From contig JAUSKD010000037.1 of assembly GCA_030647195.1 (NCBI GenBank), positions 1 through 32,465 of the forward strand: 32,465 bases of DNA, in the 5' to 3' direction. Origin of the DNA: Candidatus Peribacter sp. Its GTDB lineage: Bacteria > Patescibacteriota > Gracilibacteria > Peribacterales > Peribacteraceae. Every line of letters begins with the position of its first letter. Positions within the stretch are counted from its first letter, which is position 1. Below are positions 1-32,465 of the stretch, in pieces. The notes beneath the pieces are model-generated. The model was not told the DNA's origin and ran no database searches. It saw only the letters and a list, made by a program, of their open reading frames with translations. The translations under genes were made by a program, and so were the position numbers.

Positions 1-2154
1 CACAGAGCCATCCGCATAAATGACGCGGTCGATGATCATGGGCTTCATGAGCTTGCCGTTATTGGCGAGAGCAGCGAAGGCCGTGACCATTTGCAGCGGG
101 GTCGCCGAGAGTCCCTGTCCGTACGAGGACGTGGCGAGCAGGGCGTTGCTCCAGTTCTTCCATGGCCGAAGCTCTCCGGGAAGCTCGTCCTCCAGCTCCA
201 CGCCCGTAATGTGTCCGAAGCCGAAGCGGTCCAACGCGCGGTAGAAGAGCTTGCGACCCAGTTTGGCCGAGACGGAGGTCATACAGGTGTTGATCGAAAA
301 TTCCAGGCAGTTGGTCAGCGTGACCTTGCCGTAGTACTTGAAGAGCGCGTTCTGGATCGTGAACTCATCCACCTTCACGGGGCCGGTGTCGTCGTAGATG
401 TCGTTCGGCGTCACTTCGCCCTGATCGATCGCTATGGCCATGGTCACCGGCTTCATCACGGATCCGGGCTCGTACACCGCCTGCACAGCCCGGTTCAAGT
501 AGGCGCCCACGCCGATGCCATTCTTGAATTTCAACCACACCTCCGGCCGCTCGGTGGGGAAGAGCTCGATGCGCGTCGTCTCCCCGAGGTACAGGTAGTA
601 GCGGACGATATCCTTGAGCTCATAGAAAGCCTCGATCTCCTGCAGTTTCTTCTGCTTCTCCACGGAGAGGGCGCTGCGTCCTGCTTCCGTGAAGACGTCG
701 TCCACGTAGGCCTTGAGGATGAAGGCGCGCGTGTCGGGGTGGTAGAGCTCGACCACGATCTGCTTCTGCTGATCCGGCGCTATGACCATCGGGACCTTTT
801 CGAAGACGGCGCCGTAGTCATTCGAGTCGAAGAGCGGGGCGTTGACCATCGCGAGGATGCGCCCGGTCTCGGGATCCATGACAATCGCCTGACCGCTGTC
901 GGCGTCCGCGTTCTTGACGGCGGCATCCATGAGCGTCTCGACCTCTTTCTGGATGGCGCGATCGATGGTGAGGACGATCGTATCGCCGTCTTTCGGATCC
1001 ACGATCCGCTGGTCCGCGGTCAAAATCTGTCCGCCACTGGGATCGCTGACCGTCGAGATCAGTCCTTCCTGTCCCCGCAGCTGCGGATCGAACGTGCGTT
1101 CGATGCCGTACTGGGCTTCCTGATTCGGGTTGAGAAACCCGACGACGTGCGCCCCGACCGTGCCGTCGGGGTAGTAGCGCCAGTGCTCGGGGATCAGGGC
1201 GATGCATCGGAGCGGATCGACGATCTTCTCGGCCTCTTCCGCGCTCCGCGCTCCTTTCTTGCGCGCCAGAGTTTCCTGCAGTGACTGCTGAAGCAGGTCT
1301 TTGACGCGAATGGAAACGGACGGGGGGAGTCTGCGCATGATCGAGACGTAGCGCAGCGGGCGCGAGCGCAGAAGATCGCGCATCACCACAGGATCCTTAC
1401 CGAGCGGCTCGGCGAGCTTGCGGGCGATCGCCGCTATCTGAGCCTGATTCACCTGCTCCGGATCAGCGGAAATCAGTCGCGTATCTTTCTGGACGGTGAT
1501 GCCGGGAATGCCCATTGCCTCGACAGCGGCGATCTGCACCTTGTTCGCCCCGTACAGGAGCGGGACGAAGGTCACGCGTTTCACGGCGATGCGTTCCTCG
1601 ATCGAGCGGGCGAACCGCCTGCGCACCTCGGTCAGATCGGGAAGATCCGCGGACGAAGGCGGGGGCAGGTCTTTGGGCAGGGGCTCCAGGAGCGTCGTCG
1701 AAAGCAGCGCATTCATACGCACCATGGGATCGAAGGCGGCGGCGTAATCGTCCGTGAGTTCGCGAGGGCAGAGCGCGGATCCGGCGGAGCACGCGGCATG
1801 GACCTCGGGCGAGACCAAGAGGTCGGCGAGCTTTTCAGAGACCATCACCGCATCGTCGAGAATGAGCGGATCAACGTAGAGCAGGTCCAAGGTCGTGTTG
1901 GTGGCCATGATGCTCGTCTCATTCGTCTTACTGCTCTGCGCAAGGATCTCCCCGCGCCGGGCCGGAAGCACCACGCCGCCATAGTGCTGCGCCTGCGCGT
2001 AGGAACGGTACTCGTCGCCCCGAAGCAGCTGGAGCTCTAAGAGCCGAGCCAGAATAATCAGGCCCGCGAGGATGAGCACGATGTGCACGATGAGCATGCG
2101 CTGCTCGATGGTGCGGTTGCGCTGGCTCTCGGAGGGTAACCGGTACGTGTGCAT
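1..2154 (-). CDS. Penicillin-binding protein, transpeptidase class (FtsI/PBP2-like), C-terminus cut by window edge
   Basis: Class B-type PBP that would cross-link peptidoglycan peptides outside the membrane. Translated from ATG at 2154, it has a short cytoplasmic N-terminus, one membrane helix (about residues 20-37, IVHIVLILAGLIILARLLEL), then a dimerisation domain containing the RRGEILAQ-like segment. The catalytic SxxK is S565-V-M-K568 within YEPGSVMKP, and SxN is S620-I-N622. The KTG box would lie beyond base 1; 718 residues are visible. The active serine sits far later than in FtsI or PBP2 (about 300-340). The excess comes from an extra segment around 105-200 and about 100 residues (about 445-550) just before SxxK. 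A TATACT -10-like box lies 9 nt before the ATG, and a 9-bp repeat array occupies its -35 region. The family is secure; the subtype is not. Confidence 0.93.
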   Translation of the reverse strand, partial: MHTYRLPSESQRNRTIEQRMLIVHIVLILAGLIILARLLELQLLRGDEYRSYAQAQHYGGVVLPARRGEILAQSSKTNETSIMATNTTLDLLYVDPLILDDAVMVSEKLADLLVSPEVHAACSAGSALCPRELTDDYAAAFDPMVRMNALLSTTLLEPLPKDLPPPSSADLPDLTEVRRRFARSIEERIAVKRVTFVPLLYGANKVQIAAVEAMGIPGITVQKDTRLISADPEQVNQAQIAAIARKLAEPLGKDPVVMRDLLRSRPLRYVSIMRRLPPSVSIRVKDLLQQSLQETLARKKGARSAEEAEKIVDPLRCIALIPEHWRYYPDGTVGAHVVGFLNPNQEAQYGIERTFDPQLRGQEGLISTVSDPSGGQILTADQRIVDPKDGDTIVLTIDRAIQKEVETLMDAAVKNADADSGQAIVMDPETGRILAMVNAPLFDSNDYGAVFEKVPMVIAPDQQKQIVVELYHPDTRAFILKAYVDDVFTEAGRSALSVEKQKKLQEIEAFYELKDIVRYYLYLGETTRIELFPTERPEVWLKFKNGIGVGAYLNRAVQAVYEPGSVMKPVTMAIAIDQGEVTPNDIYDDTGPVKVDEFTIQNALFKYYGKVTLTNCLEFSINTCMTSVSAKLGRKLFYRALDRFGFGHITGVELEDELPGELRPWKNWSNALLATSSYGQGLSATPLQMVTAFAALANNGKLMKPMIIDRVIYADGSV

Positions 2155-2169
2155 GGGCGATGAAGTATA

Positions 2170-2210
2170 GGTAAGGAAGGTCAGGAAGGTAAGGAAGGTC
2201 AGGAAGGTAC
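2170..2210. repeat. Tandem 9-bp repeat array (GGTMAGGAA), copy 1
   Basis: Four full units alternate GGTAAGGAA and GGTCAGGAA, followed by a partial unit. The array lies between the divergent PBP and ATPase genes, directly upstream of the PBP -10 box (2164-2169, minus strand). The same unit recurs at 3449-3493, 3527-3589 (inverted) and 16995-17066. Confidence 0.9.
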
Positions 2211-2281
2211 GGTGGTCGCGAGTGACAAATTGTGTTTCTCCTCAAGGAAAGTTCCTCTGGGTATTCTGCAAACAGCATCAG

Positions 2282-2310
2282 TGGTCATGGGGATCGTTTA
2301 GTGCTATAAT
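2282..2310 (+). promoter_or_regulatory. Promoter of the GspE/PilB-like ATPase gene, leaderless geometry
   Basis: A perfect TATAAT (2305-2310) is preceded 17 bp upstream by TGGTCA (2282-2287, 4/6 match to TTGACA). Only six bases separate the -10 box from the ATG at 2317, so the transcript should begin at or next to the start codon. There is no room for a Shine-Dalgarno site for that ATG. Confidence 0.65.
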
Positions 2311-2316
2311 AAGTAG

Positions 2317-3447
2317 ATGGCTGCAAATTCATGGGAGCAGATGGACGGCAAGACACTTTTGGACACGCTGGAGCAGCAGTGTGTCGCGCAGGGCATTTCG
2401 GACCTGCACTGTTCACCGGAGAAGGAGTACGTCCGTTTCGAGGTCCGCTTGCACGGCGTTCTGGAGCTGCTCGCGCACATTTCGCCTGCGGTGTATACGG
2501 ACTTTCTGCGGCACGTGAAGTTCGCTTCGAAGCTGAAGATGAACATTACGAATATTCCGCAGGACGGTCAGCTGGTCTTTGCAGTGATCGACAAGGATGC
2601 GGCCGGCAAAGACCAGAGCCGCACGGTCAACATCCGTGTCGCCACGATTCCCTCGCGCTTCGGAGAAGCCATTACCCTGCGCTTTCTCGATCCCAAGCGT
2701 GGCATCGTCCAGCTGAGGGAACTGGGATTCCCCGATGTGATGGCCGGAAAGCTCTCCGACATGATGAAGGTGGCCAACGGACTCTTCCTCATCACCGGTC
2801 CTACGGGCTCGGGAAAGACCACCACGCTCTACGCACTCTTGAAGACGCTCATCGGGACGCACCGGCACATCATCACACTGGAAGATCCGATCGAGTACGA
2901 GATCGGCGGCATCGTGCAGAGTCAGATGGACGCCTCGCACGATTACACGTTCGCTTCGGGCTTGCGGTCCATCCTGCGCCACGACCCCAACGTCATCCTC
3001 GTGGGTGAGATCCGCGACTTAGAAACGGCGCAGACGGCCATCGATGCCTCGCTCACCGGCCACCTCGTGCTCTCGACCCTGCACACCAATTCCGCCATCG
3101 AAGCCATTCCGCGCCTGCTCTCGATGGGCGTCAGCCCCTATACCTTCGCTCCGGCGCTGCGCGGGGTGATGGCCCAGCGTCTCGTGCGCACGCTCAGGAA
3201 GGATCTGCAGAAGGAGGGAGTGAAGGTGGATCCTGCGGACAGCGCATCCTTCGGTGGCCGGACCGTTATTGCGGAGGTTCTGCAAGCGACGCCCGAGATC
3301 CAGAATCTGATTCTGACGAACGAGTCGGCAACCGCCATCGAACAGCAAGCCCGCAAGCAGGGGTACGCCTCGATGCGCGACATGGGCGATGAGCTGGTCA
3401 GACAACACATCACGCTGCAATCTGAGGTGGATCGCGTGACACGGTAG
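2317..3447 (+). CDS. Type IV pilus / type II secretion ATPase (GspE/PilB superfamily, short form)
   Basis: A cytoplasmic hexameric ATPase of 376 aa that would power pilus extension, retraction or secretion. Visible motifs are Walker A GPTGSGKTTT (161-170), Asp box LEDPIEYE (about 188-195), Walker B ILVGEIRD (about 227-233) and His box GHLVLSTLHTNSA (248-260). PilT length invites that name, but the N2 region (SDLH, PQDGQ, RVATIPSRFGEAITLRFLDP) is GspE/PilB style. The long N1 domain and the zinc-binding tetracysteine of PilB are missing. Start: ATG 2317 fits a leaderless promoter; Met9 (2341) has GGGAG three bases upstream and is the alternative. No other pilus gene is in the window, so the direction of action is unresolved. 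Confidence 0.93.
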   Translation: MAANSWEQMDGKTLLDTLEQQCVAQGISDLHCSPEKEYVRFEVRLHGVLELLAHISPAVYTDFLRHVKFASKLKMNITNIPQDGQLVFAVIDKDAAGKDQSRTVNIRVATIPSRFGEAITLRFLDPKRGIVQLRELGFPDVMAGKLSDMMKVANGLFLITGPTGSGKTTTLYALLKTLIGTHRHIITLEDPIEYEIGGIVQSQMDASHDYTFASGLRSILRHDPNVILVGEIRDLETAQTAIDASLTGHLVLSTLHTNSAIEAIPRLLSMGVSPYTFAPALRGVMAQRLVRTLRKDLQKEGVKVDPADSASFGGRTVIAEVLQATPEIQNLILTNESATAIEQQARKQGYASMRDMGDELVRQHITLQSEVDRVTR

Positions 3448-3448
3448 A

Positions 3449-3589
3449 GGTAGGGAAAGTAATGAAGGTGTGGGAAGTAAGGAAGGGAAGAAAGACTCGA
3501 AGGGCTTGCGAAGAGACACTATCATTTTTGATACCTTTCTTGTTTTCAATACCTTCAGTACCTTCCTAACCTTCCTTACTTTCAATACC
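3449..3589. repeat. Two opposed 9-bp repeat arrays (copies 2 and 3)
   Basis: Immediately after the ATPase stop lie five degenerate units on the plus strand (3449-3493). After a 33-bp spacer come seven units in the opposite orientation (3527-3589; reverse-complement units GGTATTGAA, AGTAAGGAA, GGTTAGGAA and similar). The arrays are mutually complementary: GAAGTAAGGAAG at 3474-3485 faces CTTCCTTACTTTC at 3571-3583. RNA across them could fold into a long imperfect hairpin between the two genes. Confidence 0.85.
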
Positions 3590-3661
3590 TTCTCTCCCGA
3601 GTTGGCCTTGCTTCCGGGACGCTCTTCCACGTACCATGACAGACCAATCACGCTCTTCACT

Positions 3662-5374
3662 GTGCTCTACTACCGACACCGCCGGAATCATTTCGCTCTC
3701 GCGGAACCTTCGCCCCTGCGCAGGGCGCTCCGTCCGTCCATCGGCGTCGCTCTGGCTCTTTTGATTCTGTACTTCGCCGGATCATGGCTGATGAACAGAA
3801 TCGGGCTTGGCAATCACGCGCGGCAGACGGCCGTCGTGCTGACGGTGGAACGGCAGGGCACCGCGCAGGTTTCGCTGGATGACAAGGACTTTGCATCCGC
3901 GCAGGACGACATGAAGCTGTATGCCTCCGACCGGGTGAAGACGAGCGCGAACGGCCGGGCTGCGCTCACATTCTTCGACGGTACGATCATCAGACTCGGC
4001 GATCAGACAGAGGTGACGGTGCTCCAAAGCGACCTCAAGACCGAGAACTCCCTGCTCTCCATCAATCTTCTTTCCGGTCAGGTGTGGGTTTCCACCCCCG
4101 CTGTGCCATCCTTCACGGGATCCGTGTTGCGGTCGATCGAGGCGAGCAGCGGCATCGCCTTCGACATTCCCCGCGCGGCGGATGCCGTGATCGGGCTCAG
4201 GTCCGCCACGGTCTATGCGGCTGCGGGGCTGGGTATCAAACTCACTATTCCCAAGGCGGTGATCCCGGTGATCGTGGGCGAGGGGCAGCAGTTTGCACTG
4301 CCCGAGAACTTCGATCCCGATGCGGATCTCTACCAGTACCGATCCGCGATCGGATCACTCGCGTCCATTCCGACATTTGTGCAGGAGAGCCGGACAATCT
4401 ATCTGACGGCGCATCCCGGGGGGCCGGTTGGGACCGGATCGGGTCTGACGGTTGCCGAGGGGACGGAGCTTTCCGTCGCGAGCCCGGCAAACAATGCCAC
4501 GGTGCGCACGGGAACGGTGAACGTGAAGGGGGTTGTGGGGAGCAAGGTCAGTGTCGTCCGGGTGAACGGCTATCAGGCTACTCTGGCGGCAGATCGCACG
4601 TTTGCCATCGAGCTTTCGCTTCCCGACGAGAACAGCGTGACGATCACCGTCGAGGCGCTCAATCAGCAGGGAGCCGTGCTCGAAACAGCCGTGCGCCAGA
4701 TCACGCGTGACCTCAAGCCTCCGTCATCCCCCGCCATCCAAAGCCCGGCTGCCACTGGCCAGACATACCGGACACAACGCCAGGAGTTGCCGATCACCGG
4801 AACGGCGCCGTCCGGCACGGTGGGCATCATGGTCAACGACTACCGCCTGCAGATCTTCAAGCCCGGGGATACGACGTGGACGTATCTGGCCTCGACCAAG
4901 CTCGAGAACTTCCATGAGGGCGAAAACATCTTCAACGTCTTCGCGATCAACGATGCGGGCAAGCAGAGCGAGCCTGCCACGCTCACGATCGTGCTCGGTG
5001 GTGAGGGCGAGGGGGTCATCAATGCCGGTAGCGCCAGTAGCGGAGCTTCCTCCGCCATCACTTCCGAAGAGGATCTGCCGAAGAATGCCGCCCTCAAGCC
5101 CGGAACGGTGCAGGTGACGGCTCCGCTTGCGGGCACGCAATTCACCTCGACGGGCAGCGCCTTTCTGATCGAGGGTTCGACCCCGTCCGATACCGCCAGC
5201 GTGTGGGTGAACGGCTACAAACTGCGTCTCTATACGCCCGGCAAGACCTTCTGGAACTACATCGCCGATCCGGCGCTCGGGACGCTGAAGAAAGGCGTGC
5301 ACACCTACATCATCAATGCGCGCAATGTGGCGGGCGAACTGCTGGATTCGGTGACGTACACGGTGACGTACTAA
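3662..5374 (+). CDS. Membrane-anchored FecR-domain protein with three Ig-like (glucodextranase-B-like) domains
   Basis: About 570 aa. A basic N-terminus precedes one membrane helix (PSIGVALALLILYFAGSWL). Then comes a FecR-type segment (LYASDRVKTSANGRAALTFF, GTIIRLGDQTEV, LLSGQVWVST). Three beta-sandwich repeats follow, opening near ASPANNATVRTG, SPAATGQTYRT and TAPLAGTQFTSTG. Each carries a VNGY or VNDY strand, as in glucodextranase-B-like extracellular domains. Such a protein is expected outside the membrane, possibly in the envelope. The start is uncertain: the frame stays open upstream through the repeat array. GTG 3662 is the last in-frame start before the helix and lies behind a possible TTGCTT-18-TACCAT promoter. 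No ligand or sigma-factor partner is evident nearby. Confidence 0.85.
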   Translation: MLYYRHRRNHFALAEPSPLRRALRPSIGVALALLILYFAGSWLMNRIGLGNHARQTAVVLTVERQGTAQVSLDDKDFASAQDDMKLYASDRVKTSANGRAALTFFDGTIIRLGDQTEVTVLQSDLKTENSLLSINLLSGQVWVSTPAVPSFTGSVLRSIEASSGIAFDIPRAADAVIGLRSATVYAAAGLGIKLTIPKAVIPVIVGEGQQFALPENFDPDADLYQYRSAIGSLASIPTFVQESRTIYLTAHPGGPVGTGSGLTVAEGTELSVASPANNATVRTGTVNVKGVVGSKVSVVRVNGYQATLAADRTFAIELSLPDENSVTITVEALNQQGAVLETAVRQITRDLKPPSSPAIQSPAATGQTYRTQRQELPITGTAPSGTVGIMVNDYRLQIFKPGDTTWTYLASTKLENFHEGENIFNVFAINDAGKQSEPATLTIVLGGEGEGVINAGSASSGASSAITSEEDLPKNAALKPGTVQVTAPLAGTQFTSTGSAFLIEGSTPSDTASVWVNGYKLRLYTPGKTFWNYIADPALGTLKKGVHTYIINARNVAGELLDSVTYTVTY

Positions 5375-5405
5375 TCAGAACTGATTTGCGATTTTCTGAT
5401 TTGTG

Positions 5406-5442
5406 GATTTGCGATTTAAATCAGTTTCAAAAATCGCAAATC
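5406..5442. terminator. Stem-loop between convergent FecR-like and nitroreductase genes
   Basis: GATTTGCGATTT (5406-5417) pairs perfectly with AAATCGCAAATC (5431-5442) across a 13-nt loop. More partial copies of GATTTG and CAAATC flank it (5382-5464), so alternative stems are possible. There is no strong T-run. The position between two facing stop codons suggests a bidirectional terminator. Confidence 0.6.
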
Positions 5443-5466
5443 GTAAATCTTCACATCACAAATCCA

Positions 5467-6078
5467 TCACTGGAACTTTCCCCTGAAGACAAATTCCTTC
5501 TGCGGCTTTCTCTCGCGCGGGGTTTTCTCCCGTTCCTGCAATTTGGGGTCTAAATCCTTGGGGTCGTCCGGATAGCCGACGGCGATCATGGAACCTGCGA
5601 CGAAATCTGCTGGAACACCGAGGAGGGTAGCGGCCTCGTCCACCTTGAAGCCTGCCATCTGGTGGGCGACGAGACCGAGTGCCGGACATTGGGCCGCCAG
5701 ATACGCCGAAGCGGCACCCGTGTCGTGCAGGCCGTGACGGTTCTCTTTGCCGTTAAAGGTGAAGGTTTTCTTGGCAAAGCTGACGGCGAGGAGGAACGCA
5801 TTCCTGGCCCATGCATTCCCCGACAGAAGGAGGGACTCGAGCCGCTCGCGCGCCTCTCCATCGTTCTTAGTGGCGTAGACGTAGCGCCACGGCTGCTCGT
5901 TGTAGCTGCTCGGTGCCCACCGCGCGGCTTCGAAGAGGGTTTGGATCTTGTCATCCGAGACGGGCTGGTCACTGATTGCGAGCGGACTCCATCGCTCTTT
6001 GAATGCCTCGAGAATGGGAAGGTCGGTCGGTGCGGTCTTGCGAGGGTAGTCCATAGGATGGGAGGAATGAACCCTCAC
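5467..6078 (-). CDS. Nitroreductase family protein (FMN-dependent)
   Basis: A 203-aa cytosolic flavoprotein of the NfsA/NfnB/Frp type, expected to move electrons from NAD(P)H via FMN to nitro or quinone compounds. Family signatures are the N-terminal ERWSPLAISDQPVSDD segment, EAARWAPSSYNEQPWRYVYA (flavin phosphate and ribityl contacts), DTGAASAYLAAQCPALGLVAHQMAGF and the closing GYPDDP. The start is GTG 6078: GAGGAG lies four bases upstream, inside the last codons of the preceding pseudouridine synthase gene (its stop ends at 6080), so translation is probably coupled. Met9 (6054) lacks such a site. Substrate cannot be told. Confidence 0.93.
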   Translation of the reverse strand: MRVHSSHPMDYPRKTAPTDLPILEAFKERWSPLAISDQPVSDDKIQTLFEAARWAPSSYNEQPWRYVYATKNDGEARERLESLLLSGNAWARNAFLLAVSFAKKTFTFNGKENRHGLHDTGAASAYLAAQCPALGLVAHQMAGFKVDEAATLLGVPADFVAGSMIAVGYPDDPKDLDPKLQEREKTPRERKPQKEFVFRGKFQ

Positions 6079-6079
6079 G

Positions 6080-7024
6080 CTACTCCTCTTTGTCCGGAGG
6101 CGTAAGGGACAGTGTGCGCAGTGTTTTTGTGAAGAGTGAAGTCAGCGGGGCGACAACGGTTGTCTGCTTTTTGGAGCCGGGGGAACGAAAAGTGAGTTTC
6201 CAGGCATGGAGGCAGAGGCTGCCGATATGTTTCTCCTCAGCCATGCGCTCGCTTGCAGGCGAGGTGTAGGTTTCGTCCCCGAGCACGGGATGCCCGATGG
6301 CGCTCAGGTGTACGCGGATCTGGTGGGTGCGGCCGGTGTGCAAGTCGCAGGCGAGAAGGGCAGTGCCGTTCTCCGCCGAGAGGATGTGGTAGGTCGTCTG
6401 CGCGCTCCTCGAGTGGGTCGCTCCCATGACGGACATCTTCGTCCGCTGCGAAACATGCCGGCCGATGGGGGCATCGATGTGCGCTTCCCGCTCCGTCGGG
6501 ATCCCTGCGACAATGGCGAGGTAGGTCTTCTTGATCGTCCGATTTTTGAATTGCTCCTGCAGCTTCACATGCGCCTGCGGGGATTTGGCTACCAGCAGGC
6601 ACCCGGTGGTCTCGCGGTCGAGACGATGCACCAGCACGGAAGCGGCGGAGAAGGGGAGCTTCTTCTTTTTGAAGAGCGCTGCAATGCCGTGCAGGATCGT
6701 CGGTTCATCCTTCGAAAGACCCGGCGCAGGATGCATGGCGATGCCCGCGGGTTTGGCAATGACGAGGCACGCATCATCCTCGTAGAGGATCGCAAGTTTC
6801 AGATCTTTGGGCGTGATGCGGCTCTCGCTCGCCCGTTCGCCGGTATCCGTCACTTCCACCGTGTTACCCGGATGCACCAGATGCGCGGGCTTGAGCACGA
6901 GGCGGCCGTTCAAGAGGACGGCGCCGTCACGCACCAGTGCTCCGGCCTTCACGCGGCTGAGTGCAGCTGCGTCGGCGAGGAACACGTCGAGGCGCTTGCG
7001 TTCGGGTACGGGGAACGTCGGCAT
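6080..7024 (-). CDS. RluA-family pseudouridine synthase (RluD-like)
   Basis: A 314-aa enzyme converting uridine to pseudouridine in structured RNA, most likely 23S rRNA if RluD-like. An N-terminal S4 RNA-binding domain (about 8-60, KRLDVFLADAAALSRVKAGALV) is followed by the RluA core. It carries KPAGIAMHPAPG (91-102), catalytic HRLDRETTG with nucleophile D136, and LHTGRTHQIRVHLSAIGHPVLGD near the C-terminus. First gene of a two-gene operon with the nitroreductase. TAGACT on the minus strand (7031-7036) ends six bases before ATG 7024, again leaving essentially no leader. The exact uridine target is not predictable. Confidence 0.95.
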   Translation of the reverse strand: MPTFPVPERKRLDVFLADAAALSRVKAGALVRDGAVLLNGRLVLKPAHLVHPGNTVEVTDTGERASESRITPKDLKLAILYEDDACLVIAKPAGIAMHPAPGLSKDEPTILHGIAALFKKKKLPFSAASVLVHRLDRETTGCLLVAKSPQAHVKLQEQFKNRTIKKTYLAIVAGIPTEREAHIDAPIGRHVSQRTKMSVMGATHSRSAQTTYHILSAENGTALLACDLHTGRTHQIRVHLSAIGHPVLGDETYTSPASERMAEEKHIGSLCLHAWKLTFRSPGSKKQTTVVAPLTSLFTKTLRTLSLTPPDKEE

Positions 7025-7030
7025 GGCGAC

Positions 7031-7036
7031 AGTCTA
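7031..7036 (-). promoter_or_regulatory. -10 box of the pseudouridine synthase operon
   Basis: TAGACT on the minus strand lies six bases before the ATG at 7024. No convincing -35 hexamer is visible. The spacing matches the leaderless arrangement seen at 2305, 11279, 21630 and 30686. Confidence 0.5.
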
Positions 7037-7398
7037 CCTCTTTATGAACCCAGTCGGCGACGGATGGGGAAGTTTCGGTAGAGGGGATGACCCTGTGGCA
7101 TGAGGCTGTCGTTCCGAAAGAGGGAACCAAGTTGCAGTCGCGTTTCAGGTTGCACGGGTGGAAGGGGCTGCATCGGGAACTGCGGGAAGCTCAAATGACG
7201 TTCCTCGCCCTGAACGGAATGAAAGGGGAAGAGCACCCGCGGTCGGTGCGCCGCATCCCATTTATGCAGGTATGCATCCGTCAGATTGCCTTCGGTGGAG
7301 TCTTCGGGGGAACCCATGTCTTCATGGTAGAACTGCCGGTGGATTGCAACAATGGCGATCTATCGCAGTGGATCGCTCTGCTGTACTCTTTTACCGAT
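7037..7398. other. Intergenic region between divergent rluA-type gene and tyrS
   Basis: About 360 bases without a convincing gene. Open frames exist on both strands: a minus frame 7042-7317 and a plus frame continuous with tyrS from 7087. Neither looks like a protein family or has a start signal. Near tyrS a short stem GCGATC (7355-7360)/GATCGC (7371-7376) precedes TACTCT (7384-7389), which lies nine bases before the tyrS ATG. No T-box motif was seen. Confidence 0.5.
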
Positions 7399-8550
7399 AT
7401 GAGCTCACCCTCTGACCTCCTCACCCGCGCCGTGGAAACGGTTGTTCCTCGGGATCTTGCCGAGCGGAAGCTCAAGAGCGGCAAGCCGATCCGCCTCTAC
7501 CTCGGCATTGATCCCACGGGGGCGAAACTGCACATCGGGCACTCGGTGCCGCTTCGAAAGCTCAAGTCGTTTCAGGAAGCCGGACACGAGGTAATCTTTC
7601 TGATCGGCAGCTTTACGGCGACGATCGGCGATCCCTCCGGACGCGATCAGTTGCGCGAGCCGCTCACGCTCGCAAAGGTGGAAGAGAATTTCCAGACCTA
7701 CAAAAATCAGGCGGCCAAGATCCTCGATCTCTCGAAGGTGAAGATCGTCTACAACCACGAGTGGCTGGGCAAGCTCAAATTCGACGAGATCGTGAAACTG
7801 GCGAGCAACGTCACGGTGCAGCAGATGCTGGATCGCGAGATGTTCCAGCGGCGCATCGCGGAGGGCAAGCCCATCGGCGTGCACGAGTTTCTCTACCCGC
7901 TCATGCAGGGGTACGACTCGGTGATGCTGGACGTGGATTGCGAGCTTGGGGGCAACGACCAGCTCTTCAATATCCTCTGCGGCAGGACGCTGCAGGCGGC
8001 CTATGGCAAGCGCGAGAAGTTCGCTCTCACCACGCGTCTCATCGAAGGCACGGACGGGCGCAAGATGAGCAAGACCTACAACAACTGCGTGTATCTGGAG
8101 GATGAACCGGCCGACATGTTCGGCAAGGTCATGAGCGTCAAGGATGATCTGATGGAGACCTACTTCGAGTGCTGCACCGATGTTCCGATGGAAGAGGCGA
8201 AGAAGATTCTGGGCGGCAAGCCGCGGGACGCCAAAGCACGCCTCGCACGCGAGATTGTGACGCTTTATCACGGCAAGGAAGCCGCAGCGAAGGCGGAGGA
8301 ATCCTTCAATCGCGTCTTCAAAGACAAGGGATTGCCCGAGGACATTCCCGAGGTGAAGGTGAAGAAAGGGACAGCACTCATTGATGTTCTGGTGTCATCC
8401 AAGCTCGTTTCCAGTAAGTCCGAAGCACGCCGTGTCATTGAACAGGGCGGCGTAAAGATGAACAATAAAGTTGTTCAATCAATCGAGCAGGGGATTGAGG
8501 AAGGGATAGTGCAGGTGGGGAAGCGGAAGTTTCTTCGCATTGTAGTATGA
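7399..8550 (+). CDS. tyrS: Tyrosyl-tRNA synthetase
   Basis: Class I aminoacyl-tRNA synthetase charging tRNA-Tyr, 383 aa. It shows LYLGIDPTGAKLHIGH with the HIGH motif at 45-48, GSFTATIGDPSGRD, the tyrosine-pocket region GYDSVMLDVDCELGGNDQ, and KMSKT at 222-226 as the KMSKS loop. A C-terminal S4 domain (about 320-383, IDVLVSSKLVSSKSEARRVI) binds the tRNA. ATG 7399 (MSSPSDLL) is chosen over an upstream in-frame start at 7087 because homology begins here and a TACTCT -10-like box lies nine bases before it. The stop overlaps the next start by four bases (ATGA). Confidence 0.96.
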   Translation: MSSPSDLLTRAVETVVPRDLAERKLKSGKPIRLYLGIDPTGAKLHIGHSVPLRKLKSFQEAGHEVIFLIGSFTATIGDPSGRDQLREPLTLAKVEENFQTYKNQAAKILDLSKVKIVYNHEWLGKLKFDEIVKLASNVTVQQMLDREMFQRRIAEGKPIGVHEFLYPLMQGYDSVMLDVDCELGGNDQLFNILCGRTLQAAYGKREKFALTTRLIEGTDGRKMSKTYNNCVYLEDEPADMFGKVMSVKDDLMETYFECCTDVPMEEAKKILGGKPRDAKARLAREIVTLYHGKEAAAKAEESFNRVFKDKGLPEDIPEVKVKKGTALIDVLVSSKLVSSKSEARRVIEQGGVKMNNKVVQSIEQGIEEGIVQVGKRKFLRIVV

Positions 8551-9290
8551 AGTCAGAATTGTTTCACCAAATTGTGAGGCCTATTCAATCACCAGTATTT
8601 ATCTATCCATTTATTTTAGTGGTTCTACTTTCAACCACATTCTCATTCCCATATTATTTTTCCCAGTCGTTTGAAATTCAAATTGATAGCTCTGGTCATG
8701 GGTATGTTATTGGTGGACAAATTACTCATGGAGTGAAACGGCTGATCTCTTATTCAAATACTATTTCTAGTAGTTCATCTTCCCTATCGAGCCATACTGA
8801 GGCCAACAGCGAATCATCATCTTCATCCAGGGGACTTAATTATAATCTCATTAAGGATGAGGTAATTAGCACTGTCGGAATGATTGATACTAAAACCTTT
8901 TTTGCAGCGAGATTGCTGTCTGGTATTTCTTATCTAAATAAGTTAGATCATCGCAAATGTGTTAAGGTTCAACAACGTCCTGGGTTCGCAAGCGCTAGCC
9001 CATTTTTGCGCGTCCAAGTTTCAGGATCAGTTTTTAGTACAAAAGACGTCGTGCCGAGTGATGGATGGTATTGTGTCACCTCTGGAAAAGACGATTTCAT
9101 TGCGATTCTTGAGCGCGCAGTTAGTAATGAGAGCCCCAAAGATATTATTCAAACTATTCCTGGTGAAAGCTGGTTTATTCTATTTGAATATCCAGTTTAT
9201 TGGCCGTTAATTTCTGTCTGCTTATTGTTATTGGCCGGTATTCTAACTTGGATTATCAGAGGTGCATGGAGAAAGATTGAAAAGAAGTAA
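8547..9290 (+). CDS. Hypothetical bitopic membrane protein with serine-rich segment
   Basis: 247 aa, family not recognised. One hydrophobic helix near the N-terminus (about 12-33, VFIYPFILVVLLSTTFSFPY) and one near the C-terminus (about 218-240, WPLISVCLLLLAGILTWII) would leave a roughly 180-residue extracytoplasmic loop. That loop contains two serine runs (about 75-98). The start overlaps the tyrS stop as ATGA, implying coupled translation. Composition is clearly more AT-rich than tyrS, with AAT/TTT/TAT codons common, suggesting recent acquisition or relaxed selection. No catalytic motif is visible. Confidence 0.75.
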   Translation: MKSELFHQIVRPIQSPVFIYPFILVVLLSTTFSFPYYFSQSFEIQIDSSGHGYVIGGQITHGVKRLISYSNTISSSSSSLSSHTEANSESSSSSRGLNYNLIKDEVISTVGMIDTKTFFAARLLSGISYLNKLDHRKCVKVQQRPGFASASPFLRVQVSGSVFSTKDVVPSDGWYCVTSGKDDFIAILERAVSNESPKDIIQTIPGESWFILFEYPVYWPLISVCLLLLAGILTWIIRGAWRKIEKK

Positions 9291-9303
9291 GAATCGCGCG
9301 AAG

Positions 9304-9426
9304 CGCTGGGTGGCTCTGACGGGCCCCAGCGATGAGCGCAACCACTGAAAGGGAAAGGATAGCCCGTGGAAGGAAAACCGCTAGGTTTGCCTTCCACGAA
9401 CAGCTAGGGGGTAAGCGAAAATTCCT
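9304..9426. other. Intergenic region with tandem strong hairpins (possible small RNA or terminator)
   Basis: Three stems in a row. CGCTGGG (9304-9310) pairs with CCCAGCG (9325-9331). CGTGGAAGG plus AAACC (9365-9379) pairs with GGTTT plus CCTTCCACG (9384-9398) around a GCTA tetraloop with a single A-G mismatch. A weaker GGGGG/CCTCC stem follows at about 9407-9426. No poly-T follows. The region ends just before a promoter at 9437. It does not match RNase P, SRP RNA or tmRNA signatures that I can recall. Confidence 0.55.
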
Positions 9427-9436
9427 CCATGTCGTC

Positions 9437-9465
9437 TTGTCCTGACACGCCGGGGATTCTAGACT
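9437..9465 (+). promoter_or_regulatory. Promoter of hypothetical gene 9482-9838
   Basis: TTGTCC (9437-9442), a 17-bp spacer and TAGACT (9460-9465). Predicted transcription start is near 9472, giving a leader of about 10 nt before ATG 9482. Confidence 0.6.
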
Positions 9466-9481
9466 TGGCGAAACAGCCGAC

Positions 9482-9838
9482 ATGTCCGTCACCTCTTCAG
9501 AGACCGTGGCGCGCGATACTCCCACCACTGATGCGGTGGATACGGCTTCGCGTGTGGCGAAGAAAGTGGCGGTAGTGAAAATGCCACATTGTACTTCCGG
9601 AACGCTCCTGCGGGAGTTCATTGCCGATTCCCTGCATCGGGGCGAAATGAGTAAAGAAGAAGCTGTGCGGTTGATGCGGATATTCGATGATGCGGAAATA
9701 CGTGAAATGGAAGGTGCAAAAATGCCTGAACCGGAAAAGGAGAGGGCCCTTGTGAGTCGTGGCCACCAATATGCAATACGCATCTGGCAGCTGCTTACCT
9801 TGCGCTGGTCAAAGTCCCAGGAATCCGAAATCCAATAA
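9482..9838 (+). CDS. Hypothetical protein (118 aa)
   Basis: Not recognised. The first 30 residues are Thr/Val/Ala-rich and probably disordered. The middle (about 38-75, SGTLLREFIADSLHRGEMSKEEAVRLMRIFDDAEIREME) looks like two amphipathic helices, and a helical C-terminus (ALVSRGHQYAIRIWQLLTL) follows. No cysteine pairs or membrane helix. Supported by a good TTGTCC-17-TAGACT promoter just upstream and a hairpin just after the stop. A long minus-strand frame over the same bases is Ser/Arg-rich and judged a shadow. Confidence 0.65.
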   Translation: MSVTSSETVARDTPTTDAVDTASRVAKKVAVVKMPHCTSGTLLREFIADSLHRGEMSKEEAVRLMRIFDDAEIREMEGAKMPEPEKERALVSRGHQYAIRIWQLLTLRWSKSQESEIQ

Positions 9839-9842
9839 AATT

Positions 9843-9873
9843 GCTGGGTAGCCTCCGAAGAGAACTACCCAGC
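9843..9873. terminator. Hairpin after hypothetical gene 9482-9838
   Basis: GCTGGGTAG (9843-9851) pairs perfectly with CTACCCAGC (9865-9873) over a 13-nt loop, five bases after the stop. No T-run follows on the plus strand. On the minus strand the stem is followed by AATTTTATTGG. Confidence 0.5.
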
Positions 9874-9988
9874 GTGCCGGACCCCCCGCGTCCACAATGA
9901 GAATGATAAATGGGTGGGAGTCAGGCGGTTCAATCGTATCGTTTGAGCTTTGTGCTGACAAGAAAACTGGACAGTTTCGGATCTGCTC

Positions 9989-10729
9989 TCAGGATTGCTG
10001 CGAAAGGCGCTTCAGTGTCCCTGCATGATCGCGCAGGTTGGGTTCCCAGATTTTTGTGCAGTTCACCAGGCGTTCGTGGTGGTCCAGGAGCAGATCAAAT
10101 ATACGTTGTCCGGATCCATTGGATGTCAGACGTTCCAGCTTCGAAAGCCGGAGGACATCGAGCAGTGCCTTTCGGATATCCTCGCGCATCGGTTTGGCCC
10201 ATTTGAGGGAATCATCTTCGGTCGTGTCGAGCAGAAATTTCCGCATCACCACGTGCGGACGACCCTTTGCGAAAAATTGGTGAACGCGCTGCATTTCCTT
10301 TGCCGTTCCAAACGGAGGGAGCTTATGGATTCCCAGGAGCCCGATTTGATCCATGATCAGGCTCATCTCGCGGTCCAGGTACCATGCCAGGTGGAATGCT
10401 GCCTTGGCTCTGCGCAGAGACTCTCCCTCACTGTGGTCGTGCGTTTCAATGAACGTGCCCGGCTGGTAGAGCGTATGCCAGTCATCGGGGGTGAGCAGGG
10501 CGAGGACATCCTGGTACATGCCGGGCGGCAAAGAGCGGTCTTTATGATCCTGCCAGCTGACACTGCCGATCAGAAAACGTCGGAGAAAGAAGTCCGGCGG
10601 CGCGTGCCCTGTCGCATCATGAAAAGCCCGGTGTTCCGATGCCCGAATTCGCGAGAGGTTCACGCTATTACCCGCGCCGTCGAACGAGTGCGGTACGCAG
10701 TGGTGGTCGGTGATGATCTCCGCTGGCAT
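9989..10729 (-). CDS. HNH-like domain protein of unknown role
   Basis: 246 aa. The N-terminus reads TDHHCVPHSFDGAG, then NSVNLSRIRASEHRAFH. The order D-H-H-x2-P-x-S, N-L, H-x3-H resembles the HNH (beta-beta-alpha-metal) core without the usual zinc cysteines. The remainder (about 60-246) is helical and charged with no motif I recognise. A plausible reading is a metal-dependent nuclease or nuclease-derived protein, but the match rests on about 35 residues and activity is not established. ATG 10729 is the first start before the HH motif. No clear Shine-Dalgarno site. Confidence 0.72.
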   Translation of the reverse strand: MPAEIITDHHCVPHSFDGAGNSVNLSRIRASEHRAFHDATGHAPPDFFLRRFLIGSVSWQDHKDRSLPPGMYQDVLALLTPDDWHTLYQPGTFIETHDHSEGESLRRAKAAFHLAWYLDREMSLIMDQIGLLGIHKLPPFGTAKEMQRVHQFFAKGRPHVVMRKFLLDTTEDDSLKWAKPMREDIRKALLDVLRLSKLERLTSNGSGQRIFDLLLDHHERLVNCTKIWEPNLRDHAGTLKRLSQQS

Positions 10730-10815
10730 AGGAGGAGCACGCTAACAAGGGATTCCGCTTGAGTAAACCGAAAAACCGGAGCAGTGACGGCAACGCCTCT
10801 GCCGAGAATCGTTCT

Positions 10816-10974
10816 TCAGATCAGGCAGGCCACCGTGTAGTGCTGTTGGCAGGCGGATGCCGTTGCCGTAGTTCCAATCGGGGAGAAGAGCAAACTGCAT
10901 GCCGTCGCCACCCCTACCACGATGAGAGCGGAGAGGAGGAAGGCGAGGCCGAGATTTCGTGTATCGCGAGGCAT
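10816..10974 (-). CDS. Small hydrophobic protein (52 aa)
   Basis: A short frame starting MPRDTRNLGLAFLLSALIVV. It has one membrane helix or signal-peptide-like stretch (about 8-31) and a short polar tail with two cysteines. It sits 67 bases downstream of another small minus-strand gene. TATACA lies about 19 bases before the ATG as a weak -10. No family recognised; the arrangement of charged residues before a helix is the main reason for calling it. Confidence 0.5.
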   Translation of the reverse strand: MPRDTRNLGLAFLLSALIVVGVATACSLLFSPIGTTATASACQQHYTVACLI

Positions 10975-11041
10975 TAGGTGAGGCTTGACATACTGTATAA
11001 CGCGGGAGATTAAGGGAACGTTACGGAAAAAGAACACATAT

Positions 11042-11272
11042 TTAGATCTTGCAGGTGACGCGGCAGCCGAGTCGCTGCAGGCTCGAAAGGGCTTGCCGAT
11101 GGGCGGGCTGACCGCGCAAGGAAGGGAGAACGATGTGCAAATCCGAGCGGTTGGGGAATGCGGAAATCCACTCCAGAACGCCAACGAGAGCGGTATCGGG
11201 CGACCGGGAGCAGTCGATGCGCACCGCGGAAAGTGCGGAAGACGGCCTCTGGATGAGCACCTCAGGTTGCAT
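11042..11272 (-). CDS. Small hypothetical protein (76 aa)
   Basis: Frame from ATG 11272 (MQPEVLIQRPSSALSAVRID) to 11042. It reads as an ordinary mixed-composition soluble protein with alternating hydrophobic strands and helices (TALVGVLEWISAFPNRSDLH, IVLPSLRG). No family recognised. Support comes from the promoter: TACACT on the minus strand ends six bases before this ATG, with TTGCAT 18 bases further upstream. A longer frame from 11323 is less likely because it would include that promoter. Confidence 0.55.
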   Translation of the reverse strand: MQPEVLIQRPSSALSAVRIDCSRSPDTALVGVLEWISAFPNRSDLHIVLPSLRGQPAHRQALSSLQRLGCRVTCKI

Positions 11273-11278
11273 GCACGC

Positions 11279-11308
11279 AGTGTACACTCGTACACCACTT
11301 GGATGCAA
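11279..11308 (-). promoter_or_regulatory. Promoter of small gene 11042-11272, leaderless geometry
   Basis: On the minus strand TTGCAT, an 18-bp spacer and TACACT (11279-11284), then six bases to the ATG at 11272. Same spacing as at the ATPase and pseudouridine synthase genes. Confidence 0.5.
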
Positions 11309-11431
11309 GTGATTTGATCCCAAACAGTGTTCGATCTAAGAATTTTCTTTTGCGTGAGAGCAAAAAATTCCAGGAGTGTCCGGGTGCCTCAAGCGAAAAA
11401 ACCGATGAGATGTTGTGTGATCATCAAACGA

Positions 11432-12586
11432 TCACTGCGATCTCTGTCCGGCATCTTTCACGGCAGCCGACACGACCGAAACAACCCGCGGCTCGAAAAC
11501 CGGAGGAATGATGTTTTCCGCTGTGGGAGAGGGGACGAGGCGAGCGAGTGCCTCTGCGGCGGCCACCATCATCCCGGGCGTAATGCGCCGGATGCGGCCG
11601 TCCAGTGCACCCCGGAAAATCCCCGGGAACACGAGCACGTTATTGAGCTGATTGGGATAGTCGCTCCTGCCGGTTGCCACGACTGCAGCCCCGGCTTTCT
11701 TCGCTTCTTCCGGCATCATCTCGGGATCGGGATTGGCGAGGGCGAAGACAATGGGTTTTTCTGCCATGACCGCGATCATTTCGGGCTTCAGGACGCCGGG
11801 CTTGCTGACACCCACGAAGGCATCGGCCCCCTTCAGTGCGTCAAAGAGCATGCAGCAGGCATCGCTCTTGTTGGTGAACGAGGCCAGCAGGTTCTTGAGC
11901 CAGCCCAGATCGTCGCGGTGCATTGTGACGACCCCCTTGGAATCCGTGACGATGATGTCGCCGACACCGTACGAGTGCAACAGTCGCACGATCGCGGAAC
12001 CGGCTGCCCCAGCGCCCGAGACAACGATTTTCATCTTTGAAAGTTCTTTGCCCACGACCTTCGCAGCATTGAGGAGCCCGGCCAGCACCACGGTGGCCGT
12101 GCCGTGCTGATCGTCGTGGAAGACGGGGATAGCGAGCATGGTGGCAAGCCGCTGTTCGATTTCGATGCAGCGCGGCGCCGAGATATCCTCCAGATTGATG
12201 CCGCCGAATACCGGGGCGATCGCCGCGACCGTCCGGACGATCTCGTCCACGTTCTGCGTCTCGAGCGCGATGGGGAAGGCATCGATCCCGGCGAACCGCT
12301 TGAAGAGCGCGCATTTGCCTTCCATGACTGGCAGCGAGGCCAGGGCCCCGATGTTGCCGAGGCCCAGCACCGCAGAACCGTCCGTAATCACAGCGACGGT
12401 GTGGCTCTTGATGGTGTACTTCCAGACATCCGCGGGGTTGCTCGCGATCATACGGCACGGTGCCGCGACACCGGGGGTGTAGGCGCGTGCGAGATCATCT
12501 TTTGTTTCAAGAGGAACCGTGGTCTCGACACGCAATTTGCCATGGTGTTTCTCGTGAAGGGCTAACGATGTGTCGTCGTAGGACAT
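11432..12586 (-). CDS. NAD(P)-dependent malic enzyme
   Basis: A 384-aa oxidative decarboxylase converting malate to pyruvate and CO2 in the cytosol; the length fits the short bacterial form. Signatures are RAYTPGVAAPC (catalytic Tyr region), KSHTVAVITDGSAVLGLGNIG, GKCALFKRFAGIDAFPI (catalytic Lys region), GGINLEDISAPRC, IPVFHDDQHGTATV (metal-binding Asp), the Rossmann loop VSGAGAAGSAIVRLL and FALANPDPEM. It ends with NVLVFPGIFRGALDGR, typical of the family. TATACT (minus strand, near 12608) may be the -10. Cofactor preference cannot be assigned. In a reduced metabolism it would supply pyruvate and reducing power. Confidence 0.95.
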   Translation of the reverse strand: MSYDDTSLALHEKHHGKLRVETTVPLETKDDLARAYTPGVAAPCRMIASNPADVWKYTIKSHTVAVITDGSAVLGLGNIGALASLPVMEGKCALFKRFAGIDAFPIALETQNVDEIVRTVAAIAPVFGGINLEDISAPRCIEIEQRLATMLAIPVFHDDQHGTATVVLAGLLNAAKVVGKELSKMKIVVSGAGAAGSAIVRLLHSYGVGDIIVTDSKGVVTMHRDDLGWLKNLLASFTNKSDACCMLFDALKGADAFVGVSKPGVLKPEMIAVMAEKPIVFALANPDPEMMPEEAKKAGAAVVATGRSDYPNQLNNVLVFPGIFRGALDGRIRRITPGMMVAAAEALARLVPSPTAENIIPPVFEPRVVSVVSAAVKDAGQRSQ

Positions 12587-12751
12587 CGACTCGAAAGGTA
12601 AATGGGCCGCGAGTATACAGGAAAGATCGGTTTGAACGCTGCAGAAAGCCGCAAAAGGATGTCTACTTTACTGGACGCTCCGTTCGCGGCTTCTATACTG
12701 CGCCGGTTGGTATCCGGCAGGCGGTCCTTGGCAACACAGGAGGTCAAAGCC

Positions 12752-13303
12752 ATGAGAAGCGTGACTCTCGGCTCGCTTGAGCTGGGAGAAGCACTCAAGA
12801 TTCGCACCCAGAGACTAGTGAACACTGTGCTCTCCAACGGTTCGGATTTTCCGTGGTTCCCTGAAGGGTTTACCTTTCCGATGGGAACCGACAAAAACGA
12901 CCGCCCGCGTCACCTCTGCAGCGAGGAACGGGTGATCCACGGCGTCTCGCTGGTGTTTCCCGTTGTCTTCTTGGACGTCGGGACCTACAGCAGCAGAGGT
13001 GCCGCAAGTACCTTCCACCCCTACTGGATCGAGTGGCAGGCGATCCATGACTGGATGCCGTTGCCCGATCAGCGGGAGTGGCGTGACGGCACGATGATCG
13101 AGGGGGTCTGCGCGATGGCACAGGCTCCTGAAGTCGGCAGCCTTCGCTGCTACGACCGGTCATGGATTCAGGCGTCCGGGCAGCTCTATGTCAGGCGCGA
13201 CAGGGTCGTGGCCAACTGTGGCGGAAGCAGCAGCTTCCACCATCGGATGCTCGTTCGCAGGTGCTTCTGTCCGGAGCCCCCCCGTGGGCTGATGACGTAC
13301 TAA
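12752..13303 (+). CDS. Hypothetical protein (183 aa)
   Basis: Not recognised. From ATG 12752 (MRSVTLGSLELGEALKIRTQ) the protein is soluble and rich in aromatic and cysteine residues toward the end (CYDRSWIQASGQLYVRRDRV, NCGGSSS, RCFCPEPPRG). The start is chosen because AGGAGG ends eight bases upstream, one of the few clear Shine-Dalgarno sites in the window. TATACT at 12694-12699 provides a -10 with a leader of about 45 nt. A strong intrinsic terminator follows at 13351. Upstream in-frame starts (12602, 12659) lack such a site. Confidence 0.75.
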   Translation: MRSVTLGSLELGEALKIRTQRLVNTVLSNGSDFPWFPEGFTFPMGTDKNDRPRHLCSEERVIHGVSLVFPVVFLDVGTYSSRGAASTFHPYWIEWQAIHDWMPLPDQREWRDGTMIEGVCAMAQAPEVGSLRCYDRSWIQASGQLYVRRDRVVANCGGSSSFHHRMLVRRCFCPEPPRGLMTY

Positions 13304-13350
13304 ACCCAGGCATGGAATGTCAGGGTCTGCCAGACCGATACCACAACACC

Positions 13351-13388
13351 GCACCGTTTCTCAGGCGACTGAGAGACGGTGCATTTTT
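13351..13388 (+). terminator. Intrinsic terminator of gene 12752-13303, inside the 3' end of the convergent CPBP gene
   Basis: A 14-bp stem, GCACCGTTTCTCAG (13351-13364) with CTGAGAGACGGTGC (13369-13382) and one G-T wobble, closed by a GCGA tetraloop and followed by ATTTTT. It overlaps the last codons and stop of the minus-strand protease gene. No T-run follows on the minus strand, so it terminates the plus-strand gene. Confidence 0.85.
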
Positions 13389-14254
13389 ATGCCGCGCCAC
13401 AGTAGAAGGTTGACGAGCAACAGCGCGATCATGCCTGCCAGCCCCGTTAGTCCCACGGTGAGGTCACTGCCGCCGTTCACGTACAGGAGCGCGAGCCCCG
13501 CTGTGCCGTTGAGTGTGCCGTGGAAGACGGCGGCTGCAATGACGGACCTGGCGCGCAGCGTGATGTAGTTCAGGAGGGGAGTTAAGAGAATCGTCCAGAG
13601 CGTCATCATGAAGACGCCCGCGACCGGATGCTCGGGGTAGTTATGTCCGAGCAAAATCAGGGGTGCATGCCAGAGTCCCCACACCGTGCCGATGATGAGC
13701 GAAGCACGCCAGAAGCCGAGGGGGAGCAGGTGCCTGAGCAGGTATCCGCGCCAGCCCGCCTCTTCGCCGAACGCGGCAATGGCATTCACCGTGATGCCAG
13801 CGATCATGCCGCCCGCAAGACCGAGGATCAGCGGAAGGTACGGGGCGCGTGCGAGATCCGTTTGCATGGTGGCGATCTGCTGGGGCGTCAGCGTGGCGCC
13901 GAAGCGCGCGAACATGCCCGCCATACCCAAATCAAACGAAACGCCGGGCTCTATCAGACTCACAATGAACGTGAGGAGGGCCAGGATTGGCGGCGTCACC
14001 CACGAAACGATCCACCAGCGGTTGAAGCCAAACGAAATCCTCAGTGCGGGACGCAGGGGTTCTCTGTAGACGAAGCGGACGAGGACCAGCGATACCAGGA
14101 GTGGCAGGAACATGTACGTCACGGCCACGATCAGTGCGCCGGGCATCTGCCACTCGCCGCCGAGCAGGAAATAGAGCAGGACGAACAGGTAGCTCACGGC
14201 GAAGATCGCGAGGACGAAGGTGCGGACGCGCTTCAGGGGGGGTACAGAGGTCAT
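13361..14254 (-). CDS. CPBP family intramembrane glutamic protease (type II CAAX-like)
   Basis: 297 aa with about eight membrane helices. Conserved motifs are E164-E-A-G-W-R-G (EExxxR), VWGLWHAP with H196 and FHGTLNG with H245 and N249, which together form the putative active site in the membrane. Bacterial members do bacteriocin self-immunity, envelope protein processing or unknown tasks; no bacteriocin gene is adjacent, so the role is open. TAGAGT on the minus strand ends seven bases before ATG 14254, another near-leaderless start. Its 3' end carries the terminator of the facing gene. Confidence 0.92.
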   Translation of the reverse strand: MTSVPPLKRVRTFVLAIFAVSYLFVLLYFLLGGEWQMPGALIVAVTYMFLPLLVSLVLVRFVYREPLRPALRISFGFNRWWIVSWVTPPILALLTFIVSLIEPGVSFDLGMAGMFARFGATLTPQQIATMQTDLARAPYLPLILGLAGGMIAGITVNAIAAFGEEAGWRGYLLRHLLPLGFWRASLIIGTVWGLWHAPLILLGHNYPEHPVAGVFMMTLWTILLTPLLNYITLRARSVIAAAVFHGTLNGTAGLALLYVNGGSDLTVGLTGLAGMIALLLVNLLLWRGIKMHRLSVA

Positions 14255-14261
14255 GCCGGAT

Positions 14262-14267
14262 ACTCTA
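14262..14267 (-). promoter_or_regulatory. -10 box of the CPBP protease gene
   Basis: TAGAGT on the minus strand, seven bases before the start codon at 14254. The -35 region (TGTAAG at a 16-bp spacing) is weak. Confidence 0.45.
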
Positions 14268-14310
14268 CCAGATTACTTATTGGCTTACAGAAGCGGAAAA
14301 AATGATTTGT

Positions 14311-14338
14311 TTGCTCCATCCGCGGGCAGGGCTAGAAT
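14311..14338 (+). promoter_or_regulatory. Promoter of the lysine-rich protein gene
   Basis: TTGCTC (14311-14316), 16-bp spacer, TAGAAT (14333-14338). Predicted start near 14345 leaves a pyrimidine-rich leader of about 20 nt without a Shine-Dalgarno site. Confidence 0.6.
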
Positions 14339-14364
14339 CGAAATGTCCTTTCCCCCCATCTCTC

Positions 14365-14835
14365 ATGGCCAAGAAAGCCCGCACGAAGAAGAAGTCCAAG
14401 AAAGTGGCGAAGCGCAAGGCAAAGAAGACCCTCAGGCGCCGCCCTGTCCGCCGTGCAAAGAAGACCATGAAGAAGAAGGCCAAAAAGACGAAGAAATCCA
14501 CGAGGAATCTGAAGAAGGTCAAGGCGAAGGTCGTGAAGAAGGTGGCGAAGAAAGTTACGGCGGCCAAGAAGAAGCTGGTGAAGAAGATCGCCGAGCAGGT
14601 GATCGGCAAGGTGACGCACTACTACGACCGTATCGGCGTGGCCGTGATTGCGGTCAACGAGACCATCCGTCTGGGCGATACGATCCTCCTGAAGCACGGC
14701 AAGCGCGTCTTTGAGCAGAAGATTTCTTCCCTGCAGGTCAACCACACCCCCATTACCTCTGCCACGAAGGGGCAGGAGGTTGGCATGAAGGTGGACGAGG
14801 TGGCCGATGAGGGAACGCTCATCCTTCCGGCGTAA
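14365..14835 (+). CDS. Lysine-rich (histone H1-like) tail fused to EF-Tu domain-II-like beta-barrel
   Basis: 156 aa in two parts. Residues 1 to about 75 are almost entirely Lys/Arg/Ala/Thr/Val in repeats such as KKAKKTKKS and KVVKKVAKKV, like bacterial H1 or AlgP-type DNA-binding tails. From about 76 (AEQVIGKVTHYYDRIGVAVI) to the end (VGMKVDEVADEGTLILPA) it resembles the small beta-barrel of translation factors and U32 peptidase C-termini: GxVTHYYxxIGVAV, LGDTILLKHG and EVGMKVDE. Inference: a nucleic-acid-associated protein, possibly at the ribosome or nucleoid. ATG 14365 is chosen because the overlapping plus frame starting at 14343 is a shadow. The next small gene follows eight bases later. 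Confidence 0.85.
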   Translation: MAKKARTKKKSKKVAKRKAKKTLRRRPVRRAKKTMKKKAKKTKKSTRNLKKVKAKVVKKVAKKVTAAKKKLVKKIAEQVIGKVTHYYDRIGVAVIAVNETIRLGDTILLKHGKRVFEQKISSLQVNHTPITSATKGQEVGMKVDEVADEGTLILPA

Positions 14836-14843
14836 AGCTCATC

Positions 14844-15116
14844 ATGCAGCATCGATCCGCAAGTGACGGCAAAGAGACCGTGGCGCGTGCGTTGGGACAG
14901 ACCTTCGCAACCGTGCAACATCTGACGGATCTGGTGGTGGCGTGGGGCAGCCGCAAGTTGAAGCAGGTGGGCGATCAGCCGGATCCGGCGAAACCCAGAA
15001 AGGGCATCCTGCCGACGCTGAAACGCTCATTGCGCGCGACTGCGCGGTTTGTGGGGAATCTGGGGGATGCCTACTACGAGTGGTATGAGAGGTTGAAGGC
15101 CCGGAAGATGAAGTAA
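14844..15116 (+). CDS. Small hypothetical protein (90 aa)
   Basis: Starts eight bases after the lysine-rich gene, so probably co-transcribed. It reads MQHRSASDGKETVARALGQT, then helical stretches (FATVQHLTDLVVAWGSRKLK and LRATARFVGNLGDAYYEWYE) and a basic C-terminus (RLKARKMK). Predicted mostly helical, net positive, no cysteines. No family recognised. The basic, helical character and the operon suggest a nucleic-acid-linked role, as a guess. Confidence 0.7.
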   Translation: MQHRSASDGKETVARALGQTFATVQHLTDLVVAWGSRKLKQVGDQPDPAKPRKGILPTLKRSLRATARFVGNLGDAYYEWYERLKARKMK

Positions 15117-15146
15117 TGAGGGATTGCTTGAATATATTTTTGCCAT

Positions 15147-15402
15147 CTTTGTCAGTGCAACCAAAAGGGGATCGTTCTTTCCTTGAAGCATGTATGAACC
15201 TGTTTTTTTGTCAGGGGGCTTAAGGAACCTTGTTCGGTTCCCTCAGCCCCCCGACACCCCCGTCACCCTCCTAACCCAAGCTGGGCGGGAAACCTGCGGG
15301 TTTCCCTCCCCTCCGGTCCCTCCCTTCCAACCGGTTTATGTAATTGTGTGTGTATTTATGAACTGTGGGAGGGGCGCGTCACTCTTTGTCGCACTGACAA
15401 AG
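15147..15402. other. Structured intergenic region bounded by a 12-bp inverted repeat (possible leader RNA or ncRNA)
   Basis: CTTTGTCAGTGC (15147-15158) is perfectly complementary to GCACTGACAAAG (15391-15402), 232 bases away. Between them is a compound hairpin: GTC, GGGGGCT, GGAACC (15210-15229) with GGTTCC, AGCCCCC, GAC (15236-15255), interrupted by small symmetric loops. A second hairpin is GGGAAACC-TGCG-GGTTTCCC (15287-15306). The right arm can also pair locally, CTTTGTC (15384-15390) with GACAAAG (15396-15402), so two mutually exclusive folds exist. No convincing coding frame lies here. The next gene begins 36 bases later. Confidence 0.6.
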
Positions 15403-15437
15403 GTGGAAAAGAAATCGAGAAACAATTGTTGGCCGTG

Positions 15438-16994
15438 ATGTACAATGTCGTTCCGGATATGGATGGGATGCTCCCGTTCCTCCGGCAAACAAGAATATTC
15501 ATTTTCGCCTGCGCGGTAGTGGTCTTCGCCATACTCGTCGCCTTCGCTCCCAGTCTGAGCCATCCTTTCATGAGCGACGACTACCACGTGCTCGCCGCAC
15601 TTTCGAGCCAGCCCTGGGACCTGCGCTTCTTCTTTACGGGCAACGGCAACTACATGATCCCGGTGACCAAACTCTTTTGGGTCGTGCAGTTCGCTCTTTT
15701 CGGCACGGAGGCACAGGGGTATCACTTGTTCTCACTCCTGCTCCACCTTGCCAATACAGCACTCGTCGCGCTGTTCTTTGCGCGCCTTTTTAAATCAAAG
15801 TGGTCGGGGCTGCTGACGGGTGCATTCTTTGCGCTCTCGGCCAGCCACTGGCGCACCGCCATGTGGATGTCGGCCCAGATGAAGATGCTGGCTGCGTTCT
15901 TCCTCCTGATCGCACTGCTCTCGTTTCTCTCGTTCCTGCGCACGGGGGAGCGGCGGTACCTCATCGCCACCCTGATCGCGCAGATCGGCATGCCGTTTTC
16001 GAGCGCGCTCGGGATCGAGCTGCCGTTTGTCCTGGCGCTGCTCTTCCTCTTTCTCCGGAAGACCGATCAGAAACGCATCCGTGTGCCTGTGCGCCCTATC
16101 TGGCGGACGCTCGGATCCCTGATCGGGATCTGTCTCGTCTACGTCGTTCTGCAGCGGATCCTCTACGCGCATGCCAATGCTTTCCTCCTGAGCGGGCAGG
16201 GGCTGAAGGCAGGGCTCTTGAACCTCCTCATGGCCGGCAGGTGGCTGTTCGCCGGCCTGTTCGAGGGATTCGGGCACTCCATGACGGGCTTCTTCATCGG
16301 CGCGAATCCGGCGATTTTCTCACTGCATGCCGCTGCCGTGCCGGCCTCTGTCCGTTTCATTCCCCTGGGGCTATTGCTCATCCTGTTGCTCCTGCCCAAG
16401 CGTCAGGGATGGTGGAAAATGGCTTTACTCCTCGCGGCGTGGACCGTGCTGCTGTACGCCCCGCCGATTCTGCCCGATCTGTCGCAGGGATTCACCACGG
16501 ATTGGTTTGTGACGCGGGCGCGCTACTTCTACGTGCCGGCGATTCCGGTCGCAGCACTACTCACGCTGCTCCTCACGTTTGTCCGCCTGCCGAAAAAACG
16601 TCCGGTGCGGCGGGCAGCCCTCGTGGTCATACTGGCGCTCTTCGGCGCCGGCGTGCTCCTCGGCAATCTGCGGCACATCGCCGCACTCGAGTCGACCGCC
16701 TCTGATTTCACCAAAGGATTCGCGCGCGCGCGTGATGCGTATGTGCAGGATCTGCGTTCGCTCCTCGGCAACACCTGGGGGACGCGGGTGGTCACCATCA
16801 CCGATGTGCCGCTGGGGCAGACCACCGGATTCGACTATGCCGGACACAACGTACTGCCCTCGCACCTCGCGCAGATCTACCTCTCGCGAGACGAGCGATC
16901 CTCTTTCCGTTTTCTGCCCGGGGGGGTGCCTGCGGATTACGAAGTGACGGGTTTCGGCACGCTCTGGCCGCCCGTGGACGGACGAAGATTTTGA
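15438..16994 (+). CDS. Polytopic membrane protein, PMT/GT39-like glycosyltransferase candidate
   Basis: 518 aa with roughly ten to twelve membrane helices. The first helix (about 19-38) is followed by an external loop with SDDYH (D47 D48), placed like the catalytic acidic pair of lipid-phosphate-sugar glycosyltransferases (PMT, ArnT, GT-C fold). A soluble C-terminal part (from about 410) follows the last helix. In that reading it would transfer sugar from a lipid carrier to an envelope molecule; the assignment rests on topology and the DD loop. Start: ATG 15438, or ATG 15459 with TACAAT 12 bases upstream. Its stop abuts a 9-bp repeat array. Confidence 0.78.
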   Translation: MYNVVPDMDGMLPFLRQTRIFIFACAVVVFAILVAFAPSLSHPFMSDDYHVLAALSSQPWDLRFFFTGNGNYMIPVTKLFWVVQFALFGTEAQGYHLFSLLLHLANTALVALFFARLFKSKWSGLLTGAFFALSASHWRTAMWMSAQMKMLAAFFLLIALLSFLSFLRTGERRYLIATLIAQIGMPFSSALGIELPFVLALLFLFLRKTDQKRIRVPVRPIWRTLGSLIGICLVYVVLQRILYAHANAFLLSGQGLKAGLLNLLMAGRWLFAGLFEGFGHSMTGFFIGANPAIFSLHAAAVPASVRFIPLGLLLILLLLPKRQGWWKMALLLAAWTVLLYAPPILPDLSQGFTTDWFVTRARYFYVPAIPVAALLTLLLTFVRLPKKRPVRRAALVVILALFGAGVLLGNLRHIAALESTASDFTKGFARARDAYVQDLRSLLGNTWGTRVVTITDVPLGQTTGFDYAGHNVLPSHLAQIYLSRDERSSFRFLPGGVPADYEVTGFGTLWPPVDGRRF

Positions 16995-17066
16995 GGTAAG
17001 GGAGGTAGGGAAGGTAAGGAAAGTAAGGAAGGTTAGGTAGGTAAGGAAGGTAAGGAAGGTGATGAA
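16995..17066. repeat. Tandem 9-bp repeat array (GGTAAGGAA), copy 4
   Basis: Eight consecutive 9-bp units starting at the base after the glycosyltransferase stop. Three are exact GGTAAGGAA (17013, 17040, 17049); the others differ by one to three bases, and the last (GGTGATGAA) is the most diverged. It lies in the same direction as the flanking genes. Confidence 0.92.
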
Positions 17067-17136
17067 GAAGGAATTCGAAAATAGTCTTCATGTTGCGTGT
17101 CACTGCGGCTCTGAAATGCGCTATGCTTTCTTCAAC

Positions 17137-17946
17137 ATGGCAGCCCCGTACAAGATTCCGACCCCGAAGCTCCTCTACGTCCACGAGAACCTGCTCCCGC
17201 ACGTGCGGCACCGGTTCGGGATCGATTCGTACGAGTACCAGCTGGCGACGGATTTCATCGCGCACATTGCGGCCGAGAAGAACGTGCGCATGGGCACGCT
17301 GGAAGAGCAGTTGGGTTCACTCTATCTGCAATTCTTTCCGCCGCCCGCAGCGTTTGACGTGACGCTGGGCTTCGGGCGCAAAGGTGAAGTGCTGGCGCGC
17401 CTGCTCAACAGGCGCTGGGGGTGTTTCCCCAATATCCATCGTCTGGATATCACCCGCTACGAGCAAACCGACGGCAGTCATGTGCTCAAGAGCAAATCGG
17501 ATATTTCCATCGAGGAGCAGATCAAAAAAGCGGTCACATCCAAGTCCATCGCCATCGTGGATGACGTGCTCTTTACGGGGTTCACCGCGTTCTCAATCTT
17601 GAACCTGCTGCCGCGCCATGCGTGCGACTGCATCCACCTGTTCTTCACCCGCGGCATGGAGGTGACCAGAAAGAGCCTTGAGGAGAAAGGACACCGCGCA
17701 GCCGTGGGGGTGTGCCTGAAGGGCAAGATCGAGGAGGACGTGAGTACGATCTCTTCCATGAATCTGGTTTCCAAAGGCGCCATCCACACGCCTACGGAAG
17801 GGGATATCTCGTATGCGCAAAGACAGGAATGGGTGGAGGCGTGGTTCCCCGCGCGCACCAAGCGCATCCTCGATCTGGCGCACGCCATCACGGATCTGGT
17901 GAAATCCTTCGAGCCGACGTCGGAGTCGGAAGAGACGATCGTGTAA
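17137..17946 (+). CDS. Phosphoribosyltransferase-fold protein of unknown specificity
   Basis: 269 aa from ATG 17137. The key motif is IAIVDDVLFTGFTAF with D142 D143, matching the PRPP-binding loop (hydrophobic-VDDxxxTG) of type I phosphoribosyltransferases. Upstream DVTLGFGRKGEVLARLLNRR may form the nucleotide-side edge. The N-terminal 80 residues (KLLYVHENLLPHVRHRFGID) and the C-terminus are helical and unassigned. Known uses of the fold are nucleotide salvage and regulation; which applies is not visible. The frame is open back to 17059 across the repeat array, but ATG 17137 has TATGCT nine bases upstream and the protein looks folded only from there. Confidence 0.75.
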   Translation: MAAPYKIPTPKLLYVHENLLPHVRHRFGIDSYEYQLATDFIAHIAAEKNVRMGTLEEQLGSLYLQFFPPPAAFDVTLGFGRKGEVLARLLNRRWGCFPNIHRLDITRYEQTDGSHVLKSKSDISIEEQIKKAVTSKSIAIVDDVLFTGFTAFSILNLLPRHACDCIHLFFTRGMEVTRKSLEEKGHRAAVGVCLKGKIEEDVSTISSMNLVSKGAIHTPTEGDISYAQRQEWVEAWFPARTKRILDLAHAITDLVKSFEPTSESEETIV

Positions 17947-17961
17947 GGATTTCCCTTAGCC

Positions 17962-18041
17962 CGCACCCGCGAAGGAGTGTGTCTGTGTTGTGGATAATAT
18001 TTTGCGAACTAGCAGCAGCCGTTCCTGGCTGCGGCTAATCG
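17962..18041 (+). repeat. REP-type element, left flank of RAYT gene
   Basis: Two hairpin modules: CGCACCC-GCGAA-GGAGTGTG (first stem partly degraded) and, after about 30 bases, GCAGCC-GTTCCT-GGCTGC extended by AGC/GCT. The element is about 80 bp and a near-copy of 18521-18602 in the same orientation. An extra half-module (TTCCGGCTGCGGCTAA) follows at 18043-18058. Confidence 0.8.
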
Positions 18042-18078
18042 TTTCCGGCTGCGGCTAAAAGGTACACGATAATCCGCT

Positions 18079-18513
18079 ATGTCCCAGCGCCACCCGGTTC
18101 TGAATGAAGATGTGCAATTGGTCACAACGGTGACGGCACGACGCATGCCCATTTTCTCCGACCCTGCCAGCGCACGGGAAGCGGTCGAATGCTTGTATCG
18201 TGTACAAGCGCGGCATCCATTTTTCCTCTATGGCTTTGTAATCATGCCGGATCATTGTCATTTTCTTGTACGCGTTCCGGCTCCACAGAAAATTTCCACA
18301 ATAATGAATGTGTTCAAGTCAGGCATGACATTCAATCTCGGCATCCCGCAATTGTGGCAGTCGCGCTATCACATTCGATCCGTGAAGAACATGCCGGAAG
18401 CCTTGAGGTACATTCACACAAATCCCATCAAGGCCGGTCTGTCGGATTCGGTTACGGAATATTTATGGTCATCCGCATCCGGGAAATGGGACATAACGGA
18501 ATGGGGGGATTAA
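18079..18513 (+). CDS. REP-associated tyrosine transposase (RAYT, Y1/IS200-like)
   Basis: A 144-aa Y1 HUH single-strand nuclease. The HUH motif is MPDHCHFLV (H59, H61) and the catalytic tyrosine is probably Y111 in ALRYIHTNPIKAGL. FKSGMTFNLG and LWQSRYHIRSV are typical of the RAYT group. Proteins of this type cut and rejoin REP hairpins and are usually single-copy and domesticated. Here the gene is bracketed by two near-identical REP-type elements, which is the expected substrate arrangement. GATAAT lies five bases before the ATG. At 144 aa the protein is near full length for compact members and shows no frameshift. Confidence 0.92.
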   Translation: MSQRHPVLNEDVQLVTTVTARRMPIFSDPASAREAVECLYRVQARHPFFLYGFVIMPDHCHFLVRVPAPQKISTIMNVFKSGMTFNLGIPQLWQSRYHIRSVKNMPEALRYIHTNPIKAGLSDSVTEYLWSSASGKWDITEWGD

Positions 18514-18520
18514 CCCTTTC

Positions 18521-18602
18521 CGCACCCGCGAAGGGGTGCGTCTATATGTTGTGAATAATATTTTCATTCCCAGCAGCAGCCGTTCCTGGCTGCGGCTAAT
18601 CG
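18521..18602 (+). repeat. REP-type element, right flank of RAYT gene
   Basis: The better-preserved copy. CGCACCC-GCGAA-GGGGTGCG forms a perfect 7-bp stem. Then about 30 bases including ATAATATTTT lead to GCAGCC-GTTCCT-GGCTGC with outer AGC/GCT pairs. It begins seven bases after the transposase stop. Related modules appear at 23041-23085 (first hairpin inverted) and in the 24.4-kb mosaic. Confidence 0.82.
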
Positions 18603-18727
18603 GATATGATATTCCGGATGCGTATGTGTGGCGTTTGTGTCTGCGAATAAAATCGCCACTATTTAAGGAAACAGGGGCGATGCAGCAAGTGCATAGCCCC
18701 CGTATCCCCTCCGGTTTCCCGGAGCAA

Positions 18728-19093
18728 TCACGCGTCGGCGGGCGCGGGTTCGGACTTGCGCAGCACCATGCAGTGATCCTGCGGGACATCATCGATGTGC
18801 AGGACGTACCACAGGATGCGATACCGACCAAGATCGATCGATCGGACAACCGCGAAGAGACCGCCTTCACGCACGGGCGTGAACAGGTCTTCCCAGTTAC
18901 ACTTCTGCTGCAGCCAGGCATCCAGTACCTGATCCATCGTGATCCCGTCCGGGAGCGCGAAGGTGGGAGGCATCTGTGTACCTTTGGGCTTGATGACCGT
19001 CAGACGGACAAAGACCGTCCGACCGTTCTCTTCAATCAGCTCGAGAGTGTGCGGCATGCCGCCCCACTTCAGCGTTTGGGTACGTGTCGCCAT
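18728..19093 (-). CDS. Hypothetical protein (121 aa)
   Basis: Soluble protein reading MATRTQTLKWGGMPHTLELI, with beta-rich segments (RTVFVRLTVI, GLFAVVRSIDLG, RILWYVLHIDD) and a C-terminus ending in EPAPADA. No family recognised and no catalytic pattern. The start is well supported: AGGAG lies seven bases before ATG 19093 on the minus strand, a clear Shine-Dalgarno site. It is transcribed away from the TspO gene group and ends about 125 bases from the REP element. Confidence 0.75.
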   Translation of the reverse strand: MATRTQTLKWGGMPHTLELIEENGRTVFVRLTVIKPKGTQMPPTFALPDGITMDQVLDAWLQQKCNWEDLFTPVREGGLFAVVRSIDLGRYRILWYVLHIDDVPQDHCMVLRKSEPAPADA

Positions 19094-19255
19094 GATGGAC
19101 TCCTGTGAGAGTAGGGAGGGGAACCAGCCCCTCCGACAAATGAACGAAAGGACCAGATGACTCCCTACGAGAGAGGTGGTGTAAAGGAGCGGGAAAGTGA
19201 ACGATGATAGCCCAAAACAGCCATGGGGAAGACGAACTCATCCGAATGTACAGGA

Positions 19256-19660
19256 TCACCGGTTCAACCACGTCACACTGGTCTGCACAATCGTGGCGAA
19301 GCTCACCCACAGCAGGTACGGCACCTGCGCCCAGGCAACCCAGCCGGAGAGGGGAGCGACGGTGCGGATCATCCAGATGAGGGACACGAGCACCACGAGG
19401 ATATCCACGGAAGCGAGATAGTTGTTCTTCATCCCGAATTGAATGGGCGAAAAAGCAAGGTTGGCGACGAGGTTGATCCCGAACGGCAGGAGCACCCACG
19501 GGGACCAGTGGCCCTTGATCACCTTCCAGACCACAAAGCTGAAGGACACGATGATGATGAGGTACAGCACGGACCACACGGGTCCGAAGATCCACGACGG
19601 CGGAGCGAAGAACGGCTTCTTAAGTGTGCTGTACCACAGGGTGGTGTCGGAGGGATTCAT
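19256..19660 (-). CDS. TspO/MBR family membrane protein
   Basis: 134 aa, five membrane helices. It carries the family signature WYSTLKKPFFAPPSWIFGPV near the N-terminus, then GINLVANLAFSPIQFGMKNN and a closing WAQVPYLLWVSFATIV. TspO proteins bind tetrapyrroles and sterol-like ligands and affect stress responses; the ligand here is unknown. Slightly shorter than typical (about 155 aa) but all five helices are present. The start overlaps the stop of the upstream gene by four bases, so the two are translated together. Confidence 0.93.
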   Translation of the reverse strand: MNPSDTTLWYSTLKKPFFAPPSWIFGPVWSVLYLIIIVSFSFVVWKVIKGHWSPWVLLPFGINLVANLAFSPIQFGMKNNYLASVDILVVLVSLIWMIRTVAPLSGWVAWAQVPYLLWVSFATIVQTSVTWLNR

Positions 19661-20001
19661 CGGGAGCGGGTGGAACGGGAGGAGGACTTCAGTATAGCTT
19701 TTATTTCATTCGCCCACTTCTTGCCCGGATCTCCGCCCCACAGGAACCATGCAATCAGTCCGTTGCTGGGGTGATCGGGATTTCCGAAGTCTTTTCCGCG
19801 CTTATCGACCTCGTGCCGCGCGAAGAAGCTGACCATGCGAAGTATTGTACGCCTGCTGAGGGGACGACGGTTCTTTAAATCCCGCGCCCGCGCGACCCCG
19901 ACCATTGTACCGCCGCGCTTCCACGTTCTGCGTAATCGCAAACCCTCAGCCGCGTACCGGGCGACCTCGGCAGGGGGAATGAAGTGAAGCGGGATAGGCA
20001 T
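19657..20001 (-). CDS. Small conserved protein of phage/island-associated type
   Basis: 114 aa from ATG 20001 (MPIPLHFIPPAEVARYAAEG). The pattern LRLRRTWKRGGTMVGVARAR, LSRRTILRMVSFFARHEVD and GLIAWFLWGGDPGKKWANEI recalls short proteins common in phages, prophages and environmental bacteria, whose function is not known to me. Basic, mostly helical, no cysteine. TATCAT on the minus strand (20010-20015) lies eight bases before the ATG; an in-frame GTG at 20004 is possible. Forms an operon with the TspO gene through a four-base overlap. Confidence 0.8.
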   Translation of the reverse strand: MPIPLHFIPPAEVARYAAEGLRLRRTWKRGGTMVGVARARDLKNRRPLSRRTILRMVSFFARHEVDKRGKDFGNPDHPSNGLIAWFLWGGDPGKKWANEIKAILKSSSRSTRSR

Positions 20002-20054
20002 CACGCCCTATGATAGCAAATCGGGACATGCACATCTGCTACTCTGCCCGCACC

Positions 20055-20396
20055 ATGACCAAGGTGGAAACCGATCCTCACAGCCGATACTTCTGCGGAA
20101 CGCGAGAGGCTTTCAACATAGTGAGGGGTACTGCCAAGTGGAGGGACCCTCCCATAGCAGGTGTTCTCGAGAAGATCCGCCGTCGTGTCCTTCTGGGGGG
20201 ATTTCCGGTGAACATGGAGGTCGAACCGCTTCAGTATGATGCTATGGCCGAGAGCGTGCGCGTGCCGAAGCATCCTCTGTCTGCATTGCGCAACGAAAGC
20301 GAGGCAATGTGCTCTGTCCGTCAGCAGATACAGAAGATCATCCGCGCCATGGACCGGGAGCTCAGACAGAAGACCGTTCCGGTCGGGATCAATTGA
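20055..20396 (+). CDS. Hypothetical protein (113 aa)
   Basis: From ATG 20055 (MTKVETDPHSRYFCGTREAF), soluble, with a helical C-terminal half (SEAMCSVRQQIQKIIRAMDR). Not recognised. TACTCT lies nine bases upstream as a -10 candidate. A further start at 20010 is in frame but would overlap the divergent promoter. Its stop codon directly abuts the stop of the facing membrane-protein gene at 20397. Confidence 0.6.
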   Translation: MTKVETDPHSRYFCGTREAFNIVRGTAKWRDPPIAGVLEKIRRRVLLGGFPVNMEVEPLQYDAMAESVRVPKHPLSALRNESEAMCSVRQQIQKIIRAMDRELRQKTVPVGIN

Positions 20397-20780
20397 TTAC
20401 ACCAGCAGCGAGCCGTACAGCATCAGGCCGCCGATGGCGATGGCCACTACCGCAAGCACGGGGCGTGTGCCGGCATCGTCCAGTGCGCGCTGCGACACCC
20501 GGGTGAGCACATGCGGGAACCACGCGGCGGTGATGCCTTTGACCAGCCCCAGCCACGCCACGATGCGGATGAGCCCGGCGGGGTCCGTACCGATCGTATA
20601 GCCCTCTCTGAGCGTCAGAGCCGAGATCACGACGATCACGCCCCCCATGCAGCGCAGGTGCAGCTCGTTTCGCATCATTTCCTGCACGAAGGCGTAGGTC
20701 TTCTCGCTCGCGATGAGGAGGGGCAGAGCAAGTAAAAGCATGAAGATGCCGGTGATTTGAGCGAATGTTTGGAGTTCCAT
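20397..20780 (-). CDS. Small membrane protein (127 aa, four helices)
   Basis: MELQTFAQITGIFMLLLALP opens the first helix; others lie near 45-57, 68-86 and 107-126 (PVLAVVAIAIGGLMLYGSLL). It looks like the small DoxX-sized integral proteins but lacks a motif I can name. TACAAT on the minus strand (20789-20794) is eight bases before the ATG. Convergent with the preceding plus-strand gene with no intergenic space. Confidence 0.78.
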   Translation of the reverse strand: MELQTFAQITGIFMLLLALPLLIASEKTYAFVQEMMRNELHLRCMGGVIVVISALTLREGYTIGTDPAGLIRIVAWLGLVKGITAAWFPHVLTRVSQRALDDAGTRPVLAVVAIAIGGLMLYGSLLV

Positions 20781-20879
20781 GACCCGGCATTGTACTCCAG
20801 GCGGGAAAGACCGTTGACGAGGAAGCTAAAATCCATAGGATACTGAAAGCGGTTCTTTGGCAATATCGCACAGCATCCT

Positions 20880-20937
20880 CTGCTCTTGCGGTCCTCTGAT
20901 GAGGGCCCCGTGCATATGCACGCATTCAGAAGAGCAG
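20880..20937 (+). promoter_or_regulatory. Structured leader upstream of zinc-finger-like gene
   Basis: An outer stem CTGCTCTT (20880-20887)/AAGAGCAG (20930-20937) encloses two small hairpins: CCTC-TGAT-GAGG (20893-20904) and CGTGC-ATAT-GCACG (20909-20922, a perfect 14-bp palindrome). The three-way-junction shape ends about 13 bases before the Shine-Dalgarno site of the next gene. Confidence 0.5.
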
Positions 20938-20960
20938 CACGATGAGAGAGGAGATATCTC

Positions 20961-21215
20961 ATGAGCCCGGTAGTTGCCCGAAGCCACGGCAGCCAGCAGC
21001 AGACCAGCAAGAAGGTCCAATGCAGACAGTGTGGCAAGATGATCAAGGCAAAGAACTTTGATGCGCACGTCACCAAGACGTGCCCCAAGCGCGACCTGCA
21101 GGCCCGCAAGAAGCTTCACGTGAAGCCGCCAGCCAAACCGCAGCCCGCACCCGCCGTCCACGAGTACGTCCCGCCGCGTCGGCCCTCGTACTCGCCGACC
21201 TATCGCTACTACTGA
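20961..21215 (+). CDS. Small C2HC zinc-finger-like protein (84 aa)
   Basis: Starts MSPVVARSHGSQQQTSKKVQ. The core CRQCGKMIKAKNFDAHVTKT plus the following C gives C-x2-C-x12-H-x4-C, a C2H2/C2HC-type zinc knuckle. The remainder is basic and then Pro/Tyr-rich (KPPAKPQPAPAV, RRPSYSPTYRYY), probably disordered. Binding to nucleic acid is plausible from the finger and charge. AGGAG lies seven bases before the ATG, and a structured leader precedes it. A hairpin follows the stop. Confidence 0.8.
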   Translation: MSPVVARSHGSQQQTSKKVQCRQCGKMIKAKNFDAHVTKTCPKRDLQARKKLHVKPPAKPQPAPAVHEYVPPRRPSYSPTYRYY

Positions 21216-21245
21216 CCGGCCACCGATCCATCCCTTTCATCCTTC

Positions 21246-21278
21246 GGGGCCCACTGCGCATTTCAGCCAGTGGGTCCC
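21246..21278. terminator. Hairpin after the zinc-finger-like gene
   Basis: GGGGCCCACTG (21246-21256) pairs with CAGTGGGTCCC (21268-21278) with one wobble, 11-nt loop. An A-rich stretch (AAAACTAAAAAG) follows rather than T, so on the plus strand it is a stem without a U-tract. Confidence 0.5.
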
Positions 21279-21333
21279 AAAACTAAAAAGAGCAGGGGAG
21301 GCTGTGCAAGGGGGGAGTACACTGGGGGTTACT

Positions 21334-21597
21334 ATGAATACTCCAAACCCCCACACCACCGGCCTTGCCTTGGGCGGGCTTCTCGGCTTTATCCATTTGC
21401 TCTGGGCCCTGCTCGTTTTTGCGGGCTTCGCCCAAGCGCTCATGGATTTCGTCTTCAGCATGCACATGCTGACCCCGGTTCTGACGGTCGGGCCTTTCTC
21501 GATTGCACGGGCAGTCGTGCTCATCATCATGACGTTCGTGGTCGGGTACGTCGTGGGCTGGCTCTTCGCCAAGGCGTGGAATATGGCTGCGAAGTGA
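21334..21597 (+). CDS. Small membrane protein (87 aa, two helices)
   Basis: From ATG 21334 (MNTPNPHTTGLALGGLLGFI) with two long hydrophobic segments (about 8-38 and 58-80, RAVVLIIMTFVVGYVVGWLF) joined by a loop FSMHMLTPVLTVGPFS. No enzyme motif. TACACT at 21318-21323 ends ten bases before the ATG. The in-frame ATG 21304 is upstream of that box and therefore disfavoured. Confidence 0.78.
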   Translation: MNTPNPHTTGLALGGLLGFIHLLWALLVFAGFAQALMDFVFSMHMLTPVLTVGPFSIARAVVLIIMTFVVGYVVGWLFAKAWNMAAK

Positions 21598-21607
21598 GGA
21601 AATCACT

Positions 21608-21635
21608 TTGAAGGCTCTACCAAGCCATCTACAGT
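21608..21635 (+). promoter_or_regulatory. Promoter of gene 21642-22097, leaderless geometry
   Basis: TTGAAG (21608-21613), 16-bp spacer, TACAGT (21630-21635), then exactly six bases to ATG 21642. Confidence 0.6.
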
Positions 21636-21641
21636 GATTCC

Positions 21642-22097
21642 ATGAGTGACTTGTTAAGAGAGGACGCCCCACTGAGCGCTGAACAGCGACAAGCCTGCAT
21701 TCAAGCGTTGCCGCCACAATGGCATGATTGCAGGGAAACGTACTGCGCATTCTTTCAGCTTCCGCCACAGCAGGATGCCGGACTGATGATCGATACGCTC
21801 TACGAGCGTCATCTCCTTCGATGGTTCACGGAGCAGCGATTGACAAAAAGGCCGTATGACCTGATCCGACAAACGTTCCTTGGCATTCGGAACAGGCTTG
21901 CGGCAGCATTTGTGAAAGAATTTCAACAACAGGCGGTCACTGCCCTGAAACATGTCCGTGAACGATTGCAGGATTACCCACTCGCCCGTTCCTCAAGGAG
22001 CATTATGAGAATACCTGCGGGAAACAACCTCAACCCCGATCAGGGCAGGCAGCGAAGAAATACCAGACGGGGGAGTAGGCAACGATGGCATCGATGA
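21642..22097 (+). CDS. Hypothetical protein (151 aa)
   Basis: Not recognised. MSDLLREDAPLSAEQRQACI opens a mostly helical, charged protein (RPYDLIRQTFLGIRNRLAAA, FVKEFQQQAVTALKHVRERL) ending in a very basic tail (RQRRNTRRGSRQRWHR). The tail suggests contact with nucleic acid, as inference only. The start is supported by the promoter ending six bases upstream. The last part, from about residue 118, may be unstructured. Confidence 0.7.
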   Translation: MSDLLREDAPLSAEQRQACIQALPPQWHDCRETYCAFFQLPPQQDAGLMIDTLYERHLLRWFTEQRLTKRPYDLIRQTFLGIRNRLAAAFVKEFQQQAVTALKHVRERLQDYPLARSSRSIMRIPAGNNLNPDQGRQRRNTRRGSRQRWHR

Positions 22098-22160
22098 AAT
22101 GCAATGATCTATCGTTCTTTGGTGACTCACAGCCAGTGATCCGCTAGATTCAGCCCCTTT

Positions 22161-23039
22161 ATGGATCTTCGCGAAACGCTCACTTCCGGCCGGATCCTGC
22201 TTGCCGATGGCGGCATGGGCACAGAGCTTGCTAAGGTGAAGCCCGTCAGTCTGCAGGGCAACCTGAGCGCCAACTGCACCCATCCGCTGGATGTCGCCCG
22301 CATCCATCTGCATTACATCCGTGCGGGGAGCCGCGCCATCACGACCAATACCTTCCTCCTGAATGCGCTGACGCCGGCTCAGGAGCGCCAGCAGGTCGAC
22401 CTGGACCGGATGAATAAAACGGGTGTCGCACTGGCGAGGAATATGGCCCGCTCTGATCATTTTGTGCTCGGAGGAATGGGCCCCACCGGCCGGCTCTTCG
22501 GCCTGGACGAGTGCATGACGGATGAAGCGGTTCGCGCCGCGTATCTGGCGCAGGCAAAGAGCCTGACCTCTTCCGGCGACGTGGATGGTCTGATCATCGA
22601 GACCATGACGAGCCTGCGTGAGGCGCTTCTCGCGCTTGAGGCCTGTAAGGAGGTGACGGATAAGCCCGTGATCGCTTCCATGACCTTCTATACCATGAAC
22701 AGGGACATCCGGACGATGAATGGCGAGAGCGCGGCGGAGTGCGCACAGAAACTAGCAGAGAGGGGAGCGGACGCCGTGGGAACCAACTGCAGCACCTTCC
22801 TGATGCACCAGATGGCCGAGGTGGTGGCCCGCATGCGCGCCGTTACTTCGCTGCCGATCATCGCGCAGCCCAACGCCGGCCAGCCGCATGGTGAGGAGGG
22901 GACGTACATCATGACGCCGCAGGAGTTTGCGGAGGGAGTGAAGCTTTGTATCGATGCGGGAGCGACGGTGGTGGGTGGGTGTTGCGGGGCGGGGCCGGAG
23001 TGTATTGGGGAGGTGGCGAAGCGGATCAAACACCATTAG
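22161..23039 (+). CDS. mmuM: Homocysteine S-methyltransferase (MmuM/BHMT-type)
   Basis: A 292-aa zinc enzyme that methylates homocysteine to methionine, using S-methylmethionine, betaine or (as the MetH N-domain) methyltetrahydrofolate. Zinc ligands are C210 in GTNCSTF and C274-C275 in VGGCCGAGPECI. LLADGGMGTEL (N-terminus), GGMGPTG and LIIETMTSLREALLALEACK are conserved barrel strands. The length fits a stand-alone domain; the methyl donor cannot be assigned. TAGATT lies ten bases before the ATG. Its last 60 bases recur in fragments at about 23.1 and 24.4-24.5 kb on either side of the toxin-antitoxin pair. Confidence 0.92.
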   Translation: MDLRETLTSGRILLADGGMGTELAKVKPVSLQGNLSANCTHPLDVARIHLHYIRAGSRAITTNTFLLNALTPAQERQQVDLDRMNKTGVALARNMARSDHFVLGGMGPTGRLFGLDECMTDEAVRAAYLAQAKSLTSSGDVDGLIIETMTSLREALLALEACKEVTDKPVIASMTFYTMNRDIRTMNGESAAECAQKLAERGADAVGTNCSTFLMHQMAEVVARMRAVTSLPIIAQPNAGQPHGEEGTYIMTPQEFAEGVKLCIDAGATVVGGCCGAGPECIGEVAKRIKHH

Positions 23040-23040
23040 C

Positions 23041-23130
23041 AGCACCCCTTCGTGGGTGCGGTGAATGCGGTTCCTGGCTGCGGCTTCGTGGGTGCGGATT
23101 TAGTGGCTGTTGCGGTGCGGGACTAGTGTT
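23041..23130. repeat. REP fragments and degenerate copy of the mmuM 3' end
   Basis: Directly after mmuM, GCACCCCTTCGTGGGTGCG (23042-23060) is an inverted copy of the first REP hairpin, and GCGGTTCCTGGCTGCGGCT (23067-23085) matches the second hairpin's 3' half. TTCGTGGGTGCGG recurs at 23085-23097. Then GGCTGTTGCGGTGCGGGAC (23105-23123) is a degenerate copy of mmuM bases from about 22977 and runs into the toxin stop. Confidence 0.65.
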
Positions 23131-23479
23131 GATTTTGCTTCAGGTATGCGGCAATGCGTTCCTGATCTTCTCTGTCTTTCTCATTCTTCGGGTAGAGCTC
23201 GATGACGATGAACTCAATCGATTGCTTGTGACGCGCATAGACTAAGCGCAATTTGTTCCCTCTCAGTGAAGCACAGGGAATGCGTGCTTTGTAGAGAGAA
23301 CAGGATTCCGTTGCTTTGAGCAGGCAATAGTTCTTGTTCGAAGCAGGAAAGCCCTTCTCCTCCTCCAACTTCAGCGTGAATTTGCAGAAGCGCTCCAGAT
23401 CAGCGGGGAGTGTCCGGTACTTCTTCTGTAACCTGTCAAAATCATGTTCTGCAGGGCCGAAGAAACTATAATTCGTCAT
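23123..23479 (-). CDS. RelE/HigB-like toxin of a Panacea-type toxin-antitoxin pair
   Basis: 118 aa from ATG 23479 (MTNYSFFGPAEHDFDRLQKK). The C-terminal half carries the RelE/ParE-fold pattern: SLYKARIPCASLRGNKLRLV, then FIVIELYPKNEKDREDQERI as the last strand and helix. Members usually cleave mRNA at the ribosome or inhibit gyrase; catalytic residues are too variable to choose. It lies downstream of, and overlaps by 14 bases, the gene for the Panacea antitoxin, so the two are coupled. Alternative in-frame starts are ATG 23482 and 23503. No Shine-Dalgarno site. Confidence 0.82.
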   Translation of the reverse strand: MTNYSFFGPAEHDFDRLQKKYRTLPADLERFCKFTLKLEEEKGFPASNKNYCLLKATESCSLYKARIPCASLRGNKLRLVYARHKQSIEFIVIELYPKNEKDREDQERIAAYLKQNQH

Positions 23480-24254
23480 CATCACGAACGGAAAAAGCTG
23501 CATCACGGAAGAAGACGGATTCGTAGTCGATGATCTCGTGCATATCGTGCACCTTCCACGGGGTATCCCGGTGAGCGATATCACTGATTTCTGTTGCTGA
23601 CTTTCCGCCGTATTTCTTCAGCACTTCATCAATGGTCTTCGTTTCATTTGCGTTAAATCCATCGAGGTTTGGCTTTCGCAGCGGTAGGTATTTGATCTGT
23701 TCATGGTCAAAATACTTTCCACGAATCTCCTGCAATTCTCCGTCCTTGATCATGCGCCCTACGATGGTCGCGAATTCCACCGGAAGAGGACCGTAGGCCT
23801 CCTTTTGGTACGTAGCGCCGATGATCTGCTCTTCGTATCGCTCGTAGTGATCGAAATCGATGAAGTAGAGTAATTTGAAGAGCACGGTTTTGCCCACATT
23901 GGGGAATGCCCCTACTTTGCCCAAAACATAGAGAAGGACTTCTTTGAACTTCTCTACATTTTCAGGCTTCACGGTGATCTGCGGACGCGGATCGCGTTGC
24001 TGGGGCACATCTCTGGCCTGCACCTTGGGCTGTTTCTTGAGGATGACATCCTTTGCGGCCGGCAGTTCGCCGAGAGAAAGAGTATCTACAGAAATGCCGA
24101 AGAGCTCGGCGCATGTACGCGCCTGTGCCAGTTTGAGATCCGCTTCTCCTTGTTCCACCTTGGCAAGGTGCTGACGCGATACACCGATCGCTTCTGCAAG
24201 CTGCTCCTGTGTGAAACCATGCTTTGCCCGCAAAACGGTGAGGATGTGAGACAT
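23466..24254 (-). CDS. XRE-HTH + Panacea (DUF4065/SocA-like) antitoxin
   Basis: 262 aa. Residues 1-55 form an XRE-type helix-turn-helix (LRAKHGFTQEQLAEAIGVSR, HLAKVEQGEADLKLAQARTC). From about 100 to 245 comes the Panacea domain: VGKTVLFKLLYFIDFDHYER, EAYGPLPVEF and TEISDIAHRDTPW. Panacea (PanA) proteins are known antitoxins paired with many unrelated toxins. The HTH implies autoregulation at the promoter 24281-24308. First gene of a two-gene operon with the RelE-like toxin. Order antitoxin-toxin and the overlap are as expected. Confidence 0.93.
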   Translation of the reverse strand: MSHILTVLRAKHGFTQEQLAEAIGVSRQHLAKVEQGEADLKLAQARTCAELFGISVDTLSLGELPAAKDVILKKQPKVQARDVPQQRDPRPQITVKPENVEKFKEVLLYVLGKVGAFPNVGKTVLFKLLYFIDFDHYERYEEQIIGATYQKEAYGPLPVEFATIVGRMIKDGELQEIRGKYFDHEQIKYLPLRKPNLDGFNANETKTIDEVLKKYGGKSATEISDIAHRDTPWKVHDMHEIIDYESVFFRDAAFSVRDDDEL

Positions 24255-24280
24255 GTTGAGAGAGGGGAGGAAGCAGCTTC

Positions 24281-24308
24281 AGTATAGATTTGTTATAGAT
24301 GTAGTCAA
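24281..24308 (-). promoter_or_regulatory. Promoter of the PanA toxin-antitoxin operon
   Basis: On the minus strand TTGACT (24303-24308), 16-bp spacer, TATACT (24281-24286). Beside it, GAAGC-T-GCTTC (24271-24281) and GTTAACGTCAAC (about 24320-24331) are short dyads that could be operators for the HTH antitoxin. Confidence 0.7.
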
Positions 24309-24339
24309 TTATTTGTTGTTGACGTTAACATACGGTAAA

Positions 24340-24550
24340 TTGCCGGCCTTTGCCAGTGCATAGCGGTTCCCTTAAGCACGCCTTCGCAGGAGTTTGTAGC
24401 GGGGCGGATCAAACACCTATAGCAGCCGCCGCCTGCCCTGAGCCTGTCGAATGGGTTCCGGCTGCGGTGTATTCAGTCAGCGACTTCGCAGATGCGGATG
24501 GAGTGGGTGTTGCGGGGCGGGACCGGAGTGTATTGGGGAGGTGGGGAGGA
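24340..24550. repeat. Mosaic of REP fragments and shuffled mmuM 3'-end copies (no gene)
   Basis: This gap holds GCGGATCAAACACC plus TATAGCAGC (24404-24426), 21 of 23 matching the mmuM end and following bases (23021-23043). CCCTGAGCCTGTCGAATGGG (24436-24455) resembles a palindromic sequence I recall from intergenic repeats of other bacteria. GGTTCCGGCTGCGG is a REP half. A 40-bp stretch (24505-24544) matches mmuM 22977-23016 at 39 of 40 bases. The order of the two gene-derived pieces is reversed relative to mmuM. Confidence 0.75.
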
Positions 24551-24568
24551 GGACGTTAGGAACATCAA

Positions 24569-25033
24569 TTAGTCATTGACTAAGTATTCCAGCACCAACT
24601 TGAAAAACTTTTTTTGAAGCTCTTTCGGAACCCAAGAAATGGGCAACTTTTCAATCGCACCTTTGTTGTTAACAATTCTGTGGACGGGCGAAAAATAAAA
24701 ACCGTCTTTGGAAGCCAAAAAGATGTACGAAAATTCCCATTTTTTCGCATTCTTTTCCGCGATTTTCAGAAGCTCTTGTTGCTTGAGATTCGCGCGAAAC
24801 TTCACTTCAACAAAATATGCCTGTTTCTTATCTTCAGTAATGAGAATGAAATCAGGGCTCGTACTTATTTGATCAATCACTGCCTTTGGCAAGGTTTTGC
24901 GATATTGGGCAAGATTCGGAACAGTAGATTCATATCCAAAGCGAAGAACTGTAAATTTGTGCGTTTCACGAAACATATGCTCAAAGATTGTCTCAGCGAT
25001 TTTCCCTTTAATGAGCTCATGAACAAATTCCAT
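24569..25033 (-). CDS. PD-(D/E)XK nuclease-like protein (first of a pair)
   Basis: 154 aa from ATG 25033 (an in-frame GTG at 25036 is possible). The nuclease-core pattern is SPDFILITEDKKQAYFVEVK: an acidic D in a strand, a turn, then E-x-K. A preceding helix (ELIKGKIAETIFEHMFRETH) supplies a conserved E, as in restriction-endonuclease folds. It would cut DNA with Mg2+ if active. AT-rich relative to the 5' half of the window. Six bases downstream of the next nuclease-like gene and on the same strand. No methylase motif within it. Confidence 0.75.
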   Translation of the reverse strand: MEFVHELIKGKIAETIFEHMFRETHKFTVLRFGYESTVPNLAQYRKTLPKAVIDQISTSPDFILITEDKKQAYFVEVKFRANLKQQELLKIAEKNAKKWEFSYIFLASKDGFYFSPVHRIVNNKGAIEKLPISWVPKELQKKFFKLVLEYLVND

Positions 25034-25042
25034 CACTAAGCA

Positions 25043-25555
25043 TCATACACTTTTCTTTCTTGTTTTTCCTTGCATCGAAATTGGTCGCGATTTGGAATAG
25101 AAACTTGCATACTGAACCGCCCGAAGCAGAGGGTAGGTCTCTGGCACGGCATTATTCATGGGATCGAGATTAGAGAGCACTACTGTGATTTCTCTTATGA
25201 AATCCGGAACCAGAATAATTGTAATAGAATCAGAGAAAACAGTTTTTGCTTTAGGCTTATGGAAGCCGACAACCGCTACTTGTTCCGTGTGCTTGCGATG
25301 AACAGGAAAGACATCTCCGTAGTGTGGTTTGGCTGTTGTAAATTTTCGAAGAAAGCACTTCTTACGAATATCCCAGGAATGGGCATCGGTAGAAGTTTCG
25401 ATATGCCTCAGCGTTTCTGTTTTAGGATTGTAGGCGATCACATCCATTTCCCCCTCCCAGCCACCGAGCTTACGACGGCCAAACTTGATGTTGGTCCGGA
25501 CAAACCATCCTCTGTATGCGTACCATTCGGCGGTGAGTTGCTCGAGGAAGTTCAT
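25043..25555 (-). CDS. PD-(D/E)XK nuclease-like protein (second of a pair)
   Basis: 170 aa. MNFLEQLTAEWYAYRGWFVR is followed by GGWEGEMDVIAYNPKTETLR and HIETSTDAHSWDIRKK. The G-E-x-D ... (H)-I-E-x-S order fits the PD-(D/E)XK core with serine or threonine in place of the usual lysine. The rest is beta-rich (QVAVVGFH, SITIILVPDFIREITVVL) with a basic C-terminal tail (QGKTRKKSV). Upstream gene of the pair with 24569-25033, nine bases apart, so likely co-transcribed. The lost lysine may mean a shifted catalytic residue or loss of activity. Confidence 0.75.
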   Translation of the reverse strand: MNFLEQLTAEWYAYRGWFVRTNIKFGRRKLGGWEGEMDVIAYNPKTETLRHIETSTDAHSWDIRKKCFLRKFTTAKPHYGDVFPVHRKHTEQVAVVGFHKPKAKTVFSDSITIILVPDFIREITVVLSNLDPMNNAVPETYPLLRAVQYASFYSKSRPISMQGKTRKKSV

Positions 25556-25587
25556 ACTACTGATATGTATGGTACTCTTTGCACATC

Positions 25588-25830
25588 ATGTTTCGCATCC
25601 TAAAAGCTATCTTGAGGTTTGTGTGGAACGCACTTGAATTTATTTTTACTGGAGGCAAGTACGGTTCTTTCGTACCAAGTGATCATTCGTACGATTACTC
25701 AAAATCTCAGGAACAGCGTAGAAAGGATTTTCGAGAATTTGGCGGGCATTCATGCAAGATCTGCTCAGTGCGTATTCCAGCAAACAGGCTGTACTGCGGG
25801 GCGTGCTATCACAAGTACATCAAGAAGTAG
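25588..25830 (+). CDS. Small zinc-ribbon-like protein (80 aa)
   Basis: From ATG 25588 (MFRILKAILRFVWNALEFIF), an amphipathic or membrane-associating N-terminal helix is followed by a polar linker. The C-terminal HSCKICSVRIPANRLYCGAC motif is a four-cysteine pattern C-x2-C-x11-C-x2-C typical of zinc ribbons. TACTCT lies nine bases upstream. Divergent from the nuclease pair, 32 bases away. Function unknown. Confidence 0.72.
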   Translation: MFRILKAILRFVWNALEFIFTGGKYGSFVPSDHSYDYSKSQEQRRKDFREFGGHSCKICSVRIPANRLYCGACYHKYIKK

Positions 25831-25833
25831 GTG

Positions 25834-25839
25834 TATAAT
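25834..25839 (+). promoter_or_regulatory. -10 box of the AT-rich two-gene module
   Basis: Perfect TATAAT, seven bases before ATG 25847 and just after the stop of the zinc-ribbon gene. No strong -35 at 16-18 bp. Confidence 0.55.
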
Positions 25840-25846
25840 TGTTGAC

Positions 25847-26137
25847 ATGGAATGGGAAGAAATTGCAGCAACCTATGCGGAAGATGGAGATGTTCGTGGA
25901 GTTCTACGGAATTACATTAAGGCAAAAAAGCAGGCTCCAAAAGATGTTTTGATACGGTGTGGCGACAACGCAGTTCTCCGTAAGAGGTATGAAGATGCAA
26001 TCAAGGCATATCAATACGCACCATCCAAACCGAAGTTGAGAGCTCTGCGCAAGCATCTTATTGATACAGATAATCCAATACGCGCAGAGAAGGTATCGGC
26101 AATTCTTGTTCAGATGACATCTGATAAATATCGATGA
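25847..26137 (+). CDS. Hypothetical protein, TPR-like (96 aa), first gene of AT-rich pair
   Basis: MEWEEIAATYAEDGDVRGVL then NYIKAKKQAPKDVLIRCGDN, AVLRKRYEDAIKAYQYAPSK: paired helices with the A/Y spacing of tetratricopeptide-like repeats, so possibly a protein-interaction module. The remaining 25 residues are helical. ATG 25847 is chosen because TATAAT ends seven bases before it; the frame continues upstream over the zinc-ribbon gene as a shadow. The stop overlaps the next start (ATGA), so the two proteins are translationally coupled. No known family recognised. Confidence 0.75.
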   Translation: MEWEEIAATYAEDGDVRGVLRNYIKAKKQAPKDVLIRCGDNAVLRKRYEDAIKAYQYAPSKPKLRALRKHLIDTDNPIRAEKVSAILVQMTSDKYR

Positions 26138-27081
26138 AAATGAAGAGATTTATTACAGGTTTGCAGGCCTCCGAAACTATTGGCGCAAGATGTTCAGCTT
26201 TTCGGATGAGAACGAAAGAATTCAAAATAGCCCTGGAAGAGGTTAAGACAACGCGGAAAGATTCATATGCTTCAAATGACAAGCATGTAGTCATTTACTG
26301 TGAGAATCTATTTATTGCGCGAAAGTTACTGGCACATATTTTGGATGCATTTTCTGTCTTGCACTTTGAGGTAATAGATACAGATAGAATTGATGAGCTC
26401 ATTGATAATGCTCCTGGTCAAAATGACCATCGGTTGCTCTGGAAGTACAGCGGCAGCGGTATTCTTAGTGTCCTTCGTTTATTTCGGACAATTCATCAAA
26501 ATCCAATATTACTCTATGCATGTGCAATGTTCCGCCAAAGTTTGCTTTTGCATTCAAACTCTTACATGGAATTGGATCCGAATGAATATCCATATGAACA
26601 ACATTCCTTCAGATATAGAGATCATGTGCGTTTCGCATACGCAATTATCATCGCTTATGAAATGATCGAAGAAATGGGTTTGGCACCAAACAATCGGCAG
26701 CAATTCTGGATTACAGAAAACGGGCAAAGAAGGTGGTTGAAAAATGAGGTCGAGAAATATCTAAAGAAACTGAACAAGTTACATGTCGATGGGCGAGAAG
26801 ATTTTCTTTGGTCACTGAGAGGCAAGATAACAGCTCTTGAAAGTTTCTATTTTGATAATGGGGTAGTCAAAGAATCAGAGTTTCGGGATGTAAAACATGA
26901 AATCAGAGATTGTTATATTCCAATGTATTTGGCTGTAATTTATTTGAGACAATTGAGAAGCAAGGTTTTTCTGCATGGGAAGATGCATAGACGCGCAAAA
27001 TATTGCTCGATTCATGAAGTTTTTAATGCTCAAAGCTTAGCTAGAATGCTTCTATTGTACGTTTCACGTTTCGATTCCTAG
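26134..27081 (+). CDS. Hypothetical protein (315 aa), second gene of AT-rich pair
   Basis: Not recognised. Mostly helical with alternating basic and aromatic residues. A Rossmann-like strand DKHVVIYCENLFIARKLLAH lies near 50, then LLWKYSGSGILSVLRLFRTI, YRDHVRFAYAIIIAYEMIEE and YIPMYLAVIYLRQLRSKVFL. FRTIH gives R-x5-H counted from the preceding arginine, reminiscent of HEPN RNase motifs, but this is too weak to assign. No membrane helix is certain. Distinctly AT-rich. Starts inside the stop of the upstream gene; convergent with the type IIG enzyme 13 bases away. Location between nuclease genes and restriction-modification suggests defence, as inference. Confidence 0.8.
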   Translation: MKMKRFITGLQASETIGARCSAFRMRTKEFKIALEEVKTTRKDSYASNDKHVVIYCENLFIARKLLAHILDAFSVLHFEVIDTDRIDELIDNAPGQNDHRLLWKYSGSGILSVLRLFRTIHQNPILLYACAMFRQSLLLHSNSYMELDPNEYPYEQHSFRYRDHVRFAYAIIIAYEMIEEMGLAPNNRQQFWITENGQRRWLKNEVEKYLKKLNKLHVDGREDFLWSLRGKITALESFYFDNGVVKESEFRDVKHEIRDCYIPMYLAVIYLRQLRSKVFLHGKMHRRAKYCSIHEVFNAQSLARMLLLYVSRFDS

Positions 27082-27093
27082 TTCGATCATTTA

Positions 27094-30000
27094 TTAAATA
27101 TCTCTTTCGATAATTGATATCTCCTTCTCCGTCAGCCCATACAACTCATACACCAACTCATCGATTTTTCGGTCAATTGCCCCGATCTGGCGCTTGAGGG
27201 ATTCTTGTTCGTGGGGGGTTTTTGCAGAAGCAGTTTCTCTTTGAAGCATGAGCACCTGTTTAACGTGCGAGACAATGTGATCGTGCTTTACCTTCTGCTC
27301 AGACTTTGAAAAATCAATGCGGCGGATAGACAGTTTGGAAACTCCGTTCCAGAAGTACTCAAGAATACCTCCGCTCTTCAGCTTTCCAATACTCTTGTAG
27401 CGGAACGTGAGCAGGCGCGAATTCAATAGTCCCATTAGATAGTGGAGGTCTTCGGGTTGCTGATTATCAAATAAAACGGTGGTATCAGTCAGACCGATGA
27501 ACGCGTGATCCAGATCGAGTGCAAAGCGATTTCTCGTAGCCAAATACGGACAGAGAATCCTTGGACGATCATAAAGTTCCGCATGCAGAGGCCACGTGTA
27601 TTTCCACCATAAGCAATCTCCTCGCTTGTAGGCAGCACGCTCCTTAAGCTCAGCTTCATGAGATGAAAGATGCGCTCGAACACTGGGTGGAAGTTTTGAA
27701 AAGTCTGCTGCATTCTCGAGATAGAGTAAATATTCCCCGCGATCGCGAATGGAGTAACGCTGAATATCTGTGTTACTAGCACGACGGAACTTCATTCCTT
27801 CCGGCACTTTCCATTTTTTGATTTCTTCAATTGTTCGATTTCCAAAAACTTCATTGAGTCCAGTCTGCATTCCTTGCCCAATCACCAGAATATCTCCGAC
27901 TGGCACCCCTACGGCATCGATTTTGGCATTCAGATTCCCGGTAGCGGAATCGACGAAGTTCCACGGTGCAGCAGAGAGAGTGGGTTGGCTGATATCGTGC
28001 CTTTCGAACATACTCCGATCAGAAATACCGACGGCAAGATCCCACCTTGGTTCTTTCCCATTCCTCAGTTTGTAGACAGCAATCTTCCCCGCTTTCGCAT
28101 CAAGATCCAAGGTAACAATGCTGGTTGTGATGCCGATACCTGAGAAGACATAGAAATTTTGAAAATCGATGATCTCTTTGAGCGTGGTGTGGTGCAAAAG
28201 CCATCCACGGAGTTTGTCAGCTTTGTAAGCCTCCAAGAAAGCTCTTGAGACGATAAAACTCACGTACTTCCTCGAAATTTGTGCGGCTTTGGCCACAAAA
28301 TAGAAAAGCAGGTCGGTCTTATCGTTATAGATTGCCGGATACATGCGCTTGATCGCCTGCAAGCGCACATCACCCCTACCCCAGACATCATCGATGTTGA
28401 GGTACGGCGGATTTCCAATCACTGCATCAAACCCCGGGTTCTTCCGTTTGAAGACATCGGGAAAAGCTGACTCCCAATCGAACACGTTGATGCGTTGGCG
28501 GTCTGCATCCTCCGTATCCAGAAGTGTCTGCTGCTCGCCATCATAGAAGTCCGGCCCGATGAGGGAGTTGCCGCACTGGATATTCTTGCCCAAATCCGGC
28601 AACACGCGCTCGCGGAACATCTGCGTCTGCATGCTCTGTGCCGTTTCACCTTCCAGAACCTTAAGCAGGAGCGAAAGCTTGGTGACTTCCACGGCCTGCG
28701 GATCGATATCCACGCCAAAGATGTTATTGAGCAGAATGCGCTTGCGCTCGGCCGTCGTCAGCCGCCACTGCGGGCCTCCCTCGGAGGAGGGGAGGGCGAG
28801 GGAATACAGTTCCTTCTTCCATTTCTTCGGCTCGTGCTCCGTGTAGTACTGAATATGCCAATCGAGAAGCAGCTGATATGCGCCAATGAGAAAAGAGCCA
28901 GAACCGCAGGCGGGATCCACAATCTTCAGTTCCGCAACTTGCTTGGGGGTTTTGCCTTCGAGCAGCTTGCCCACTGTGTGCTCTACAATGTAGTCCACGA
29001 TGTATTTGGGTGTGTAGTAGACGCCTCCCGCCTTGCGCACCTCCGGCTTCTCTTCCACTTTGGCATGGTGCCCCTCGGTGAGGCGGATCACCTTGCCGAG
29101 GAATTGCTCGTAGACTTGACCGAGGATTTCTGAGGAAAAGACGGAGAAGGCGTAGGGGCTCTCCGGCGGGTAGAGGCAGGTGATGATTTCCTTCAGCTCG
29201 GCGTCATCGATGGTGAGGTGCGGCGTGACGGTATCCGGCGGCTCGCCCTGACTCTTCTCTTCTTTGAAGTGGAAGAGGCCGGAATTGTAGCGGGCATCCG
29301 CCTCGCGGAAGAGCTCAATGAGGCGTCCGTAAATTCCCGAACCATTCAGCTCCGCCTGCAGACGCCCATAGGTCTCGAGGCCCCGGTCTTCGCAGATCCG
29401 GAGGAAGATGATGCGGTCGATGGTCTGCTGGACGGCGTAGTTCATCTCCTGCTGACCCAGACTGGTATTGCGCGTGGCAATGTTCTTTGCAAGGAGCTCC
29501 CGCCAGTGTTCGATCTCCTTCAAAAACTCATCATCCACTTCTTGCGTTCCACGCCGCTTCTCGCCCGCATACTTATCGAAGGATCCGCTGAGAACGGCGT
29601 CCTTGGAGAAAATCGCCGCGATCTCATCCCAGCGTTTGGCATACTCCTCGAACGTGCAGAAGAAAATGCGTGCCGTAGAAGCCTTGTCCGCCTTGTGCGG
29701 TCTAATGCGGCAGTCATAGATCGCAAACTCCTCGAAGTCCGTGAGGATGCTGAGCGGGAGCTTGGCTGACCAAGCATAGCGACGGAGCTGGAGCGCGGGC
29801 GTCGGTTCGCCTTTGATATCCACGGAAGGCTTCTTTGCTTCCACAAAAAACTTTCGATCACGACCAATCTTCATGCAGTAATCGGGCGCCTTCATGGCAT
29901 CGCCGATACGAATAGCATCTTCATGAATCACTTCTTTGAATGCCTCCGTATGTCCTTGGGTATTGCGCACATCCCAACCAAGCGCCTCAAGCAGGGGATC

Positions 30001-30108
30001 AAGGAATTCTACGCGTAGCTGCGCCTCTTTGTATCGCACAGCTTTAAGCTCCTCGCGTTTGCGCTTGAAGTGTTCGACGAGCGTGAGGATTTGTTGAGGA
30101 GCGGGCAT
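27094..30108 (-). CDS. Type IIG restriction-modification enzyme (Eco57I-like, single polypeptide)
   Basis: 1004 aa combining endonuclease, DNA adenine methyltransferase and target recognition. The nuclease core is P75-D76 ... E90-A-K92 in APDYCMKIGRDRKFFVEAKK. A helical connector follows (about 190-360). Methylase motif I is DPACGSGSFLIGAY (398-411) and motif IV NPPY (566-569), the gamma-class N6-adenine order. The last about 300 residues (from about 700) should be the target-recognition domain. No separate specificity gene is present, as expected for this class. TATAGT lies eight bases before ATG 30108. Intact throughout. The recognition sequence cannot be read from this. Confidence 0.96.
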   Translation of the reverse strand: MPAPQQILTLVEHFKRKREELKAVRYKEAQLRVEFLDPLLEALGWDVRNTQGHTEAFKEVIHEDAIRIGDAMKAPDYCMKIGRDRKFFVEAKKPSVDIKGEPTPALQLRRYAWSAKLPLSILTDFEEFAIYDCRIRPHKADKASTARIFFCTFEEYAKRWDEIAAIFSKDAVLSGSFDKYAGEKRRGTQEVDDEFLKEIEHWRELLAKNIATRNTSLGQQEMNYAVQQTIDRIIFLRICEDRGLETYGRLQAELNGSGIYGRLIELFREADARYNSGLFHFKEEKSQGEPPDTVTPHLTIDDAELKEIITCLYPPESPYAFSVFSSEILGQVYEQFLGKVIRLTEGHHAKVEEKPEVRKAGGVYYTPKYIVDYIVEHTVGKLLEGKTPKQVAELKIVDPACGSGSFLIGAYQLLLDWHIQYYTEHEPKKWKKELYSLALPSSEGGPQWRLTTAERKRILLNNIFGVDIDPQAVEVTKLSLLLKVLEGETAQSMQTQMFRERVLPDLGKNIQCGNSLIGPDFYDGEQQTLLDTEDADRQRINVFDWESAFPDVFKRKNPGFDAVIGNPPYLNIDDVWGRGDVRLQAIKRMYPAIYNDKTDLLFYFVAKAAQISRKYVSFIVSRAFLEAYKADKLRGWLLHHTTLKEIIDFQNFYVFSGIGITTSIVTLDLDAKAGKIAVYKLRNGKEPRWDLAVGISDRSMFERHDISQPTLSAAPWNFVDSATGNLNAKIDAVGVPVGDILVIGQGMQTGLNEVFGNRTIEEIKKWKVPEGMKFRRASNTDIQRYSIRDRGEYLLYLENAADFSKLPPSVRAHLSSHEAELKERAAYKRGDCLWWKYTWPLHAELYDRPRILCPYLATRNRFALDLDHAFIGLTDTTVLFDNQQPEDLHYLMGLLNSRLLTFRYKSIGKLKSGGILEYFWNGVSKLSIRRIDFSKSEQKVKHDHIVSHVKQVLMLQRETASAKTPHEQESLKRQIGAIDRKIDELVYELYGLTEKEISIIERDI

Positions 30109-30197
30109 TTATGTGAACTATAGCGAAATGGTGGCATAAAACGAACTACTCATCTTACTTCCCCTAAAACCTCCTCTGCACCCGCCTCCACTCCACC

Positions 30198-30458
30198 TCA
30201 CCTCGCCGCACTCTTCCCCGAGCTCACGTCAGCCAAGACAGCGACAATGAGGATGATCACGCGCCACGTGTTCCACTCCCCGTGGTACCAATGCGCGACT
30301 GCGCTGTACCACAGGAGGGTTAAGGGCAGGAAGATGAAGCCGAGAAGCGGCCAGAGCTTTGTAGCAAAAACGCCCTGAAACCATGTCGTCATCAACCAGA
30401 GCAAGGCGATCACGAATCGTGGTGCAATGAGGCCGATGAGTCCGATGAGGAGTGGCAT
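30198..30458 (-). CDS. Small membrane protein (86 aa)
   Basis: MPLLIGLIGLIAPRFVIALL, then WFQGVFATKLWPLLGFIFLP and a third hydrophobic stretch WRVIILIVAVLADVSSG: about three helices with a short hydrophilic turn (AHWYHGEWNT). It resembles small integral proteins common in this kind of genome; function unknown. TACACT lies 17 bases before the ATG. It ends 89 bases upstream of the type IIG start on the same strand. Confidence 0.78.
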   Translation of the reverse strand: MPLLIGLIGLIAPRFVIALLWLMTTWFQGVFATKLWPLLGFIFLPLTLLWYSAVAHWYHGEWNTWRVIILIVAVLADVSSGKSAAR

Positions 30459-30559
30459 AGGGGGTTAAAGAGGGGAGTGTACACCTTCGGGTCTGTAGGG
30501 GAGGTGAGTCATGTGATCTCAAAATCCTCGCTTCCGGAGAAATGCCCGAAAAAGCAACT

Positions 30560-30576
30560 ATCCGGAATTTCCGGAT
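30560..30576. promoter_or_regulatory. 17-bp perfect palindrome
   Basis: ATCCGGAA-T-TTCCGGAT is a perfect 8-bp dyad around a single base, in a 239-bp gap between genes. Partial copies are seen nearby (GCTTCCGGAG at 30531-30540; ATATCCGGAATTGC near 31660 inside the recombinase gene). It could be a repressor operator or a restriction-avoided site. No gene is visible in the gap; TATAAT-like bases occur at about 30619. Confidence 0.45.
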
Positions 30577-30663
30577 GGTTCAAATCAGAGGTAACCGTGA
30601 GGTGCAGTTGTGCCTCTTTATAATGAGCGGAATAAGCTTATAACTCGAAATATAGTAATCCAT

Positions 30664-30691
30664 TTGCCCTGGTTTGGAAGAGGGTTATCAT
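30664..30691 (+). promoter_or_regulatory. Promoter of the small-protein/retropepsin pair, leaderless geometry
   Basis: TTGCCC (30664-30669), 16-bp spacer, TATCAT (30686-30691), then six bases to ATG 30698. Confidence 0.55.
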
Positions 30692-30697
30692 GCATTC

Positions 30698-30883
30698 ATG
30701 ATCTTCAGTAGAAAAAATGCTGGCAAGTGGGTTGCAAGCAAAGGGAGTCGCATTATTGCGACAGACTCTAAGTTGCAGAAGCTTGTGGATAAAATGGATG
30801 TTCGAGCAGATAAGGCGAGCATTCGTTTTGATCTCGTTCCACCGCACTCTTGTTTCGCTGGATTTTGTGGAATTTCCTTATGA
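30698..30883 (+). CDS. Small protein resembling DUF5678-type domain (61 aa)
   Basis: MIFSRKNAGKWVASKGSRII then ATDSKLQKLVDKMDVRADKA: a KWVA strand, a turn, a strand with ATD, and a helix. This pattern recalls short DUF5678-like proteins, which, as I recall, often precede small aspartyl-protease genes. The downstream gene here is such a protease-like gene, overlapping by 17 bases. The start is fixed by TATCAT six bases before ATG 30698. Role unknown; a partner, antitoxin-like or substrate function would all be speculation. Confidence 0.68.
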   Translation: MIFSRKNAGKWVASKGSRIIATDSKLQKLVDKMDVRADKASIRFDLVPPHSCFAGFCGISL

Positions 30884-31313
30884 GAGATTTGAAGGCAGGT
30901 CAGGTAAGGTAGTCCATCGACCCTGTCTGCCGATTACTTTTTCGTATCGAGGCAAGAGCATCTCTATCGGAAGTGCATTGGTCGATACTGGATCGGATTT
31001 TACAATCTTGCCACTCGAAATCGCTCATGTGCTAGAAATTGAATTGGATGATAGTCAGACGATTCGAGTTGACTGTGCAGGTGGCGGTGTATTTACAGCA
31101 ATGCCATCTCAAAACAAAATCGGTTATTTAATCTCTGTCAAAGGATATCGGCCCATTGCCTGGACCGGAACAGTATTCTTCGCAGAGAATGAGCCAATCA
31201 TCCTTCTGGGCCATCATGAATGTTTAGAAAAATTCGATCTTACTTTTCAGGGTCCCGAGAAATCGCTTGGCTTGCTGCCAAGATGTAATGAGATGGTGCA
31301 AACACGCAGATAG
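30867..31313 (+). CDS. Retropepsin-like aspartic protease domain protein
   Basis: About 148 aa. ALVDTGSDFTILPLEIAHVL has the D-T-G-S catalytic motif followed by the hydrophobic psi-loop. Later VFFAENEPIILLGHHECLEK corresponds to the second conserved ILG block and FDLTFQGPEKSLGLLPR to the end of the fold, as in single-domain retropepsin-like proteins that act as dimers. GTG 30867 is chosen because FPYERF is the usual first strand; the frame is open upstream to 30717 but that part is a shadow of the preceding gene. The stop overlaps a 24-bp dyad. Confidence 0.78.
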   Translation: MEFPYERFEGRSGKVVHRPCLPITFSYRGKSISIGSALVDTGSDFTILPLEIAHVLEIELDDSQTIRVDCAGGGVFTAMPSQNKIGYLISVKGYRPIAWTGTVFFAENEPIILLGHHECLEKFDLTFQGPEKSLGLLPRCNEMVQTRR

Positions 31314-31335
31314 TATGTGCAATTTTGCACATACT
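31312..31335. terminator. Perfect 11-bp dyad at the end of the protease-like gene
   Basis: AGTATGTGCAA (31312-31322), TT, TTGCACATACT (31325-31335). Most likely a hairpin with 10 paired bases and loop ATTT that terminates the plus-strand pair; it overlaps the stop codon (31311-31313). No long T-run follows. Together with the xer gene end at 31426 it may act on both strands. Confidence 0.6.
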
Positions 31336-31425
31336 GCTGACAATATGAACAAAGGCCTATTAACGCAAAATCACCATTATCCCGTTAAAACGATGAAAAT
31401 TCGGATCAAATTAACGGTATTTCTC

Positions 31426-32352
31426 TTATTTTCCATGAAACTTCTTATGTACTTCCTTCAATTGTGGGTTGGTCACATGGGTATAGATCTGGGTCGTTGA
31501 GAGGTCTTTATGACCGAGAAGCTCCTGAACAGAACGGAGGTCTGCGCCATTCCTAAGGAGGTCTGTGGCGAATGAATGACGCAACGTGTGTGGTGAAGGA
31601 TTCGAGAGTATTCCGGCCTGACTGGCATATCGCTTCACGATGCGGTAGATCATATTTGCGGATATCCGGAATTGCTCACCGGGAGGCATCTCAAACGTGG
31701 CCTGCTGTAGATGTGCAATAAAGAGGGGAGCTAGATGGTCTAGTCTTGATTCGAGATATTCCTGCAATGCGGCACAGGCGGCGTCAGAGAGAAAAACTAC
31801 ACGCACTTTACCGCGCTTTCCGCGAACGCTGATTTCCTGCGTCTTAAAATTGAGTTCGGTACGATTAATAGAGCGCAGCTCTGCAAGACGCATGCCGGTA
31901 GAGAAGAAGAGCTCCAGAATCGCCTTATCTCGTTTACCCTCGCGGGTATTTGTATTAGGAGAAGAGAGGAGGAGTGCGAGGTCATCTGCGAAGAGCACCT
32001 TTACCTTTCGCTGCTCCTCTTTGAAGCGCTGGATGCGATCAGGAGGAAGCACGTCCATTTCTTCTTCTTGAATGAGATAACGCAGGAAAGCACGTAGTAT
32101 TGTCAAATGATGATTCTTTGTACGGATAGAGAGTTCGCGCCCATTACGCGCCCGAAATGAGTGAAGCGCTGTCTTATAGATGCGAATCGTCTGCTTACTG
32201 AAGAGGAGGGGACTTTCGATTTGGGAAAGTTTCAACAGGAGATCAAGGGACTGCCGGTAGGACCGAATCGTGAGGGGAGACTTGTTCTGCTCCGCCTGAA
32301 GAAAAGTAAGGTAGCGATCAATGGCCTGTGCAAGTGTCGTCGGATGGCTCAT
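31426..32352 (-). CDS. Xer-type tyrosine recombinase
   Basis: A 308-aa site-specific recombinase. An N-terminal SAM-like core-binding domain spans about 1-100. The catalytic domain has R155 (STGMRLAEL), K179 in VRGKRGKV, H255-x2-R258 (HTLRHSFATD), H281 (LLGHKDLSTTQ) and nucleophile Y290 (IYTHV). Length and the short C-terminus match XerC, XerD or XerH rather than phage integrases. Only one Xer gene is visible here; a second may lie elsewhere. A dif-like inverted repeat lies 34 bases upstream of ATG 32352, and a candidate promoter (TTGATT-17-TTATCT on the minus strand) overlaps it, so expression could be influenced by Xer binding. Confidence 0.93.
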   Translation of the reverse strand: MSHPTTLAQAIDRYLTFLQAEQNKSPLTIRSYRQSLDLLLKLSQIESPLLFSKQTIRIYKTALHSFRARNGRELSIRTKNHHLTILRAFLRYLIQEEEMDVLPPDRIQRFKEEQRKVKVLFADDLALLLSSPNTNTREGKRDKAILELFFSTGMRLAELRSINRTELNFKTQEISVRGKRGKVRVVFLSDAACAALQEYLESRLDHLAPLFIAHLQQATFEMPPGEQFRISANMIYRIVKRYASQAGILSNPSPHTLRHSFATDLLRNGADLRSVQELLGHKDLSTTQIYTHVTNPQLKEVHKKFHGK

Positions 32353-32386
32353 CGAGCGGGGGAGAGGGGTTTTCCACAGTACTTCC

Positions 32387-32416
32387 TATTCAAGATAATG
32401 CATTTTATCTTGAATA
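32387..32416. other. dif-like site (perfect 12-6-12 inverted repeat) next to the Xer gene
   Basis: TATTCAAGATAA (32387-32398), central hexamer TGCATT (32399-32404), TTATCTTGAATA (32405-32416). The arms are perfectly complementary. The inner bases ATAA-N6-TTAT match the known architecture of bacterial dif (11-6-11 with ATAA...TTAT flanking a six-base crossover region). It lies 34 bp upstream of the recombinase start. A second, imperfectly spaced repeat (ATGATC at 32434-32439, GATCAT at 32449-32454) follows. Confidence 0.7.
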
Positions 32417-32465
32417 ATCAATTGACAGACCAAATGATCTGATTTTGTGATCATAGAGCCAGGAA

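Follow-up and report, generated by a model that had tools for sequence, protein, structure and literature searches.

A divergent member of an undescribed, predicted HEPN-like protein family, coupled to a small gene, at a restriction-system exchange site of Candidatus Peribacter

Introduction

The stretch of Candidatus Peribacter sp. DNA analysed here (contig JAUSKD010000037.1; 32,465 nucleotides, the window in what follows) carries two overlapping genes, A and B, close to restriction-modification and toxin-antitoxin genes. A sequence-only reading had recognised no family for the larger protein and had proposed, from position, composition and coupling, that the pair forms an uncharacterised anti-phage or toxin-antitoxin system. 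The locus therefore raises two questions: what kind of protein is B, and is the A-B pair the unit that matters?

Results

Layout of the locus and its probable promoter

The features on which the argument draws are these:

25847..26137, + strand: gene A (96 aa), with a weak likeness to TPR proteins; may be a regulator or antitoxin
26134..27081, + strand: gene B (315 aa), which diverges strongly within an undescribed HEPN-like family (fold predicted)
25834..25839, + strand: TATAAT, probable -10 of a leaderless transcript beginning at gene A, from the sequence read and a genome-wide spacing enrichment
26956..26976, + strand: codons of R275-x5-H281 (RSKVFLH), putative RNase motif; R and H invariant in 18 members
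26668..26673, + strand: codons of E179 and E180, two invariant residues that close helix 161-180 and may be acidic residues of the active site
25588..25830, + strand: 80-aa ORF with two CxxC motifs and a hydrophobic N-terminus; weak zinc-finger match (E 0.009)
24332..27118, no strand: variable segment holding A and B, with approximate bounds (about 24331-27119); about 0.5 kb of unrelated sequence stands in its place in sister species G054

The ATGA overlap of the two genes (25847-26137 and 26134-27081) and the TATAAT upstream of A had both been pointed out earlier, and both are as described, the hexamer ending seven bases before the ATG of A. Among 160 ATG-start ORFs of the same genome (loci L065-L084 and the window), 26 have a TANNNT ending 6-8 nt 5′ of the ATG, where more distant spacings would predict about 5; an SD-like motif is present in only 20. 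The enriched spacing and the rarity of SD-like motifs indicate that leaderless transcription is probably common in this organism, and the TATAAT sits where a leaderless gene of the host would have its -10; gene A thus probably begins its own, leaderless transcript. An SD-driven start for A was also considered, and as no clear SD is present the leaderless reading is preferred. Gene A looks coding by its GC content at the three codon positions (0.57, 0.38 and 0.34), and the reading frame of B is certain because its homologues are collinear with nearly the whole of it. The 80-aa CxxC ORF (25588-25830) ends 16 bp 5′ of A on the same strand and may or may not belong to the A-B unit. RNA families and tRNAs were searched for, and none was found.

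Gene B belongs to an undescribed family

That B fits no recognised family is borne out by the searches: its family is absent from Pfam, PADLOC and, by sequence, the PDB. B itself has no match in Pfam or NCBIfam and an insignificant one in PHROGs, and no PADLOC model matches A, B or any B homologue. Used alone as a query (tblastn or pattern scan), B had no match among plasmids, phages, viral contigs and genome contigs, and only chance-level matches in the related genomes searched (74 of the family, 380 of the phylum and 353 of the class). A first alignment (A1) was too divergent to serve pattern scanning. The bridge to the homologues was a hand-written 144-residue consensus of a family that B resembled, not itself evidence; it matched four real plasmid proteins, the best at E 1e-37. 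Two of these proteins, together with the consensus, then served as seeds of a scan that returned 17 chromosomal members. Membership was then tested with profiles built from real sequences only and with B left out. A profile of three plasmid members scored B at 63.7 bits, the best of 2,000 shuffles reaching 4.3, and a profile of the 17 chromosomal members gave B 93.9 bits, compared with 9.9 for the best of 5,000 shuffles. The alignment of B with its homologues is collinear over nearly the full length, the start included ('KRFITGLQ' in B, 'KRFKTGLR' in L048). B is intact, and its identity to family members is 16-29%. Judged from the sequence, B is a member of this undescribed family that is full-length but very divergent; its terminal branch is very long, so its position in the tree is unsure. 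The queries used found no B-family member in viral contigs and phages.

A conserved motif and a predicted HEPN-like fold

Across 18 aligned members the invariant residues include E179, E180, W226, R229, G230, R258, D259, R275, H281, N298 and Q300, and the residue after R275 is always S or N. The HEPN ribonuclease motif has the form Rx4-6H, the motif ending a helix (PMC3710099), and R275-x5-H281 with its polar residue after the R fits this form in 18 of 18 members. Motifs of the R-x4-6-H type are common by chance in a single sequence (5 in B, 3.2 expected), so the weight rests on conservation and position.

An AlphaFold2 model of B, built with an 18-row alignment, reached pLDDT 76.5 and pTM 0.81; a model built without alignment (pLDDT 35) was not used. 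In the predicted structure R275 ends helix 264-278 and H281 lies in the loop preceding helix 293-310, which is the site described for HEPN, at the end of helix 3 and in the loop before helix 4. When the model was compared with solved structures by VIA-align, 1ufb ranked first (Z 8.0, 107 of 127 residues). This protein contains RYPDAH and is a sequence relative of 1o3u, which is listed as HEPN-T (PMC3710099). Csm6 (Z 5.8), LsoA (5.4), a second Csm6 (4.0), RnlA (3.9) and MtlR (3.3) also matched, and six of the fifteen best fold matches are HEPN chains. The model sets the N-terminal 93 residues apart as a small alpha/beta domain of their own, for which the only matches are weak ones of TBP-like or LANA-like type. 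A Foldseek search with the model gave no significant match (E above 0.2), and a BFVD fold search nothing significant. No sequence or profile link joins the B family to HEPN proteins in the PDB, RnlA and LsoA included, and no HEPN model of Pfam or PADLOC matches any of the 18 members, which is not decisive in so divergent a superfamily. Because Foldseek was not significant and a Z of 8 is modest for a helical fold, we regard the HEPN assignment as likely and not proven.

Gene A and the fate of the pair

The description of A as TPR-like survives in a weak form, as its match to TPR_2 (E 0.007) is below the cut-off. Its best Pfam match, DUF6832 (E 0.003), is also below the cut-off, and the fact that DUF6832 was not found in 145 class genomes nor in controls is uninformative. 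A hand-written TPR consensus matches A with E 4e-9; this is a match to that one sequence and is not evidence, and the consensus matched nothing in 58 relatives' genomes, viral contigs or plasmids. No A homologue stands beside the B family in 21 loci, and no convincing one was found in 74 family and 251 class genomes. The A-B module is therefore, so far, unique to this genome. A conserved two-gene module is not supported, since A is absent beside all B homologues examined and several of these are solo. The sequence-only reading had staked itself on recurrence of the pair and on a context other than housekeeping: the pairing is not found elsewhere, while B as a defence or toxin gene still stands. 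Operons that join a HEPN gene to a TPR or Sel1-repeat gene are known, as in LA2681 and AbiU2 (PMC3710099), which makes a controlling role for A plausible; that A is a regulator or antitoxin is a guess.

An exchange site for restriction systems

We compared the window with four sister species of the genus, in all four of which the flanks are partly kept. The site is bounded by a homocysteine S-methyltransferase gene and a XerC-like integrase gene. Between them G053 has a DNA methylase and an MvaI/BcnI-type endonuclease, G051 a cytosine methylase and an XcyI-type endonuclease, and G054 a type IIG enzyme resembling that of the window. With sister species carrying such different restriction systems, the site is a hotspot of restriction and defence exchange, and A-B is part of its variable cargo. 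By profile, no second member of the B family occurs in 353 class and 287 phylum genomes, which fits a horizontal acquisition of B.

Of the neighbours reported earlier, profile matches confirm the type IIG restriction-modification enzyme beside the pair and the HTH/SocA-Panacea gene of the nearby toxin-antitoxin pair. Of the two PD-(D/E)XK nucleases proposed to the left, 24569-25036 finds weak backing in a profile (TnsA-like N, E 2e-4) and 25043-25555 finds none. A and B are AT-rich (GC 0.43 and 0.38), but the claim that they are more so than their flanks fails on the left, where the neighbours are equally AT-rich (0.39-0.45); the AT-rich block is thus wider than the pair, about 24.5-27.1 kb.

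Several further observations concern this region. The type IIG genes of the window (27094-30108) and of G054 (L027 3271-6192) share about 83% DNA identity in the N-terminal part and at the extreme C-terminus, with no DNA match in the stretch between these conserved ends, a mosaic which suggests that the specificity region was exchanged. Next to the type IIG gene, 30717-31313 encodes a retroviral-type aspartyl protease-like protein (PADLOC candidate PDC-M52B, E 2e-8). Left of the module, a short sequence of the CCTGAGCCTGTCGAA type (24430-24455) has many near-copies across the genomes of the genus and is an intergenic repeat. The window has a second copy of the S-methyltransferase gene's 3′ end (51 bp, 92%; 22975-23025 and 24503-24553), and so does G053 (L028 5849-5889 and 7170-7210); in both genomes the SocA-like toxin-antitoxin pair lies between the gene and the copy. 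Going by these repeats, this looks like an attachment-site duplication around that pair. At the other boundary, two sister species repeat the 3′ end of their XerC-like integrase gene at a distance of 1.0-1.4 kb, with about 75% identity and with cargo between the copies (L029 6045-6091 and 7454-7500; L027 7602-7661 and 8611-8670); the integrase gene's own 3′ end may be the point of entry for cargo.

Neighbourhoods of the B homologues

Some relatives of B in Alphaproteobacteria and Bacteroidota lie beside defence genes. Their neighbours include GajA/GajB of Gabija (L051), a Tmn ATPase and PDC-S21 (L055), HmaC with a Swt1-type HEPN domain (L048), a DUF4209/PDC-S39 gene with a 4-bp overlap (L049) and a ThiF/E1-like gene (L062); the Roseovarius homologue (L044) is followed by an MNT gene with an 8-bp overlap, PrlF/YhaV being also near. 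Several other homologues are solo genes away from defence genes, some of them apparently beside housekeeping genes, a context judged by reading the neighbours and not by profile search. The defence association of the family is qualitative. On plasmid pB of Ensifer adhaerens (L045 3987-6486), the B homologue follows closely on a capP-type metallopeptidase gene (E 2e-61) that has a short overlapping ORF in front of it; a CapH/CapP-like switch over a HEPN effector in Ensifer is a testable idea.

Discussion

The reading that we favour, with a little more than even confidence, is that B is an RNase toxin or abortive-infection effector of the HEPN type that was acquired horizontally. B would be an endoribonuclease that works without metal and, once released, stops growth or aborts infection. 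Its C-terminal helical domain would carry the catalytic R-x5-H, and its N-terminal alpha/beta domain may bind nucleic acid or the trigger. It would have arrived as cargo of a site that swaps restriction-modification systems among sister species. A, which shares the predicted leaderless transcript with B and is coupled to it in translation, would most likely keep B inactive or sense the trigger. We infer RNase activity, toxicity and an anti-phage role for B, and likewise any role of A. The original anti-phage or toxin-antitoxin proposal is thus supported as regards B, through its HEPN-like motif and predicted fold, the exchange site and the defence neighbours of several homologues, but not as regards a conserved pair.

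A classical toxin-antitoxin pair, with B as HEPN toxin and A as its dedicated protein antitoxin, would make the locus an addiction module of the island that is not triggered by phage. The ATGA coupling with the small gene first, the precedent of HEPN operons with TPR or Sel1-repeat genes (LA2681, AbiU2; PMC3710099) and the MNT-type antitoxin candidate coupled to the Roseovarius homologue all speak for such a pair, but no A stands beside any B homologue examined and many of these are solo, so that the family needs no adjacent coded antitoxin; we think this possible and rather unlikely. Patchy distribution and defence neighbours weigh against the view that B is a non-toxic RNA-binding or regulatory protein of HEPN fold, like MtlR, that is in the island by chance, and so does the invariance of R and H in 18 of 18 aligned members, since non-catalytic HEPN domains tend towards motif loss (PMC3710099). 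That view can point to MtlR among the weak fold matches (Z 3.3) and to the several solo homologues apparently next to housekeeping genes, and we hold it to be quite improbable.

It could also be that B is not a HEPN protein at all, the motif and the helical likeness being coincidental and the activity of another kind. This would accord with the lack of a sequence-profile link between the family and HEPN, and for helical bundles a Z under 13 can reflect a mere common arrangement; the motif is nevertheless conserved and well placed, and six HEPN chains stand among the fifteen best fold matches, so we consider a coincidence improbable. Returning to the HEPN effector that we favour, the family might be a modular one, a single abortive-infection effector with exchangeable control partners, though we would put this forward only tentatively. 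The partners, as doubtful a proposal, would be the MNT enzyme in Roseovarius, the CapP-type peptidase switch in Ensifer, the DUF4209 protein in a proteobacterial MAG and the TPR-like A here. If true, a HEPN effector with exchangeable partners would be an abortive-infection effector not yet described.

Comparison with known systems

In layout B may be likened to RnlA (RNase LS) and LsoA, anti-phage proteins with a C-terminal HEPN endoribonuclease and a differing N-terminal domain. LsoA (Z 5.4) and RnlA (Z 3.9) are fold matches of the B model with no detectable sequence match; the B locus is without an RnlB-type partner, and any homology in motif spacing or N-terminal domain would be conjectural. 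HEPN-MNT systems (HepT-MntA) also couple a HEPN protein to a small gene, as B is coupled to A, but a typical HepT is only about a third as large as B, and in the window neither A nor another neighbour matches MNT, which occurs at one homologous locus only (Roseovarius). HEPN families of the LA2681/AbiU2 type (PMC3710099) resemble the locus in that the HEPN protein is coupled to a helical-repeat protein; B, however, matches no Pfam model, these families included, and A is marginal as a TPR protein. The HEPN-like family of B is described by none of the libraries searched, and its partner in this genome is unusual. Because neither Pfam nor PADLOC has a model for the family, annotation pipelines and defence finders miss it. 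In a bacterium with a 1.35-Mb genome, a gene of the B type is cargo of a restriction-system hotspot, and the shared R/H motif offers a direct two-residue mutation test of RNase toxicity.
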